From NCBI RefSeq assembly GCF_001294205.1, contig NZ_LAQT01000007.1, forward strand, positions 186,001 through 250,000: a DNA stretch of 64,000 nucleotides, in the 5' to 3' direction. This DNA is from Amantichitinum ursilacus (lineage in GTDB: Bacteria > Pseudomonadota > Gammaproteobacteria > Burkholderiales > Chitinibacteraceae). Of the stretch, positions 1 through 64,000 are shown in pieces. The notes beneath the pieces were generated by a model, which saw nothing but the letters and a program-made list of their open reading frames with translations, was not told the origin of the DNA and did no database searches. Position numbers and translations under genes: made by a program. Every line of letters begins with the position of its first letter. Position 1 is the stretch's first letter.

Positions 1-1011
1 GTAGACATCGAATCGCTGTTGTCGATGGGCTTGGCAAACTCGCCGATGGCCAATGCGCATATCCGCGTTTCGGCCGGTAACTTTATTACGGCGCAACCGA
101 TGGGCGTGCGCGACGGGCTGGATCTGCTCTATACCGGCGAAGTGCGCAAGATTGATACCACGGCGCTTAACTATCGGCTGGAAGACGGCGAGCTGGTGCT
201 GTTGTCCACCTTGGGTTATTCGCCCACCGGCGAGGTGTTTAACCTGACGTTGGAAGATGTCGCCACCAGCGCCGCCATCGCGCTGCGCGCTACCAAGCTA
301 TTGTTTTTGTTTGGCCACGAAGGCGTGGTGGATCAGCGCGGCAATCTGCAAACCGAACTGACTGCGCTGGAAGCCGAAGAATTCCTGTCGGCCAACCCCA
401 ACGTCAACGAAGACGTGCGGCTGTATCTGCCGCAAGCCATCCGCGCGGTGCGGCGCGGTGTGGCGCGGGCGCATCTGGTTAGCCACAATGTGGACGGCGG
501 TTTGCTGATGGAGTTGTTCAGTCACGAAGGGATAGGCACCATGATCTCGCGTGAAACGCTGGAGACCATGCGCCAGGCCGTGATTGACGACGTCGGCGGT
601 ATGCTGCAACTGATTGAGCCGCTGGAAGAACAAGGCGTGCTGGTCAAGCGTGGCCGCGAGTTGCTGGAACGCGAAATCAATCGGTATTCGGTGCTGGAAC
701 ACGACGGCAAGATTATCGGTTGCGTCGCCATCCATCCTTTCCCGGACAGCAAGATGGCCGAAATGGCCTGTCTGGTGGTGCATCCCGATTATCGCGATGA
801 AGATCGTGGCGCGGTTTTACTGCGCCACGTGGAATTGCAGGCCCGCAGCCAAGGCATGGAATCGTTGTTTGCGCTCACCACGCGCACCTCGCACTGGTTT
901 GTGGAGCGCGGCTTTACGCAAGCCACGGTGGATGAACTGCCGATCGAAAAAAAGAACCTGTACAACTATCAGCGGCGCTCCAAGGTGTTTATCAAGCCGC
1001 TCAAGAATTAG
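1..1011 (+). CDS. argA: N-acetylglutamate synthase ArgA (5' end cut by the window)
   Basis: Catalyses the first step of arginine synthesis: acetyl-CoA plus glutamate gives N-acetylglutamate, in the cytoplasm. The reading frame is open from base 1, so the start lies upstream; 336 residues are visible. The first half is the rest of an amino-acid-kinase-like fold. The last ~150 residues are a GNAT acetyltransferase domain with the core block 'CLVVHPDYRDEDRGAVLL' and the ArgA-type end 'KKNLYNYQRRSKVFIKPL'. The kinase-like plus GNAT fusion separates ArgA from plain GNAT proteins. No neighbouring arg gene is visible downstream. Confidence 0.93.
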   Translation, partial: VDIESLLSMGLANSPMANAHIRVSAGNFITAQPMGVRDGLDLLYTGEVRKIDTTALNYRLEDGELVLLSTLGYSPTGEVFNLTLEDVATSAAIALRATKLLFLFGHEGVVDQRGNLQTELTALEAEEFLSANPNVNEDVRLYLPQAIRAVRRGVARAHLVSHNVDGGLLMELFSHEGIGTMISRETLETMRQAVIDDVGGMLQLIEPLEEQGVLVKRGRELLEREINRYSVLEHDGKIIGCVAIHPFPDSKMAEMACLVVHPDYRDEDRGAVLLRHVELQARSQGMESLFALTTRTSHWFVERGFTQATVDELPIEKKNLYNYQRRSKVFIKPLKN

Positions 1012-1234
1012 GCAAAAACGCGACAAAGCAATGGCGCTCAGTGGGCCATTTCACCGCGACCCACGGTAAGGTTTGCTTGCGCTGGCAATTTATGACACGC
1101 TCATAAAGTTTGCTGGCTTACAAACAGCATGAACGGACACCCCAACCTACCGGCGCCCCAGCAAGGCGCCGGTCTGCTGCGTGGACCGAAATCGACAACC
1201 GCACTGTCCGCTACTTGCGAGGTTCTGGCCCGAA

Positions 1235-4063
1235 ATGCCTTCTGTGCCCATCCCCGGTTCGCTGCGTGCCCGACTGATTGTCGCCGGCATCCTCGTTCAG
1301 TGCGTGGTGCTGGCGTTTCTGCTGTTTAATACGTCGCGAATCTGGAACGACATGGTGGCGCACAACACAGATGTGCGCGTTAACGAATTGTCGCAATTAC
1401 TCCAGGCCGCGCTGGCCACGCCGATTGCCAATGGCGATATGGCGCATACCTCCGATTTGCTGGATGCGTTGCGCGGCCCGGAAGGCATTGATTACCTGGT
1501 GCTGCTGGACAAGCATCACCACATCACCGCCGCCCGTGGTTGGGATGTATCGCAACCGCTGCCCGCCCCTACCCCGCCCGCCGCCTGGCAAGATTTGCCG
1601 CCGCTGATCCACGTGGCTGTCCCGATCAAATATGGCAATGAAACGCTCGGCACCTTACGTTTTGGTTTGTCCGGCCAGGACACACGCGACGGCATTCAAA
1701 AGCTGATTTTGCAAAACTCGCTCAGCATGATCTTTGGCATGATCGTGTCCGCGGTGTTGATGGCTTTGCTGGGCTATTGGCTAACCCGCCATCTGTACCG
1801 ATTGATTACCGCAGTCGAAACCGCCAGCCGCGGCCAGCTCTCCGAGATTCCGGTGCAGGCTGGCAGCGACGAAGTCGCGCGCCTCACCACCCGCTTTAAC
1901 GATATGACCGCCAGCATCCGCGCCAATATGCTGTCGTTGCAACTCAGCGAAGCGCGCTACAAAGCCATCGCCGAATGCACCTATGGCGTCGAGCTGTGGC
2001 TTGATCCCGACGGCCGCCTGGCGTGGGTAAATGCCTCGGTTACACCGCTGACCGGCTACAGCGTCAACGAATGCATGATGCTGGGTGATTTTCCGTTTAC
2101 CCTGGCCATGGCCGAAGAGCGCGGCCGCCTGGTGCAGACATTGCAGGCCGCGCTCAAACAACCGACGTCTGAAGCGGACTTTGAATTCCGCGCCGTGCGC
2201 CGCGATGGCTCCTTGTTCTGGGCCGCGCTGGCATGGCAACCATTGCGTAATGCGCAAGGCGAATATCAAGGCCTGCGCTTGAGCCTGCGTGACAACTCCG
2301 CGCTCAAAGAAGACCGCCTTGCCCTCAAGAAGGCGGTGCAGGAATTGCGGCAACTGCAAGCGCTGGGCGACAGCTATCTGCATCGCGCCGAACAGGAACG
2401 CGCCCGCTTGACCGCACTGCTGGCGGCAATGCGCTTTGGCGTGTTGTTTGTGGATGAACATAACCGCATCGTGTTCTATAACCCGGCGTTTTCCGATCTG
2501 TGGGGTCTGGATGCGCTGGGCAATCTGGATGGCAAACCGATTGGCCAGATTCTGCAGCAAGCCGACAACCGCCCCGATCTGGGCGACCTGGTTATCCATT
2601 ACCTTGAAGAAATCGCCCCGGGCGAAGACCGCGTCGATTATGGCGAACTGACCATGCACGACGGCCGCGCCGTCACGCAGCAGTGTTATCGCGTGGCGGG
2701 CCAGCACAATCACGCCGGCAAGATGTGGGTGTACGAAGACGTTACGCAACAGCGCCAGATGGCCGAGCGCATGATCAATCTGGCCGAACGCGACGCGCTC
2801 ACCGGCTTGTACAACCGCCACCGCTTCCAGCAGGAACTGGAACGCATGGTGTCGGAAGCCGATCGCCGCCAGACCGCCATGGCGCTGCTGTTTTTTGATC
2901 TGGATGAATTCAAATACGTAAACGACACCTTTGGTCATGCGGTCGGCGACGAGCTGCTGAAGACCATCGCCAAAGAAATCGGCCTGCAGGTGCGCCGACA
3001 CGAAGTGCTGTCGCGCCTGGGTGGCGATGAATTTGCGATTCTGGTGCCTGATTGCAATGAATTTGAAGTCGGCAAACTGGCCGAACGCATCGCCGGTGCG
3101 GTGTTGCAAATCCAGTTTGCGGTGGACGGCCATCAACTGCGGCCGTCGTCGTCGGTGGGCGTGGCGATGTTCCCGCAACACGCCACCACGCCAGGCGAAC
3201 TGGTGGCGCATGCCGATTCGGCCATGTACCAGGCCAAAGCCGCGGGCAAAGCCACGTGGCGCATGTATCGCCCCGATGCCGATGTGTCGCGCAGCGCGTT
3301 TAACCGGCTGAGCTGGAAAGACCGCATCATGCAGGCGCTGGAATCCGACGGCTTCGAACTGCATTACCAGGGCATCTACGACGTCAACACGCGCGAACTG
3401 GAGCATCTGGAAGCACTGGTGCGCATGAAAGACGTGCAGAACCCGGGCGGCGTAATCATGCCGGGGCACTTTATTCCGCATGCGGAAAAAACCGGCAAGA
3501 TCGTCGATATCGACCGTTGGGTGATCAAACGCACGGTGGAATTGCTGGCCGCGCGCCCGGATATTCCATCGGTGGCCATCAACGTGTCGGGCCGCTCGTT
3601 TGACGAGCCCGCGCTGCCGGAATTTATCGGCTCCTTGCTGCGATTGCATTGCGTTGATCCGCGCCGCTTGCTGGTGGAGCTGACCGAAACCGCCGCCGTG
3701 TCGGATATGCGCGATGCGCAACGCTTTATTGATGCCTTGCGCGCCACCGGCTGTACCGTGTGCCTGGATGACTTCGGCAATGGCTTTGCTTCGTTTGCCT
3801 ATCTCAAGCAACTGAAGGCCGATGTGCTGAAGATCGACGGTTTCTTTATCCGCGATCTGCCGCACGACCACGACAGCCAGGTATTTGTGCGCGGCATCGT
3901 CGCCATGGCGCGCGATATGGGCAAGACCACCATCGCCGAGTTTGTCGAAAACGAAGCCATCTACAACATGCTGGTCGATATCGGCGTGGATCTGGTGCAG
4001 GGCTATTACCTCGACAAGCCCACGCGCGATCATCCGGCCCTGCGCAACGCGGCCTCGGCCTGA
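1235..4063 (+). CDS. Membrane-bound PAS/GGDEF/EAL cyclic-di-GMP signalling protein
   Basis: Predicted bifunctional c-di-GMP enzyme of 942 aa. Order: TM helix ~12-32, periplasmic sensor ~33-160, TM helix ~162-183, HAMP, two PAS-like domains (~245-365, ~395-505), GGDEF from ~518 and EAL ~690-935. The cyclase site reads RLGGDEFAIL (intact). The usual inhibitory site RxxD is RRHE here. The EAL domain keeps LEALVRM, ELTET, LDDFGNG and LKIDGF, so it looks able to hydrolyse c-di-GMP. I chose ATG 1235, with GAGG 12 bases upstream; an in-frame GTG at 1181 would add 18 residues ahead of the first TM helix. The signal sensed is unknown. Confidence 0.9.
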   Translation: MPSVPIPGSLRARLIVAGILVQCVVLAFLLFNTSRIWNDMVAHNTDVRVNELSQLLQAALATPIANGDMAHTSDLLDALRGPEGIDYLVLLDKHHHITAARGWDVSQPLPAPTPPAAWQDLPPLIHVAVPIKYGNETLGTLRFGLSGQDTRDGIQKLILQNSLSMIFGMIVSAVLMALLGYWLTRHLYRLITAVETASRGQLSEIPVQAGSDEVARLTTRFNDMTASIRANMLSLQLSEARYKAIAECTYGVELWLDPDGRLAWVNASVTPLTGYSVNECMMLGDFPFTLAMAEERGRLVQTLQAALKQPTSEADFEFRAVRRDGSLFWAALAWQPLRNAQGEYQGLRLSLRDNSALKEDRLALKKAVQELRQLQALGDSYLHRAEQERARLTALLAAMRFGVLFVDEHNRIVFYNPAFSDLWGLDALGNLDGKPIGQILQQADNRPDLGDLVIHYLEEIAPGEDRVDYGELTMHDGRAVTQQCYRVAGQHNHAGKMWVYEDVTQQRQMAERMINLAERDALTGLYNRHRFQQELERMVSEADRRQTAMALLFFDLDEFKYVNDTFGHAVGDELLKTIAKEIGLQVRRHEVLSRLGGDEFAILVPDCNEFEVGKLAERIAGAVLQIQFAVDGHQLRPSSSVGVAMFPQHATTPGELVAHADSAMYQAKAAGKATWRMYRPDADVSRSAFNRLSWKDRIMQALESDGFELHYQGIYDVNTRELEHLEALVRMKDVQNPGGVIMPGHFIPHAEKTGKIVDIDRWVIKRTVELLAARPDIPSVAINVSGRSFDEPALPEFIGSLLRLHCVDPRRLLVELTETAAVSDMRDAQRFIDALRATGCTVCLDDFGNGFASFAYLKQLKADVLKIDGFFIRDLPHDHDSQVFVRGIVAMARDMGKTTIAEFVENEAIYNMLVDIGVDLVQGYYLDKPTRDHPALRNAASA

Positions 4064-4177
4064 ACGGTGATTGCCGCCATCACGGCCCGCTGCGGGTTTC
4101 CTCTCGCGGCGCAGTCATGCAAAATGCATAGACCCCGCTGACCCTGACCACCCGGTCATCCCTCAAGGAATTACCTG

Positions 4178-4792
4178 ATGCGCCTCGACCTCTGGCTGGC
4201 TTTTGTCGCCACCACTTTGCTGATCTCCGCCACGCCGGGGCCGAATATGTTGCTGATGCTGTCGCACGGCACGCGTTATGGCTGGCAACGCACACTGGCG
4301 ACGATGGCGGGCGCGCTGTCGGGCCTGGCCATTCTGTTTACGCTGTCGGCGTTTGGGCTGGCAGCGATTCTGGCGGCTTCGGCGACGCTGTTCATGCTTT
4401 TAAAAATCGTCGGTGCGGCTTACCTGGTGTATTTAGGCATTCAGTGCTGGCGCGCGGGCGCGAGCCTGCATCTGCCGCGCGCTGATGGTGAATCCGCCGC
4501 CAAACGCTATCGCCTGGGCCTTGCTGTAGCGCTGTCGAACCCGAAGGCGATTCTGTTTGCGGGCGCGTTTCTGCCGCAGTTTGTCGATCCGAATCTGCCG
4601 CAGCAACACCAGTGGGTGGTGCTGCTAACGACGTTTTTTATTATCGAAGGCACGTGGCAAGTGGCCTATGCCGCCGGTGGCGCCAGGCTGGCCGCATGGC
4701 TGGCTAGCCCACGTCGTATCAAGTTGTTTAATCGCGGCTGCGGCGGGGCGTTTTTTGCGGTGGGTGGCTTGCTGGCGCTGGCACGGCGCTAG
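4178..4792 (+). CDS. LysE/RhtB-family amino acid exporter
   Basis: Predicted inner-membrane exporter of 204 aa, the usual size of the LysE/RhtB family, with about six hydrophobic segments. The N-terminus carries the family signature 'ISATPGPNMLLMLSHGTRYG' at ~16-35, followed by a glycine-rich second helix. The ATG follows a clear AAGGA site. The substrate (homoserine/threonine, lysine or other) cannot be read from sequence. It stands alone: the GGDEF/EAL gene ends 114 bases upstream and repeats follow downstream. Confidence 0.85.
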   Translation: MRLDLWLAFVATTLLISATPGPNMLLMLSHGTRYGWQRTLATMAGALSGLAILFTLSAFGLAAILAASATLFMLLKIVGAAYLVYLGIQCWRAGASLHLPRADGESAAKRYRLGLAVALSNPKAILFAGAFLPQFVDPNLPQQHQWVVLLTTFFIIEGTWQVAYAAGGARLAAWLASPRRIKLFNRGCGGAFFAVGGLLALARR

Positions 4793-4893
4793 GCGGCGAC
4801 ATTGCCGGATGCCCGGTGAGCGTGGCGCGTGCCGCTTGGGCGGCCGGCGGGCGGCCCCATGGGGGCCAATGACGTCCATGGCATAACCGGAAT

Positions 4894-4927
4894 GTGCGTT
4901 GCCCCCAAAACCGGGGGTAACGCACCC
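4894..4927. repeat. Family-B palindromic repeat (short-loop copy)
   Basis: Inverted repeat with outer arms GTGCGTT and AACGCAC around a CCCCC/GGGGG inner stem with loop AAAA. Flanking bases ~4870-4893 (GACGTCCATGGCATAACCGG) are also shared, in reverse orientation, with a copy at ~59.87-59.91 kb. It lies between the convergent LysE gene and the small secreted-protein gene and could fold as a strong hairpin on either strand. Confidence 0.7.
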
Positions 4928-4942
4928 TACGCCGCACTGCGC

Positions 4943-5036
4943 ATAGGGTGGGTCTGGACCCACCCTCCAAAGCCGCATAGCAAAGCGTCGCGCTCTGTTA
5001 CGCCACTTGGGGCGGAGGGTCCTGACCCACCCTATG
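4943..5036. repeat. Family-A palindromic repeats (inverted pair)
   Basis: Two copies of a short palindrome. The first (4943-4975) contains GGGTGGGTCTGGACCCACC followed by a CAAAGCC tail. The second (5009-5036) is a degenerate inverted copy ending in GACCCACCCTATG. Related copies occur near 9.83, 9.95, 12.55-12.73 and 47.2 kb. The second copy ends directly against the stop codon of the minus-strand gene at 5037. Confidence 0.75.
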
Positions 5037-5345
5037 TCATTGCGCTTTGTAGCACTGTTGTTTGTTGATCAGTTCATCCAGCGCGGCCAGGCGTTTTTTG
5101 CGGCCCAGCGTAATGGTGCCGGTCTCGCGGTCGATCGGGTCTTTCTTCAGATCGTCACGTTCCTTGATCAAATCAGCGCAGTTGGCTTTGTCCTGGGTTT
5201 CGGCCGCTTGCGAGGCTGCGTCGGGCTTGGGCTGTTCTTTAACCGACTCGGGCAGCGTCAGATCCAGTTTGGGTGCATCGGCCGCAAAGGCGGGCATGGC
5301 CACCAGCGCCAGCAGCGCATAAGACAAGTAGCGTTTCAAATACAT
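5037..5345 (-). CDS. Small secreted hypothetical protein
   Basis: 102-aa protein of unknown function. ATG 5345 begins a signal peptide ('MYLKRYLSYALLALVAMPAFA', cut at AFA-A), so export to the periplasm is predicted; a GGAG site lies upstream. The mature part is charged and lysine-rich with two cysteines (NCADL and QQCYK), suggesting one disulfide, and a central 'GRKKRLAALDELI' helix. A longer frame upstream to 5438 is less likely because it would bury the signal peptide. No family recognised. Its stop codon abuts a palindromic repeat. Confidence 0.65.
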   Translation of the reverse strand: MYLKRYLSYALLALVAMPAFAADAPKLDLTLPESVKEQPKPDAASQAAETQDKANCADLIKERDDLKKDPIDRETGTITLGRKKRLAALDELINKQQCYKAQ

Positions 5346-5555
5346 GGGGAAGCTCCGGGCGGTGTTCTGGGTTTTATGCGGCGCGGCATGCGCAGCTATC
5401 CCATGGGTTATAGCCGTAAAAAAAGGCGAAGTGATCATCGCCTTTTTCTTTGCGCCCTACTTTGCGCTAACACCGCCTATTGCAACATCCGCCGGACGCC
5501 GGAGCGGTCGCAGGATAAATCCGACCGCACCGGGCTGCCGCGCAACTTCAAGCGT

Positions 5556-8500
5556 TTAACCCAACCACTTGCGCGCGTTGCGGAACATGCGCATCCACGG
5601 GCTGTCTTCGCCCCAATGCTCCGGGTGCCAGCTCATGTTAACGCTGCGGAAGGTGCGTTCCGGGTGCGGCATCATCAGGCTGAAGCGGCCATCTGCGGTC
5701 GTTACGCCCGCCACGCCTTTCGGGCTGCCATTGGGGTTAAGCGGATAGCGCTCAGTGGGTTTGCCCGCGCTATCGACATAACGCATGGCCACAATCGCCT
5801 TGCCCAGATCACCTTGCTGGCTGAAATCGGCAAAACCTTCGCCGTGCGACACCACCACCGGCATCTTGCTGCCCGCCATGCCGCTGAAGAACAGCGACGG
5901 CGATTCCGGCACTTCCACATTCACCAGCCGCGCCTCGAATTGCTCCGACTTGTTGCGGGTAAATTTGGGCCAGTCTTGCGCGCCCGGGATGATGCCGGCC
6001 AGGTTGGCCATCATCTGGCAACCGTTACACACGCCCAGGCCGAAGGTATCGCTGCGCCCGAAGAACGCTTCAAATTCAGCACGCGCCCGCGCGTTAAACA
6101 GGATGGACTTGGCCCAGCCTTCGCCCGCGCCCAGCACGTCGCCGTACGAGAAACCACCGCACGCGGCAAAGCCTTGGAAGTCGGCCAGGCTGATGCGGCC
6201 CGAGATGATGTCGCTCATGTGCACGTCAACCGCGCGGAAACCGGCGCGGTCAAACGCTGCGGCCATTTCCACGTGGCCGTTCACGCCCTGTTCGCGCAGC
6301 ACCGCGATGCCAGGACGCACGCCCTTGGCAATGTACGGCGCGGCAATATCTTCGGACGGCTCAAACGACAACGTCGCGACCAGACCTTTATCCTGTTTGT
6401 CTTCGATGCGGGCAAATTCAGCATCGGCCACGGCCGGGTTGTCACGCAGACGTTGAATGCGATAGCTGGTTTCGCTCCAGGCTTTTTGCAGTTCAACGCG
6501 CGTTTCGTCCAGCAGCAGACGGTTGCGCTTTTTGATCTTCAGGCGGTCATCGTGGTTGAGCGTACCAATCACGTGCAGTTCGCTGCGGATGCCCACATTG
6601 CTGAAGGCGGCGATGACGGCCGCGGTATCGCTGCGCTTGACCTGCAGCACCGCGCCCAGTTCTTCGTTAAACAGCACGCCCATCACGCGACCGTTTTCGG
6701 CCTTCTCGATGGATTCCTGCGTCTGTTCGTCTTCTTCGCGCGCACGACGACGACGCTCGATACACAGCTCGTCAATTTCCAGCGTCACGCCAACGTGGCT
6801 GGCAAACATCATTTCGGCCACCGCCGCCACCACGCCACCATCCGAGCGATCGTGATAAGCCAGGATGCGGCCTTCGGCGTTCAGCTTCTGGATAATTTCA
6901 AAGAATGATTTGAGACGCTCCACGCTGACCACATCCGGCGCCCATTGGCCCACCTGGTTGTACACCTGCGCCAGCGCCGAACCGCCCAAGCGACACTTGC
7001 CATCGCCCAGATCAATCAGGATCAGATCGGTATCAAACTCGGGCTTCAGCATCGGCGTCAGCGTCTTGCGCACGTCGGTGACCGGGGCAAAGGCCGAGAT
7101 GATCAGCGACAGCGGCGAGATCACTTGTTTCTGATCGCCGCCATCGTTCCACACCGACTTCATCGACAAAGAATCTTTACCCACCGGAATGCTGACGCCC
7201 AACTCGCGGCACAAATCCAGGCCGACGGCTTTGACGGTGTCATACAGATTGGCGTCTTCACCGGCGTGGCCGGCAGCGGCCATCCAGTTGGCCGACAGCT
7301 TGACGTCGCCCAGCTTGGCGATCGGCGCGGCGGCCAGGTTGGTCAGCGCTTCGCCCACGGCCATGCGGCCCGAGGCGGGCGCGTTGATCAGCGCCACCGG
7401 CGTGCGTTCGCCCATGCTCATGGCTTCGCCCAGCACGGTGTCGTAACCCATGGTGGTGACGGCCACGTCGGCCACCGGAACTTGCCACGGACCCACCATC
7501 TGGTCGCGCACGGTCATGCCGCCCACCGAGCGGTCACCGATGGTGATCAAAAAGGATTTATTGGCCACGCTGGGCAGACGCAACACGCGGAAGGTGGCGT
7601 CTTTCACTTCGAGGTCGGACGTGTTGAACACCGGGCGTTCCACCGGCTTGCGCGTGACATCACGCGTCATCTTGGGCGGTTTGCCCAGCAACACATTCAT
7701 CGGCATATCGACCGGGCGATTGCCGAAGTGATCGTCTTCCACGATCAGTTGTTTTTCTGCGGTGGCATGGCCGACCACAGCAAACGGGCAACGCTCGCGT
7801 TCGCAGATGGCGGCAAAGTCATCGATCGAATCGGGCATGATCGCCAGCACGTAGCGTTCTTGCGATTCGTTGGACCAGATTTCACGCGGGGCCATGCCGT
7901 GTTCTTCGATATGCACCTTGCGCAGGTGGAACACCGCACCACGGTCCGCGCCATCCACCAGCTCGGGGAAGGCGTTGGAGATGCCGCCCGCGCCCACGTC
8001 ATGGATAGACAGGATCGGGTTGTTGGCGCCCAGTTGCCAGCAGCGGTCAATCACTTCCTGCGCGCGACGCTGGATTTCCGGGTTGCCACGCTGCACCGAA
8101 TCAAAGTCGAGATCAGCTGCGTTGGCGCCAGTGGCCATCGAACTGGCCGCACCGCCGCCCATGCCGATCAGCATGCCAGGGCCGCCAATCTGGATCAGCA
8201 ACGCGCCATCAGGCAGATCGTTTTTGCCAATGTGGATGGCGCTGATATTGCCCAGACCGCCCGCCAGCATGATGGGCTTGTGATAGCCGCGACGCTCGCC
8301 TTGCCAGGTTTCTTCAAAGGTACGGAAATAGCCCGCCAGGTTGGGGCGACCAAATTCGTTGTTGAACGCGGCCGCGCCGATCGGGCCTTCGATCATGATC
8401 TGCAGCGGCGACGCAATGCGTTCCGGCTTGCCGTATTGCTCGGTTTCCCACGGCTGCAATGCGCCCGGAATATTGAGGTTGGACACGGTAAAGCCCGACA

Positions 8501-9503
8501 AACCCGCCTTGGGCTTGGAACCACGGCCCGTTGCGCCTTCATCACGGATTTCGCCGCCCGAACCGGTGGCCGCGCCAGGGAAGGGCGAGATCGCGGTCGG
8601 GTGATTGTGCGTTTCCACCTTCATCAGAATGTGGGTTGATTGCTCAACGTAGTTGTATTCGGCGCTGCCCGGCTGCGGAAAGAAGCGGCCAATGGTGGCG
8701 CCTTCAATCACGGACGAGTTGTCGTTGTAGGCCACGACGGTGCCTTCCGGATGCGCCTTGTGCGTTTCGCGGATCATGCCAAACAGCGAATACGGCTGTT
8801 CTTCGCCATCAATGACAAAGTCAGCGTTAAAAATCTTGTGACGGCAATGTTCCGAGTTGGCCTGGGCAAACATGGTCAGTTCAACGTCGGTGGGATTGCG
8901 GCCCAGCTTTTTGTAGTTCTCGACCAGGTAATCGATTTCGTCATCCGACAGGGCGAAACCGCTGTCGATATTGGCCTTGGCCAGCGCTTCGCGCCCACCG
9001 GCCAGGATATCGACACTGGACAGTTCGCGCGGCGCGTAATGGTGGAACATGTCCTGGCAGGCATCCAGCGATTCGAACACCTGTTCGGTCATGCGGTCGT
9101 GCACCAGCGGCAGCAGCGCGGTTTTTTCTGCATCGGACAGCGGCTGGCCGTCTTTGCTGGCGTACACGGCAATGCCGCGTTCGATGCGGGTGATTTTTTC
9201 CAGACCACAGTGATGCAGGATGTCACTGGCTTTGGAGGACCACGGCGAGATGGTGCCCAGACGCGGCAGCACCAGCAGCAAGGTACCCACGGCGGCGTCG
9301 GTTTGCGCCGGTTCGCCATAATGCAGCACGCGCGCCAGCGTATCTTGCTCGGCGGCATCCAGCGGCTGTGTGGTTTCGGCAAAGTGCCAGAATTCGGCGT
9401 AGATCGCTGCTTTGATCCCTTGTTCGGCCAGCGCGGCCTGGAGTTTTTCGACGCGGAACGCAGAAAGCGCGGTGCCGCCGCGCAGCTTGAGGACATCAGC
9501 CAT
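5556..9503 (-). CDS. purL: Phosphoribosylformylglycinamidine synthase (single-chain PurL)
   Basis: Fourth step of purine synthesis: FGAR plus glutamine and ATP gives FGAM. The product is 1315 aa, the length of the large fused proteobacterial form. It has an N-terminal PurS-like part, linker, two ATP-binding synthetase halves and a C-terminal class-I glutaminase with nucleophile context '[13 protein letters not shown]' and HPE near the C-terminus. Conserved blocks include '[20 protein letters not shown]'. The start '[10 protein letters not shown]' at 9503 matches the family; the frame stays open 37 codons further with no family resemblance. It is monocistronic, with ~500 non-coding bases upstream. 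Confidence 0.97.
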
Positions 9504-10020
9504 GTGTAGGGTCCGGATTTGGCAGAGGTAAACGGAGGCGTAATTGTACCGAAAATGCGTGCTTTGCGGCTGTCCGATTGGCCTGCGTTTGGCCCCAACT
9601 GACGCCCGCATCACGCTTTTGCAATCAGATTTGTATCAAACGGCAGATCCAGGCAAAAAAACCACGCCTAGGGTGTTTCTACTAGGCAATCAGAAAATGC
9701 TGATGCAGCATCTGTCCGGGCGGCCTACAAAAAAAGACTTTGCTGTGATTGCCCGGATCGGATCACAAGCCCGCACAAAGGCCTACGCTACACCTACAAC
9801 ACGGCCCCCCAAAGGCCGGAGAACCCATAGGGTGGGTCTGGACCCACCAATCAAAGCCGCCTGCAGAAGCCAGTCACTTTGCATACAGCCGGGTTTATCG
9901 GTTTAGCTGCTGCCACGCTGAGGTCGCGCACTTGGCAAACCACTTTGGCTGGTGGGTCTTGACCCACCCTATGGGTATCAGATTTTTTCAGGATTCAGGA
10001 TTCGTCGAGGAAACAAACAA
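9504..10020. other. Intergenic region between purL and the hexosaminidase gene
   Basis: About 517 bases with no convincing gene. It must hold the divergent promoters of purL (minus) and the GH20 gene (plus), but I see no clear -35/-10 pair. It contains AT-rich A-tracts at ~9654-9661 and ~9729-9736 and two family-A palindromes described separately. Confidence 0.5.
9826..9975. repeat. Two family-A palindromic repeats
   Basis: Copy one (9826-9859) reads ATAGGGTGGGTCTGGACCC and continues ACC with an AATCAAAGCC tail. Copy two (9951-9975) reads GGTGGGTCTTGACCCACC then CTATGGG. They are about 90 bases apart, upstream of the hexosaminidase gene. Confidence 0.75.
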
Positions 10021-12531
10021 ATGACCCGTCCCGCAGGTAGCCAGCTCAAGCTGACATGGCAAAACATCGGCAATCATGTCGATGGCGACAATTTCGAGTG
10101 TGAACTCACGCTCACCAACCATTCCGCCACGGCGCTGTCGGGCAATGACTGGGCAATCTATTTCAGCTTCTGCCGCAAAGTGCACCCCGATTCGGTGACG
10201 GGCGGCGTGGGCATCAAACATATCAATGGCGATCTGTGGCAACTGACGCCCACGGCCGACTTTGGCACGCTGGAACCCGGTGCCAGCCGCAAGATCACCT
10301 ATCGCGGCATGTTCTGGGTGATCCAGAACACCGACGCCCCGCTCGGCTTTTATATCGTGTACGACGATGGCACCCCGGCCGCGCACGCCTCAGCGATTGG
10401 CGACCCGGAAATCATCGCGTTTACCCGCCCGGAACAACGCAATCGCAACCTCAACGACAAAGTAACGCCGGTAACCGCCGCCAGCCGCTTTGACGACAAT
10501 GCCATGCTCAGCCTGCTGCCCGCGGCGCAAACCGGCCTGATTACGCCCAAGCCGCTGTCGTTGACCAAGGGCCACGGCGAATTTGTGATCGACGCCGCCA
10601 CGCTGATCGTCCATAGCGATGATCTGGCCGCCGAAGCCGCCTTTCTGCAGCAAAGCCTGGCTGACCTGGGCGTGCGTCCGTCACGCGCCGCAGCCGGCGC
10701 GGGCATTACGCTGCAGATTGGCTCGGTTGAAGTCAAAGGCCACACCGGCGCGGCGGAAGAAGCCTATCGCCTGGAAGTGACCAGCGCTGGCATCAGCATT
10801 ACCGGCGCCACCGCGGCGGGTGTATTCAATGGCATTCAAAGCCTGCGCCAGTTGCTGCCCGTCAGCGCCTGGGTTAACCCCGCGCCGACGCTGGCTGTGC
10901 CTGCCGTCATCGTGGTCGACGCGCCGCGCTTTGCTTATCGCGGCATGCATATCGATGTGGGCCGTAACTTCTCCAGCAAAGAAACCGTGTTGCGCCTGCT
11001 GGAAGTGATGGCGCTGTACAAGCTGAACAAATTCCACTTTCACATCACCGATGACGAAGGCTGGCGTATCGAGATCCCCACGCTGCCCGAGCTGACCGAA
11101 ATCGGCAGCCGCCGCGGCTTTACGCTGGACGAAACCGACCAGGTGGTGCCGAGCTTTGGCTCAGGCGCGGTGGCCGAAGGTTCGCACGGCACCGGCTTTT
11201 ACACGCGCGCTGACTTTATCGAAATCCTGCGCTTTGCTACTGATCGCCATATCGAAGTCATCCCCGAAATCGACGTACCGGGCCACGCCCGCGCCGCGAT
11301 CAAGGCGATGAATACGCGCCATCAACGCCTGCTGGCGCAAGGCCGCGTGAACGAAGCCGAAGAATATTTGCTGGCTGATTTTGACGACGAATCAAAGTAC
11401 GAATCGGTGCAGTTGTGGCACGACAATGTGATCTGCATCGGCCGCGAATCGGCGTATCGCTTTATCGAAACCGTGGTCAGTGACTTGCACGCCATGTTTG
11501 AAGAAGCCGGTGCGCCGTTCAAGGCCCTGCACACCGGTGGCGACGAGATTCCGCACGGCGCATGGGAAGGCAGCCCGATCTGCAAAGCGTTTATGGCCGA
11601 GCAAGGCTTTGAAACCATTCAGCAATTGCAGGATTACTTCCTTGGTCGCTTCCGCGACGTGCTGCAGCGGCATGGCCTGGCGGTGGCGGGATGGGAAGAA
11701 ATTGCGCTGATCAAGGAACAGCAAGCCGACGGCAGCCACAAGCTGGCGCCGAACCCGAAATTTACCGACGCCAATTTCCGCCCGTATATCTGGAACAACG
11801 TGTGGGGCTGGGGCCAGGAAGATATCGCGTATCAGTTGGCCAACGCGGGCTACAAGGTGGTGCTGAGCAACGTCACCGATCTGTACTTTGATCTGGCGTA
11901 TGCCAAAGACCCGGAAGAGCCTGGCTATTACTGGGGCGGCTTTATCGAGACGCGTAAGCCGTTCTGGTTCTGCCCGCTGGATATTTACACCACAGCCACC
12001 ACCAACCTGTTCGGGCATGACCTGGATCGTAAACAGCTCGATGCCATGGCGCGGCTGACCGATACCGGCACGCAGAATGTGCTGGGTATCCAGGGCCAGC
12101 TGTGGGGTGAAAACGCACGTAATGCCGGTCGCGTGGAATATCTGGCTTGCCCGCGGATTATTGCGCTGGCCGAACGCGCCTGGGCGGCTGATCCGGGCTG
12201 GACCTTTATCGCCGATGCAGCCGAACGCAATGACAAGATGAACGCGGACTGGAACGAGTTTGCCAACCGCCTGGGCCAGCGCGATCTGGTGCGGCTGGAT
12301 GGTTTCCTCGGCGGCTACGGCTATCGCATTCCGCTGCCGGGCGCGAAGGTGGACGGCGGCAAGCTGCACGCCAACGTCAGCGCCCCGGGCCTGACCGTGC
12401 GCTACACCACCGATGGCAGCGAGCCGACGGTGTTCAGCGCGATTTACGGTGAACCGGTCGCGGTAAAAGGCGAGATCAAGCTGGCCACATTCAACAGCAC
12501 CGGCCGCAAGAGCCGCACCGTGACGGTGTAA
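10021..12531 (+). CDS. Beta-N-acetylhexosaminidase (chitobiase), GH20
   Basis: Releases N-acetylglucosamine from chitobiose and short chitin oligomers. The 836-aa product has a chitobiase N-terminal carbohydrate-binding domain (~1-160), a GH20b domain (~175-300), the GH20 barrel (~300-750) and a small C-terminal Ig-like domain. The catalytic pair is D508-E509 in 'HTGGDEIPHG'; the barrel entry 'FAYRGMHIDVGRNF' is typical. ATG 10021 follows GAGGAAA. The binding domain begins almost at residue 6 and no signal peptide is visible, so a cytoplasmic location or non-classical export is implied. It likely acts with the secreted chitinase at 22986. Confidence 0.92.
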   Translation: MTRPAGSQLKLTWQNIGNHVDGDNFECELTLTNHSATALSGNDWAIYFSFCRKVHPDSVTGGVGIKHINGDLWQLTPTADFGTLEPGASRKITYRGMFWVIQNTDAPLGFYIVYDDGTPAAHASAIGDPEIIAFTRPEQRNRNLNDKVTPVTAASRFDDNAMLSLLPAAQTGLITPKPLSLTKGHGEFVIDAATLIVHSDDLAAEAAFLQQSLADLGVRPSRAAAGAGITLQIGSVEVKGHTGAAEEAYRLEVTSAGISITGATAAGVFNGIQSLRQLLPVSAWVNPAPTLAVPAVIVVDAPRFAYRGMHIDVGRNFSSKETVLRLLEVMALYKLNKFHFHITDDEGWRIEIPTLPELTEIGSRRGFTLDETDQVVPSFGSGAVAEGSHGTGFYTRADFIEILRFATDRHIEVIPEIDVPGHARAAIKAMNTRHQRLLAQGRVNEAEEYLLADFDDESKYESVQLWHDNVICIGRESAYRFIETVVSDLHAMFEEAGAPFKALHTGGDEIPHGAWEGSPICKAFMAEQGFETIQQLQDYFLGRFRDVLQRHGLAVAGWEEIALIKEQQADGSHKLAPNPKFTDANFRPYIWNNVWGWGQEDIAYQLANAGYKVVLSNVTDLYFDLAYAKDPEEPGYYWGGFIETRKPFWFCPLDIYTTATTNLFGHDLDRKQLDAMARLTDTGTQNVLGIQGQLWGENARNAGRVEYLACPRIIALAERAWAADPGWTFIADAAERNDKMNADWNEFANRLGQRDLVRLDGFLGGYGYRIPLPGAKVDGGKLHANVSAPGLTVRYTTDGSEPTVFSAIYGEPVAVKGEIKLATFNSTGRKSRTVTV

Positions 12532-12543
12532 AAAACCCGCAGC

Positions 12544-12735
12544 AATAGGGTGGGTCTGGACCCACCTTTCAAAGCCAGCGAGAAGAACCACGCAATTTGA
12601 TTGCTTCTTCTCTTTGGCTTTGGCTTTGGCTTTGGGTGGTGGGTCTGGACCCGCCTTTCAAAGCCAGCGAGAAGAACCACGCAATTTGATTGCTTCTTCT
12701 CGTCGGCTTTGGGTGGTGGGTCTAGACCCACCCTA
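12544..12735. repeat. Family-A repeat cluster with a 61-base direct repeat and TTTGGC tandem
   Basis: Fills the space between the convergent GH20 and GH13 genes. A 61-base unit beginning GGGTCTGGACCC occurs at 12552-12612 and 12641-12701 with one mismatch. Between them is a run of TTTGGC-type hexamers (12613-12634). A third, inverted palindrome (GGTGGGTCTAGACCCACC) ends at ~12732, and its closing CTA is the GH13 stop codon. Near-identity suggests recent duplication. Confidence 0.85.
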
Positions 12736-14337
12736 TTGCGCAATCGCTTGCAACACCAGCGCTTGTTGCGGCACCAGTTTGACGGTGTCGCCCGTCACGA
12801 CTTGCGACAAAGCGCTGCTGCTCAACAGCGGCGCCCATTGCTTGCCGGCCAGATCGCCCTTCAGCGCAAACTCAGCCGGTTTGCGGCTGTAGTTCAGCAG
12901 CACCAGCACTTGCTTGCCGTCTTTCTCCCGCACATACGCCATCACCGCGTCGTCTTCTTCGCTCAACACGCGCAGGCTACCGGTCTGCAATGCCGGTTGG
13001 TTGCGGCGCAAGGCGATCAGGCTGCGATAGGTTTCCAGCAACGACCCTGGCTGCCCAGCCTCGACGGCCACATTGCGCCGCTGATAATCATTGCCCAGCG
13101 CGCGGAACGGTTTGACCTTGGAGAACCCGGCAAACGTGCTGCCATCCCATGCCATCGGGCCACGCAAACGCTGATCGTCGTATTGCACCGGTTCGCTAAA
13201 GGTCTGGCCGATTTCTTCGCCGTAATACAAAAACGGAATGCCGGGCAAGGTTAATAGCGTAGCGGCCGCCAGTTTATAAGCGCCCGGATCATCGCCCAAT
13301 TGCTGGCCTATGCGCGCGCCCGCAAAACTATCGTGATTGGACAAAAACGTGGCCATGCGTGGCATGGGTTTTTGTTTTAGATAGTCATATAGCGGGCCCA
13401 TCGAGCGGCCCATCTGCACGCTTTTAATAATCGAAGTCTGCAAGCCAAAGGCAAATGCACTGCCCGCCGAATCGCTGGCTGAAAACTCAGCCGGTGCGCT
13501 CGGCACTTCGGCCACCATATAACGCTTACCGTATTGATTAAGCAGATCGCGAATCTTGCGCATGATGGCGTGATTCTCCGGCTGGTTTTCCCACAGATTG
13601 GGGCCGTTTTCGACCAAAGCGCCCACGGCATCAAAGCGGAAACCATCCACGCCGCGATTCATCCAGAAACGCAGATTGTCCAGATGGAATTCCAGTACCT
13701 GCGGAGTGCGGAAATTAAAGTCCGGCATGATGCTGGCAAACGCGCCGTAGTAATAACCGCTTTTGCCGGCATACCAAGGGTCCCCGCCATAAGTCACCCA
13801 GCCTTTGGGCTTTTTATCATTCCACACATACCAGTTGCGCCACGGCGAAGCCGGGTCGCTATTGGCGGCGGTAAATAGCGGATGCATATCCGAGCTGTGA
13901 TTGATGACGTAATCCAGAATCACGCCTATGCCGCGCTTGTGCGCTTCGGCGACAAAGTGGTCGAAATCAGCCAGCGTGCCGTAATCGTGTTCGATATCGC
14001 GGTAATTGGTCACCGCATAACCGTGGTCATGATCGGAGCTTTGATAGATCGGCAATAACCACACGCCGGTAATCCCCAGCGCTTGCAGATAATCCAGCCG
14101 TTGCGTCAGCCCTTTAAAATCGCCAATGCCATCGCCATTGCCGTCCTGATAAGACCGCACGAGGATTTCCATAAACACGCCGCGCTGCTGCCAATCTACA
14201 GGCAGGCCGCTGTCTTTAATCTGTACCGGCACTGCGCCAATATCAGCGGGGGCGGCGGGTTCTCCGGCAAATAAAGGTGCGCCGATCAAAGTGGCGGCCA
14301 GACCGGCCAGTTTCAGCTTGGTAAAGGGTGAACTCAT
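12733..14337 (-). CDS. Secreted alpha-amylase-family glycosidase (GH13)
   Basis: Predicted alpha-glucan hydrolase of 534 aa. An N-terminal signal peptide ending near 'IGAPLFAGEP' places it in the periplasm or outside. The GH13 (beta/alpha)8 barrel has the catalytic triad: nucleophile D236 in 'GVDGFRFDAVG', acid/base E277 in 'YMVAEVPSAP' and D336 in 'FLSNHDSFAG'. The calcium-loop motif 'DGNGDGIGDFKGL' and region I 'VILDYVINHSS' are present. ATG 14337 is preceded by AGGAGA at 7 bases; a TTG one codon earlier is less likely. Exact specificity (amylase or alpha-glucosidase type) is not resolved. Its TAG stop falls inside a palindromic repeat. Confidence 0.9.
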   Translation of the reverse strand: MSSPFTKLKLAGLAATLIGAPLFAGEPAAPADIGAVPVQIKDSGLPVDWQQRGVFMEILVRSYQDGNGDGIGDFKGLTQRLDYLQALGITGVWLLPIYQSSDHDHGYAVTNYRDIEHDYGTLADFDHFVAEAHKRGIGVILDYVINHSSDMHPLFTAANSDPASPWRNWYVWNDKKPKGWVTYGGDPWYAGKSGYYYGAFASIMPDFNFRTPQVLEFHLDNLRFWMNRGVDGFRFDAVGALVENGPNLWENQPENHAIMRKIRDLLNQYGKRYMVAEVPSAPAEFSASDSAGSAFAFGLQTSIIKSVQMGRSMGPLYDYLKQKPMPRMATFLSNHDSFAGARIGQQLGDDPGAYKLAAATLLTLPGIPFLYYGEEIGQTFSEPVQYDDQRLRGPMAWDGSTFAGFSKVKPFRALGNDYQRRNVAVEAGQPGSLLETYRSLIALRRNQPALQTGSLRVLSEEDDAVMAYVREKDGKQVLVLLNYSRKPAEFALKGDLAGKQWAPLLSSSALSQVVTGDTVKLVPQQALVLQAIAQ

Positions 14338-14499
14338 CAAAAAGTCTCCTGCGTTGCGCGCAGCATAGTCTCAAACCGTTTTGAATGCTTATAAGGCCTA
14401 TCCCGGAGGGCCGATATGCGCCAATCGCCGACACGCCACGCGCGCAATCCAGGCTAAAGTCAGGGCCAGCTTTTAAAAACACCTTGCGGAACCCCGACG

Positions 14500-15186
14500 A
14501 TGATTACCGTGCATCACCTCAACAATTCGCGCTCGCAGCGCGTGTTATGGCTGCTGGAAGAACTGGGCGTGCAATACGAAATCGTGCGCTATCAGCGCGA
14601 TGCCAAAACCATGCTGGCCCCGCCCGAATTGCGCGCGATTCATCCACTGGGCAAATCGCCGGTGATTACCGATGACCGTAATGGCGCGCCGGTGGTGATT
14701 GCCGAATCGGGCGCCATCATTGAATACCTGCTGGATAACTATGGCGAAGGCTGGTTGCGTCCGGCCAGCAATACGCCGGAGCGGCTGCGCTTTACCTATT
14801 GGCTGCACTATGCCGAGGGCTCGATCATGCCGCTCCTGGTCATGAGCCTGGTCTTCAACAAGATGCCGGAACAACCGATGCCGTTCTTTATCCGGCCGGT
14901 GGTGCGCGGTATTGCCAGCAAGGTCAAAGCGGTGTTTTTGGGGCCGCAACTCAAAACGCATCTGGCGTTTATTGAGGGCGAATTAAACAAGAGCACCTGG
15001 TTTGCCGGAGAAGAATTCTCGGGGGCGGATATCCAGATGAGTTTTGCCATGGAAGCGGCCAATGCGCGCAGCGGCTTTAGCAAATATCCCAAAGCCAAAG
15101 CTTGGCTGGAGCGGATCCATGCCCGCCCCGCCTATGCGCGCGCCCTGGAGAAAGGCGGACCTTTCTCGCTAGGCGATCCGGCTTGA
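14500..15186 (+). CDS. Glutathione S-transferase family protein
   Basis: Cytosolic GST-type enzyme of 228 aa. The N-terminal thioredoxin-like domain starts 'MITVHHLNNSRSQRVLWLL', with the catalytic serine region SRSQR at ~9-13 and the glutathione-binding 'GKSPVITD' and 'VIAESGAIIEYLL' motifs. The rest is an all-helical C-terminal domain. Substrate unknown. The gene is monocistronic and converges with the ispF end 18 bases downstream. Confidence 0.9.
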   Translation: MITVHHLNNSRSQRVLWLLEELGVQYEIVRYQRDAKTMLAPPELRAIHPLGKSPVITDDRNGAPVVIAESGAIIEYLLDNYGEGWLRPASNTPERLRFTYWLHYAEGSIMPLLVMSLVFNKMPEQPMPFFIRPVVRGIASKVKAVFLGPQLKTHLAFIEGELNKSTWFAGEEFSGADIQMSFAMEAANARSGFSKYPKAKAWLERIHARPAYARALEKGGPFSLGDPA

Positions 15187-15203
15187 TCAGCTTGATCTAC
15201 TGA

Positions 15204-15677
15204 TCAGACCGGCAACAACAAACAGACGGCCTGGGCTTCGACGGCTTCGGAATTGCCGACCGGGCCCAGCTTTTCGTAGGTTTTGGCTTTAACGTTAACC
15301 TGGCCGGCTGCAATCCCGAGGTCGGCCGCGATATTGGCCACCATGGCCGGAATATGCGGCGCCATTTTCGGACGCTGAATCAGAATGCTGGCGTCGACAT
15401 TGCCCACTTTCCAACCGGCCGCATTCACGCGCTTGACGGCCTCGCGCAAGAGTACGCGGCTGTCCGCGCCTTTGAATTCGGCGGCGGTATCCGGAAAATG
15501 CCGGCCGATATCGCCCAAGCCTGCCGCGCCCAATACCGCATCCGTAATTGCGTGCAACAAGGCATCGGCATCCGAATGGCCCAGCAAGCCCAGTTCAAAC
15601 GGAATGGTGACGCCGCCCAGAATCAGCAAGCGATCGGGCACCAGACGGTGCACATCCCAGCCCTGACCTATGCGCAT
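15204..15677 (-). CDS. ispF: 2-C-methyl-D-erythritol 2,4-cyclodiphosphate synthase
   Basis: MEP-pathway enzyme that cyclises CDP-methylerythritol 2-phosphate and releases CMP. The 157-aa product has the IspF signatures '[11 protein letters not shown]' (metal-binding D-x-H), '[18 protein letters not shown]' and '[17 protein letters not shown]'. The start at 15677 matches the family and overlaps the end of msrC by 10 bases, so the genes are translationally coupled. It is the last gene of dnaQ-ispD-msrC-ispF. An upstream in-frame start at 15725 would add 16 non-conserved residues. Confidence 0.96.
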
Positions 15678-16165
15678 GCCACGGCCTCGGTTTGCGTCAC
15701 GATGGCGGCCACTTGTTCCAGCCATTCTTTATCGATGGCGTCATAGGTGTTCAGATCGGTCGAATCGACATCCAGCACCGCAATCACTTTGCCGCTGGCG
15801 TCATGCAGCGGTACCACGATTTCGGAACGCGACAGCGATGAGCACGCAATATGACCCGGAAAAGCGTCAACATCAGGCACCACTAGCGTTTCGTTACGCG
15901 CCCATGCGTCGCCACACACGCCTTTGCCGTGCGCAATGCGCGTGCAGGCAATCGGCCCCTGGAACGGCCCGAGTACCAGTTCATCGCCCACCACGCGATA
16001 AAAACCGGTCCACAGCCAGCCAAAGGTTTGTTGCAACGCGGCCACGGCATTAGCCATGCGCGCGATTTCGTCGTTTTCGCCGTCGAGCAGCGCGCGGATT
16101 TGCGGCACCAACGCGGCGTATTTAGCGGCCTTGTCGCCGTCTTCAATAATCAGATTTTCAGCCAT
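15668..16165 (-). CDS. msrC: Free methionine-(R)-sulfoxide reductase (GAF domain)
   Basis: Reduces free L-methionine-(R)-sulfoxide using a GAF fold. The 165-aa product carries C74 in 'IACTRIAHG', C84 in 'KGVCGDAW' and C108 in 'HIACSSLSR', at spacings matching the three E. coli cysteines (84, 94, 118). It starts inside the last codons of ispD (8-base overlap) and overlaps ispF at its end. Its insertion between two isoprenoid genes is unusual; no functional link is evident beyond shared transcription. Confidence 0.9.
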
Positions 16166-16865
16166 GCGGCGCTTCCTTGCGTTGTTGCAGGATCAGGCTA
16201 GCCAGTTGCAGATCCTGCGGGTAAGTCACTTTGAGATTCCACGGGCTGCCGTGCACCAGGCGCGGGGCGTGGCCCTGCTGTTCCATGGCGCTGGCTTCAT
16301 CGGTAATGTGGGCTTCGGAGACGTGATCCAAAGCGCCGGTCAGCGGGCCGACGCGAAACATTTGCGGCGTTTGCGCCTGCCACAAGCCGTCGCGCGGGCG
16401 GGTGGCGGCGATATGCTGGTCGGCCGACGCCTGCTTGAGCGTATCGGCCACCGGCACCGCCAGGATGCCACCGACCGCATCATCGAACAGCGTATCGATC
16501 AGTTGGTCCACCAGTTCCGGCGCGATACAGGGGCGTGCGGCATCATGCACCAGCACCCAGTCTTGCGGATTCTGGCCGGCGGCAGCCAAGGCGTTGAGGC
16601 CATTGCGCACGCTGCGGGCACGGGTGTCGCCGCCACAGCGCAACACGGTCAGTCGCGTAAAGCCGGACCAATCAAACTGATCCCAATCATCATCGTCAGC
16701 GCTCAGCACCACCACAATGCGTTGCAAACGCGGCACCGCGTGCAAGGCGGTGAGCGTGTGCCAGATCAGCGGCTGCCCCAGCAAGGGCAAATATTGTTTG
16801 GGTTGGGCCACACCCATGCGGCTGCCGCTACCCGCAGCGGGCAGCAACGCGATACAGGCGGTCAT
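16158..16865 (-). CDS. ispD: 2-C-methyl-D-erythritol 4-phosphate cytidylyltransferase
   Basis: MEP-pathway enzyme joining CTP and MEP to give CDP-methylerythritol. The 235-aa product shows the nucleotide-binding start 'ALLPAAGSGSRMGVAQPKQY' and the block 'VLVHDAARPCIAPELVDQLI'. ATG 16865 overlaps the dnaQ stop in an ATGA junction. The C-terminal '[15 protein letters not shown]' is family-like and ends inside the msrC start. An upstream in-frame start at 16916 lies within dnaQ and is not favoured. Confidence 0.95.
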   Translation of the reverse strand: MTACIALLPAAGSGSRMGVAQPKQYLPLLGQPLIWHTLTALHAVPRLQRIVVVLSADDDDWDQFDWSGFTRLTVLRCGGDTRARSVRNGLNALAAAGQNPQDWVLVHDAARPCIAPELVDQLIDTLFDDAVGGILAVPVADTLKQASADQHIAATRPRDGLWQAQTPQMFRVGPLTGALDHVSEAHITDEASAMEQQGHAPRLVHGSPWNLKVTYPQDLQLASLILQQRKEAPHG

Positions 16866-17602
16866 GCCGCAGCCTCGGCCGGGACGGGCGGTGCTTCGAT
16901 GGCGTGCCACAAGCATTGGCCTTTGACGATCTTGTCGAGATCGTTGAGATAACTCTCATGCAGCGTCAGCTCTTCCGGCGTCGGCAGCGCCACCTTGAGT
17001 GCGCCACGGCTGGCGCGCACCACAATCTGGCCATTGCTGTCGGTGCTGCCGTCGTTGACGAAGTCCATCAACAAGCTGTCCTGGCCGCGCGTCATGGCCA
17101 GATACACTTCGGCCAGCAGTTCGCAGTCAATCAGCGCGCCGTGCAATACCCGCGCCGAGCGATCGACTTCAAAGCGGTCGCATAACGCATCCAGACTATT
17201 ACGCTTGCCGGGAAACTGGTCTTTGGCCATCGCCAGCGTATCGATCACGCTATGCACATAGTCCTGAATCTTGCCGCGCTTGAGCTTGCCCAGTTCGTGG
17301 TTCAGAAACGCCACGTCAAACGGCGCGTTGTGGATGATCAGCTCGGAACCGCGTACGAATTCGAGAAACTGGTCGACCACATGGGCAAACTTCGGTTTGT
17401 CGGCCAGAAAGTCGGTGGTCAGCCCGTGCACGTTGAGCGCGCCCTCTTCGCTATCGCGTTCGGGGTTGATGTACAGATGCAGATGCACATCCGCAGCCGA
17501 GACCTTGCGGTCGATCATTTCGACCGCGGCAATTTCAAGAATACGGTTGCCGTCTTCCACGCGCAGGCCGGTGGTTTCGGTATCCAGAAGAATTTGACGC
17601 AT
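16862..17602 (-). CDS. dnaQ: DNA polymerase III epsilon subunit (proofreading 3'-5' exonuclease)
   Basis: Proofreading subunit of the replicative polymerase. The 246-aa product has Exo I 'LLDTETTGL' (D7, E9), Exo II 'IHNAPFDVAFLNHEL' and Exo III-epsilon 'HGALIDCELLAEVY'. A C-terminal tail of about 60 residues beyond the nuclease domain would bind the polymerase alpha subunit. It heads dnaQ-ispD-msrC-ispF, with a 4-base overlap into ispD. The rnhA gene lies 85 bases upstream on the same strand. Confidence 0.95.
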   Translation of the reverse strand: MRQILLDTETTGLRVEDGNRILEIAAVEMIDRKVSAADVHLHLYINPERDSEEGALNVHGLTTDFLADKPKFAHVVDQFLEFVRGSELIIHNAPFDVAFLNHELGKLKRGKIQDYVHSVIDTLAMAKDQFPGKRNSLDALCDRFEVDRSARVLHGALIDCELLAEVYLAMTRGQDSLLMDFVNDGSTDSNGQIVVRASRGALKVALPTPEELTLHESYLNDLDKIVKGQCLWHAIEAPPVPAEAAA

Positions 17603-17687
17603 AAGCTACAGCCCAACCTTGTAAAACAACTTGTTACGGCTTGCGCAGGGGCACGCCGGCGCGCCCCGCTCAGCACAATGCCAGCGC

Positions 17688-18128
17688 TTAACGACCCAAC
17701 ACCGAATCCACGCCACGATTGGCCAGTTGATCGGCGCGCTCGTTGAGCTCATGACCGCTATGGCCTTTTACCCAGCGCCAGGTGACCTTATGGCGCGCTA
17801 CTTCGGTGTCCAGTCGCTGCCACAAATCGGCGTTTTTGACGGGCTTTTTGTCGGCCGTCTTCCAGCCGTTGCGTTTCCAGCCATGAATCCAGCTTTCGAT
17901 GCCATTCTTTACGTACTGCGAATCGGTGTAGACGATGGCATCGCACGCGCGGGTAAGAATGCCCAGGCCTTCGATCACCGCCATCAACTCCATGCGATTG
18001 TTGGTGGTATGTGCTTCGCCGCCAAACAATTCTTTCTCTTGTGCGCCATAACGTAATAAAGCGCCCCAACCGCCGGGACCAGGGTTGCCCTTACAGGCCC
18101 CGTCGGTATAAATCTCTAATGTGGCCAT
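17688..18128 (-). CDS. rnhA: Ribonuclease HI
   Basis: Degrades RNA in RNA-DNA hybrids (R-loops, replication primers). The 146-aa product has the catalytic DEDD set in '[17 protein letters not shown]' (D), '[13 protein letters not shown]' (E), 'VYTDSQYV' (D) and the later 'NERADQLAN' (D), plus the basic '[17 protein letters not shown]' substrate-binding handle. It precedes dnaQ on the same strand, a common proteobacterial pairing. Confidence 0.96.
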
Positions 18129-18164
18129 TCAGAATCCATTAATAAAACCAACCGGGAGAACCCC

Positions 18165-18491
18165 ATGCGCGTCGCACTGCTCGCTCTGACCCTGATTGCC
18201 GCCACCGTGGCGGCGCCGACGCTGGCCGCGCCGTTCTGCCTGTGGAAAGTACCTGCCGGCAAAGATGTCGCGGCGCGCTACGACCGTTATCTGAATCTGA
18301 CCGTGGTGCAATATGTCGATCTGACCGATAACGACGTGCATATTGTATTTGGCGGCGGCAATCTGGGCAGCGGACACGATCTGCATATCGCCATCAAGAA
18401 CCGCACCGACGGCCTGCGCATCCTGCAAGATCTGGCCGATACGGCACGCGCTTGCGACAAAGACACGCCAGTGCCGCTGGCCAAATCCTGA
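18165..18491 (+). CDS. Small secreted hypothetical protein
   Basis: 108-aa protein of unknown function with a clear signal peptide ('MRVALLALTLIAATVAAPTL', cleavage near LAA-P), preceded by GGGAGA. The mature ~85 residues contain two cysteines (PFCLW and ARACD), likely one disulfide, and a 'HIVFGGGNLGSGHDLHIAIK' segment. It lies between the convergent yafS-like gene and the divergent rnhA gene. No family recognised. Confidence 0.7.
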   Translation: MRVALLALTLIAATVAAPTLAAPFCLWKVPAGKDVAARYDRYLNLTVVQYVDLTDNDVHIVFGGGNLGSGHDLHIAIKNRTDGLRILQDLADTARACDKDTPVPLAKS

Positions 18492-18523
18492 GGGCCGGCG
18501 CCCGCTTTTTTCATCCCACTGCA

Positions 18524-19309
18524 TTACGGCTTGCAGCGATCTTTGGCGGCTTGTTGCTGCAGACGCTCGATCCGCGCATCGCCTGCCTTGTCGATCGCGG
18601 CCGCCGGGGCCGTGGTCGGCGTGGGCACGCGCCGCCATTTCGGTTCGATCATGCGCACGCCCCGCACGCGCTTGACCACATCCAGGCAATACACGCCACC
18701 GGCCGCGGGCCACCAACGATCGCCCGCGTCCTCTAAAAATTTTGACCGCGTCAGCCATTTCTCGCGCTGCACCGGCAAGCTGTACAGCAGATATTCGCCG
18801 CGCATGCTTTCCAGGTTCAGCAAAGACAACCAGTCTTTCAGCCGCGGCAACGAAATAAACTGCCCGCGCCACGGTACTTCGTGTTGCTTGTGCTTGAAAC
18901 GCTTTAACCCCCACAGGCTCCACGGATTAAAGCCCGTGATCAGCAAGCGGCCTTCGGGCACCAGCACCCGTTCGGCTTCGCGCAATACCTGATGCGGATC
19001 GGTGCAATAATCCAGCACATGCGGCATCACCAGCAAATCGATCGATTGCGCCTCAAACGGCAAGAATTCGCCGCAGCAACGCACGCGCGTGCCGGCCGAC
19101 TGGCCGACCAGCGTGCGCCACGGCATGCGGTTGGCGCGCAGACAATCCATCTGCGGCAATTCCAGCTGCACCGCCTTATAACCAAAGATGTCTGCGGTGG
19201 TCCGATCAAACCACGCGGCTTCTTCGGCCAGCAGATAGCGGCCTAGCGGGCTTTGCAGCCACTCGGCAAAATAGTCGAACGTATTTTCCACACCAACGGG
19301 CATGTCCAT
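18524..19309 (-). CDS. yafS: SAM-dependent methyltransferase, YafS-like
   Basis: Class-I methyltransferase-fold protein of ~261 aa with unknown substrate. Visible core motifs are 'FEAQSIDLLVMPHVLDY' (post-II/IV region) and 'LREAERVLVPEGRLLITGFN' (post-III), typical of the methyltransferase-11 family. The N-terminal glycine motif is weak. The lysine- and arginine-rich C-terminal tail is variable. The name rests on position: between rnhA and a divergent gloB, as in E. coli. Start candidates at 19303 and 19309 both sit at the gloB start, leaving essentially no intergenic space. Confidence 0.8.
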   Translation of the reverse strand: MDMPVGVENTFDYFAEWLQSPLGRYLLAEEAAWFDRTTADIFGYKAVQLELPQMDCLRANRMPWRTLVGQSAGTRVRCCGEFLPFEAQSIDLLVMPHVLDYCTDPHQVLREAERVLVPEGRLLITGFNPWSLWGLKRFKHKQHEVPWRGQFISLPRLKDWLSLLNLESMRGEYLLYSLPVQREKWLTRSKFLEDAGDRWWPAAGGVYCLDVVKRVRGVRMIEPKWRRVPTPTTAPAAAIDKAGDARIERLQQQAAKDRCKP

Positions 19310-20072
19310 GTTCAAGATCACCCCGATTCCGATTCTGGAAACGAATTATATCTGGCTTTTGCACGATGACCGCCATGCGTTTGCGGTCGACCCGGGCGAA
19401 GCGGCGCCGTTGCTGGCGTATCTGGCCCAGCACCAGCTTAGCCTGGCGGGCATCCTGGTTACGCACCACCACGGCGATCATACCGGCGGCCTGGCACAAC
19501 TGGCCCAGGCCGCGCCCTGTCCGGTGTACGGACCTGGTCATATTGACCTGGTTAACCATGCGGTGACGGAAGGCAACACGCTGGATGTGCAGGGCACGCC
19601 GGTGGAGGTAATGGCCGTGCCGGGCCATACGCTCGATCATCTGGCATTTTATGCAGCAGGCGCGCCGGGCGCCGTATTCTGTGGCGATACCTTGTTTGCC
19701 GCCGGTTGCGGCCGTTTGTTTGAAGGCACGCCCGAGCAGATGTTTGCCTCACTGCAAAAGCTGGCCGCGCTGCCGCCCGCCACCCGCGTGTGCTGCACAC
19801 ATGAATACACGCTGGATAACCTGAAATTTGCCCTGGCCGCCGAGCCGGGCAATCTGGATCTGCAGGCGCGTTTTGCCGCCGCACAATTTACGCGCGCAGC
19901 GGGCCTGCCCACGCTGCCTTCCACGCTGGAACTGGAAATTCAGACTAATCCTTTCCTGCGTTTTGATGCCGTTGGCATCAAAGAAAGTGCTTTAGCTCAA
20001 GGCGCGCAAGCACTTGATCCAGTGCAGGTTTTTGCAACACTGCGCCGATGGAAGGATCATTTCAGAGCCTGA
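19308..20072 (+). CDS. gloB: Hydroxyacylglutathione hydrolase (glyoxalase II)
   Basis: Second glyoxalase step: hydrolyses S-lactoylglutathione to lactate and glutathione. Metallo-beta-lactamase fold of ~254 aa with the metal motif 'VTHHHGDHTGG', then 'VPGHTLDHLAFY', 'FCGDTLFAAGCGRLFEGTPE' and 'CCTHEYTLDNLKFA'. The family start 'MFKITPIPILETNYIWLL' favours ATG 19308; ATG 19302 would add two residues. No strong ribosome site is visible. The gene overlaps or abuts the start of the divergent methyltransferase gene. Confidence 0.95.
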   Translation: MFKITPIPILETNYIWLLHDDRHAFAVDPGEAAPLLAYLAQHQLSLAGILVTHHHGDHTGGLAQLAQAAPCPVYGPGHIDLVNHAVTEGNTLDVQGTPVEVMAVPGHTLDHLAFYAAGAPGAVFCGDTLFAAGCGRLFEGTPEQMFASLQKLAALPPATRVCCTHEYTLDNLKFALAAEPGNLDLQARFAAAQFTRAAGLPTLPSTLELEIQTNPFLRFDAVGIKESALAQGAQALDPVQVFATLRRWKDHFRA

Positions 20073-20173
20073 ATCCGACCGCCCGGCCCATTCAAGCCCA
20101 ATCGCGCATTGACAGCGGCGGCGCCTGCCCGGCACCATCGGTGCCAATTTTGAGCTTTAGCAGGGTTGTCACA

Positions 20174-21835
20174 ATGAAATACCGACTGCTTGCAGGCCTG
20201 TTGTTGGGCCTGTTCAGTGCGGCGGCGATGGCGGAAGATATTTCTGGCACCGTAACCCGTATCGACTATCAATTGCGCGACCCGGCCTTTTCGTTGTCTG
20301 ACGACACCGCACAGACCGTGTCCACCCTCTTCGGTGACGATTCCGTCGCCAGCATCCATTACGATAACCTGTGGGATCGCGTGCGCGGCGGCTTTGCGCT
20401 GCAAGACGTGGACAGCCCGCTGGTGACCAAATGGGAAAACTATTACGCCGCGCGCCCTGATTATCTGGCGCGCATTATCGATCGCGGCTCGCGCTATCTG
20501 TACTACGTGACCAGCGAAGTGGAAAAGCGCGGCATGCCGATGGAGTTTGCGCTGCTGCCGATGATCGAAAGCGCGTACAACCCGAAAGCCGAATCGAGCG
20601 CCAAAGCGGCCGGGATGTGGCAGTTCATTCCCGAAACCGGCAAGCGTTACGGGCTGGAGCGTACCTGGTGGTATGACGGTCGTCGCGATGTGGTGGCCGC
20701 TACCCAAGGCGCGCTGGATTATCTGCAAGAACTGTATGGCATGTTTGGCGACTGGCAACTGGTGCTGGCTTCGTACAACTGGGGCGAAAACGGCGTCGCG
20801 CGCGCCATCGCCAAAAACGAAGCGGCCGGGCTGCCTACCGATTACGCCAGCATCCGCATGCCGGACGAGACGCGTAATTACGTGCCCAAGCTGCTGGCCG
20901 TGCGCAATATCATCGCCAACCCGTCCGCCTATGGCATCACGCTGGCAGCGCTGCCTAACCAGCCGTACTTTGCGACGGTCACGCCGGGCCGGCATATGGA
21001 CGTGAAAGTGGCGGCCGAACTGGCCGAAGTGCCGGTGGATGAATTGCTGCGCCTGAACCCGGGCTTTATCCGCCCGGTGATCGCGCACAAAGATGATCGC
21101 CAACTGGTGCTGCCCGCCAACAAGGTCGATATTTTCGAGAAAAACCTGGCCGCCAATGGCGACAAGCCGCTGCTGAACTGGCAACCGTATGTGACGCATT
21201 CGGGCGAAAGCCTGGACAAGCTGGCTACGTCGTTTGGCATTACCGTGGCCGAACTCAAAGATATCAACGATATCGGCAACCGCGAACGCGTTGCGCGCGG
21301 CCAGACCATCCTGGTGCCCAAGAGCGCCGATATCGACGCGACCGAACAGCAAACGCTGGTGGCGCTGGCCGCCAACCGCGCGGCTGATCCGGTGGATACG
21401 GGGGCGCAAGATGCGCCGCGTAAAGTGCAGATTGCCACGCCGCCCGCGCATGTGGTCAAGGTGGCGCTACGCCAGTCGGCCCAGGCCGCTGCCCCCGCCG
21501 CGGATGACGACACGCCCAGCACCTATCGCGTGGCACGTGGCGATACCGTGTTCAACATCGCCAAGCGTTATGGCATGAGCGTGGCCGCGCTCAAGAGCAT
21601 CAATGGTCTGCATGGCAATCACATCAGCATGGGCCAGACGCTGAAACTGGCGGCCAATGCTTCGTCGCATAAAACCAGCGACCGCGGTCAGGCGCAGCGC
21701 TATACGGTGCGCCGCGGCGACACCATGGCCTCGATTGCGCACAAGCACAATGTGGATACGGATGACCTGAAACGCTGGAACCCGCAGCCGTTTTCGCCGG
21801 GCATCCAGTTGGTGATTTATCAGCCTAATGGTTAA
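20174..21835 (+). CDS. mltD: Membrane-bound-type lytic murein transglycosylase D with LysM domains
   Basis: Cleaves peptidoglycan between MurNAc and GlcNAc to give anhydro-muropeptides. The 553-aa product has a signal peptide ('MKYRLLAGLLLGLFSAAAMA'), an SLT domain with catalytic E132 in 'LPMIESAYNPKAES' and 'GMWQFIPETGKRYGL', and three C-terminal LysM repeats (from ~337, ~450 and ~512; e.g. 'YRVARGDTVFNIAKRYGMS'). No lipobox cysteine is present, so it looks periplasmic rather than a lipoprotein as in E. coli. ATG 20174 is chosen because it starts the signal peptide. It follows gloB and ends at a strong terminator. Confidence 0.93.
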   Translation: MKYRLLAGLLLGLFSAAAMAEDISGTVTRIDYQLRDPAFSLSDDTAQTVSTLFGDDSVASIHYDNLWDRVRGGFALQDVDSPLVTKWENYYAARPDYLARIIDRGSRYLYYVTSEVEKRGMPMEFALLPMIESAYNPKAESSAKAAGMWQFIPETGKRYGLERTWWYDGRRDVVAATQGALDYLQELYGMFGDWQLVLASYNWGENGVARAIAKNEAAGLPTDYASIRMPDETRNYVPKLLAVRNIIANPSAYGITLAALPNQPYFATVTPGRHMDVKVAAELAEVPVDELLRLNPGFIRPVIAHKDDRQLVLPANKVDIFEKNLAANGDKPLLNWQPYVTHSGESLDKLATSFGITVAELKDINDIGNRERVARGQTILVPKSADIDATEQQTLVALAANRAADPVDTGAQDAPRKVQIATPPAHVVKVALRQSAQAAAPAADDDTPSTYRVARGDTVFNIAKRYGMSVAALKSINGLHGNHISMGQTLKLAANASSHKTSDRGQAQRYTVRRGDTMASIAHKHNVDTDDLKRWNPQPFSPGIQLVIYQPNG

Positions 21836-21870
21836 TCAAATGGACAGACCTGGCTAGCGCGGGTCTGGAC

Positions 21871-21909
21871 GTAAAAAAGGCGTCGACGCAATGTCGACGC
21901 CTTTTTTAC
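21871..21909. terminator. Bidirectional rho-independent terminator
   Basis: Perfect 17-base inverted repeat (arms 21871-21887 and 21893-21909, core GGCGTCGAC/GTCGACGCC) with loop GCAAT, flanked by A6 on one side and T6 on the other. It serves mltD on the plus strand and the PEP-CTERM gene on the minus strand. Confidence 0.92.
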
Positions 21910-21919
21910 GTGGTAATTC

Positions 21920-22654
21920 TTAGCTGTTCTTGCGCACTCGCCGACGCGCTGTCGCCATCAAGCCCACCACGCCCACGCCCATCAACGCGTAAGTTTCTGG
22001 CTCAGGAACAGGGGCGGTCGGAAAAGCGCGTGTGCCATAAAAATTGCCAATCTGGCTAAGCCCAAGCGTATAGATGCCTGTACCTGTGCTGCTGTCCAGT
22101 GCGCCTACCGTATAGATAAAACTACCCTTGTACTCAGTGACGCCGGTGGCGTATGTGTTCGGCGCAATCCCTTGAGAGGACTGCCCGGTCAGGCTGGAGT
22201 CGAACAGACTATCCACGCCACCACTGACCAGAGCAGGGTCGGCCGGCAGGGTAATCAGCAAGTCGTAATCGACGGTGATGGTCCCCGCGTAGCCATTTGT
22301 AGCAATGGCAAACTGCAGTCCAGTGCCCGCCCACGTTGCGGTGTCCTGGGCAATGGGCCAGTACTGCCCAAGCGCATGAAAACCGAGACCATCGGAGTCC
22401 AGCGTTTGCGCTAGCGCGGCATGAGTGGTGGCAATGCTGAAATCCGTAGTGGCAGGCGCGGCGAGCCCGCCCCCCGCAATGTCAGAGCCAATGATGCCAC
22501 CGGACGTTTGAGCCGGCGTGCCGTTAAGGCTCAAACCATTGCTTAACTGAATACGCGTGGTCAGATCGAAGCTTAACGGAACTACGGTGGCGTGCGCATT
22601 GGCCGCAGCAGCGGCGAGCAGCGCTGCTGCAATCAGGGCGGGGCGAAAGTTCAT
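21920..22654 (-). CDS. PEP-CTERM sorting-domain protein
   Basis: Predicted exported 244-aa protein of unknown function. It has a signal peptide from 'MNFRPALIAAALLAAAAANA' and a C-terminal PEP-CTERM signal: 'VPEPETYALMGVGVVGLM' followed by a basic tail ('ARRRVRKNS'). Such proteins are processed by an exosortase and often relate to extracellular polysaccharide. The middle is glycine, serine and threonine rich with no recognised domain. ATG 22654 has GGAG 7 bases upstream; an ATG four codons earlier is weaker. No exosortase gene is in the window. Confidence 0.88.
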   Translation of the reverse strand: MNFRPALIAAALLAAAAANAHATVVPLSFDLTTRIQLSNGLSLNGTPAQTSGGIIGSDIAGGGLAAPATTDFSIATTHAALAQTLDSDGLGFHALGQYWPIAQDTATWAGTGLQFAIATNGYAGTITVDYDLLITLPADPALVSGGVDSLFDSSLTGQSSQGIAPNTYATGVTEYKGSFIYTVGALDSSTGTGIYTLGLSQIGNFYGTRAFPTAPVPEPETYALMGVGVVGLMATARRRVRKNS

Positions 22655-22666
22655 ACAAGACTCCAT

Positions 22667-22886
22667 GGGGGTGGTTCAGGCGGAGGTGCCGAAGGTGGAG
22701 ACCAATAATCTCCAAGCCAATCTTATATAGAACATAATTTAAAAGTTTTATTCACGTAAGCATTGTGACCAACGAAGGGTATCGATTTTTTTGTCCGCTG
22801 ATCTGCGATCATGCGGCCATTTTGTGAACGACATCACGCATTGTGTCGGCCGGTGTCGGACAAATGCTGATTCTGCTGCCGCAGCG
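22667..22886. other. AT-rich intergenic region upstream of the PEP-CTERM and chitinase genes
   Basis: Divergent upstream region with locally high AT (22705-22760, including TATATA and TTTAAA tracts), probably holding the promoter of the minus-strand PEP-CTERM gene. No clean -35/-10 pair could be fixed. The chitinase promoter follows at 22887. Confidence 0.4.
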
Positions 22887-22914
22887 TTGACAGTGCCGGG
22901 AGCCTCCGCATAAT
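22887..22914 (+). promoter_or_regulatory. Sigma-70-type promoter of the chitinase gene
   Basis: Perfect -35 TTGACA (22887-22892), 16-base spacer, and -10 CATAAT (22909-22914, five of six matches). Transcription would start near 22921, giving a leader of about 65 bases to the chitinase ATG. Confidence 0.65.
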
Positions 22915-22921
22915 CGGGACG

Positions 22922-22939
22922 GATGGTAAAAATACCATC
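22922..22939. promoter_or_regulatory. Palindrome at the predicted chitinase transcription start
   Basis: Perfect inverted repeat GATGGTA-AAAA-TACCATC lying at about +1 to +19 of the predicted transcript. It could be a repressor operator or a 5' mRNA hairpin. No regulator gene is adjacent. Confidence 0.45.
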
Positions 22940-22985
22940 GCAGTTCCTAAAACAGTACAAACAGTTGTAACCGGAGGATGTACCC

Positions 22986-24362
22986 ATGAAGCACAAATTG
23001 TTCGCACGCGGACAAGGGAAAGTCGCGCTTGTCGCTTTGCCTGCCCTGTTTGCCTCGGCCATGGCCATGGCTTACCCCACCTGGGTGGATGGCGGCACTT
23101 ATTCCGCAGGCACCATCGTTTATTACAACGGCCATGATTACAAAGCGCTGGTTACCCAGACCGACTATGCCGGCGCGGGCTGGAACCCGGCGGCAACGCC
23201 TAGCCTGTGGCAAGACCTGGGCGTAGATAGCGCCACGCCGACACCGACGCCCACACCAACGCCAGCACCGACCCCCACGCCCACCCCGGCGCCGACGCCC
23301 AAACCCACTCCGACGCCTACTCCGGCGCCGACGCCCACGCCGGCTCCAACGCCAACCCCGGCCCCCACGCCGACGCCCGCGCCCACCCCGACGCCGTCTG
23401 GCTCGCTGGCCAAGCACGCGCTGGTGGGCTACTGGCACAACTTCACCAATCCGAGCGGCCCAACCTTCCACATCGCCAACGTCAGCAATGATTACGACGT
23501 GATCGTGGTGGCCTTCGCCGACAACGCAGGCAACGGTAACGTCAGCTTTACGCTCGACCCCGATGCCGGCACCGAAGCGCAATTCATCGCCGAAATCGCC
23601 GCCAAGAAAGCCGCAGGCAAAAAAGTGGTGTTGTCGCTCGGTGGTCAGGACGGTTCGATTACGCTGAACAGCGCCTCGGACGTCACCAATTTTGTAAACA
23701 GCCTGTACGGCCTGATTACCAAATACGGCTTTGACGGTATCGATCTGGATCTGGAAAGCGGCAGCGGCGTAACGTCCGGCGCGGCCATCATCAACAACCT
23801 GGTCACCGGTGTTAAGCAACTGAAAGCCAAGGTCGGCAGCAGCTTCTATCTGTCGATGGCGCCTGAGCATCCGTATGTGCAAGGCGGCTACATCACCTAT
23901 GGCGGAATCTGGGGCGCCTATCTGCCGATTATCGATGGCTTGCGCAACGAGCTGACCGTGATCCACGTGCAGTACTACAACAACGGTGGCCTGTACACGC
24001 CGTATAACGCCAATGCCTTGCCGGAAGGTTCGGTGGATATGCTGGTGGCTGGCAGCAAGATGCTGATCGAAGGCTTCCCGCTGGGTTACGGCAATTCGGG
24101 CAGCTTTACCGGTCTGCGTCCGGATCAGGTGGCGTTTGGCGTACCGAGCGGCAACAAGTCGGCCAATACCGGCTTTGTGACCACCGCGACCGTCAACGCG
24201 GCCGTGGATTGCCTGACTACCTTGACCAATTGCGGCACGGTTAAACCGAACCAGGCTTACCCGACCTTCCGCGGCGTCATGACGTGGTCGATCAACTGGG
24301 ACAAGTACGACGGCTTTAACTTCAGCCCGGCGGTGGCGGCGCATCTGCACGCCTTGCCGTAA
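22986..24362 (+). CDS. Secreted chitinase, GH18 with chitin-binding domain
   Basis: Endo-acting chitin hydrolase of 458 aa. Order: signal peptide (~1-29, cut after AMA), chitin-binding domain of CBM5/12 type (~30-75, '[20 protein letters not shown]'), a long Thr-Pro/Ala-Pro linker (~82-138) and the GH18 barrel (~143-458). The catalytic motif 'DGIDLDLES' puts the acid at E257; 'SLGGQDGS' and '[12 protein letters not shown]' are other GH18 blocks. GGAGG precedes ATG 22986. It would feed oligomers to the GH20 enzyme at 10021. Confidence 0.95.
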
Positions 24363-24382
24363 TCCCGGCAACGCACCATAGA

Positions 24383-24410
24383 AAACGGGACCAGTCGGTC
24401 CCGTTTTTTT
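24383..24410 (+). terminator. Rho-independent terminator of the chitinase gene
   Basis: Stem AAACGGGACC / GGTCCCGTTT with loop AGTC, followed by a T run to 24410. It lies 20 bases after the chitinase stop. Confidence 0.9.
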
Positions 24411-24437
24411 ATCCACGCAAGCCCGGCAAAAACCCGC

Positions 24438-27293
24438 TTACTTGTGCGACTCCAGCACGCGCGCCAGATAATGCCCGGTGTGCGATTTCTTGTTGGCGGC
24501 CACATCTTCCGGCGTGCCCACCGCGATAATCTCGCCGCCACCCGCCCCGCCTTCGGGGCCCAGGTCGACAATCCAGTCCGCGGTTTTGATCACGTCCAGG
24601 TTGTGCTCGATGACGACCACGGTATTGCCGTGCTCGCGCAAGCGCCGCACCACGCCCAGCAGCAGATCGATATCGTGGAAGTGCAAACCCGTGGTCGGCT
24701 CATCCAGGATATACAGCGTGCGGCCGGTATCGCGTTTGGATAATTCCAGCGCCAGCTTCACCCGTTGCGCTTCGCCACCCGACAACGTGGTGGCCGACTG
24801 ACCCAGGCGGATATAGCCCAGGCCCACGTCCATCAGCGTCTGCAGTTTGCGCGCCACAGTGGGCACGGCCTGGAAGAACTCCAGCGCATGCTCCACCGTC
24901 ATTTCCAGCACTTCGGTGATGCTCTTGCCCTTGTATTGCACTTCCAGCGTTTCGCGGTTGTAGCGCTTGCCGTGACACACATCGCACGGCACATACACAT
25001 CCGGCAAAAAGTGCATCTCAACCTTGATCACGCCATCGCCCTGACACGCTTCGCAGCGGCCGCCCTTGACGTTAAAGCTGAAGCGCCCCGGGCCATAGCC
25101 ACGTTCACGACTGGTAGGCACGCCCGAGAACAACTCGCGGATCGGCGTAAACAAACCGGTATACGTGGCTGGGTTGGAACGCGGCGTGCGGCCAATCGGC
25201 GACTGATCAACGTTAATCACCTTGTCGAACAGATCCAGCCCGTTGATTTCCTGGAACGGCGCCGGTTCGGACGACGCACCATTCAGATCACGCGCCGCAA
25301 TCGCGTACAGCGTGTCGTTGATCAGCGTGGACTTGCCGGAGCCCGATACGCCGGTAATGCACACCAGCAAACCGGCGGGCAGCGCCAGATCAACGTATTT
25401 AAGGTTGTTGCCGTGCGCGCCTTTCAGCGTGAACCACTTGTCTGGATCGGGTGAACGGCGCGTTTCCGGCAGCTCGATCCGACGCGCGCCGCTGAGAAAT
25501 TGACCGGTAATCGAATCCGGATTGGCCATCACTTCTGCGGGCAACCCAGCGGCAATGACCGAGCCGCCATGCTCGCCCGCACCGGGCCCCATATCGACCA
25601 GGTAATCGGCGGCGCGAATGGCATCCTCGTCGTGCTCGACCACAATCACGGTGTTATCCAGATCGCGCAGGCGCATCAGCGTGCCGATCAGGCGATCGTT
25701 ATCGCGTTGATGCAAACCAATCGACGGTTCGTCCAGCACATACATCACGCCGGTCAGCCCCGAACCAATCTGCGAGGCGAGGCGAATCCGTTGCGCCTCG
25801 CCGCCCGACAGCGTGTCGGCGCTGCGTTCCAGACTCAGATAATCAAGGCCGACGTTAACCAGAAAGCCCAGGCGCTCGCGGATTTCCTTGACGATTTTCT
25901 CGGCGATCTGCGCTTTATTGCCTTCAAATTCCAGCGCGGTAAAAAACTGGCTGGCATCGCGCAGCGCCATTTGCGCAATCGCATGCAGCGTTTCGGTGCC
26001 GACTTTCACAAAGCGGGCTTCCCGGCGCAGACGCGAACCGCCACAGCTTGGGCACGGCTGGTTATTCTGATATTTGGCCAGTTCTTCGCGCACCGTCATC
26101 GAATCAGTCTCGCGATAACGGCGTTCCAGATTGGGGATGATGCCTTCAAAGCTATGGATGCGTTCGAACTTGCTACCGCGTTCATTCATATAGATAAACG
26201 CGATCTGATCCTTGCCCGAACCATGCAGCACGGCGGTGCGCACTTCGTCGGTCAGGTCTTCCCAGGCCGTGTTCAGATCAAAGCCGTAATGCTCGGCCAG
26301 GCTGCCCAACATCTGAAAATAGAACTGGTTGCGCTTGTCCCACCCCTTGATCGCGCCAGCGGCCAGGCTGAGCTCTGGATGCGCCACCACGCGTTTGGGA
26401 TCAAAGAAGGTGATCTGGCCGAGGCCGTCGCACTTGGGACAGGCGCCCATCGGATTATTGAACGAGAACAGACGCGGTTCGAGTTCGGGCAGGCTGAAGC
26501 TGCACACCGGGCAGGCAAAGCGCGACGAGAACCAGTGTTCTTTGCCGCTATCCATTTCCACCGCAATGGCGCGGCCATCGGCGTGACGCAAGGCGGTTTC
26601 AAACGACTCGGCCACCCGTTGTTTAAGATCGGCGCGCACTTTAAGACGGTCGATCACCACTTCGATGGTGTGTTTTTTGTTCTTGTCGAGCTTGGGCACG
26701 GCGTCGAGTTCGTAGGTCTCGCCATCCACGCGCACGCGCACAAAACCTTGCGCGCGCAGCTCGTCAAACAGCTCCAGGTTTTCACCTTTGCGGCCCACAA
26801 TCAGCGGAGCCAGAATCATCAGCCGGGTTTCGTCTTCCAGCGCCAGCACATGGTCCACCATCTGGCTGACGGTCTGTGATTCCAGCGGCAGATCGTGATC
26901 CGGGCAGTACGGCGTGCCCACGCGGGCAAACAGCAAGCGCAGGTAATCGTGGATTTCGGTGACGGTGCCCACGGTGGAGCGCGGATTGTGGCTGGTGGCC
27001 TTTTGTTCAATCGAGATCGCCGGGCTCAGGCCTTCGATCAGATCAACATCGGGTTTTTCCATCAGCTGCAAAAACTGGCGGGCGTAGGCCGACAAAGACT
27101 CGACGTAACGCCGCTGGCCTTCGGCATACAAGGTGTCGAAAGCCAGAGACGATTTGCCCGAGCCCGACAGCCCCGTAATCACCACCAGCTTGCCGCGGGG
27201 CAGATCGAGACTGACGTTCTTGAGGTTATGGGTGCGTGCGCCGCGTATGCGGATCAGCGGGATATCTTGTTCTGCGGTAGGACGGTAGCTCAT
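24438..27293 (-). CDS. uvrA: UvrABC excinuclease subunit A
   Basis: Damage-recognition ATPase of nucleotide excision repair. The 951-aa product has two ABC modules: Walker A '[18 protein letters not shown]' near the N-terminus and '[18 protein letters not shown]' in the second half, each with an ABC signature ([24 protein letters not shown]). Two zinc modules (CPVC...CPKC and CEAC...CDVC) are intact. Length is normal and the start '[20 protein letters not shown]' is reasonable. It is divergent from the Fsr-like gene; no convincing LexA box is seen upstream. Confidence 0.97.
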
Positions 27294-27477
27294 TATCCGG
27301 GCCTGATGCCAATGTGCTGAATGCCCACGCGGGCAATCCGTGAATATAACAGAATCGGCCAGTAAGGCCGGGCGTTGCGAGGCCCAATGTGATAAAAACC
27401 GGCGGCTGAACCTGGTGTGGTGCGCCAGCCTGTTAGAATGGCGGTTTTCCGCTCTTGATCAGTGCGACGAATCGCTT

Positions 27478-28701
27478 ATGCAAACCAGCGCCACGACGAC
27501 GGCCACGCCCGCCAACACGACGCCCGCTGCCCAATCCACCGCCTTTGGCGTGTTGGGCGCGATCAGTTTTTCGCATCTGCTCAACGACATGATCCAGTCG
27601 TTGTTCCTGGCGATCTACCCGATCCTGAAGGGTGGTTTTCATCTGAGCTTTACCCAGATTGGCCTGATTACCTTGACGTATCAGATCACCGCTTCGCTGC
27701 TGCAACCGGTGGTGGGGCTGTATACCGATCGTAAACCGCAACCGTATTCGTTGCCGATCGGCATGGGCTTTACGCTGGCGGGTTTGTTATTGCTGTCGGT
27801 GGCACCCAGCTTTGGCTGGTTGCTGTTGGCGGCTGCGCTGGTCGGCACCGGGTCTTCCATCTTTCATCCGGAATCCAGCCGCGTGGCGCGGATGGCTTCG
27901 GGCGGTCGGCATGGCCTGGCGCAGTCCCTTTTCCAAGTGGGGGGCAACCTTGGAAGTTCAATGGGGCCATTGCTGGCTGCCGCAATTATCGTGCCGCATG
28001 GTCAAGGCAGCATTGCCTGGTTTTCGCTGGCGGCGCTGGTGGCCATGGTGGTGCTGTACAAGGTGGGCGGCTGGTATCGCATCCACCGGCAGGGCGCGCG
28101 CGCCAAGGCCAGCCGCGTCGCCGCGCACAACCTTAGCCGTAAACAGATTGGCACTTCGATTGCCATTTTGCTGGCGCTGATTTTCTCCAAGTATTTTTAT
28201 ATGGCCAGCATCGGCAGTTATTTCACCTTTTACCTGATCCAGAAATTTGGCGTTTCGGTGCAATCGGCACAGGTGCATCTGTTTGTGTTTCTGTTTGCCG
28301 TCGCCGCGGGCACCGTTATCGGCGGGCCGGTGGGTGATCGTATCGGGCGCAAGTATGTCATCTGGGCGTCCATCCTGGGCGTTGCTCCTTTTACGCTGGT
28401 GCTGCCGTACGCCAATCTGTTCTGGACCGGCGTCCTGACCGTGATCATCGGCGTGGTGCTGGCTTCGGCGTTTTCGGCCATCCTGGTGTATGCGCAAGAA
28501 CTGATTCCCGGCAAGGTGGGCATGGTGTCGGGTCTGTTCTTTGGCTTCGCCTTTGGCATGGGCGGCATCGGCGCCGCCACGCTGGGCGTACTGGCTGATC
28601 ACACCAGCATCGAATTTGTTTACCACCTATGCGCGTTCTTGCCCTTGCTGGGTTTGATCACCATGTTCCTGCCTGATCTGGACCATAAACGCGCAGCCTG
28701 A
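27478..28701 (+). CDS. fsr: MFS exporter of the fosmidomycin-resistance (Fsr) type
   Basis: Twelve-helix major facilitator of 407 aa, inner membrane. The opening 'FGVLGAISFSHLLNDMIQSL', the block 'GLYTDRKPQPYSLPIGMGFT' and 'GTGSSIFHPESSRVARMASG' are characteristic of Fsr-type drug exporters. Fosmidomycin targets DXR of the MEP pathway, other steps of which are encoded at 15.2-16.9 kb. The start at 27478 gives a short Thr/Ala-rich N-terminus before the first helix; the frame runs 46 codons further up without family resemblance. It is followed 20 bases later by a second MFS gene. Confidence 0.85.
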   Translation: MQTSATTTATPANTTPAAQSTAFGVLGAISFSHLLNDMIQSLFLAIYPILKGGFHLSFTQIGLITLTYQITASLLQPVVGLYTDRKPQPYSLPIGMGFTLAGLLLLSVAPSFGWLLLAAALVGTGSSIFHPESSRVARMASGGRHGLAQSLFQVGGNLGSSMGPLLAAAIIVPHGQGSIAWFSLAALVAMVVLYKVGGWYRIHRQGARAKASRVAAHNLSRKQIGTSIAILLALIFSKYFYMASIGSYFTFYLIQKFGVSVQSAQVHLFVFLFAVAAGTVIGGPVGDRIGRKYVIWASILGVAPFTLVLPYANLFWTGVLTVIIGVVLASAFSAILVYAQELIPGKVGMVSGLFFGFAFGMGGIGAATLGVLADHTSIEFVYHLCAFLPLLGLITMFLPDLDHKRAA

Positions 28702-28721
28702 CCCGCTTAGATACCCATACG

Positions 28722-30089
28722 ATGAATCCTCTGGAATTACGCGCTTCGCTCGGCCTGGCCGGGTTGTATGCCCTGCGCATGCTGGGCATGTTTCTGATCT
28801 TGCCGGTGTTTGCGCTGTACGCGACGCATCTGGATGGCGGCAACAATCACGCGCTGGTGGGCCTGGCGTTTGGCGCTTATGGTCTAACCCAGGCGTGTCT
28901 GCAGTTGCCGTTTGGCATGTGGTCCGACCGGGTCGGCCGCAAAAAAGTCATCTACGTCGGCCTGGTGCTCTTCGCAATCGGCAGCGTGGTCTGCGCCAGC
29001 GCGCACAGCATTGAATGGATGATTGCGGGCCGCGCACTGCAAGGCGCTGGGGCTATTTCGGCGGCGATTACCGCGCTGCTGGCCGACCTGACGCGCGAAG
29101 AGAATCGCACCAAGGCCATGGCCATGATTGGCGGCAGCATCGCCACCACCTTTGCGGTGTCGCTGGTGGCTGCGCCCACGCTGGCCAACTGGGTGGGTCT
29201 GCCCGGCATCTTTTTGCTGACCGCCGTGCTGGCCGTGGCCGCGCTGATCGGCGTCTGGAAAATCATCCCGTCGCCCACGTTGTCGCGCTTTCATTCCGAT
29301 GCTGAAGCCAACCCCAGCCGCCTGCCCGCCGTGCTGAAACACCCACAATTGCGCCGGCTTAACTACGGCGTATTTGCGCTGCATGCCGCACAAATGGCCA
29401 TGTTTACCGTCATGCCTTTGCTGCTGGCCAGTACCGGGCATATTCCGGTGGCACAGCATTGGGAAGTCTATCTACCCGTGGTGCTGGTCGGCTTTGTACT
29501 GATGGTGCCGGCCGTCATCATCGCGGAAAAACGCAATCAGCTTAAACGCGTGTTCTTGCTGGCCATTGCCTTGATGCTGGTCGCGCAAACCGGCATGGCT
29601 TTGTATATGCCTAATCTGCTGATGATCTTTGTGTGGCTGGGCTTGTACTTTATCGCCTTCAATATTCTGGAAGCCACGCAACCCAGCCTGATCAGCAAGA
29701 TTGCCCCCACCGACGCCAAAGGCACCGCCATGGGCGTGTACAACACCTGCCAGTCGCTGGCGATGTTTGTGGGCTCGGCCGCCGCCGGTTATCTGTATCA
29801 GCATGTCGGCGCGACGCCAGTATTCTGGCTGTGCGCGGTGTTGATGGCCGTCTGGCTGGTCGTCACGCTGGGCCTGCAGCCACCATTGCCGGTTAAAACA
29901 CAGATGTTTCATATCGGCGAAGACTGGCGCGGCAGCGCGGCCGAACTGTCACAACAGCTGGGTCGCGTGGCAGGCGTTAAAGAAGCGGTGGTGTTGCTGG
30001 ACGAGCGCGTGGCCTTGCTCAAGGTGATGCAAAGTGGCTGGGACGAGGCGGCGGTGCGCGCCTTGATTACCCAGACCGGGGCCGTTTAA
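28722..30089 (+). CDS. yajR: MFS transporter with C-terminal YAM-like domain (YajR type)
   Basis: Inner-membrane major facilitator of 455 aa. The 12-helix part has motif A 'FGMWSDRVGRKKVIYVGLV' and the antiporter motif region 'AGRALQGAGAISAAITALLA'. The last ~65 residues, starting around 'MFHIGEDWRGSAAELSQQLG', form a small soluble domain like the YAM domain of E. coli YajR (also ~454 aa). The substrate is unknown. It is likely cotranscribed with the Fsr-like gene just upstream. Confidence 0.82.
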   Translation: MNPLELRASLGLAGLYALRMLGMFLILPVFALYATHLDGGNNHALVGLAFGAYGLTQACLQLPFGMWSDRVGRKKVIYVGLVLFAIGSVVCASAHSIEWMIAGRALQGAGAISAAITALLADLTREENRTKAMAMIGGSIATTFAVSLVAAPTLANWVGLPGIFLLTAVLAVAALIGVWKIIPSPTLSRFHSDAEANPSRLPAVLKHPQLRRLNYGVFALHAAQMAMFTVMPLLLASTGHIPVAQHWEVYLPVVLVGFVLMVPAVIIAEKRNQLKRVFLLAIALMLVAQTGMALYMPNLLMIFVWLGLYFIAFNILEATQPSLISKIAPTDAKGTAMGVYNTCQSLAMFVGSAAAGYLYQHVGATPVFWLCAVLMAVWLVVTLGLQPPLPVKTQMFHIGEDWRGSAAELSQQLGRVAGVKEAVVLLDERVALLKVMQSGWDEAAVRALITQTGAV

Positions 30090-30230
30090 GCGCTGTCCGA
30101 TTGGTACTTTTTACGTTCTCCGCAACGCCATAATCTCAAAATGTGATGTCTACACGCGGCAGGCCTGAAAACGGCACTGCCGCGTTGTTTTTCGCACCCC
30201 GGCAGGCAGGCCGCCAGGCCGCATCTACGC

Positions 30231-30244
30231 TTGATCCAGCTCAA
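30231..30244. promoter_or_regulatory. Candidate FNR/Anr box upstream of the KdgM-like porin gene
   Basis: TTGATCCAGCTCAA matches the FNR/Anr consensus TTGAT-N4-ATCAA except for one base. It is centred ~66 bases before the porin ATG, so a class-II promoter starting near 30279 would fit. No strong -10 is visible, so function is inferred. Confidence 0.45.
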
Positions 30245-30303
30245 ATTTAATTGCGCGTGGCAAGCAAATACTCGCTCCCCATTACCCAAAGGGAGCAACC
30301 GCA

Positions 30304-31047
30304 ATGACCGTCCGCCGCCGTACCGTCCATCACACCCTCCGCGCCAGCGCCCTCAGCCTGAGCCTGTTAACCGCCCTCAGCTGTGCCCACGCTTTTGATA
30401 TCGACGTACGTGGCGAATATCGCACTGGCAGCGAGCAATATCGCAGCCGCGTCAAAGTAGTCAATGTGTGGCAAAACGGTTTTGGTGCGTCGCTGGAAGC
30501 TGGCATTTTCAATGGCCAGGGTTCAATCGACAGTTTCCGTAGCGACTACAACGAAATCGAAGCCTGGTATGCCGTGCCCGTTAGCGAGACCGTCACCCTG
30601 CTGCCCGGCGGCGTGCTGACATGGAACACCAATGGCTCCATCATCAAGCCCTATCTGCGGGCCAACTGGATGTTCTACCCCACCTGGCGTGCCGATGCGC
30701 GCGTGCGTTATGACCACGCCAATTACGATTCGGTGACCCGTCGCGGCATGCCCGCTGGCCAGGTTCACAGCAACAACGACAGCGCGTGGCAGCTCGATTT
30801 CTTCCTGACCAAATTCATCGACAAAACCGCCATCGAATACAACTACGCGTGGAACAAAAAAGACGATAGCCAGTTTGTTTACAACAACGGTCGCAACACG
30901 CAATACCTGCACAACCTGAAAGCCACTTACACGCTGCAGCCCAACCTGCTGCCGTATGCGGAGGTGGCTTATATGGGCAACACGGCCGATCTGATGAATG
31001 ACAAAAACGAATGGCGGCTGCGGCTGGGGCTGATCTCGCGCTTCTGA
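30304..31047 (+). CDS. KdgM-family outer-membrane porin
   Basis: Small monomeric beta-barrel of 247 aa, related to oligogalacturonate porin KdgM and NanC. A long basic signal peptide ends near 'ALSCAHA-F'; the mature protein opens 'DIDVRGEYRTGSEQYRSRVK' and alternates aromatic strands, closing with 'EWRLRLGLISRF' and a terminal Phe, typical of outer-membrane barrels. AGGGAG precedes the ATG. The substrate is probably an acidic or neutral oligosaccharide. The GH31 gene 65 bases downstream may act on what it imports. Confidence 0.8.
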   Translation: MTVRRRTVHHTLRASALSLSLLTALSCAHAFDIDVRGEYRTGSEQYRSRVKVVNVWQNGFGASLEAGIFNGQGSIDSFRSDYNEIEAWYAVPVSETVTLLPGGVLTWNTNGSIIKPYLRANWMFYPTWRADARVRYDHANYDSVTRRGMPAGQVHSNNDSAWQLDFFLTKFIDKTAIEYNYAWNKKDDSQFVYNNGRNTQYLHNLKATYTLQPNLLPYAEVAYMGNTADLMNDKNEWRLRLGLISRF

Positions 31048-31112
31048 TTGTGTAGGGCGGGGCCTGCGGGCTCCGCCGCTGCTGGCCCCGATTCGTTTTT
31101 CAGGATGCCGTT

Positions 31113-33539
31113 GTGCCCCAAGCTGCCTATCCCCCTGTGTTCGCCTTGCAAACGCGGCAGGGCGCATTGCTGACGCTGCGTAGTGCAGACCATGAACATC
31201 TGGCGCACATCTTTGTTCTGGAAAATGACATCTTGCGTGTGCTGGTGCTACCTGGCGCGCAACTCAAGCAGCCGCACAGCTGGGCGATCGCGCCTGGCCT
31301 GGCGGAAGTCCCCACCGCGGGCCGCGACCGTTTTGACCTCCGCGGCTTTACCCTGCCCGATTATCAGATCCGGCATTTGCCGGGCCAGTTGGTGGTAGAA
31401 ACCTGCCAGCTACGGCTGACCATTACGCTGGTAGGTTTACGCTGCCATTGGCAGAACTACCTCAACGGCGCATGGCATGACGTTGCCGCCGATCGCGCGT
31501 GTCAGAGCCTCAACTGGGGCAGTTGGGATCAGCGCGTTTATCACTATCTGCAGCACGACGAGCGACAGATGTACTTTGGCCTGGGCGAACGCAGTGGACC
31601 GTCCAACCGCGCAGGGCAGCGCTATCGCATGCAGGGCGTGGATGCCAGCGGCTACGACGCCAGCAATACCGATCCGCTGTACAAACATATCCCGTTCTAT
31701 CTGGCATGGCATTGCGACAGCGCTGCACCGGTCGGCTTCTTTTACGACACGCTGGCCGATTGCACTTTTGATATGGGGCGCGAAGTCGATGCATGTTATG
31801 GACCATCGCGCAGCTTTATCGCAGAACATGGCGATCTTGATTACTACGTCTTTGGCGGCGACAGCCTGCTGCATATCGTACAGCGCTATACCTGGCTAAC
31901 CGGGCGACCTGCCTTGATGCCGCGCTGGGCGCTCGGCTGCAGCAGCGCGGCAGTGCGTGAGCTGGCGGCGGCCGATACTCAGCGACGCGTTGATGAGTTC
32001 ATCGCCAATCGCGCGCAACACGACATGTTGTGCGATGTCGTACATCTAATATCCCGCCAACGCGATGCGGCGCATGGCCACGCGCCGACTGATCCGGTTG
32101 CGCCCGAGGATACCCAGCGCTGGCTGCGCCGCGCGCAAGACCAGGGCGTGCATTTAATCGCCGGTATCACGCCTGGCTTGCTGCATAACCACCCTCGCTT
32201 TACCGAAGCGGCAGCGCAGGGCCTGTTTATTAAAGGTTATGACGGCAAACCACAGCGGTTGCCGTTGCGCGGCGGCTCCGGCGCCTATCTCGATTTCACC
32301 CAACCCGCCACGGTGCGCTGGTGGCAAGCCGTACTCAAAACCACGCTGCTGGATGCAGGCATCAACGCGTTGCGGCTCGATGACGCCGAATACGACATCC
32401 GCAATGCGGACGCCATCGCCTATCAAGCTGGCCAGCGCGTGGCGGCATCCGAAATCAAACCGTTGCAACCGTTGCTGTCGGCGCAGGCGTCCTGCAAAGC
32501 CTTGCAGACCAGCTACCCCACCCAACGCCCGCTTCTGACATCTCGCGCGGGCTTTGCCGGCATGCAGCGTTATCTGCAAACCTGGTCCGGCGAACCGCGC
32601 GCTGGATGGGATACCTTGCGCTTTAACATCAAAATGGCGTGGGGACTGGCGCTGTGTGGGGTTTCCAATACCGGCCATGCTCTGGCGGGCAACGCGCCCG
32701 CACCGTCAGAGCGCGAACTATATCTGCGCACGCTGCAGGCCCATCTGCTTTTGCCGCGTCTGGGTTTTCAGCCTTGCACCGACGCTGGGAGCCCGCTTGC
32801 GGCGCCATGGCATGACGCCGGGTTGGTTGCGCCGTTACGGATGCTGCTGCAGTTGCGCGAGCGGCTGTTGCCGCACCTGTACCACTTGCTGTGGCGCGCC
32901 CACGCAAAGTTTGAGCCTGTAGTCCGCCCTACTTTGCTCAATTTTCCCGACGACGCAGATTGCTTTGCAGACAATGATGACTGGATGCTGGGCGCGGATT
33001 TGCTCATCGCGCCCGTCGTGCAGCCCGGCGCAACCACCCGCGCGGTTTATCTGCCGCAAGGGTGCGGCTGGTTTGACGGCTATCGCGGCAGCTATTACCC
33101 GGGCGGCCAGACGGTCACGGTGTCCGCGCAAATCACCGACCCACCGGTGCTGATGGTGCGTGCCGGCGCGATCATTGCGCTGAACACCGCCACACAATAT
33201 GGGGATGAACGTGCCGACACGCGTGGCTTTGCGCTGTATCCGCCGTCGGGCGAAGGCCAGTATTGCGGCGAATGTTTTGACGATGATGGCATTTCGCCGC
33301 TTAGCCTGGCCGCTGGCGCAGCGCATCTGTGGCGGCTGAAGCTGGACTGCCGTGATGACGCATTAAAGCTGACGCTCACGTCGCCCGACCGCTTTCGCAG
33401 CCACGAGGTGGTGACCTTGTATCTGCCGGAACAGGAAACCCGCCCGCTACGCGCCCCGGGCTGGCATGTGGCCCCGGGCGAACCCAGCGCGCCCAGTCGG
33501 AGCCTGCTTTTGGTGCGCAATAACGCCGCGCCGCCGTAA
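31113..33539 (+). CDS. Divergent glycoside hydrolase family 31 protein
   Basis: 808-aa protein with the GH31 plan: N-terminal beta-sandwich ('MYFGLGERSG', 'NTDPLYKHIPFYLAW'), catalytic barrel and C-terminal sheets ('MLGADLLIAPVV'). The nucleophile region reads 'LRLDDAEYD' (D423 by alignment). The position usually held by the acid/base Asp (WSGDN) is E494 in 'WSGEPRAGW', and the usual HDxGGF is 'HALAGN' (A523). It may be an alpha-glucosidase with altered chemistry, or catalytically weak. No signal peptide is seen. GTG 31113 follows AGGA at 7 bases. It lies just after the KdgM-like porin gene. Confidence 0.82.
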   Translation: MPQAAYPPVFALQTRQGALLTLRSADHEHLAHIFVLENDILRVLVLPGAQLKQPHSWAIAPGLAEVPTAGRDRFDLRGFTLPDYQIRHLPGQLVVETCQLRLTITLVGLRCHWQNYLNGAWHDVAADRACQSLNWGSWDQRVYHYLQHDERQMYFGLGERSGPSNRAGQRYRMQGVDASGYDASNTDPLYKHIPFYLAWHCDSAAPVGFFYDTLADCTFDMGREVDACYGPSRSFIAEHGDLDYYVFGGDSLLHIVQRYTWLTGRPALMPRWALGCSSAAVRELAAADTQRRVDEFIANRAQHDMLCDVVHLISRQRDAAHGHAPTDPVAPEDTQRWLRRAQDQGVHLIAGITPGLLHNHPRFTEAAAQGLFIKGYDGKPQRLPLRGGSGAYLDFTQPATVRWWQAVLKTTLLDAGINALRLDDAEYDIRNADAIAYQAGQRVAASEIKPLQPLLSAQASCKALQTSYPTQRPLLTSRAGFAGMQRYLQTWSGEPRAGWDTLRFNIKMAWGLALCGVSNTGHALAGNAPAPSERELYLRTLQAHLLLPRLGFQPCTDAGSPLAAPWHDAGLVAPLRMLLQLRERLLPHLYHLLWRAHAKFEPVVRPTLLNFPDDADCFADNDDWMLGADLLIAPVVQPGATTRAVYLPQGCGWFDGYRGSYYPGGQTVTVSAQITDPPVLMVRAGAIIALNTATQYGDERADTRGFALYPPSGEGQYCGECFDDDGISPLSLAAGAAHLWRLKLDCRDDALKLTLTSPDRFRSHEVVTLYLPEQETRPLRAPGWHVAPGEPSAPSRSLLLVRNNAAPP

Positions 33540-33747
33540 CCACGCCGTGGATGGCCCACCGCAGCTTTTTATGCTGGGGTGTACAGGCGGCCGCTCCCCG
33601 CGCAGCGCCTGGCCCGGTATACTGTGCGGCTGACAAACCGCCCCATCGGGCGGTCACCCGCGCGGGGCTTGCAATACAGCGCCGCGCGTCATGCTTTAAC
33701 CGGCCGCAGACCTGATGGCTCTGTGCCTTATCTCTCAAGGAACCCCT

Positions 33748-34266
33748 ATGGCATCGCTCAACAAAGTGCTGCTGATCGGCAATCTGGGCCGCGACCCGGA
33801 AACCCGCTATCTGCCTTCCGGCGGCGCTGTCTGTAATTTCAGCATCGCCACCACTGACCGCTACAAAGACAAGCAAGGTCAGCAGCAAGAAAAAACCGAA
33901 TGGCACAACATCACCATGTACAACCGCCTGGCCGAAATCGCGGGTCAGTACCTTAAAAAAGGTAGCGCGGTGTACATCGAAGGCCGTCTGCAAACGCGTA
34001 AGTGGCAAGACAAGGCCACCGGCGCCGACCGTTACACCACCGAGATCATCGCCGACCAGATGCAAATGCTGGGTGGCCGTGGTGGCGCAGGGATGGGCGG
34101 CGGCGGCCAGGAAGGCGGCTACGACGATTTCAACCAGGAATACAGCGCCCCGGCCGCGGCAGCACCGGCGCCGCGCCCGCAACAATCGGCGCCAGCCCCC
34201 GCGCCCGCAGCCCAGCGCCAGCCAGCGCGCAGCTTTGATGATTTTGAGGACGATATTCCGTTCTGA
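33748..34266 (+). CDS. ssb: Single-stranded DNA-binding protein
   Basis: Protects single-stranded DNA and recruits replication and repair proteins. The 172-aa product has the OB fold opening '[20 protein letters not shown]' and '[19 protein letters not shown]', a Gly/Pro/Ala/Gln-rich linker (~112-160) and the acidic tip 'DDFEDDIPF' that contacts partner proteins. ATG 33748 follows AAGGA; the frame extends 11 codons upstream without conservation. Its location a few genes after uvrA and an MFS gene recalls the betaproteobacterial uvrA-MFS-ssb arrangement, here split by the porin/GH31 pair. Confidence 0.96.
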
Positions 34267-34291
34267 TCCGCACCCGGCTGCATGGGTAAAA

Positions 34292-34326
34292 ACAAGCCCG
34301 CACTTCAGTTTGAAGCGCGGGCTTTT
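34292..34326 (+). terminator. Rho-independent terminator of ssb
   Basis: Stem AAGCCCGC-ACTTCA / TGAAGC-GCGGGCTT with a three-base loop, followed by TTTT, 26 bases after the ssb stop. Confidence 0.88.
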
Positions 34327-34327
34327 T

Positions 34328-34704
34328 GTTGTCCGCCGAAGGCGTCGCTACCAGCCAATGCGCATTTCGCCCGGCGGCTTGTATAACGGTCTGACCGCAG
34401 CGCGCACCCCATCTTTTCCACATAGCGATTTTTAACAGAATCATGGAAGCCGTGTTTACGCGTTAGTGATTTCAAATACGACCATTGCTTTTATCGCGGC
34501 CATCTCGTGCACGGCAACTCCACCCACGCCGCGACGCTCCCAAAATTCTGCCCGCACCTGCCATTGAGCTTGCCTACCGTCGTCCGCACTTACTTACACG
34601 CCGATCTTTTTCACATGCCACGACCCGCCTTGCTGCTCAACGAACAGTGCGCCGCCAGGTTGTACGCATCACTCATTCTCAGCGCTATCGATTCAAGGAA
34701 GTCT
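34328..34704. other. Non-coding region upstream of the OYE gene
   Basis: About 375 bases with no supported gene. The reading frame of the downstream gene is open through much of it but shows no conservation-like features. It presumably holds the OYE promoter; no operator is evident. Confidence 0.4.
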
Positions 34705-35820
34705 ATGTCCGCCCTGTTTACCCCGTTCCAGCTTAAAGACGTCACGCTGCGCAATCGCATCGCCATCCCGCCCATGTGTCAGTACAGCGCGGTGGATGGC
34801 TTTACCAATGAATGGCACTGGGCGCATTACGCCGGTATGGCGCGCGGTGGTGCGGGTCTGGTGATTGTTGAAGCCACCGGCGTATCGCCCGAAGGCCGCA
34901 TTACTCCAGGCTGCACCGGCTTGTGGTCCGACGAACACATCAGCGGCATGGCGCGCATTGCCGCCAGCATCAAGGCAGCGGGTGCGGTGCCGGGCATCCA
35001 GATTGGCCATGCCGGTCGCAAAGCCAGCGCCAACAAACCGTGGGAAGGCGACGACCATATCGCCGCCGATGATCCGCGCGGCTGGGACACCCTTGCGCCG
35101 TCGGCCATTGCGTCTGGCGGTGGACTGCCCAAAGTGCCCAAAGCGATGACGCTGGACGATATCGCGCGCGTAAAGGCCGACTTTGTATCGGCGGCGCGGC
35201 GGGCGCTGGAGGCGGGCTTTGAATGGCTGGAACTGCATTTTGCCCACGGCTATCTGGCGCAGAGCTTTTTCTCGGCGTATAGCAATCAACGCACCGACCA
35301 GTACGGCGGCAGCGCCGAAAACCGCGGCCGCTTCTTGCTGGAAACGCTGGCGGCCGTACGCGAAGTCTGGCCCACCCATCTGCCGCTGACCGCCCGCTTT
35401 GGCGTCATCGAATACGACGGCCAGGACGAGCAAACGCTCACCGAATCAATTGAACTGGTGCGCAAAATGCATGCAGCCGGTCTGGACATGCTCAATGTCA
35501 GCGTCAATTTTGTGATCGCTGATACGCAGATTCCATGGGGTACGCCAGCATTCCTTGCGCCCGTGGCCGAACGCGTGCGGCGCGAAGCAGGGTTGCCGGT
35601 GGCGTCGTCATGGAGCATGGACGATCCGCACACCGCGCAACGCCTGATTGCCGACCAGCAGCTGGATCTGGTCATGATCGGCCGCGCGCATCTGGCCAAC
35701 CCGCATTACGCGTACGCGCTGGCGCAGATTCTTAAGCAGGATCGCGCCGACTGGCTGCTGCCCGCACCGTATGCGCACTGGCTATCGCGTTATAACGGCC
35801 CCGGCAAAGTCAGCGCGTAA
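34705..35820 (+). CDS. NADH:flavin oxidoreductase, old yellow enzyme family (YqjM type)
   Basis: FMN-dependent ene-reductase of 371 aa that reduces activated C=C bonds with NAD(P)H; cytoplasmic. The N-terminus 'LRNRIAIPPMCQYSA' has the redox-tuning cysteine of YqjM-type enzymes. The substrate-binding His pair is in 'IQIGHAGRKAS', and the FMN-barrel signature 'LHFAHGYLAQSFFSAYSNQR' then 'DQYGGSAENRGRFLLE' is intact. ATG 34705 has AAGGA upstream. The physiological substrate is unknown. Confidence 0.93.
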   Translation: MSALFTPFQLKDVTLRNRIAIPPMCQYSAVDGFTNEWHWAHYAGMARGGAGLVIVEATGVSPEGRITPGCTGLWSDEHISGMARIAASIKAAGAVPGIQIGHAGRKASANKPWEGDDHIAADDPRGWDTLAPSAIASGGGLPKVPKAMTLDDIARVKADFVSAARRALEAGFEWLELHFAHGYLAQSFFSAYSNQRTDQYGGSAENRGRFLLETLAAVREVWPTHLPLTARFGVIEYDGQDEQTLTESIELVRKMHAAGLDMLNVSVNFVIADTQIPWGTPAFLAPVAERVRREAGLPVASSWSMDDPHTAQRLIADQQLDLVMIGRAHLANPHYAYALAQILKQDRADWLLPAPYAHWLSRYNGPGKVSA

Positions 35821-35831
35821 CTGGCTCGGCG

Positions 35832-36137
35832 TTACGGCACGTACTGATCGCACCAACCGGCCCCGGCCACCTGTTTGCCTTTGATCAAGCTACAGGCGCC
35901 GGTGGCCGAATTGGCCGGTGGATTGTAAAGCTCGCAGGTATCGCAGCGCTGGCCTGCGGCATACGACGGATGCCTGGCTTTGTCGACTTTGCTGGCATCG
36001 GCGACGTAGCTCAGCTTGATGGCGTCGGGGTCGGATTCGGCCAGCAGCGGGTCTTCGGCACGGACGACGCGCGCCAGCACCATGGCCAGGCTGGCGGCAG
36101 GCAGGGTTTGCAAGAGAAAGGTGCGGCGTGTAGGCAT
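35832..36137 (-). CDS. High-potential iron-sulfur protein (HiPIP)
   Basis: Periplasmic 4Fe-4S electron carrier of 101 aa. It begins with a Tat-type signal ('MPTRRTFLLQTLPAASLAMV', twin Arg). The mature ~70 residues hold four cysteines in HiPIP order: 'RCDTCELYN', 'GACSLIKGKQVAGAGWC'. Export by Tat fits folding with its cluster in the cytoplasm. In respiring betaproteobacteria such proteins donate electrons to terminal oxidases or reductases. No partner redox gene is adjacent. Confidence 0.92.
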   Translation of the reverse strand: MPTRRTFLLQTLPAASLAMVLARVVRAEDPLLAESDPDAIKLSYVADASKVDKARHPSYAAGQRCDTCELYNPPANSATGACSLIKGKQVAGAGWCDQYVP

Positions 36138-36275
36138 GGCAGGCTCCAGAGGGGATGCCGGTCTAACGCGCCAGCTGCCTGTCGCGCCGACCGCCCTCTT
36201 TGGTTTTATACGCGGCCAACCGGTGTTGGCCCGCTCCTTCTGTCATGCCTCAGAGCGCGGCGCGCCACATCCCCT

Positions 36276-37781
36276 TCAGCGTCCGCCCAGCGACGCCAAG
36301 GTATCGCGCTCCGCCCGTTGCCCCGCCATTTGCTCGCGGATCAAACGCCCCAAGGTGGCAATTTCGCGCTCGGTGTCGGGCAGAAAACGATGCCCGGCAT
36401 TCAAGCGCATACAGTTGTAGAAACTGGCATCCAGGCTAAACAAGCGCCCCGGCGCAAAGCGTATGTCGTGATCAAGCGCGCGCCGCTGCAGCTCGGTACT
36501 GTCCACGCCATGCGGTAGTTCCACCCAGATCAGAATGCCGCCGGGCGCAGCCGCCATGCGGGTTTCGGGCGGGAAATGTGCTTCCACCGCCGCGCGGTGT
36601 GCGCTGGTGTAATCGGCCATGGTTCGGCGCAGCCGACGCAAATAGGGTTCGAACTGGCCACTGGCCATAAATGTGGCCAGCGTGCGCTGGAACAGCAACG
36701 GCGGCGGCTCGCCCTTGGCCATGAGCGCGTATTCAAATGCGTAACGCTGGTTACCGGTAATCGCAAAGCCTACCGACATGCCCGGCCCCACCAGAAAGCC
36801 CAGGTCCGCGCAGTAATACACATTGCCGGTGCGATCAAACGCCTTGAACGGCAGCGGCCGCGTTTTGCCAAAATACAACTCGCCCACGCTGTCGTCTTCA
36901 ATCAGCGGCACGCCGTGTTGCGCCAGCAAATCTACCGTACGACGTTTGGCGGCATCGCTCATCAAGCTGCCGGTGGGATTGGGGAAATTGGCGGTCAGCA
37001 CCGCAGCGGCGATTTTTTCGCGGCGTAGTGCAAACGCCAAGGCATCCACCGACAAACCATCGACCGGATGCGCTGGAATTTCCAGCACCTGCACGCCCAA
37101 CGTATCCAGCAGATTAAGCAGCGCCATATGGCTCGGCGACTGGATGGCCACCACATCGCCGGGTTTGGTAAACAGGCGCAAAAAGGTATGCACCGCCTCG
37201 GTTTCACCGTGCGTGATCAGCACTTCGTCGGCGTCCCAATGACAGCCAAACAGCACAGCGCGCCTCGCCAGTTGTTCGCGCAAGGCGCTAGAGCCGCCAC
37301 AGACCGAGGCGCGCGCCAGAATGCCGGGGTCGCGCCGCGCCTGCAGCGTCATGATCCGTTGCAGCGCCACGCCGGGATAACAGTCCGGATCGATCAGCGC
37401 GCGGCACAGGCGGTCATCATGGTCGCTGCGATGAAATTCGCGCATCAGCGCCCGCTGGGCCGACAGCGCTACGGGCAACGGCCGCGTGATGGTGGGCGCG
37501 GTCTGATGCGGAAAGCGCAGATGGTTGTCAGGGCGGCGCACATAAAAGCCCGAGCGTGGGCGCGCTTCGACCAGGCCCGCATCTTCCAGCAAATGCAAAG
37601 CGTGGGTGACGGTAGCGGGGCTGGCCTGGAACGATCGGCACAGATCGCGCACCGAGGGCAGCTTTTCACCGGGGCTTAACTGGCGGGTTTCAATCTCTTT
37701 TTGCAGGCGTGCAGCCAGCTCGCTGTAGCGCGTCGCACCAATACGGGGCGCTTCAGGGACCGCGTAAGCGTCTGTTTCCAT
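36276..37781 (-). CDS. MocR-type GntR/aminotransferase regulator lacking the PLP lysine
   Basis: 501-aa regulator: winged-helix GntR domain (~17-90, 'GEKLPSVRDLCRSFQASPAT') joined to a fold-type-I aminotransferase domain (~110-495). The Asn motif 'NFPNPTG' and Asp of 'IEDDSVGELYF' remain. The segment that normally reads SFSK, carrying the Schiff-base lysine, is 'CADLGFLVGPG': F329 takes the lysine position. V299 replaces the usual Tyr of EDDxY. It probably cannot bind PLP covalently and may sense another ligand or none. Target genes unknown; the 68-aa protein gene is divergent from it. Confidence 0.88.
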   Translation of the reverse strand: METDAYAVPEAPRIGATRYSELAARLQKEIETRQLSPGEKLPSVRDLCRSFQASPATVTHALHLLEDAGLVEARPRSGFYVRRPDNHLRFPHQTAPTITRPLPVALSAQRALMREFHRSDHDDRLCRALIDPDCYPGVALQRIMTLQARRDPGILARASVCGGSSALREQLARRAVLFGCHWDADEVLITHGETEAVHTFLRLFTKPGDVVAIQSPSHMALLNLLDTLGVQVLEIPAHPVDGLSVDALAFALRREKIAAAVLTANFPNPTGSLMSDAAKRRTVDLLAQHGVPLIEDDSVGELYFGKTRPLPFKAFDRTGNVYYCADLGFLVGPGMSVGFAITGNQRYAFEYALMAKGEPPPLLFQRTLATFMASGQFEPYLRRLRRTMADYTSAHRAAVEAHFPPETRMAAAPGGILIWVELPHGVDSTELQRRALDHDIRFAPGRLFSLDASFYNCMRLNAGHRFLPDTEREIATLGRLIREQMAGQRAERDTLASLGGR

Positions 37782-37918
37782 AGGCGAATAGGCACAGATT
37801 TGGCAGTGGGCAGAACTGATACTATCCAGCTTTTTTGTGCTGCGTCTATGGCCGCTGAAACGCTTTCATCACAATGACAACATCATTGGACGAAGGCGCG
37901 AGCCCGGAGGTTTTGATC

Positions 37919-38125
37919 ATGCACACCCCCACCACAACCCTGCAAACCTGCCCCACGTGTGGCGCCCGTCCGCATGTTTTTGCCCGCCTGCTGAACACAC
38001 TGCGCGGTTGGCGCAATCCGTCAGCGAGCGAAGCGCTCAGCGAAGAGCAGTTCAACGAAATGCGCTCGCTGGACGAAAATCTGAATGAACGGCGCGGTCA
38101 GGTGCACGACCGTCACTTCTTCTAA
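37919..38125 (+). CDS. Small CxxC hypothetical protein
   Basis: 68-aa protein of unknown function. ATG 37919 is preceded by GGAGG at 8 bases, an excellent ribosome site; an ATG 45 bases earlier lacks one. A 'CPTCGARP' motif near the N-terminus could bind zinc or take part in redox. The C-terminal half is polar and charged ('EALSEEQFNEMRSLDENLNE'). It is divergent from the MocR-type regulator gene and followed by its own terminator. Confidence 0.65.
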   Translation: MHTPTTTLQTCPTCGARPHVFARLLNTLRGWRNPSASEALSEEQFNEMRSLDENLNERRGQVHDRHFF

Positions 38126-38142
38126 TCCCCCAGACGATCTTG

Positions 38143-38177
38143 AATGCCGGCCTGCCTGGTGCACGCCGGCATTTTTT
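38143..38177 (+). terminator. Rho-independent terminator of the 68-aa gene
   Basis: Stem AATGCCGGC / GCCGGCATT with a 13-base loop followed by a T run, 18 bases after the stop codon. Confidence 0.8.
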
Positions 38178-38194
38178 ATGCGCCGGCGTGGGGC

Positions 38195-38236
38195 AAAAAA
38201 AAGCGGCCCGGATCATCTGATCCGGGCCGCTTTTTT
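38195..38236. terminator. Bidirectional terminator between the 68-aa gene and hsp20
   Basis: Near-perfect inverted repeat: AAAAAGCGGCCCGGATCA and TGATCCGGGCCGCTTTTTT around TC. A8 on one side and T6 on the other let it work on both strands, chiefly for hsp20 on the minus strand. Confidence 0.9.
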
Positions 38237-38270
38237 CGCAATGATGGATTGTGATGTCAGCGCACCGCGG

Positions 38271-38726
38271 TTACGCGGCCTGACGTTCCAGCAAGGTCAC
38301 ATTATCACCACCGCCGATCGCAATCTTGCGCGGCTTGAAGGCTTCGGGCACTTCGCGCTTCAGTTCGATATTGAGCAAACCGTTTTCCAGCGAGGCGCCA
38401 ACAACGCGCACATGATCGGCCAGGCGGAAGCTGTGCTCAAAGTCGCGGGCGGCGATGCCGTTGTGCAGATAAGTGGGGCGGTTTTCCGGGCGTTGCTTCT
38501 TGCCGGTTACCTTGAGGGTGTCGCGCACCAGTTCGATGTCCAGGTCTTGTTCACCAAAACCGGCCACCGCCATGGTGATGCGGTATTCGTCTTCAGCCAC
38601 CAGTTCGATGTTGTACGGGGGATAGCTGGGTGCGCCATCGTTGCGCAGGGCTTCGTCAAACAATTGGGCCACACGATCAAAGCCGATGGCGGAGCGGTAC
38701 AGCGGAGCAAAATCAAAAGCACGCAT
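38271..38726 (-). CDS. Small heat-shock protein (Hsp20/IbpA family)
   Basis: ATP-independent holdase of 151 aa that binds unfolding proteins under heat stress; cytoplasmic. It starts like IbpA ('MRAFDFAPLYRSAIGFDRV'). The alpha-crystallin domain (~38-130) includes 'PPYNIELVAEDEYRITMAVA' and the conserved 'ENGLLNIELKREVPE'. Its short leader contains a predicted ROSE-like thermometer and a sigma-32-like promoter lies upstream, agreeing with heat control at both transcription and translation. Confidence 0.94.
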   Translation of the reverse strand: MRAFDFAPLYRSAIGFDRVAQLFDEALRNDGAPSYPPYNIELVAEDEYRITMAVAGFGEQDLDIELVRDTLKVTGKKQRPENRPTYLHNGIAARDFEHSFRLADHVRVVGASLENGLLNIELKREVPEAFKPRKIAIGGGDNVTLLERQAA

Positions 38727-38790
38727 GGTTCATATCCTCGTTGGTTCAAGCAATATGGGTTGGGCGGGTCTCACCGTGAGCCCCCGCTGC
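38727..38790 (-). promoter_or_regulatory. ROSE-like RNA thermometer in the hsp20 leader
   Basis: The leader folds into two hairpins on paper. The proximal one pairs CATATTGCTTG (38747-38757, minus strand) with CGAGGATATG (38731-38740) across loop AACCAA. It has one bulged G in the TTGCT segment opposite the AGGA ribosome site, the hallmark of ROSE elements. The 5' hairpin uses GCGGG/CCCGC plus CTCA/TGAG (~38760-38784). Melting on heating would free the ribosome site. Confidence 0.75.
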
Positions 38791-38796
38791 AAAGGA

Positions 38797-38824
38797 AAAT
38801 AGGCGCGCTTCAACGCCTTTCAAG
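38797..38824 (-). promoter_or_regulatory. Sigma-32-type heat-shock promoter of hsp20
   Basis: On the minus strand, CTTGAAA (38818-38824) is followed after 14 bases by CCTATTT (38797-38803), close to the sigma-32 pattern CTTGAAA/CCCCATNT. The predicted start, near 38790, gives a leader that exactly contains the two thermometer hairpins. Confidence 0.65.
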
Positions 38825-39037
38825 CGCGGCCAGACCTGGTGATTTTTGCAATTTGAAAATTCAGAAACCGGCCAAATCTGTTGGCCCCTTTGCTGTGAGC
38901 GCCGCCGTTGGCGGCGGCTTAACCGCGTCGCGCATCGGATGCTCGCCTCCGGTCAGCCAGCCGCTGCACCAACCGATCCCACAAAAGCATGCAAAACCAA
39001 CTAGAACCAGAGAGTTGCGCCAACTCTCAAGGGAAAC

Positions 39038-41290
39038 ATGTTGCGTATGCGCCAGCTGTGGCCTCGCAAGGTCGGGACGAAATTACTGGCGGTGATGTTG
39101 GTGGGCCTGGGCCTGTCTTTGTCGCTGGCTTTGCTGGCCATCTGGATGGTGTCGCGCGACGCCACCGCATCGTCACGCGCGCTGGCCATCCACGCCGCTG
39201 AGAACATGGCGTTGCAAGTCACCGCGCAAATGGGTGAGCACGATTTTCTCGATCCGCTGCCGCCGTTTGCGCGCTACAACATCCAGCGCACGCTGGATTA
39301 CGCCAATCGCATCAAGGGCCGCGACGCCGAGATTTTTGATAGCAATCTCAAGATTGTGGCCGACACCGATCACGCCGACCTCGGCCGGCACGAACCCGAA
39401 GAATGGCGTGGCGTGCTGACCGCGATGTTGCACGACCGCCAGCCGCGTTTTTTTGCCGAAGCGGCGCGTGACGACCAGCCGTTTCATCTGCAAGTGGCGG
39501 TGCCGTTGCAAAACCAGTCGGGCGATCTGGTGGGTGGGGTCATCCTGGAATACACCGATCTGGCCGAAGAACTGGCGGCCTCAGCGCGGCATTCGATTCT
39601 GGTATTACTGGCCACCAGCCTGATTGCGCTGTTACTGATGCTGTATCTGGCGGCCACCACGGTGCGACCGATTGCGCGGGCGGTACGACGGCTGCACGGC
39701 GCGACACGGGCCTTGGCCACCGGCAAACCGGTGCGTCCGGTGGGCGTGCAAGGCAGCGACGAACTCAGCGAGTTGTCACGCGCATTTGATGAAATGAGCG
39801 AGCAACTCTCGGCCTCGCGCAGCGCCATCGAAACCGAAGTGATCGAACGGCGCGCCGCGCAAACCGCCTTGCAGGATGCCAATACCCAGCTGGAACACCG
39901 CGTGGCCGAGCGCACCGCGTCGCTGGAATCCATCAACCGGCAACTGGAAGACGAGCTGGCACACGGCAAGGAAATGGAACGCCAGCTGGAGCAACTGGCG
40001 CGGTTTGATTCGCTGACCGGGCTACCCAATCGCGCCATGTTCCTTACCTGCCTTGATCTGGCCATCAAGCGCGCCGATCGCAGCAAAAGCATGGTGGCGC
40101 TGATGTTTATCGATCTGGATCGCTTTAAGTCGATTAACGATTCGATGGGCCACCGCATTGGCGACCAGGTGTTGCAGCAAGCGGCGCAGCGCCTAAGCGG
40201 CTGCCTGCGTGAAGCCGATGTGGTGTCGCGCATCGGCGGCGATGAATTTACCGTAATCCTGGAAGACATCGCCGACACCGACGCTGCGCGCGCCGTGGCG
40301 GCGAAGATTGTGGCGGCGTTTGTAACGCCTGTCGTTATCGACGAGAAGGAGCTATTTTTATCCAGCAGCGTCGGCATCGCCTTGTATCCGCGCGACAGCA
40401 CCGACCCCGGCATGTTGATGACGCAAGCCGACTTTGCCATGTATGAGGCCAAAGCCAACGGCCGCAACCAGTACGCGTTGCATTCCGAACAAATGGCCAG
40501 CGTGGTGCTGCAACGGCTGGCGCTGGAAAACGCCTTGCATCACGCGATCGAACGCAACGAGCTGTCGTTGCATTATCAGTTGCGCATTTCGGCCAGCGAC
40601 CACCTTCCCACCGGAACGGAAGCCTTACTACGCTGGCAGCATCCCGAAATGGGTCAGATCGCGCCCGGCGACTTTATCCCGGTGGCGGAACACAGCGGCA
40701 TGATTCTGGACATTGGCGAATGGGCCTTGCGCCGCGCCTGCGAGCAACACACTGAATGGCGCGAAGCCGGGCTGGCGCCGGGCATCATGGCGGTGAATAT
40801 CTCGGCGGTGCAGTTCAAGCAGGGCGATTTTGTCGAGCGCGTGCTGCGCATTGTTAGCGAAACGCGCATGGTGGCGGGCCAGCTGGAACTGGAACTGACC
40901 GAGAGCATGCTGGCCGACAACCCGGAAAACGCCGCCGCGGTGATGCAGCAATTGCGCAACCACGGTATCGGCCTGGCCATTGATGATTTCGGCACCGGTT
41001 ATTCCAGCCTTAGTTATCTAAAACGCTTTCCCGCTTCGCGCATCAAGATCGACCGCAGCTTTGTACACGACATCGATCTGAACCAGGAAGACGCCGCCAT
41101 CGCCGCCGCCATTGTGGCGCTGGCGCGCAATCTGAATATCGATGTGACCGCCGAAGGCGTGGAAACCGGGGCACAACTGGCCCATCTGGCGCCGCTGGCG
41201 TGCGCGGATTACCAAGGCTTTTATTTTGCGCGGCCGCTGCCAGCCGACGAAGTCCGCGCCGCACTGCTGCCCCACACCGCAGCGGTGTAG
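39038..41290 (+). CDS. Membrane GGDEF/EAL cyclic-di-GMP signalling protein
   Basis: 750-aa predicted bifunctional c-di-GMP enzyme. Order: TM helix ~16-38, periplasmic sensor ~40-185, TM helix ~187-210, HAMP ~211-265, coiled coil ~265-315, GGDEF from ~325, EAL ~495-745. The cyclase site is 'RIGGDEFTVIL' with a canonical inhibitory RxxD (READ) five residues upstream. The EAL domain keeps 'TEALLRW', 'ELTESML', 'IDDFGTGYSSL' and 'AEGVET', so both activities look possible. A GGGA-type site precedes ATG 39038. It is divergent from hsp20; the signal sensed is unknown. Confidence 0.92.
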   Translation: MLRMRQLWPRKVGTKLLAVMLVGLGLSLSLALLAIWMVSRDATASSRALAIHAAENMALQVTAQMGEHDFLDPLPPFARYNIQRTLDYANRIKGRDAEIFDSNLKIVADTDHADLGRHEPEEWRGVLTAMLHDRQPRFFAEAARDDQPFHLQVAVPLQNQSGDLVGGVILEYTDLAEELAASARHSILVLLATSLIALLLMLYLAATTVRPIARAVRRLHGATRALATGKPVRPVGVQGSDELSELSRAFDEMSEQLSASRSAIETEVIERRAAQTALQDANTQLEHRVAERTASLESINRQLEDELAHGKEMERQLEQLARFDSLTGLPNRAMFLTCLDLAIKRADRSKSMVALMFIDLDRFKSINDSMGHRIGDQVLQQAAQRLSGCLREADVVSRIGGDEFTVILEDIADTDAARAVAAKIVAAFVTPVVIDEKELFLSSSVGIALYPRDSTDPGMLMTQADFAMYEAKANGRNQYALHSEQMASVVLQRLALENALHHAIERNELSLHYQLRISASDHLPTGTEALLRWQHPEMGQIAPGDFIPVAEHSGMILDIGEWALRRACEQHTEWREAGLAPGIMAVNISAVQFKQGDFVERVLRIVSETRMVAGQLELELTESMLADNPENAAAVMQQLRNHGIGLAIDDFGTGYSSLSYLKRFPASRIKIDRSFVHDIDLNQEDAAIAAAIVALARNLNIDVTAEGVETGAQLAHLAPLACADYQGFYFARPLPADEVRAALLPHTAAV

Positions 41291-41444
41291 TACGCATGCC
41301 TGTGGGCAGGACACCGCACCGGCTTGCGCCACGCGCTGACAACACAAACCCGGTCTTCTGGCAGAGAGTTGCGCCGCACTGTCTTGCTGCATTGCGGGCT
41401 GACGCTCAGTATGAAACATCCGCAATCTTGCCTTCAGGAAACCC

Positions 41445-42719
41445 ATGACCGAGCTGGCCCTTAGACTGGTCAACGCGCACGCTGCCTCGCGCTCGTGGTT
41501 GCGCCGCCTGCGCACGTTTATCGGGCCCGGGTTTCTGATTGCGGTCGGCTATATGGACCCTGGCAACTGGGCCACCGATATGGCTGCGGGCTCGGCGCTG
41601 GGTTACTCGCTGCTGTGGGTGGTGCTGGCGGCCAATATCGCCGCGCTGTTCATGCAATATCTATCGGCCAAGCTGGGCGTGGTGACGGGGCACGATCTGG
41701 CGCAACTGTGCCGCATGCGCAGCTCGCGCGCGGTTAATCTGATTAACTGGATAGGCTGCGAGCTGGCGATTTGCGCCTGCGATCTGGCCGAAGTAATCGG
41801 TAGCGCCATCGCATTGAACCTGCTGTTTGGGCTGCCCGTGCTATACGGCGTGGTATTGACCGTGGCCGATGCGCTGCTGGTGTTGTGGCTGACGCAGCGC
41901 GATATGAAGCGGCTGGAAAAACTGGTGTATGTGCTGGTCGGCACCGTCGCGTTTGCCTTTCTGGGCGAGCTGATTCTGGCGCGGCCCGACTGGTTGGCAG
42001 TGGCAGGCGGCGCAGTACCGTCATTGACGCCGCTAGGCACCAGCACTGGCATGTTGCTGGCCGTGGGCATCGTCGGCGCGACCGTCATGCCGCATAACCT
42101 GTATCTGCATTCCTCCATCGTGCGTGGCCCCAAAAGCGAAAATGCGCGCGGCCGCGCCACCCGGCTGGGTTTTGTGACGTGGGATCTGATCCTGGCGCTG
42201 ATGCTGGCGTTTGCGGTTAACGCTTCGATGCTGATCCTGGCCGCCAGCGCGTTTCATGAAAACGGCATCACTCACATCGCGACGCTGGAAGACGCGCATC
42301 GTCTGCTGCAGCCTTTGCTCGGCAGCGCGCTGGCGCCCATCCTGTTTGGCGTGGCGCTGTTGGCGGCGGGCCAGAGCGCCACGCTGACCGCCACGCTGGC
42401 GGGCCAGACCATCATGCAAGGGTTTCTGGGCTGGCAGGTGTCGGCCGCTTTGCGCCGCGTGCTGACGCGCTTGATCGCCATCGTGCCCGCGTTGTTAGCG
42501 GTGCTATTTTTTGGCGAACAAGCCTTGGGCCGCTTGCTGATCCTCAGTCAGGTGGCATTGTCGCTCCAGTTGCCGTTTGCAATTGCTCCGCTGGTGCGCT
42601 TTACCAGTAACAAGCAGTTGATGGGCGCGCAGGTGAATGCCACGTGGCTAAGCGTGCTGGCGTGGCTGATCGTAGGCTGCGTGGTGGCCGGTAACGCGGT
42701 GGTGCTGTGGCAGATGTAA
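41445..42719 (+). CDS. mntH: Nramp-family divalent metal transporter (MntH type)
   Basis: Proton-coupled Mn2+/Fe2+ importer of the inner membrane, 424 aa with about 11 helices. The metal-binding motifs are canonical: 'DPGNWATDMAAGS' in helix 1 and 'VGATVMPHNLYLHSS' in helix 6, including the metal-selecting Met. AGGAAA precedes ATG 41445. No MntR or Fur box is obvious in the 154 bases upstream. Confidence 0.93.
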   Translation: MTELALRLVNAHAASRSWLRRLRTFIGPGFLIAVGYMDPGNWATDMAAGSALGYSLLWVVLAANIAALFMQYLSAKLGVVTGHDLAQLCRMRSSRAVNLINWIGCELAICACDLAEVIGSAIALNLLFGLPVLYGVVLTVADALLVLWLTQRDMKRLEKLVYVLVGTVAFAFLGELILARPDWLAVAGGAVPSLTPLGTSTGMLLAVGIVGATVMPHNLYLHSSIVRGPKSENARGRATRLGFVTWDLILALMLAFAVNASMLILAASAFHENGITHIATLEDAHRLLQPLLGSALAPILFGVALLAAGQSATLTATLAGQTIMQGFLGWQVSAALRRVLTRLIAIVPALLAVLFFGEQALGRLLILSQVALSLQLPFAIAPLVRFTSNKQLMGAQVNATWLSVLAWLIVGCVVAGNAVVLWQM

Positions 42720-43070
42720 CGCAGCTCACCGCCCACCGGGTCGACGCGCCGATCGCGTAAGTATCGCTGGGCAATTTTTGATTAAAGCCGATACAATGCG
42801 CGCCATTCTTACGCCGCGACCTCAATCATTGACCATCCGGTCAGTCCGATCCGCTGCGCGGCAAGCCCCGTCTGGGTTGGCTAGACTGACGAAGTGCCGT
42901 TGCGCTGGCACACGCGGTCACCCCGATGTCAAAACTGACTGATATCATTATTTGATAATGAACTGAGAATTCGACCGCGTTGGCCCTTATCCAACGTGGC
43001 CCGTCGCCGTGTTAACGAAAACATGGCGACCTTCGCGCCACTTTGATCCACATTGACCAAGAGAGTCCCC
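42720..43070. other. Non-coding region upstream of the amino-acid-type binding protein
   Basis: About 350 bases without a supported gene. It contains an AT-rich palindrome at 42945-42961 (listed separately) and probably the promoter of the downstream gene. No terminator for mntH is clear. Confidence 0.4.
42945..42961. promoter_or_regulatory. AT-rich palindrome, candidate operator
   Basis: TCATTA-TTTGA-TAATGA is a perfect 6-base inverted repeat ~110 bases before the binding-protein ATG. It loosely resembles half-sites of Fur-type boxes but does not match the full consensus. Confidence 0.3.
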
Positions 43071-44195
43071 ATGCGTGCCCTTTGGATTGCGTGTCTGGCA
43101 GCCCTTGCCCTGAACGCCCACGCCGAAACCGGTGTAACCGATAGCGAAATCATCATTGGCCAGTCCGCTGCCCTTTCCGGCCCCGCCGCCAAACTGGGCC
43201 AGGGCGTCAATCGCGGCGCCAAAGCCTATTTCGACTACGTAAACCAGCATGGCGGTGTAAATGGCCGCAAGATCAAACTGGTGGCGCTGGACGATGGTTA
43301 TGAGCCTGATCGCGCTGCCGCCAATACCAAAGAGCTGATCGGCAAACAGAATGCATTTGCCTTGTTTGGCTACGTGGGTACGCCGACCTCCAATGCGTCT
43401 TTGCCCGCGATCAAAGAAGCACATATTCCGTTTGTAGCGCCCTATACCGGCGCCGCCAGCTTGCGTACGCCGGTGATCAAGGAAGTGTTTAACGTGCGCG
43501 CTGGCTATGCCGACGAAGCCGCACGGGTGGCTTCGGCCATGAGCAAGATCGGCATGAAAACGGTCAACGTGTTCTATCAGGATGACGCCTACGGTCAGGC
43601 AGGCCTGAAAGCCATGCAGGACGCCGCGCCCAAATTCGGCATCACCATCAATGCCACTGCCACGGTAAAACGTAACACCGTGGACGTCGCGAATGCCATC
43701 AACGAACTGATCGTCAAGAAACCGGCCAACGCCGTGTTCATGGTTACCGCCTACAAATCGAGCGCCGCCTTTATCACTGCCGCACGCGCCAAAAACTCGA
43801 TTGGCCCGTTCTATAACGTCAGCTTTGTCGGTACCGAAGCGCTGATCGCCGAACTGAAAAACGACGGCAGTGGCCTGATCGTGTCGCAAGTGATGCCCTC
43901 GCCGTATAACCCGGTGCTGCCGGTCACTATTGATTACATCAAGGTAATGACCGCAGAAGGCATCAAGGACGTGGATTACCCCAGCCTGGAAGGCTACATC
44001 GGCGCACGCGTGCTGGTGGAAGGCCTGAAGCGCGCCGGTAAAGGACTGACGCGCGAGAAGCTGATTTCGTCACTGGAAGGGCTGAGCGACTATGACCTGG
44101 GCGGGTTCCGTGTGAAATTTTCGGGATCGGATCATGAGGCTTCGTCGTTTGTGGATCTGACCGTGATCGATAAGGACGGCCACATCCACTCTTAA
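43071..44195 (+). CDS. ABC transporter substrate-binding protein, branched-chain amino acid type
   Basis: Periplasmic binding protein of 374 aa (Peripla_BP_6/LivJ-like). Signal peptide 'MRALWIACLAALALNAHA', then 'VTDSEIIIGQSAALSGPAAK' and 'KLVALDDGYEPDRAAANTKE', standard family openings. AGAGAG precedes ATG 43071. No permease or ATPase genes are adjacent, so it is an orphan: it may feed a transporter encoded elsewhere or act in sensing. The ligand (branched-chain amino acid, amide or aromatic acid) cannot be told. Confidence 0.9.
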   Translation: MRALWIACLAALALNAHAETGVTDSEIIIGQSAALSGPAAKLGQGVNRGAKAYFDYVNQHGGVNGRKIKLVALDDGYEPDRAAANTKELIGKQNAFALFGYVGTPTSNASLPAIKEAHIPFVAPYTGAASLRTPVIKEVFNVRAGYADEAARVASAMSKIGMKTVNVFYQDDAYGQAGLKAMQDAAPKFGITINATATVKRNTVDVANAINELIVKKPANAVFMVTAYKSSAAFITAARAKNSIGPFYNVSFVGTEALIAELKNDGSGLIVSQVMPSPYNPVLPVTIDYIKVMTAEGIKDVDYPSLEGYIGARVLVEGLKRAGKGLTREKLISSLEGLSDYDLGGFRVKFSGSDHEASSFVDLTVIDKDGHIHS

Positions 44196-44549
44196 GCGGG
44201 GGGATGGCGCAAGGCAGCCATCCTGAATTCCCGCGGTGCTCACGATGCTGATGAGCACCCACGCCCACTGCGCTTGTTCCGCTCCGGCAGTATTCAACCT
44301 GCCTACCTTGCAACAGCCCCGACGCGGCTTCGGTTTAACAACCATGGCTTGCCTGGGGCTGTTTTCTTTTGTGGCTTGCGGAGGCGAGGCGCTGTCGCCT
44401 CTGCCTCCTGCCACCATGGCGCCATTGTTCCAGGGCATTTTATTTAGCGAGTTTTCTTATCCTTTGTTTTTCGAGCATTCCTTATGCTGGCCGGGTGCTG
44501 AAAAAAGCACGCATTGGCGAATTTGCCGTGGTTTGCAAAAGGAGTGTGT
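44196..44549. other. Non-coding region before the toxin-antitoxin pair
   Basis: About 350 bases without a convincing gene. A long-loop stem AACAGCCCC (44312-44320) / GGGGCTGTT (44355-44363) followed by TTTCTTTT could terminate the upstream gene. The rest is lower in GC toward 44440-44540, presumably the toxin-antitoxin promoter. Confidence 0.4.
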
Positions 44550-44813
44550 ATGACTGACGTGATCGACCCAAGGGCACAGAAAGCGCGTGACGTGCGCAAG
44601 CGTATGGCAAGTGCGCGGCGGGCGTTTTCGTATCCGGACCCAGATGCGGGACCATTTGATTTTGAGGCTTGCAAACAAGCGTATGCAAATCGACATGGGC
44701 CGCCCCGGCCCTTTATTGACGTTCTGTTTGCTATGCCCAATGTAGGTCTGGACGAAGATTTCGCGCGTGATAATGGCGGCGGCAGAGATGTGCGCGATGG
44801 CCTATCTGATTGA
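44550..44813 (+). CDS. Putative antitoxin of a PIN-domain toxin-antitoxin pair
   Basis: 87-aa protein, with AAAAGGAG five bases before ATG 44550. Its last third, 'RPFIDVLFAMPNVGLDEDFA', resembles the toxin-binding tails of antitoxins paired with PIN toxins (pattern LLAMPNVGxDxDF). The basic N-terminus ('DPRAQKARDVRKRMASARRA') shows no clear AbrB, Phd or ribbon-helix-helix fold, so DNA binding and autoregulation are uncertain. It overlaps the toxin gene by 17 bases, as expected for coupled expression. The antitoxin role is inferred mainly from context and tail. Confidence 0.62.
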   Translation: MTDVIDPRAQKARDVRKRMASARRAFSYPDPDAGPFDFEACKQAYANRHGPPRPFIDVLFAMPNVGLDEDFARDNGGGRDVRDGLSD

Positions 44814-45219
44814 TACCAATGTGTTATGCGAGCAGCGTAAGGGCCCCTCTGCAGATCCAGGCGTTCAGCGCTTTGCCTTGCGCTGCGAGGAAGAAGGCGA
44901 TCAACCCCAGATCTCGGCCATCAGTCTGGGTGAAATCAGGTACGGCATCGAAAAACTGCGGCATCGCGGTGATCTGCCGCAGGCGGACGGATTGGAAAAC
45001 TGGTTTGCTGAGGTACTGTTTGAATATCAAAACCGCGTGTTGCCAGTCGATGCCGAGGTGGCGCAGTTATGGGGCCATTTGAGGGTGCCGCATCAGCAAG
45101 ATCCGGTGGATAAACTGATTGCTGCAACAGCGATTGCGCATGGCTTGACCATGGTTACACGCAATGTCCGCCATTTTCAGCAAGCTGGCCTTGATATCGT
45201 GAATCCGTTTTCGAATTAA
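44797..45219 (+). CDS. VapC/FitB-like PIN-domain toxin
   Basis: Predicted Mg2+-dependent ribonuclease of 140 aa. PIN acidic residues are visible in 'MAYLIDTNVL' (D), 'ISLGEIRYGI' (E) and 'DPVDKLIAATAIAHGLTMVT' (D), with the terminal 'TRNVRHFQQAGLDIVNPF' typical of VapC/FitB toxins. ATG 44797 begins at the PIN core and follows GGCAGAG; ATGs at 44773 and 44788 are alternatives. It overlaps the antitoxin gene. Confidence 0.85.
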   Translation: MAYLIDTNVLCEQRKGPSADPGVQRFALRCEEEGDQPQISAISLGEIRYGIEKLRHRGDLPQADGLENWFAEVLFEYQNRVLPVDAEVAQLWGHLRVPHQQDPVDKLIAATAIAHGLTMVTRNVRHFQQAGLDIVNPFSN

Positions 45220-45264
45220 CCCACTATGCGGATGGGCCACGCTCAAATGATGAACGTGCCCGAA

Positions 45265-45296
45265 ACAAAAACGCCCGACACAAAGTGCCGGGCGTC
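45265..45296 (-). terminator. Rho-independent terminator of the MFS/small-peptide operon
   Basis: On the minus strand GACGCCCGGCAC / GTGTCGGGCGT forms a stem with a short loop, followed by TTTTTG. It lies ~25 bases after the stop of the 34-aa gene. Confidence 0.82.
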
Positions 45297-45319
45297 TTGA
45301 TATGGCGGTCGCTCAGGGT

Positions 45320-45424
45320 TTAGCTGAACAGCGCCAGGGTCTTTTTGACGGTCTGGAACACGCCCCACACCAGCGGTGCGAGGACGGCGATCCAGAGGAT
45401 GATGCCTTTGACTTTGTCGTCCAT
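45320..45424 (-). CDS. 34-aa membrane peptide, MFS transporter small-subunit type
   Basis: Very short gene on the minus strand, ATG 45424 to TAA 45320. The product has a charged start (MDDKVK), one hydrophobic helix ('GIILWIAVLAPLVWGVFQTV') and a basic, hydrophobic end. It starts 5 bases after the OFA-type MFS stop, and its AGAGG ribosome site lies in the end of that gene. Such short peptides are known next to oxalate/formate-type antiporters as small subunits. The match here is from position and composition. Confidence 0.72.
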   Translation of the reverse strand: MDDKVKGIILWIAVLAPLVWGVFQTVKKTLALFS

Positions 45425-45429
45425 GTTGC

Positions 45430-46755
45430 TTAAGCCTCTTTGGTCAGGAAGCGCGCGTTCACCGGCTTCACGAGGGAGTTGCAGATAAAGCCAACAATCA
45501 GCAGGCCAGCCATCACGTACATGGTGGTGCTGTAGGCTTCGGCCTTGGCCACGCCGTGGGCGATCTGGTTTTCACGCATGTAGTTCACGATCACCGGGCC
45601 AGCGACACCGGCCACCGACCATGCGGTAAGCAGACGGCCGTGGATGGCGCCGACATAGCGCGTGCCAAACTTGTCCGACAGATAGGCCGGGATAGTGGCG
45701 AAGCCGCCGCCGTACATCGACAGGATGACGGCATACAGCGCAACAAACAGCGCAACGCTGCCGGTGCCTACGGTCGGCACCAGTGCGTACAGCACCGCGC
45801 CCAGCAGCAGGAACACCAGGTAAGTGCCTTTACGACCCAGCACGTCCGACACGCTCGACCAGAAGAAGCGGCCGCCCATGTTAAACAGGCTCAGCAAGCC
45901 CACGAAGCCCGCAGCCGCAGCCGGGGTGACGGAGCCTTTGAATACTTCCTGGATCATCAACGACGCCTGGCCCAGCACACCGATCCCTGCGGTCACGTTC
46001 AGGCACAGCACCGCCCACAGCAGCCAGAATTGCGGGGTCTTGTGTGCCACGTCCACGTGCACGTATTCGGTCGACGCCAGCTTGTCGGTGGAGACTTTTT
46101 CGACAAAGCCTTCCGGTTTCCAGCCCGCAGCCGGCAAACGCACGGTAAACGCACCCACCAGCATGTACAGCGTATAGATCACGCCCATCACGACGAAGGT
46201 TTCGGCGATACCCGGGGTATCGGTGCTCTTGAAATGGTCCATCAGCGACACGGCCAGCGGCGCGCCGATCATGGCGCCACCGCCAAAGCCCATGATGGCC
46301 ATGCCGGTTGCCATACCGCGACGATCCGGGAACCACTTGATCAGCGTCGACACCGGCGACACATAACCCAGGCCCAGGCCAATACCACCCAGCACGCCGT
46401 AGCCTGCATACAGCAGCCACAGTTGCTGCAGCTTGATGCCCAGCGCTGAAATCAGAAAGCCGCCGCCAAAGCACAGTGCGGAGGTAAACATCGTGGCGCG
46501 CGGGCCCACGCGTTCCAGCCACTTGCCGCCAAAGGCAGCCGACAGGCCCAGGAACACGATTGCCAGCGAGAAGATCCAGCCCAGGTCCGGAATACTCCAG
46601 CCAAAGGCTTTGTTCAGCGGCGCGTTAAACACCGAGAATGCATAGGCCTGGCCGATGCACAGATGGATTGCGAGTGCGGCCGGCGGAATCAACCAACGGT
46701 TGAAACCCGGTTTGGCAACGCTGTGTTGCTTATCGAGTAGCGATAACAGACTCAT
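45430..46755 (-). CDS. OFA-family MFS transporter (oxalate/formate antiporter type)
   Basis: Inner-membrane carrier of 441 aa with 12 predicted helices. 'FNRWLIPPAALAIHLCIGQA' then 'YAFSVFNAPLNKAFGWS' is typical of the OFA family, as are 'GYGVLGGIGLGLGYVSPVST' and 'RRGMATGMAIMGFGGGAMIG'. The substrate may be oxalate, formate, lactate or another small acid; no catabolic gene is adjacent. ATG 46755 has AGGGAAG upstream; the frame extends 28 codons further without family similarity. It is coupled to the 34-aa peptide gene downstream. Confidence 0.87.
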   Translation of the reverse strand: MSLLSLLDKQHSVAKPGFNRWLIPPAALAIHLCIGQAYAFSVFNAPLNKAFGWSIPDLGWIFSLAIVFLGLSAAFGGKWLERVGPRATMFTSALCFGGGFLISALGIKLQQLWLLYAGYGVLGGIGLGLGYVSPVSTLIKWFPDRRGMATGMAIMGFGGGAMIGAPLAVSLMDHFKSTDTPGIAETFVVMGVIYTLYMLVGAFTVRLPAAGWKPEGFVEKVSTDKLASTEYVHVDVAHKTPQFWLLWAVLCLNVTAGIGVLGQASLMIQEVFKGSVTPAAAAGFVGLLSLFNMGGRFFWSSVSDVLGRKGTYLVFLLLGAVLYALVPTVGTGSVALFVALYAVILSMYGGGFATIPAYLSDKFGTRYVGAIHGRLLTAWSVAGVAGPVIVNYMRENQIAHGVAKAEAYSTTMYVMAGLLIVGFICNSLVKPVNARFLTKEA

Positions 46756-47326
46756 GAGAGCTTCCCTGTTTATAGTGCGGCCGGTTAACGGCTCAGCGTT
46801 TGAGTACGGGCTCCCTCTGCGGGGACCGCGTATCACCATACAAAAAACGGTGCTCTGATTCCGGTCAAGGTTTCAGGCTGCGAGCATGATAATCCGCTTA
46901 TATTCGTTTTGGGATAGCTCTGACGTGCTTAAGCACAAACGGTGTGACTTACCCGCTCTGCGGAGCGCGCAGTGAGAATCGGCCTACGACGCCACGCCAC
47001 AGCGTAAGGCTTTGATCTGTCTGCAAGAAAACACGTAGACAGTGAAGACGTCAGGGTTAGAGTGCATCAGGTGGCGCAGACCACATTTCAGTGGGGTTAC
47101 AGCAAAGCTGTTGCGTGATTGCAAAGTTTGCAATAAATGCCGATGCGCTTGGCTAGCAAAACAAAAGCCGTGCCTCTGACCAAGCGACACGGCTTAAGAA
47201 TGCGAACTTATAGGGTGGGACTAGACCCACCATTTAAAGCCATCAACAAACGCCGACATCCGCGTCTCTCTTTGGCCACTTTATCGGGTGGGTCCAGACG
47301 GGGACGCCAAGTCGCACCTAATGCTT
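46756..47326. other. Non-coding region between the OFA transporter gene and galK
   Basis: About 570 bases with no supported gene. The first part must hold the transporter promoter. At 47164-47196 a stem AAGCCGTG / CACGGCTT with a long loop is visible. Two family-A palindromes follow. Confidence 0.45.
47210..47305. repeat. Family-A palindromic repeats near the galK 3' end
   Basis: Copy one (47210-47240) reads TAGGGTGGGACTAGACCC then ACC and a TTTAAAGCC tail. A second, degraded copy (47284-47305) reads CGGGTGGGTCCAGACGGG. They end ~20 bases before the galK stop. Confidence 0.7.
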
Positions 47327-48487
47327 TCAGACGCCCTGCATCACGCCAGCGCCAGCGCTGGGATGGCACACATACGTAATCGCCTTTTCACCAGCAGCAT
47401 TACGGTAATGCGCTTCAACCGCCGCCACAGCGGTATCGACCAGCGCGTGCGGCAGCAACGCCACCACGCAGCCGCCAAAGCCGCCCCCGGTCATGCGTAC
47501 GCCGCCCTGCTCGCCCACTGCGGCTTTCACGATTTCCACCAGTTGATCAATCAGCGGCACGGTAATCTCGAAATCGTCGCGCATGGAGTTATGCGATTGT
47601 TCCATCAGCACGGCCATGCGCTGGATATCACCCTTGGTCAGCGCCTGGGTGGCTTCCAGCACGCGGGCGTTCTCGGTGATGATGTGGCGCGCGCGGCGGA
47701 AAACCACCGGGTCCAGCTTGCTTTCTTCGGCCAGCAACTGGTTCAACGTCACGTCGCGCAGTTTGCCCACGTGGAAATGCGCGGCGGCCGCTTCGCATTG
47801 TTCGCGTCGGGTGTTGTATTCACTGCCCACCAGACCACGCTGGATACGCGAATTGATGATCAGCACCGACAGCGCTTCCGGCATGGCCACCGGCAGCGTT
47901 TCCAGGGTACGACAATCGATCAGCAGCGCGTGGCCAGTCTGGCCGCAAGCCGAAATCAGCTGGTCCATGATGCCGCAACGGGTGCCGACAAATTCGTTCT
48001 CGGCATGTTGCGCGTTCAGCGCATTGGCTTGCGCGGTCAGCACCAGACCACACGCAGTCTTCACCGCCTGGCCCACTGCCACCAGCAAGGACGCGGACGA
48101 GCTCAAACCCGTGCCTTGGGGGATGTTGCCGCTGATAACCATATCAAGGCCATCAAAGCTATGGCCCGCGCCCAGCAAATCCTTGATCGCGCCGCGCACA
48201 TAGGTCGACCACAGTTGCGCGGGGTGATGCACGATGGGTTCGTCGAGGCTGAAGGTATCTTCTTCGCCGGCATAGTCCGCCGCGATCACGCGCACCGTGC
48301 GATCGGCACGCGGGCTGCAGGCAATCGCGGTATGAAAATCGATCGCGCACGGCAGCACAAAGCCATCGTTGTAATCAGTGTGTTCGCCGATCAGGTTAAC
48401 GCGGCCGGGGGCCTGGATTACGTGGCGCGGCGCTTGGCCAAACACTTGGGAAAACTGGGCAATGACACGGGCTTGAGGTTCAGACAT
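47327..48487 (-). CDS. galK: Galactokinase
   Basis: Phosphorylates galactose to galactose 1-phosphate (Leloir pathway). The 386-aa GHMP kinase has the galactokinase signature '[19 protein letters not shown]', the ATP-binding '[20 protein letters not shown]', the catalytic-Asp block '[11 protein letters not shown]' and motif 3 '[16 protein letters not shown]'. It starts 16 bases after galT, so the two are cotranscribed. No galE or galM gene is in the window. Confidence 0.97.
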
Positions 48488-48503
48488 CGTTATTGCTCCG
48501 CCA

Positions 48504-49562
48504 TTAACTGGCTGCGGGTTCGTTCGCCGAAGCGAGATAGTGTTGAGTGGCGCTCACCTGGCGCAATTGCGCGGCGGCTTGTTCGGGTGTGATATCGCGT
48601 TGCGTTTCGGCCATCATTTCATAGCCGACCATAAATTTCTTCACCGAGGCCGAACGCAGCAACGGCGGATAAAAGTGCGCATGCAGTTGCCAGTGCGGCT
48701 GGTCTTCATCGGTATTCGTGGCGCGGCCGTGCCAGCCCATCGAATACGGAAACGAGCACTGGAACAGATTATCGTAGCGCGTCGTCAGCTGTTTGATGGC
48801 GACGGCCAGGTCGGCGCGTTGCGCGGCGCTTAGTTGGTCCAGATGCGATACATGCGCTTTGGGCAGCAACAGGGTTTCAAACGGCCACGCGGCCCAATAC
48901 GGCACCACGGCAATCCAGTGTTCGGTATCGACCACCACGCGTTCGGTATCGGCTTCGCGCTGGGCATAATCCACCAGCATCGGACGGCCGTGCTGCGCGT
49001 AATAGGCGCGCTGATGTTCGTCTTCAGCCTCGACTTCGGTCGGCAGAAAATTGCTGGCCCATAACTGCCCATGCGGATGTGGATTGGAACATCCCATCAC
49101 CGCGCCCTTGTTTTCAAATACTTGTACCCAGCGATATTTCTGGCCCAGCTCGGCCACTTGTTCCACCCACACATCCACCACGCGCTCAAGCGCATCCAGC
49201 GGCAGTTCCGGCAGGGTTTTGGCGTGGTCGGGCGAAAAACAAATCACGCGCGCTTCGCCCTGCGCCTGCGAGGCCTGGAATAGCGGGTCGTCGTTGGCAG
49301 GCGGCGCGGGCGTGTCTTGCAGCAGCGCGGCAAAGTCATTGGCAAACACAAAGGTGTGCGTATAAGCCGGGTTGACCGCGCCATTGGCACGCGTATTACC
49401 GGCGCATAAGTAGCAGGTGGCGTCATGAGATGGACGGATCGCGCGTTCTGGCGCGTCTTGCTGGCCTTGCCAGGGACGACGGGCGCGGTGCGGCGAAACC
49501 AGCACCCAACGTCCAACCAGGGGGTTGTAACGGCGGTGTGGGTGATCGGCGGGGTTGAACAT
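48504..49562 (-). CDS. galT: Galactose-1-phosphate uridylyltransferase
   Basis: Exchanges galactose 1-phosphate with UDP-glucose in the Leloir pathway. The 352-aa product starts '[20 protein letters not shown]' and has the active-site '[12 protein letters not shown]' (nucleophilic His of HPH), '[11 protein letters not shown]' for the metal site and '[20 protein letters not shown]' near the C-terminus. ATG 49562 has AGGAAA at 7 bases; a longer frame to 49667 has no family similarity. It is first in galTK. Confidence 0.96.
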
Positions 49563-49731
49563 CCGGGGATTTCCTTTGCGGCGTGAGTGCTCAGTGTAAC
49601 CCGCGGCGAGCGGGTGCTGCTCATTATTACTAATAATTAGCGATAACTCCAGCACGCTGTGTATCAACCGCCCTACGCCGACTGCAGCGGGGGCTTACCT
49701 TGGCATGGACGCGCGCTGCCGCATATGGACA

Positions 49732-49768
49732 AAACGCGTGGGAATATGAATTCGCCACGCGTTTTGTG
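49732..49768 (-). terminator. Hairpin after zur, probable terminator
   Basis: Inverted repeat CAAAACGCGTGG / CCACGCGTTTTG around a 13-base loop lies 10 bases after the zur stop. The T run is short (TTTTG), so termination may be partial. The stem would also form on the plus strand. Confidence 0.6.
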
Positions 49769-49777
49769 ATGACCGGT

Positions 49778-50263
49778 TCAGGAATGATGCGGGTGCATAT
49801 GGCTGTGTTCGGCGGCGCAACTGCCACCTTGTTTCTGGCAGGCGCCGCACAGCGCTTTGACTTCCAGATGCGGTGGCGCTTCGCCAAAACCGTTATCCGC
49901 CAACAGCTTGCGAAAGAAATAGCCACTGTCTTCCGATCTGGCTTCCGCCACCTTGCCGCAGCACGGGCAGATTAAAAACAGTGTTTGCGCACCGTGGTCA
50001 TGCTGTTGGCAGGCCACATAGCCGTTAACTACATCCAGCCGATGCACCAAGCCTTCGGTTTCGAGGAATTCGAGCGCACGATAAATCGTGGGCGGCGTCA
50101 GCGAGGCAATCTCGGGCCGCAATTGCTCCAGCAAGTCATAGGCTTTGCAATAACCGGGCTGGTCCGCCACGCGCTGCAATACCTGACGCCGGATCGGCGT
50201 CAGCCGCGTGCCATGCTCGCGGCAACGTTCGGCGGCGTAATCAAGAAATTGCTCTGTATTCAT
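49778..50263 (-). CDS. zur: Fur-family zinc uptake regulator (Zur)
   Basis: Zinc-responsive repressor of 161 aa. The N-terminal winged helix ('RLTPIRRQVLQRVADQPGYC', 'TPPTIYRALEFLETEGLVHR') is followed by the dimer domain with 'QQHDHGAQTLFLICPCCGKV' and a second CxxC ('LCGACQKQ'), the structural zinc site. The His-rich tail 'EHSHMHPHHS' and the cysteine before the first HxH support Zur rather than Fur. No znuABC genes are in the window. Confidence 0.88.
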   Translation of the reverse strand: MNTEQFLDYAAERCREHGTRLTPIRRQVLQRVADQPGYCKAYDLLEQLRPEIASLTPPTIYRALEFLETEGLVHRLDVVNGYVACQQHDHGAQTLFLICPCCGKVAEARSEDSGYFFRKLLADNGFGEAPPHLEVKALCGACQKQGGSCAAEHSHMHPHHS

Positions 50264-50327
50264 GGTGGATTCCAGCGGGCGGTGCCGACGATTCTACAAG
50301 CCGCCGCCACCCCCGCATAGACGCCAC

Positions 50328-51797
50328 CTATCCTTGCACCAGATGGGCCAATGGTCGCTGCTTATAGATGGTGCGATAAAAATCCAGCCGATGCGCCAGC
50401 ACATCGGCGCGCGCGCTCTGCGGCAAATATTCGGCGCGTACCGGTGGCTTGCGACAAATCTCCGCCTCGTCGCCGCCGCTACACAACCAGCCCAATCGCG
50501 CCGCGCCCAGCGCCCCGCCCGATTCGCCGCCCTGATGCGTCACGATGCGCGTGTTCAGCACATCGGCAATCAGTTGCGCCCAGTACGGACTACGCGCGCC
50601 GCCGCCCATCAAGGACAGCGTATCGACTTGCGTGCCCGCCGCACTCAGCGCGTCCAGACCGTCTTTCAGCGCAAACGCCACGCCTTCGAGCACGGCATAA
50701 CCGAGCATGGCGCGGTCAGTCGCCAGCGTCATGCCATGGAAAACCCCTTGTGCATACGGGTCGTTATGTGGGGTGCGCTCGCCCGATAGATAAGGCAGAA
50801 ACACCGGCGACTGATCCAGCATGGTGGCGGACAGCGCGGCCACCTCGGGCAGCAGCGTCGCCTCATCGGTGCTGGTTAACTTGCATAGCCAACGCAAGCA
50901 ACTGGCCGCCGACAGCACCACACTCATCTGATGCCAGCGGCCGGGCAGCGCATGGCAAAACGCATGGACGGCGCTGGCCGGATTGGGCCGGAATTGATCG
51001 TTAACCACAAACATCACGCCCGATGTGCCCAGCGAAATAAAGCCATCGCCCGGCACCGTCGCGCCGATGCCGACCGCGCTGGCGGCATTGTCGCCGCCGC
51101 CCCCCGCCACCACCACATTGGGCGACAAGCCCCATTGCTGCGCCAACGCAGGCAACAAGGTGCCCGACACCGCATCGCCTTCCACCAGGCGCGGCATATG
51201 GCTGCGGTTAAGGCCGGTGGCGGCCAGCAGCTCATCCGACCAGTCGCGTTTGGCCACATCCAGCCACAAGGTGCCGGCGGCGTCGGACGGTTCGCTGGCT
51301 TTTTCACCCGTCAGTTGCAAACGCAGCCAGTCTTTGGGCAACAGCACCATGCGGATGGCTTTAAAGACATTGGGCTCGTGCTTTTGCAGCCACAGCAGCT
51401 TGGGCGCGGTAAAACCGGGCATCGCCAGATTGCCGGCAATGGCATGCAGATCAGGCGCGCGTTCGGTCAGCTCGGCGCATTCGTCCGCGCTGCGCATGTC
51501 ATTCCACAAAATCGCCGGGCGCAAGACGCGGTCCGAGGCATCCAGCACCACCGCGCCATGCATCTGGCCGCTTAAACCAATCGCGCGCACTTCGGCAAAT
51601 TGCGCAGGGTGGCCCGCACGCAATTGTTCGATGGCCTGTTGCGTGGCGCTCCACCACATCGCCGGGTCTTGTTCGGACCAGCGTGGGTGCGGCCGGCTGA
51701 CCGTTAACGCAGTGCCTGCGGTGGCCACCAGATGATTGCGGTTGTCGAGCAGCACAACCTTGACTTCAGACGTGCCCAGATCGATGCCCAGATACAT
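50328..51797 (-). CDS. xylB: Xylulokinase
   Basis: Phosphorylates D-xylulose to D-xylulose 5-phosphate for the pentose phosphate pathway. The 489-aa FGGY kinase starts 'MYLGIDLGTSEVKVVLLDNR'; 'AIGLSGQMHGAVVLD' and 'VVAGGGGDNAASAVGIG' are the xylulokinase signatures, and 'GGGARSPYWAQLIADVLN' is the second FGGY block. It is the last gene of the polyol operon, 21 bases after the dehydrogenase, and consumes the D-xylulose that enzyme makes. Confidence 0.95.
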   Translation of the reverse strand: MYLGIDLGTSEVKVVLLDNRNHLVATAGTALTVSRPHPRWSEQDPAMWWSATQQAIEQLRAGHPAQFAEVRAIGLSGQMHGAVVLDASDRVLRPAILWNDMRSADECAELTERAPDLHAIAGNLAMPGFTAPKLLWLQKHEPNVFKAIRMVLLPKDWLRLQLTGEKASEPSDAAGTLWLDVAKRDWSDELLAATGLNRSHMPRLVEGDAVSGTLLPALAQQWGLSPNVVVAGGGGDNAASAVGIGATVPGDGFISLGTSGVMFVVNDQFRPNPASAVHAFCHALPGRWHQMSVVLSAASCLRWLCKLTSTDEATLLPEVAALSATMLDQSPVFLPYLSGERTPHNDPYAQGVFHGMTLATDRAMLGYAVLEGVAFALKDGLDALSAAGTQVDTLSLMGGGARSPYWAQLIADVLNTRIVTHQGGESGGALGAARLGWLCSGGDEAEICRKPPVRAEYLPQSARADVLAHRLDFYRTIYKQRPLAHLVQG

Positions 51798-51818
51798 TGC
51801 GAGATGTCCTTGTGGTGT

Positions 51819-53198
51819 TTATGCCGCGGCCAGCCAGGCGTCGACTTTGCCCAGCGCTTCGCGCAGCACGTTTTCCAGTTCTGGCGTGCCCGCGCCCTTG
51901 CCCCATAGCATCGGATCGGCGGCAAAGCGTTTTACCGGATCGGCATCGGCCAGCATGGCGCGCGTGGCGGCTTCATCCAGAATGCCGTCCTGATACTGAT
52001 ACGGCAACTGGCCCGCTGCCCAGCGCTGCAGAAAGCGGAAGAACAAGGCTGGCAGCATCGCCGTGGCATGCGGCGTCTTACCGCGCGCAAAACACTCGTT
52101 GATGGTGGGCGCAATAAAGCCCGGCAACTTGCTGAAGCCATCGGCGGCCACGCGCTGGTTGCTGTCCTGAATATGCGGGTTGCTAAAGCGGTCGAGCACC
52201 ACATCGCGGTACTTGCCCAGGTCCAGCGGGCTGGGGCTCAGGCACGGGATCACGTCTTCGGTGACATAGTCATACGCCATTTGCCGGATCGCCGGCACCA
52301 CGGTGCCTTCATGAATATAGTTGAGTCCGGTCAGCGTGCCGGCCCAAGCGATGCAACTATGCGTGGCGTTGAGGATACGGATCTTGGCTTCCTCATACGG
52401 CAGGACGGACTCGACCATCTCGACGCCGACGTTTTCCAGCGCCGGGCGGCCCGCAATAAAGTGATCTTCAATCACCCACTGGATAAAGCTCTCGCCCATC
52501 ACGGCGGCTTCGTCTTTAACGCCGGTGCTGGCCAGCACGCGCTCGGCCACTGCGGGCACCGGGCGCGGGGTAATGCGGTCGACCATGCAATTGGGGCTGG
52601 CGGTGTGGGTGGCGGCCCAGTCACGCAATGGGGTTTCGCCACGCAATTCCAGAAACTGCAGCAAGCCATCGCGGAAACGCTCGCCGTTATGGCGCAAGTT
52701 ATCGCAGTTAAGTAGCGTCACGGCGCCGGCGTCATTGGCCTGGCGCGCTTTCAGAATGGCGGTGATCGCGCCGTAGATGGTGCGTTTGCTATCGCCTTTC
52801 AGATCCGCCGCCAGGTCCGGATTGGACTGGTCCAGCTTGAAATGATGGTCAAGGTAATACCCGGCTTCCGTCACGGTAAACGAGATGATGCGGGTCGACG
52901 CTTCCGCGCCCGCCGCCGTTAGCGCCGCCAGATCGGCATCCCAATCCACAATGCGGCTTACCGATTTGATGCGCTCGTATTCACGCACGCCCGCCGGGTC
53001 GACGGTTTCCAGCGTGTATTCGCCATTCTGGCGTTGCAGCGCTTGCAGCAGCGGCGTCATGTCGTCGCGGATATTGCCCAGCGCCAGCGTCCAGCTATGG
53101 TCGCCACTTTGCAGCAAACGATGCAGATACCAGGCCTGATGCGCGCGGTGAAAAGATCCGGCGCCGATATGCAGCCAGGTGGCTTGCGAGTGATTCAT
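51819..53198 (-). CDS. dalD: D-arabinitol 4-dehydrogenase (mannitol dehydrogenase family)
   Basis: Oxidises D-arabinitol to D-xylulose with NAD+. The 459-aa product matches the length and blocks of Klebsiella DalD, as I recall them: '[20 protein letters not shown]', '[14 protein letters not shown]', '[19 protein letters not shown]', '[20 protein letters not shown]' and '[12 protein letters not shown]'. Mannitol 2-dehydrogenases are longer (~490 aa) and normally pair with a fructokinase; here the next gene is a xylulokinase, supporting arabinitol. Activity on mannitol or other polyols remains possible. Confidence 0.88.
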
Positions 53199-53333
53199 GC
53201 TGGTTCTCCTTGAGCGATGTTTGTGACGGCAAGCCGGGCCCCTGCCGACGTCGGGAAGACGTCAGCCTGGCCATCCGGCATACCGGTTACGAGTTAAAAA
53301 TGAAGCGGTCAGGTGGCTGCTGGGTTCAGCGTA

Positions 53334-54437
53334 TTACGCCGCCTGCAGCAGTTTGATCCGGCGCGCCGCCTGGCCATTGCCGTCAAACAGATGGCAACGC
53401 TCGGGGTCGGCGCTCAGTGCAATCTGCGCGCCATGCGCGTATTCCTGTTCTTCCGGCACGCGCAAGATCAGGCCTTCCGGCGCGGCGGGGCAGTCGGCGT
53501 AGACATAAGCAAAGTCGCCCAGCGATTCTTGTGCGGTGACGCGGGCCGAGAAAGCGCCGCCGCTGGTCACGTGCAGATGTTCGGGGCGCACGCCCAGCGT
53601 GACGGTGTCGCCCACTTTCAGCGTGGACGATTCCACCGCTGCAGCCTGCGACCCGCCCCCCACCAGGCTGACATGCACCAGGCCATCAGCAATGGCGCTG
53701 ATCTGGCCATCAAAGAAGTTCATCTTGGGCGAGCCAATAAAGCCCGCTACAAAGCGGTTGGCCGGATGGTGGTACAGCGTGTGCGGCGAGCCCACTTGTT
53801 CGATGCGGCCCGCCGACAGCACCACAATCTTGTCGGCCAGCGTCATGGCTTCCACTTGATCGTGCGTCACGTAGATCATCGTGGTCTTGAGCTGATCGTG
53901 CAGGCGGCTGAATTCCAGACGCATTTTGACGCGCAGCGCGGCGTCCAGGTTGGACAGCGGCTCGTCAAACAAAAACACCTTGGGCTCACGCGTAATGGCG
54001 CGGCCAATGGCCACCCGCTGGCGCTGGCCGCCCGACAAGGCGCGCGGTTTGCGGTCGAGCAAGTGGTCGATGTGCAGGATTTTGGCCGCCTTTTGCACAG
54101 CCACGTCGATTTCTTCTTTGGATTTGCCCGCCAGCTTCAGACCAAACGCCATGTTTGCGTACAGCGTCATATGCGGGTACAGCGCGTAGCTCTGGAACAC
54201 CATCGCAATGCCGCGTTTGGCCGCGGGCACTTCGTTCATACGCGCTTCGCCAATCTTGAGTTCACCCGCGGTGATTTCTTCAAGGCCCGCAATCATGCGC
54301 AGCAAGGTGGATTTGCCGCAGCCCGACGGGCCGACAAACACCACAAATTCGCCGTCTTCGATATCGAGGTTGATATCGCGCATGACTTCCACTTCGTCAT
54401 AGCGCTTTTGAATGTTACGCAGAGTCAGTCCAGCCAT
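53334..54437 (-). CDS. Polyol ABC transporter ATP-binding protein (MalK/UgpC type)
   Basis: Energises polyol import from the cytoplasmic face. The 367-aa product has Walker A 'GPSGCGKSTLLRMIAGL', signature 'LSGGQRQRVAIGRAI', Walker B 'VFLFDEPLSNLDA' and H-loop 'IYVTHDQVEAM', then a C-terminal OB/TOBE domain of ~120 residues as in MalK, SmoK and MtlK. It lies between the HAD and dehydrogenase genes of the operon. Confidence 0.93.
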   Translation of the reverse strand: MAGLTLRNIQKRYDEVEVMRDINLDIEDGEFVVFVGPSGCGKSTLLRMIAGLEEITAGELKIGEARMNEVPAAKRGIAMVFQSYALYPHMTLYANMAFGLKLAGKSKEEIDVAVQKAAKILHIDHLLDRKPRALSGGQRQRVAIGRAITREPKVFLFDEPLSNLDAALRVKMRLEFSRLHDQLKTTMIYVTHDQVEAMTLADKIVVLSAGRIEQVGSPHTLYHHPANRFVAGFIGSPKMNFFDGQISAIADGLVHVSLVGGGSQAAAVESSTLKVGDTVTLGVRPEHLHVTSGGAFSARVTAQESLGDFAYVYADCPAAPEGLILRVPEEQEYAHGAQIALSADPERCHLFDGNGQAARRIKLLQAA

Positions 54438-54640
54438 TGCTTTCTTCCTTGAGTGCCAGCGCGCACAGATCGCGCCGGATAACGGGGATAAAAAAGAACT
54501 GCGTTTTATCTCGTGTGCCTATCGATACATTGACCGCTAGCGGCCAGGCGCCACGCGCCGGCTTATCTAGCCATCAACCCTTCATTCCATACAGCGACCA
54601 AACCGGCGTTCAGATGGATTTAGTCGCCATGCCGGTCGCC

Positions 54641-55312
54641 TTAACGCACGGCCCATTGCGTCACGCGTTCGGGCAATTCGCGCATATCGTCAAACACCGC
54701 ATGCGCGCCGGCCGCCAGCAAACGCCGGCTGGCCCCGATTTCGCCGTGGCGCGCGCCGACAAACCCCAATACCGACAACCCCGCGGCACGCGCTGCGGTC
54801 ACGCCAGCCACGCTGTCTTCCAGCACCAGCGTGCTGGCCGCCTGACCGCCCAGACCCGCGCAGGCGGCGCGATATAAATCAGGTGCGGGTTTAGGCCGCA
54901 GCGCCACATCGGGCGTATATACCTGGCCGCCAAACAGATCCCGTAAGCCGGCCGAACCAAGCCCCGCCTCCACGCGCGGACGGCTGCTGTTGCTGGCCAC
55001 CGCCAACGGCCGTTGCAAGGCGCTTAACGCTTGCAGCACGCCGGGGATGGCTTGGGCTTCGGCAATACAACGCGCTTCCACCTGGGCTTCCAGTTCCAGC
55101 GTTTCGGTCATGCTCAGGCGCAAATCCAGTTCGGTGGCCATGTCGGCGGCAATTGCCGGCAAGGTCATGCCCAGTCGCGGCCGCAAAAACGCATCCAGCA
55201 CCGTGCGCGGGGCGCGGCCATCCAGTCCGTCAATGATGGCCGCCAGCGCCACGCTTTCGCTGTCCAGCAAGACGCCGTCGCAATCGCAGATGACATGGGT
55301 AATCCCTGTCAT
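54641..55312 (-). CDS. HAD-superfamily phosphatase/phosphoglucomutase-like protein
   Basis: 223-aa HAD hydrolase of the beta-phosphoglucomutase/phosphatase subgroup. Motif I is 'VICDCDGVLLDSESVAL' (two catalytic Asp), motif II 'VASNSSRPRVEAGL', and motifs III-IV run through 'RPKPAPDLY' and 'LVLEDSVAGVTAARAAGL'. A helical cap follows motif I. Its start overlaps the upstream permease stop by 4 bases (ATGA), so it truly belongs to the polyol operon. It may clear a dead-end sugar or polyol phosphate; the substrate is not known. Confidence 0.88.
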   Translation of the reverse strand: MTGITHVICDCDGVLLDSESVALAAIIDGLDGRAPRTVLDAFLRPRLGMTLPAIAADMATELDLRLSMTETLELEAQVEARCIAEAQAIPGVLQALSALQRPLAVASNSSRPRVEAGLGSAGLRDLFGGQVYTPDVALRPKPAPDLYRAACAGLGGQAASTLVLEDSVAGVTAARAAGLSVLGFVGARHGEIGASRRLLAAGAHAVFDDMRELPERVTQWAVR

Positions 55313-56118
55313 TTGACGGCCCCGAAGGTCATGCCGCGCACCAGTTGTTTTTGCGCCAGCCAGCCCAGTACCAGAATCGGCGCGATGGCCAGCAGCGAAG
55401 CCGCGGACAATTTGGCCCAGAACAAACCTTCCGGATTGCTGTACGACGCAATAAATACAGTCAGCGGCGCGGCGTTAACGCTGGACAGATTCAGGCTCCA
55501 GAAGGCCTCGTTCCACGAAAAGATCACCAGCAGCAGCGCGGTGGACGCCAGGCCCGGCAGCGCGGTGGGCAGCAGCAGATGCAGCATTTCCTGCCACGCA
55601 TTCGCGCCATCGATGCGCGCGGCTTCGAGGATTTCTTTAGGCACTTCGTTGAAGTAGGTAAACGCCATCCACACCGCAATCGGCAGATTGATCAACGTAT
55701 AGATAATGATCAGCCCGGTGATGCTATCCAGCAGCAGCGTGGTTTTTGCCAGCAGGTAGATCGGGATCAGCACGCCCACAGCCGGCATCATCTTGGTGGA
55801 CAACATCCACAGCAGGATCTTCTGCGCGCGCTTGCCAGGGAAAAACGCCAGCGAATACGCGGCCGGCACCGCCAGCGCCAGCGAGGCGATGGTGGAACCC
55901 AGCGACACATACACCGAGTTGCTGACAAAGCCGAGGTAATGGCTGCGTTCAAACACCTCGTTAAAGCTTTGCAAGGTGGGCTTGAACAGCAGTGACAGCG
56001 AATACGCGTCCTGTTCGGTCTTGAAGGCGGTAATGGCGATGATCAGGATGGGCAGGAAGATGACAAACGCCGTCCCCCAACCCAGGATGCCCACCCACCA
56101 TGGGGCTTTTTCGTTCAT
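55309..56118 (-). CDS. Polyol ABC transporter permease (MalG type)
   Basis: Inner-membrane permease of 269 aa with six predicted helices. The EAA loop reads 'EAARIDGANAWQEMLHLLLP', which contacts the ATPase. It starts in the last bases of the other permease gene (ATGA) and ends inside the HAD start. It pairs with the MalF-type permease to form the channel. Confidence 0.93.
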   Translation of the reverse strand: MNEKAPWWVGILGWGTAFVIFLPILIIAITAFKTEQDAYSLSLLFKPTLQSFNEVFERSHYLGFVSNSVYVSLGSTIASLALAVPAAYSLAFFPGKRAQKILLWMLSTKMMPAVGVLIPIYLLAKTTLLLDSITGLIIIYTLINLPIAVWMAFTYFNEVPKEILEAARIDGANAWQEMLHLLLPTALPGLASTALLLVIFSWNEAFWSLNLSSVNAAPLTVFIASYSNPEGLFWAKLSAASLLAIAPILVLGWLAQKQLVRGMTFGAVK

Positions 56119-57065
56119 TTTTCGTACTCCCCTTTCAGGTTCTTCGACAGCATGCGCACGAGGAAGAACGACACCACATTGGCCAGCACCACCGCGATCA
56201 CGCCACCGGCCGAAGCGATGCCGATATCAAACTGTTGCAAGCCAATCGAATAAATCAGCCACGTCAGCGTGGTGGTTTCGGTGCCGGGGCCGCCGGCGGT
56301 GGAAGTAAAGATTTCGGCAAAAATCGACAGCAAGAAGATGGTTTCGATCATCACCACCACGGCGATGGCGCGCGAAAGGTGCGGCAGCGTGATGTAGACA
56401 AAAATGCGGATCGGGCCGGCGCCATCCAGTTGCGCGGCTTCTTTCTGTTCCTGGTCCAGCGATTGCAATGCGGTCAGCAAAATCAGAAACGCAAACGGCA
56501 ACCATTGCCACGACACAATCACGATCACCGACCACATCGGGTACTGCGCCAGCCAGTCAATCGGCTGCAGGCCGATGGCGCGGAAGATGTTGGCCCAGAG
56601 GCCATACACCGGGTGCAGGATCATGTTTTTCCAGATCAGCGCGCTGACCGTGGGCATTACAAAAAAGGGCGCGATAACGAGGAGTCGCGCGATACCCCGC
56701 CCTGCAAACGGTTGATCAAACAGCACGCCCAGCAACAGGCCGCCGACCACGGAAATACCCAGCACCGATCCAATCAGCGTAAGGGTGTGGCCGACCGCGG
56801 GCCAGAACGCCGGGTCTTCAAGCAGATAGCGGTAGTTGTCGATGCCGACAAAACCGGTCTGGTCGGGGTTGAGCAGGTTGTAGCGGATGGCCGAGAAATA
56901 CAGCGTCATCAGCAGCGGCACCAGCATCCACAAAAACAGCACCGCTACAGACGGCGTCAGCATCAGGCTGGCCAGCGGCAATTTGCTGCGCGGTTGGGCG
57001 GCCGGGGTGAGCGTTTCACCGGGTGGCAGCGGCGCGACAGTCGCGTTGAGAACTTGTTGAGTCAT
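56115..57065 (-). CDS. Polyol ABC transporter permease (MalF type)
   Basis: Inner-membrane permease of 316 aa with six predicted helices after a short cytoplasmic N-terminus. The EAA-like loop reads 'AAQLDGAGPIRIFVYITLPH'. It follows the binding-protein gene by 82 bases and overlaps the second permease gene by 4 bases. Confidence 0.92.
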   Translation of the reverse strand: MTQQVLNATVAPLPPGETLTPAAQPRSKLPLASLMLTPSVAVLFLWMLVPLLMTLYFSAIRYNLLNPDQTGFVGIDNYRYLLEDPAFWPAVGHTLTLIGSVLGISVVGGLLLGVLFDQPFAGRGIARLLVIAPFFVMPTVSALIWKNMILHPVYGLWANIFRAIGLQPIDWLAQYPMWSVIVIVSWQWLPFAFLILLTALQSLDQEQKEAAQLDGAGPIRIFVYITLPHLSRAIAVVVMIETIFLLSIFAEIFTSTAGGPGTETTTLTWLIYSIGLQQFDIGIASAGGVIAVVLANVVSFFLVRMLSKNLKGEYEK

Positions 57066-57147
57066 TAGGACACCTGTGCGGGTCAGTCAGGGGACCACCG
57101 GAAACCGCCTGGCAGCGCGGTTTCCGGTGACGACGTACCAGCGAGGA

Positions 57148-58455
<1,308 letters not shown>

Positions 58456-58866
58456 GTTGATCTCTCCATACTTTTCGTTGAGTGGCCGGTGCAGAGCTAA
58501 ACCGGCTGGTACAGCCACGCAAAGGCGCGGCCTTTGTTATTGCGTTGGGTACTGCACGATCAGTGAGCGAATCGGCGGGCCTGTGCGGCACAACACGCAA
58601 GACAGGCACCGCTTGCGCACCACAGACATAATCTGTGGCACTATTTACGTAGTGAGCATTTATTTACTACGCGGGCAAATATTCGCGATCTGTTTGATCC
58701 TTGTCAAGCATTTGCTCAGACGATGAGCATTTGCACTGCAACATACCGCGCTGTCTTTTGCTGCCGCGCGGTGGTAAAACAGGCGCAATTGCCCGCAGCG
58801 CGGTTACAATCCGCCGCAGTGATACGGCGAGCAAACTCAAGCACGACGGGGCTTTACAGGAAAATC
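58456..58866. promoter_or_regulatory. Divergent control region of the polyol operon, with palindromes
   Basis: About 410 bases between the binding-protein gene (minus) and the regulator gene (plus). Three inverted repeats stand out: CCACAGA-CATAA-TCTGTGG (58620-58638), CGTAGT-N12-ACTACG (58648-58671) and TGCTCA-GACGA-TGAGCA (58713-58729). A single TGAGCA also lies inside the second (58653-58658). These are candidate operators for the adjacent SorC-type regulator. Exact promoters could not be fixed. Confidence 0.5.
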
Positions 58867-59817
58867 ATGTCGAGACAACAAGAAAAACTGGACCAGGCTG
58901 CGCGGGCTGCGTGGATGTATTACGTGGCCAACAACACGCAACATGAAATCGCAGAGCATCTCGGCATCAGCCGACAGATGGCGCAGCGGCTGGTGGCGTA
59001 CGCGGTAGAAGAAGGTCTGGTGCGCGTACGCATTGATCACGATGTGAGCGACTGTCTGGCGCTGGCCGAGGCGATGAAGGCGCGCTTTGGCCTGAGCCTG
59101 TGCCGGGTGGTGCCTGGCGGCCATGCCGAAGGCGACGTGCTGCGCCGCATGCTAGCCGTGGCGGGCGCGCAGGTGATGGACCAGTTTTTGCAATCAGAAA
59201 AACCGCTGGTGGTGAATCTGGGTTCGGGCCGGACGTTGAAAGCGGTGATTGATGAACTCAGCGAAATCGAGCGGCCGCAGCATCGCATTGTGTCGATGGT
59301 GGGCGCGATTGCCAGCGATGGCGCGTCCAACCGCTACGACGTGGCTTTGCGCACCGCCGAAAAAACGCGCAGCAAATACTTTATGCTGCCCGCGCCGCTG
59401 ATTGCCGATAGCGCCGAAGACTGCCGCCAATGGTGTAGCCACCGCGTATATCGCGTGGTGAGCGAGCTGTCGGCGCATGCCGATGTCACGTTCCTGGGCA
59501 TCGGTTCAATCGGACCGGGCTGCCCTCTGCAGGAAGACGGGTTTTTAAGCGCGGATGATATTTCGCAATTGATGGGGCGCGGCGCGGCGGGCGAGATGAT
59601 CGGCCACGTGCTCGATCACAATGGCCAGGCGCTGGATTCGCCGCTGGCGCACCGCGTAACCAGCTTGCGCCTGCCGATGTCCGCCGCGCAGCCGGTGATC
59701 GGCTTTGGGGGCGGCCGGGCCAAATATACCGCGCTGAATGCGGCATTGCGCGGCCGCGCCCTCAGCGGACTGGTGACCGATGAAGCCAGCGCGCGACAGG
59801 CGCTGGCGCAGGCGTAA
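58867..59817 (+). CDS. SorC/DeoR-type sugar-binding transcriptional regulator
   Basis: 316-aa regulator. The N-terminal helix-turn-helix (~18-60) reads 'HEIAEHLGISRQMAQRLVAY'; the large C-terminal sugar-phosphate-binding domain has 'PLVVNLGSGRTLKAVIDEL', 'VTFLGIGSIGPGCPLQEDGF' and the closing 'IGFGGGRAKYTALNAALRGR'. It is divergent from the polyol operon and probably controls it in response to a polyol- or xylulose-derived effector. ATG 58867 follows AGGA; the open frame upstream to 58723 overlaps candidate operators. Confidence 0.9.
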   Translation: MSRQQEKLDQAARAAWMYYVANNTQHEIAEHLGISRQMAQRLVAYAVEEGLVRVRIDHDVSDCLALAEAMKARFGLSLCRVVPGGHAEGDVLRRMLAVAGAQVMDQFLQSEKPLVVNLGSGRTLKAVIDELSEIERPQHRIVSMVGAIASDGASNRYDVALRTAEKTRSKYFMLPAPLIADSAEDCRQWCSHRVYRVVSELSAHADVTFLGIGSIGPGCPLQEDGFLSADDISQLMGRGAAGEMIGHVLDHNGQALDSPLAHRVTSLRLPMSAAQPVIGFGGGRAKYTALNAALRGRALSGLVTDEASARQALAQA

Positions 59818-59870
59818 CAAACAGCACCGGCAAGCGTCTCCGTGATGTGTCACGGCGGAGGGGTTTGTTT

Positions 59871-60058
59871 GGGGGGCAACGTGCATTCGGCTATGCCGTG
59901 GACGCTGGCTGGCCCGAAACAGGGCCGTCGGCCCCAAACAGGGCCGTCGGCCCCAAAATGTGCGTTGCCCCCGCAAGCGAGGACAAGCCCCCGCAAGCGA
60001 GGACAAGCCCCCGCAAGCGAGGACAAGCCCCCGAAAAGCCCAGGGGTAACGCACACTA
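59871..60058. repeat. Family-B repeat with expanded loop and 20-base tandem array
   Basis: Complex repeat. An inverted family-B segment (59871-59912, GGGGGGCAACGTGCATTCGG...) is followed by two GGGCCGTCGGCCCCAAA-type units (59932-59957). Then comes a family-B hairpin whose arms GTGCGTTGCCCCC (59960-59972) and GGGGTAACGCAC (60043-60054) enclose three exact copies of CCCCCGCAAGCGAGGACAAG (59968-60027). The CTA after the right arm is the stop codon of the next gene. Confidence 0.85.
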
Positions 60059-61462
60059 CGTGAGTTTTTTGATGATCAAGCGGCCACGTTTCAGTTCGGC
60101 CTGGATCAGTTTGAACATATCCAGATCAAACGCCGGGCGTGGCGCGGACAACAAGTCTGCCAGTTGTTCGTCATCGCGCGCTGAGCCCAGATAATTCCAG
60201 TTTTCCAGCACATGCAGCACCGCCGCATCGCCCTGCCCTTCAGCCAGCGCCACCGGCCCGGCATACGGCCACGCGGGCATTTTCAGCTTCGATAACGCCG
60301 CCAAAACGCGCGCGTTATGCAATCCGACCGGCTCTTTGCCCACGCAGCCGCCACGGCATTTCTGCGCCAGATGACTGCTGCACGGCGCGACCGTTTCGAA
60401 ACCCAACAAGGTGCGGCACAGATTATGCGCGTCGGCCAGCCGGGTTAACGCCGTCTTCGCCTCGCGCTCGCTGCGGAACGGGCCAAACCAGAATTCATCT
60501 GGCCCAGCTTCGGCCAGATTTTCCAGCGGCACCAGGGCAATTTCGAGCGGCGCATCGGGCTGCGGCATCAAGCGCCACGCTACCAGCTCGCGCGTTTTAC
60601 GCAGCCGCGGGCTGTATTGCGGTGACAAAGTGCGCAGCAGGCTGGCTTCGTGCAGCAACGAGCCAAACTCGCCCGAAGTCTCCGCCCAATCCACGCGCTT
60701 GAGCAGCCCCAACATCTGCGCTTCGCGCGCCTTTTTGCGATCCTTAAGATCAACCGAGAAATGCGTCAGCACGCGCTTGCGCACATTGCTGCTGCGGCCG
60801 ATAAACAGCGGTTCATCACCGTCGCCGTAAAACACATACACACCATGGTTTTCCGGCAGATCGTCCACGATGGCGGGGTCAACGCCGGGCGGCACCACCG
60901 GTTGGCGCGTCAGATCCTGAATCGCGGCGTGGATAGCGGTGACGGGATGATCACGCTGGGCGGCATCCAGAAACTGCTGCAGCAACAGCGCGTCGGTGAG
61001 CGCGCGGTGACGCTCGCCGGGCACGCTCAAGCCGTGACGCGCCACCAGCGTATCCAGACTGTGTTTGTGTTCATGCGGATAAAGCTTGCGCGACAGTTTG
61101 ACCGTACACAGCACGCGCGCGTTAAAGCGCAGCCCGAGCCGCTTGAATTCCTGCTTTAAAAAACCGTAGTCAAAGCGCGCGTTGTGCGCGACAAACACGC
61201 GGCCTTCCAGCTTTTGCGACAAGGTGGGCGCCAGTTCGGCAAAGGTGGGCGCATCGGCCACCATGGCGTCGTTAATGCCGGTCAGTTGCTGAATAAACGG
61301 GGGGATGGACCGCTGCGGGTTGACCAGACTTTGCCAGCTGCGGATGCCGTCGGCGTCGATCTGCACCAGTCCGACTTCGGTAATGCGATCGGTGGCTGGC
61401 GTTGCGCCTGTGGTTTCCAGATCGACCAGCACCAGCGGTGCATCAAAGTACGGATTGTTCAT
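60056..61462 (-). CDS. DnaQ-like exonuclease fused to a GIY-YIG nuclease domain
   Basis: 468-aa protein. N-terminal DEDDh 3'-5' exonuclease (~8-175): 'LVLVDLETTGATPATDRITE', 'FVAHNARFDYGFLKQEFKRL', 'HRALTDALLL'. Next a UvrC/Cho-like GIY-YIG domain (~200-285) with 'HGVYVFYGDGDEPLFIGRSS', then a region with a cysteine cluster 'CSSHLAQKCRGGC'. The architecture resembles UvrC-related exonuclease fusions and suggests a DNA repair role; it is not the replicative epsilon (dnaQ at 16862). The GIY-YIG motif is the GVY/FIG variant. Its stop codon lies in the repeat at its 3' end. Confidence 0.9.
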   Translation of the reverse strand: MNNPYFDAPLVLVDLETTGATPATDRITEVGLVQIDADGIRSWQSLVNPQRSIPPFIQQLTGINDAMVADAPTFAELAPTLSQKLEGRVFVAHNARFDYGFLKQEFKRLGLRFNARVLCTVKLSRKLYPHEHKHSLDTLVARHGLSVPGERHRALTDALLLQQFLDAAQRDHPVTAIHAAIQDLTRQPVVPPGVDPAIVDDLPENHGVYVFYGDGDEPLFIGRSSNVRKRVLTHFSVDLKDRKKAREAQMLGLLKRVDWAETSGEFGSLLHEASLLRTLSPQYSPRLRKTRELVAWRLMPQPDAPLEIALVPLENLAEAGPDEFWFGPFRSEREAKTALTRLADAHNLCRTLLGFETVAPCSSHLAQKCRGGCVGKEPVGLHNARVLAALSKLKMPAWPYAGPVALAEGQGDAAVLHVLENWNYLGSARDDEQLADLLSAPRPAFDLDMFKLIQAELKRGRLIIKKLT

Positions 61463-61521
61463 GGGGGTTCCAGGGCGACGGCAGGCCGCCGCCCCTTTAG
61501 CGACTACTAATCAATAAACGC

Positions 61522-63237
61522 TCAGGCCGCCAGGCGTTGGCGCACAAACGCCGCCGCATCGGCCACGCCGACTTTCTGCATCTCGCCGCCCGCGCGCGCT
61601 ACGTACTCCACCGCGCCCTCCGCCAGGCCCTTGTCGCCGATGGTAACGCGGTGCGGAATGCCCAGCAGTTCCATATCGGCAAACATCGAGCCCGGACGCT
61701 CGTTGCGGTCGTCCAGCAGCGCATCGACACCGGCTGCGATCAGCGCGTTGTACAGCGCATCGGCCGCGGCTTTAACCGCTTCGGAACGATGGTAGCCCAC
61801 TGCCACCACGGCAACTTCGAACGGCGCCATGGCCGCGCTGAAGATAATGCCGCGCTCATCATGGTTCTGCTCGATGGCGGCCGCCACAATGCGTGATACG
61901 CCAATGCCGTAGCAGCCCATTTCAAAGTGCTTCTGGCTGCCGTCTTCGGCCACATAAGTGGCATTGAGCGCGGCGGAATACTTGGTGCGCAACTGGAAGA
62001 TATGGCCGACTTCGATACCACGGCAGATGTCCAGCGTGCCTTTGCCATCCGGCGCCTTGTCGCCCACCACCACGTTGCGGATATCGGCCACTACGGTCGG
62101 TTCCGGCAGATCGCGACCAAAGTTGACGCCCGCCAGGTGGAACTTGGGCTTGTTGGCGCCCACCACAAAATCACTCATCGCATTGACGGTCAGATCGGCA
62201 ATCACCGTGATATCGCTGGCGATACCGACCGGGCCAAGGAAGCCCGGCGGGCAGTTAAAGCGCGCGCGGATTTCTTCTTCGGTGGCAAAGCGGAATTCGC
62301 CCACGCCTGCCACTTTGCCCAGTTTCACTTCATTGAGCGAATGATCGCCACGCAATAGCGCAACGATGAACTGGCCTTCGCCGCCCACCAGCGCGATCAG
62401 TTTGACAGTGCGATCGATGCCGATGCCCAGCAACTGCGCCACGGCTTCGCAGGTGGTTTGCTTGGGGGTATCCACATCACGCATTTGCTCAGCCGGAGCG
62501 GCGCGCGGGGTTTCCGGGGCAAAAGCCGGCGCCAGCTCGACGTTGGCGGCGTAGTCCGAATCGGGGTTGTAGGCCAGCAGATCTTCACCGGCATCCGCCA
62601 GCACCTGGAATTCGTGGCTGCCGGAACCGCCAATCGCGCCGGTGTCGGCCGCAACGGCGCGGAACTTGAGGCCCAGACGCGTGCAGACATTGGAATACGC
62701 GGTGTACATCTTGCCGTACGCCACTTCCAGACCGGCAAAGTCAGCATCAAACGAGTACGAATCTTTCATCACAAATTCGCGCGCGCGCATCACGCCAAAA
62801 CGCGGGCGGATTTCGTCGCGGAACTTGGCCTGAATCTGATACCAGTTTTGCGGCAATTGCTTGTACGAACGCAGTTCGGAACGCGCGATGTCGGTAATGA
62901 CTTCTTCGTGCGTGGGGCCATAACAGAAATCGCGGTCATGCCGATCTTTGATCTTGAGCATTTGCGGGCCAAACACGGCCCAGCGGCCCGATTCCTGCCA
63001 CAGCTCGGCGGGCTGGATGGTGGGCATCAGCATTTCTTGCGCACCGGCCTTGTTCATCTCGTCGCGCACGATGGTTTCGATCTTGCGCAGCACGCGCAGA
63101 CCCAATGGCATCCAGGTATACAAACCGGAGCCAAGCTTTTTGATCAGCCCGGCACGCACCATCAGCTTGTGCGAAATCAGCTCCGCTTCGGAGGGGGCTT
63201 CTTTAAGGGTATTCAGGAACAGCTGGGAGGTACGCAT
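61522..63237 (-). CDS. proS: Prolyl-tRNA synthetase (bacterial type with editing domain)
   Basis: Charges tRNA-Pro. The 571-aa class-II enzyme starts '[20 protein letters not shown]', with motif 2 '[20 protein letters not shown]' and motif 3 '[19 protein letters not shown]'. A YbaK-type editing domain (~235-385, including '[20 protein letters not shown]') is inserted between motifs 2 and 3, so mischarged Ala can be removed. ATG 63237 is chosen over an open frame to 63324 because family similarity begins there. Confidence 0.97.
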
Positions 63238-63346
63238 ATTGGGGCGCTGCAATCTGGTATTTGGAATCCGCGATTGTAGCAAGGAAGCCCGTGCGTGGGG
63301 GCGACGCGGGGCGCGCCGTCGCATCGGCGGCGCGCCCCGGCATGAC

Positions 63347-64000
<654 letters not shown>

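Follow-up and report, generated by a model that had tools for sequence, protein, structure and literature searches.

The window, by which we mean the whole 64,000-nucleotide stretch of DNA that was analysed, carries a gene for a MocR-type regulator in which the lysine that would form a Schiff base with pyridoxal phosphate (PLP) is missing, as it is in a group of orthologues that we refer to as Lys-less. The gene and the parts of its product that bear on this loss are listed below.

36276..37781, minus strand: gene of the Lys-less MocR-type regulator (501 aa, uninterrupted from its ATG start)
37533..37730, minus strand: GntR-type winged helix-turn-helix (wHTH), residues 18–83 (Pfam PF00392)
36336..37427, minus strand: aminotransferase fold-type-I-like domain, residues 119–482 (PF00155 and Foldseek)
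36885..36887, minus strand: Val299 at the Tyr of EDDxY (alignment; a position naturally variable among MocR clusters)
36804..36806, minus strand: Asp326 at the PLP-phosphate Ser position (Asp or Glu in 11/11 rows of the group, Ser in 45/45 paralogues)
36795..36797, minus strand: TTT, the codon for Phe329, which aligns with the Schiff-base Lys of 62 Lys-containing relatives
36405..36407, minus strand: Arg459, equivalent to the substrate-carboxylate Arg (kept in all compared rows)

Pfam matched an intact GntR wHTH (PF00392, residues 19–81, E=7e-17) and an aminotransferase I/II domain (PF00155, residues 151–462, E=7e-13), the layout that the group has in common with the MocR/GabR subfamily of GntR regulators (GabR, PdxR, EnuR, YczR). 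By sequence, the nearest solved structures are LysN and related aminotransferases, with GabR and PdxR next. An AlphaFold model built from 56 aligned sequences reached a pLDDT of 93 and a pTM of 0.86 and was used in preference to one from nine sequences, which gave a pLDDT of only 68; Foldseek matched this predicted structure to LysN, with a TM of 0.87 over the target, and also to GabR and PdxR; the two regulators are matched in fold as well as in sequence. None of the NCBIfam MocR models (PdxR, YczR, EhuR, MocR, GabR, PtsJ) matches the protein above its curated cut-off, the top model being PdxR, which scores 194.7 bits where 320 are required, and L112, a Lys-containing MocR paralogue from the same genome, likewise falls below every one of these cut-offs. 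Layout and fold make the window protein a MocR, but its cofactor features set it apart from the PLP-dependent MocR regulators.

A sequence-only reading of this DNA had placed Phe, encoded by TTT, at the Schiff-base position, and the alignment with 62 Lys-containing relatives confirms this, setting CADLGFLVGPG (residues 324–334) opposite SSFTKTLAPG. That NPTG (residues 268–271) and the DNA-binding domain are intact is likewise borne out, by the alignment and by the PF00392 match. The same reading had drawn attention to Val299 in place of the Tyr of EDDxY; the residue is indeed Val, but the change is weak evidence by itself because GabR carries Asp here and another MocR cluster a hydrophobic residue (PMC6677901). 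Stronger losses that it had passed over are E214 to Gln, aromatic 218 to His, S326 to Asp and R336 to Ser.

It had also proposed collecting orthologues to see whether the loss of Lys is conserved. Position 329 reads F, A, T, M, V, L, I, I, F, T, T and A across the 12 group members, so that Lys is absent from all 12 genomes, the residue itself being varied, whereas Lys is present in each of the 62 other sequences compared and in the seven further MocR or aminotransferase-type proteins sampled by region from the same genome. This loss lies well beyond chance. A second possibility that it had raised, a substitute lysine elsewhere, was rejected: the only two Lys columns fixed in the group, K279 and K313, are just as invariant among Lys-containing paralogues, and the alignment holds no Lys column peculiar to the group.

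Orthologues of the window gene occur in 11 other genomes at about 47–65% identity, making a group of 12 genomes that belong to three families within one order. Among 60 relatives searched, one orthologue emerged, in genome G002 (L002/L031, 64–65% identity), which reads CADLSAVIGPG, along with many paralogues of ~40% identity reading SFTK, and a 250-genome search of the order returned seven further orthologues (47–56% identity), all without Lys. Profile searches covered the three families as well as 399 genomes from the order and 369 from the class; in these the Lys-less gene was present in 2/43 genomes of the window's own family, in 7/10 genomes of the family holding Chitinimonas and in 3/5 genomes of a third family, and no copy was found beyond these three families in the order and class sets. 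Records matched by sequence place Chitinimonas prasina, C. viridis, C. taiwanensis and Parachitinimonas caeni in the group.

In a maximum-likelihood tree, all Lys-less rows fall on one side of a branch recovered in every bootstrap tree (100/100 support), and a single loss of Lys therefore suffices. This branch is long (0.85), and the tree was rooted at its midpoint. To call the group a clade presumes a root among the Lys-containing rows, which is likely because Lys is generally conserved in MocR proteins. The window gene and its G002 orthologue nest among rows of the Chitinimonas family, a placement that suggests transfer of the gene into the window's family.

We compared the PLP site between 11 Lys-less and 45 Lys-containing alignment rows. 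We take the PLP phosphate cup to correspond to S255 and R266 of aspartate aminotransferase (AAT), the ring-stacking aromatic to GabR Y205, the pyridine-nitrogen Asp to GabR D279, and the Schiff-base Lys to GabR K312 and EnuR K302. These presumed equivalences with AAT and GabR combine general background on the two proteins with PMC6677901. At several positions the expected residue occurs in 0/11 Lys-less and 45/45 Lys-containing rows: at E214, at the ring-stacking aromatic 218 (His in the window protein), at Ser326 (Asp or Glu in every Lys-less row) and at K329, and in 0/11 against 42/45 rows at the phosphate Arg, R336 (Ser in the window protein). Retention is partial at N268, the Asn of NPxG (4/11 against 45/45), at the pyridine Asp, D296 (7/11, including the window protein, against 45/45), and at Tyr299 (2/11 against 42/45), while R459 is present in 11/11 and 45/45 rows. 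Stacking, phosphate and aldimine contacts are therefore gone from every group member, and the carboxylate Arg is retained; apart from R459 and the acid at 326, the pocket varies across the 11 rows. The alignments strongly support a loss of covalent PLP binding in the window protein. As a separate observation, three Lys-containing paralogues from one family (L074, L076 and L078) read SFSK...SPGFSDGW, with Ser replacing the Arg that binds the phosphate, which amounts to a partial loss among PLP-type members.

The Lys-less genes are intact and constrained: all 12 are intact ORFs, and dN/dS is 0.069 for the closest Lys-less pair, while a pair of Lys-containing paralogues taken from these two genomes gives 0.044. 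Conservation of the wHTH is 0.80 within the group against 0.68 among Lys-containing paralogues, and that of the aminotransferase domain is 0.67 against 0.65. Group-specific wHTH residues are C48, H60, L62 and H63, the last three fixed in the recognition helix. Overall, the group-specific fixed residues lie mainly in the wHTH and linker, a location that gives no direct sign of a common ligand.

Upstream of the gene, comparison of promoters defined the following features.

37787..37797, minus strand: predicted operator, right half (CTGTGCCTATT), which follows the left half by 18 nt and ends 5 nt before the ATG
37816..37826, minus strand: predicted operator, left half (GATAGTATCAG), from the upstream comparison
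37919..38125, plus strand: small divergent ORF, 68 aa, one CxxC, no Pfam match; possible second target

The predicted operator (37787–37826) abuts the start codon, and the upstreams of the window gene and its G002 orthologue have GATAGTATCAG-N18-CTGTGCCT in common. Its group-wide form, the inverted pair GATMGRYACAG-N17/18-CTGTRYCKATC, scores 17–22 of 22 in 10/12 Lys-less upstreams (each matched by at most 1/400 shuffles), values that overstate its strength because the motif came from the same upstreams on which it was scored. Better evidence comes from the fixed spacing and from the paralogue control, in which 0/60 upstreams of Lys-containing paralogues contain the motif at a score of 17 or more. 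The two Lys-less upstreams from which it is missing are those of G067 and G111. MocR factors use operators of repeated boxes with inverted or direct symmetry (PMC5320631), and the predicted site, an inverted pair of boxes at fixed spacing in 10/12 promoters, may be of this kind. The commonest MocR motif type comprises two direct boxes and one inverted (PMC5320631); four upstreams from the Chitinimonas genus group (L048–L051) have a second direct box 25 bp further. A sigma-70 promoter scan of the region found none. At 37839–37848, the upstream of the window gene also carries an element TAGACGCAGC that recurs upstream of its orthologue and, in less exact form, of other group members.

In whole-genome scans the predicted operator turned up at the promoter of the gene itself and hardly anywhere besides, a pattern indicative of local regulation directed at the gene itself; beyond the gene's own site, the scans for a regulon gave only weak, chance-level matches. 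The near-uniqueness of the operator leaves no regulon but the gene itself to explain its use, and this counts against the interpretation that we favour.

We consider it likely that the window gene encodes a MocR-type regulator that is independent of PLP and autoregulates by binding the promoter of its own gene. The Schiff-base Lys would have been lost once, in an ancestor common to the relatives in the three families, and the remaining PLP site would have decayed afterwards, differently in each lineage, with the wHTH and the fold kept under purifying selection, leaving a pocket that would no longer accommodate PLP. A dimer of the regulator would bind the inverted boxes in its own promoter, and so control its own transcription and perhaps that of the divergent small ORF. 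Because its B6-binding site is dismantled, the regulator probably works without the family-defining cofactor. In EnuR K302H of Ruegeria pomeroyi the Lys of the same position is replaced, and this variant cannot hold PLP and is a constitutive repressor (PMC8739950); hence, PLP-free repression by the MocR architecture has experimental precedent, which favours a PLP-independent, self-regulating DNA-binding dimer. EnuR K302H, however, was made in the laboratory by a single substitution and keeps the remainder of its site, whereas the Lys-less group is natural and has lost most of the site.

Two accounts of the former PLP site are compatible with such a PLP-independent autoregulator. The site may hold another small molecule, such as a zwitterionic amino compound, non-covalently between R459 and the acid at 326 and thereby control operator binding, a tentative proposal for which the fixed R459 and D/E326 argue and against which the general variability of the pocket argues. 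Alternatively, the protein might be a ligand-free constitutive repressor in which the aminotransferase domain is a dimerisation scaffold only and the gene's own promoter is always held down, as by EnuR K302H. This is a sub-case of the PLP-independent reading, so that confidence in the one overlaps with confidence in the other, and taken singly we hold it to be conceivable at somewhat less than even chances. Engineered loss of Lys in EnuR did produce a constitutive repressor (PMC8739950), pocket positions vary freely among group members, and the residues fixed in this group specifically are mainly those of the wHTH and linker; but R459 and an acidic 326 are fixed in every group row, the aminotransferase domain is conserved like that of the paralogues (0.67 against 0.65), and a constitutive self-repressor without a further target has no evident purpose. 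On balance, non-covalent sensing of another small molecule appears about as likely as ligand-free repression, or slightly likelier.

The sequence-only reading had listed a different ligand, constitutive DNA binding and non-covalent PLP as its three options; the first two are both still in contention, while the third has become unlikely because the stacking aromatic and the phosphate Ser and Arg are gone. PLP or another B6 vitamer could engage the intact D296 and NPTG of the window protein within its retained fold, but this protein also lacks the Tyr225 equivalent and places an acid in the phosphate cup, and D296 and N268 are themselves lost in several group members; we therefore think such binding improbable. 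Equally doubtful, if not more so, is a heterodimer in which the window protein would be the PLP-free half and a Lys-containing MocR paralogue the other, as LCB1 is in serine palmitoyltransferase. LCB1 is a fold-type-I protein that has lost the PLP Lys as the group has, but it is an enzyme subunit and not a regulator. Fold-type-I active sites are located at dimer interfaces, and among the matches listed most genomes with the Lys-less gene also have Lys-containing paralogues; yet the paralogues among these matches are not near the Lys-less gene, their promoters lack the predicted operator, and the nearest paralogue is also found in genomes without the Lys-less gene. Sequencing error or gene decay, at which patchy presence (2/43 genomes of the window's own family) is the sole hint, was rejected, given the identical loss across 12 genomes, the intact ORFs, a dN/dS of 0.07, and a TTT codon that differs from AAA and AAG at all three positions, making a read error at 329 improbable.

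Set against the MocR/GabR subfamily, the group is distinguished by the absence of the Schiff-base Lys and of most PLP contacts. Lys-containing MocR paralogues of the same bacterial family, such as L112, which has ~40% identity and the same layout and is among the nearest Lys-containing relatives, keep SFTK and all PLP contacts, unlike the group, and have other recognition-helix residues and no such operator. Lys312 and Asp279 are reported to be conserved across all MocR clusters (PMC6677901), MocR factors are regarded almost by definition as PLP-dependent, and we found no description of a Lys-less MocR group in the open-access literature that we searched. The group would be the natural counterpart of the engineered constitutive repressor EnuR K302H. 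If this constrained branch is naturally PLP-free, the MocR architecture can regulate without its cofactor, and the branch offers a natural test of the need for PLP in dimerisation, DNA binding and effector sensing; if a new ligand is sensed, a cofactor-dependent sensor would have been converted to a cofactor-free one. The label 'PLP-dependent aminotransferase family protein' misleads for the Lys-less genes.

As for the surroundings of the gene, conserved neighbours gave no clue to a target across families, being present only among near relatives. The divergent small ORFs were rejected as one family, since a shuffle p of 0.028 is not significant after 15 comparisons and they have no Pfam match. 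A high-potential iron-sulfur protein gene (PF01355, 35832–36137) lies immediately downstream of the regulator, is read in the same direction, and had no match near the orthologue in G002. At 30304–33539, a 247-aa outer-membrane-porin-like ORF, similar in look to KdgM-type oligosaccharide porins, directly precedes an 808-aa glycosyl-hydrolase-31-like ORF; the families were assigned by eye, and the two may form a sugar-uptake pair. Finally, the Lys-containing MocR paralogue of the window's bacterial family lies a few hundred bases past an enolase-like gene and an ftsB-like frame in many genomes (L003, L013, L015, L016 and other loci) and has AACTGT-type boxes upstream, possibly marking a conserved MocR locus near a cell-division gene (gene names by eye).
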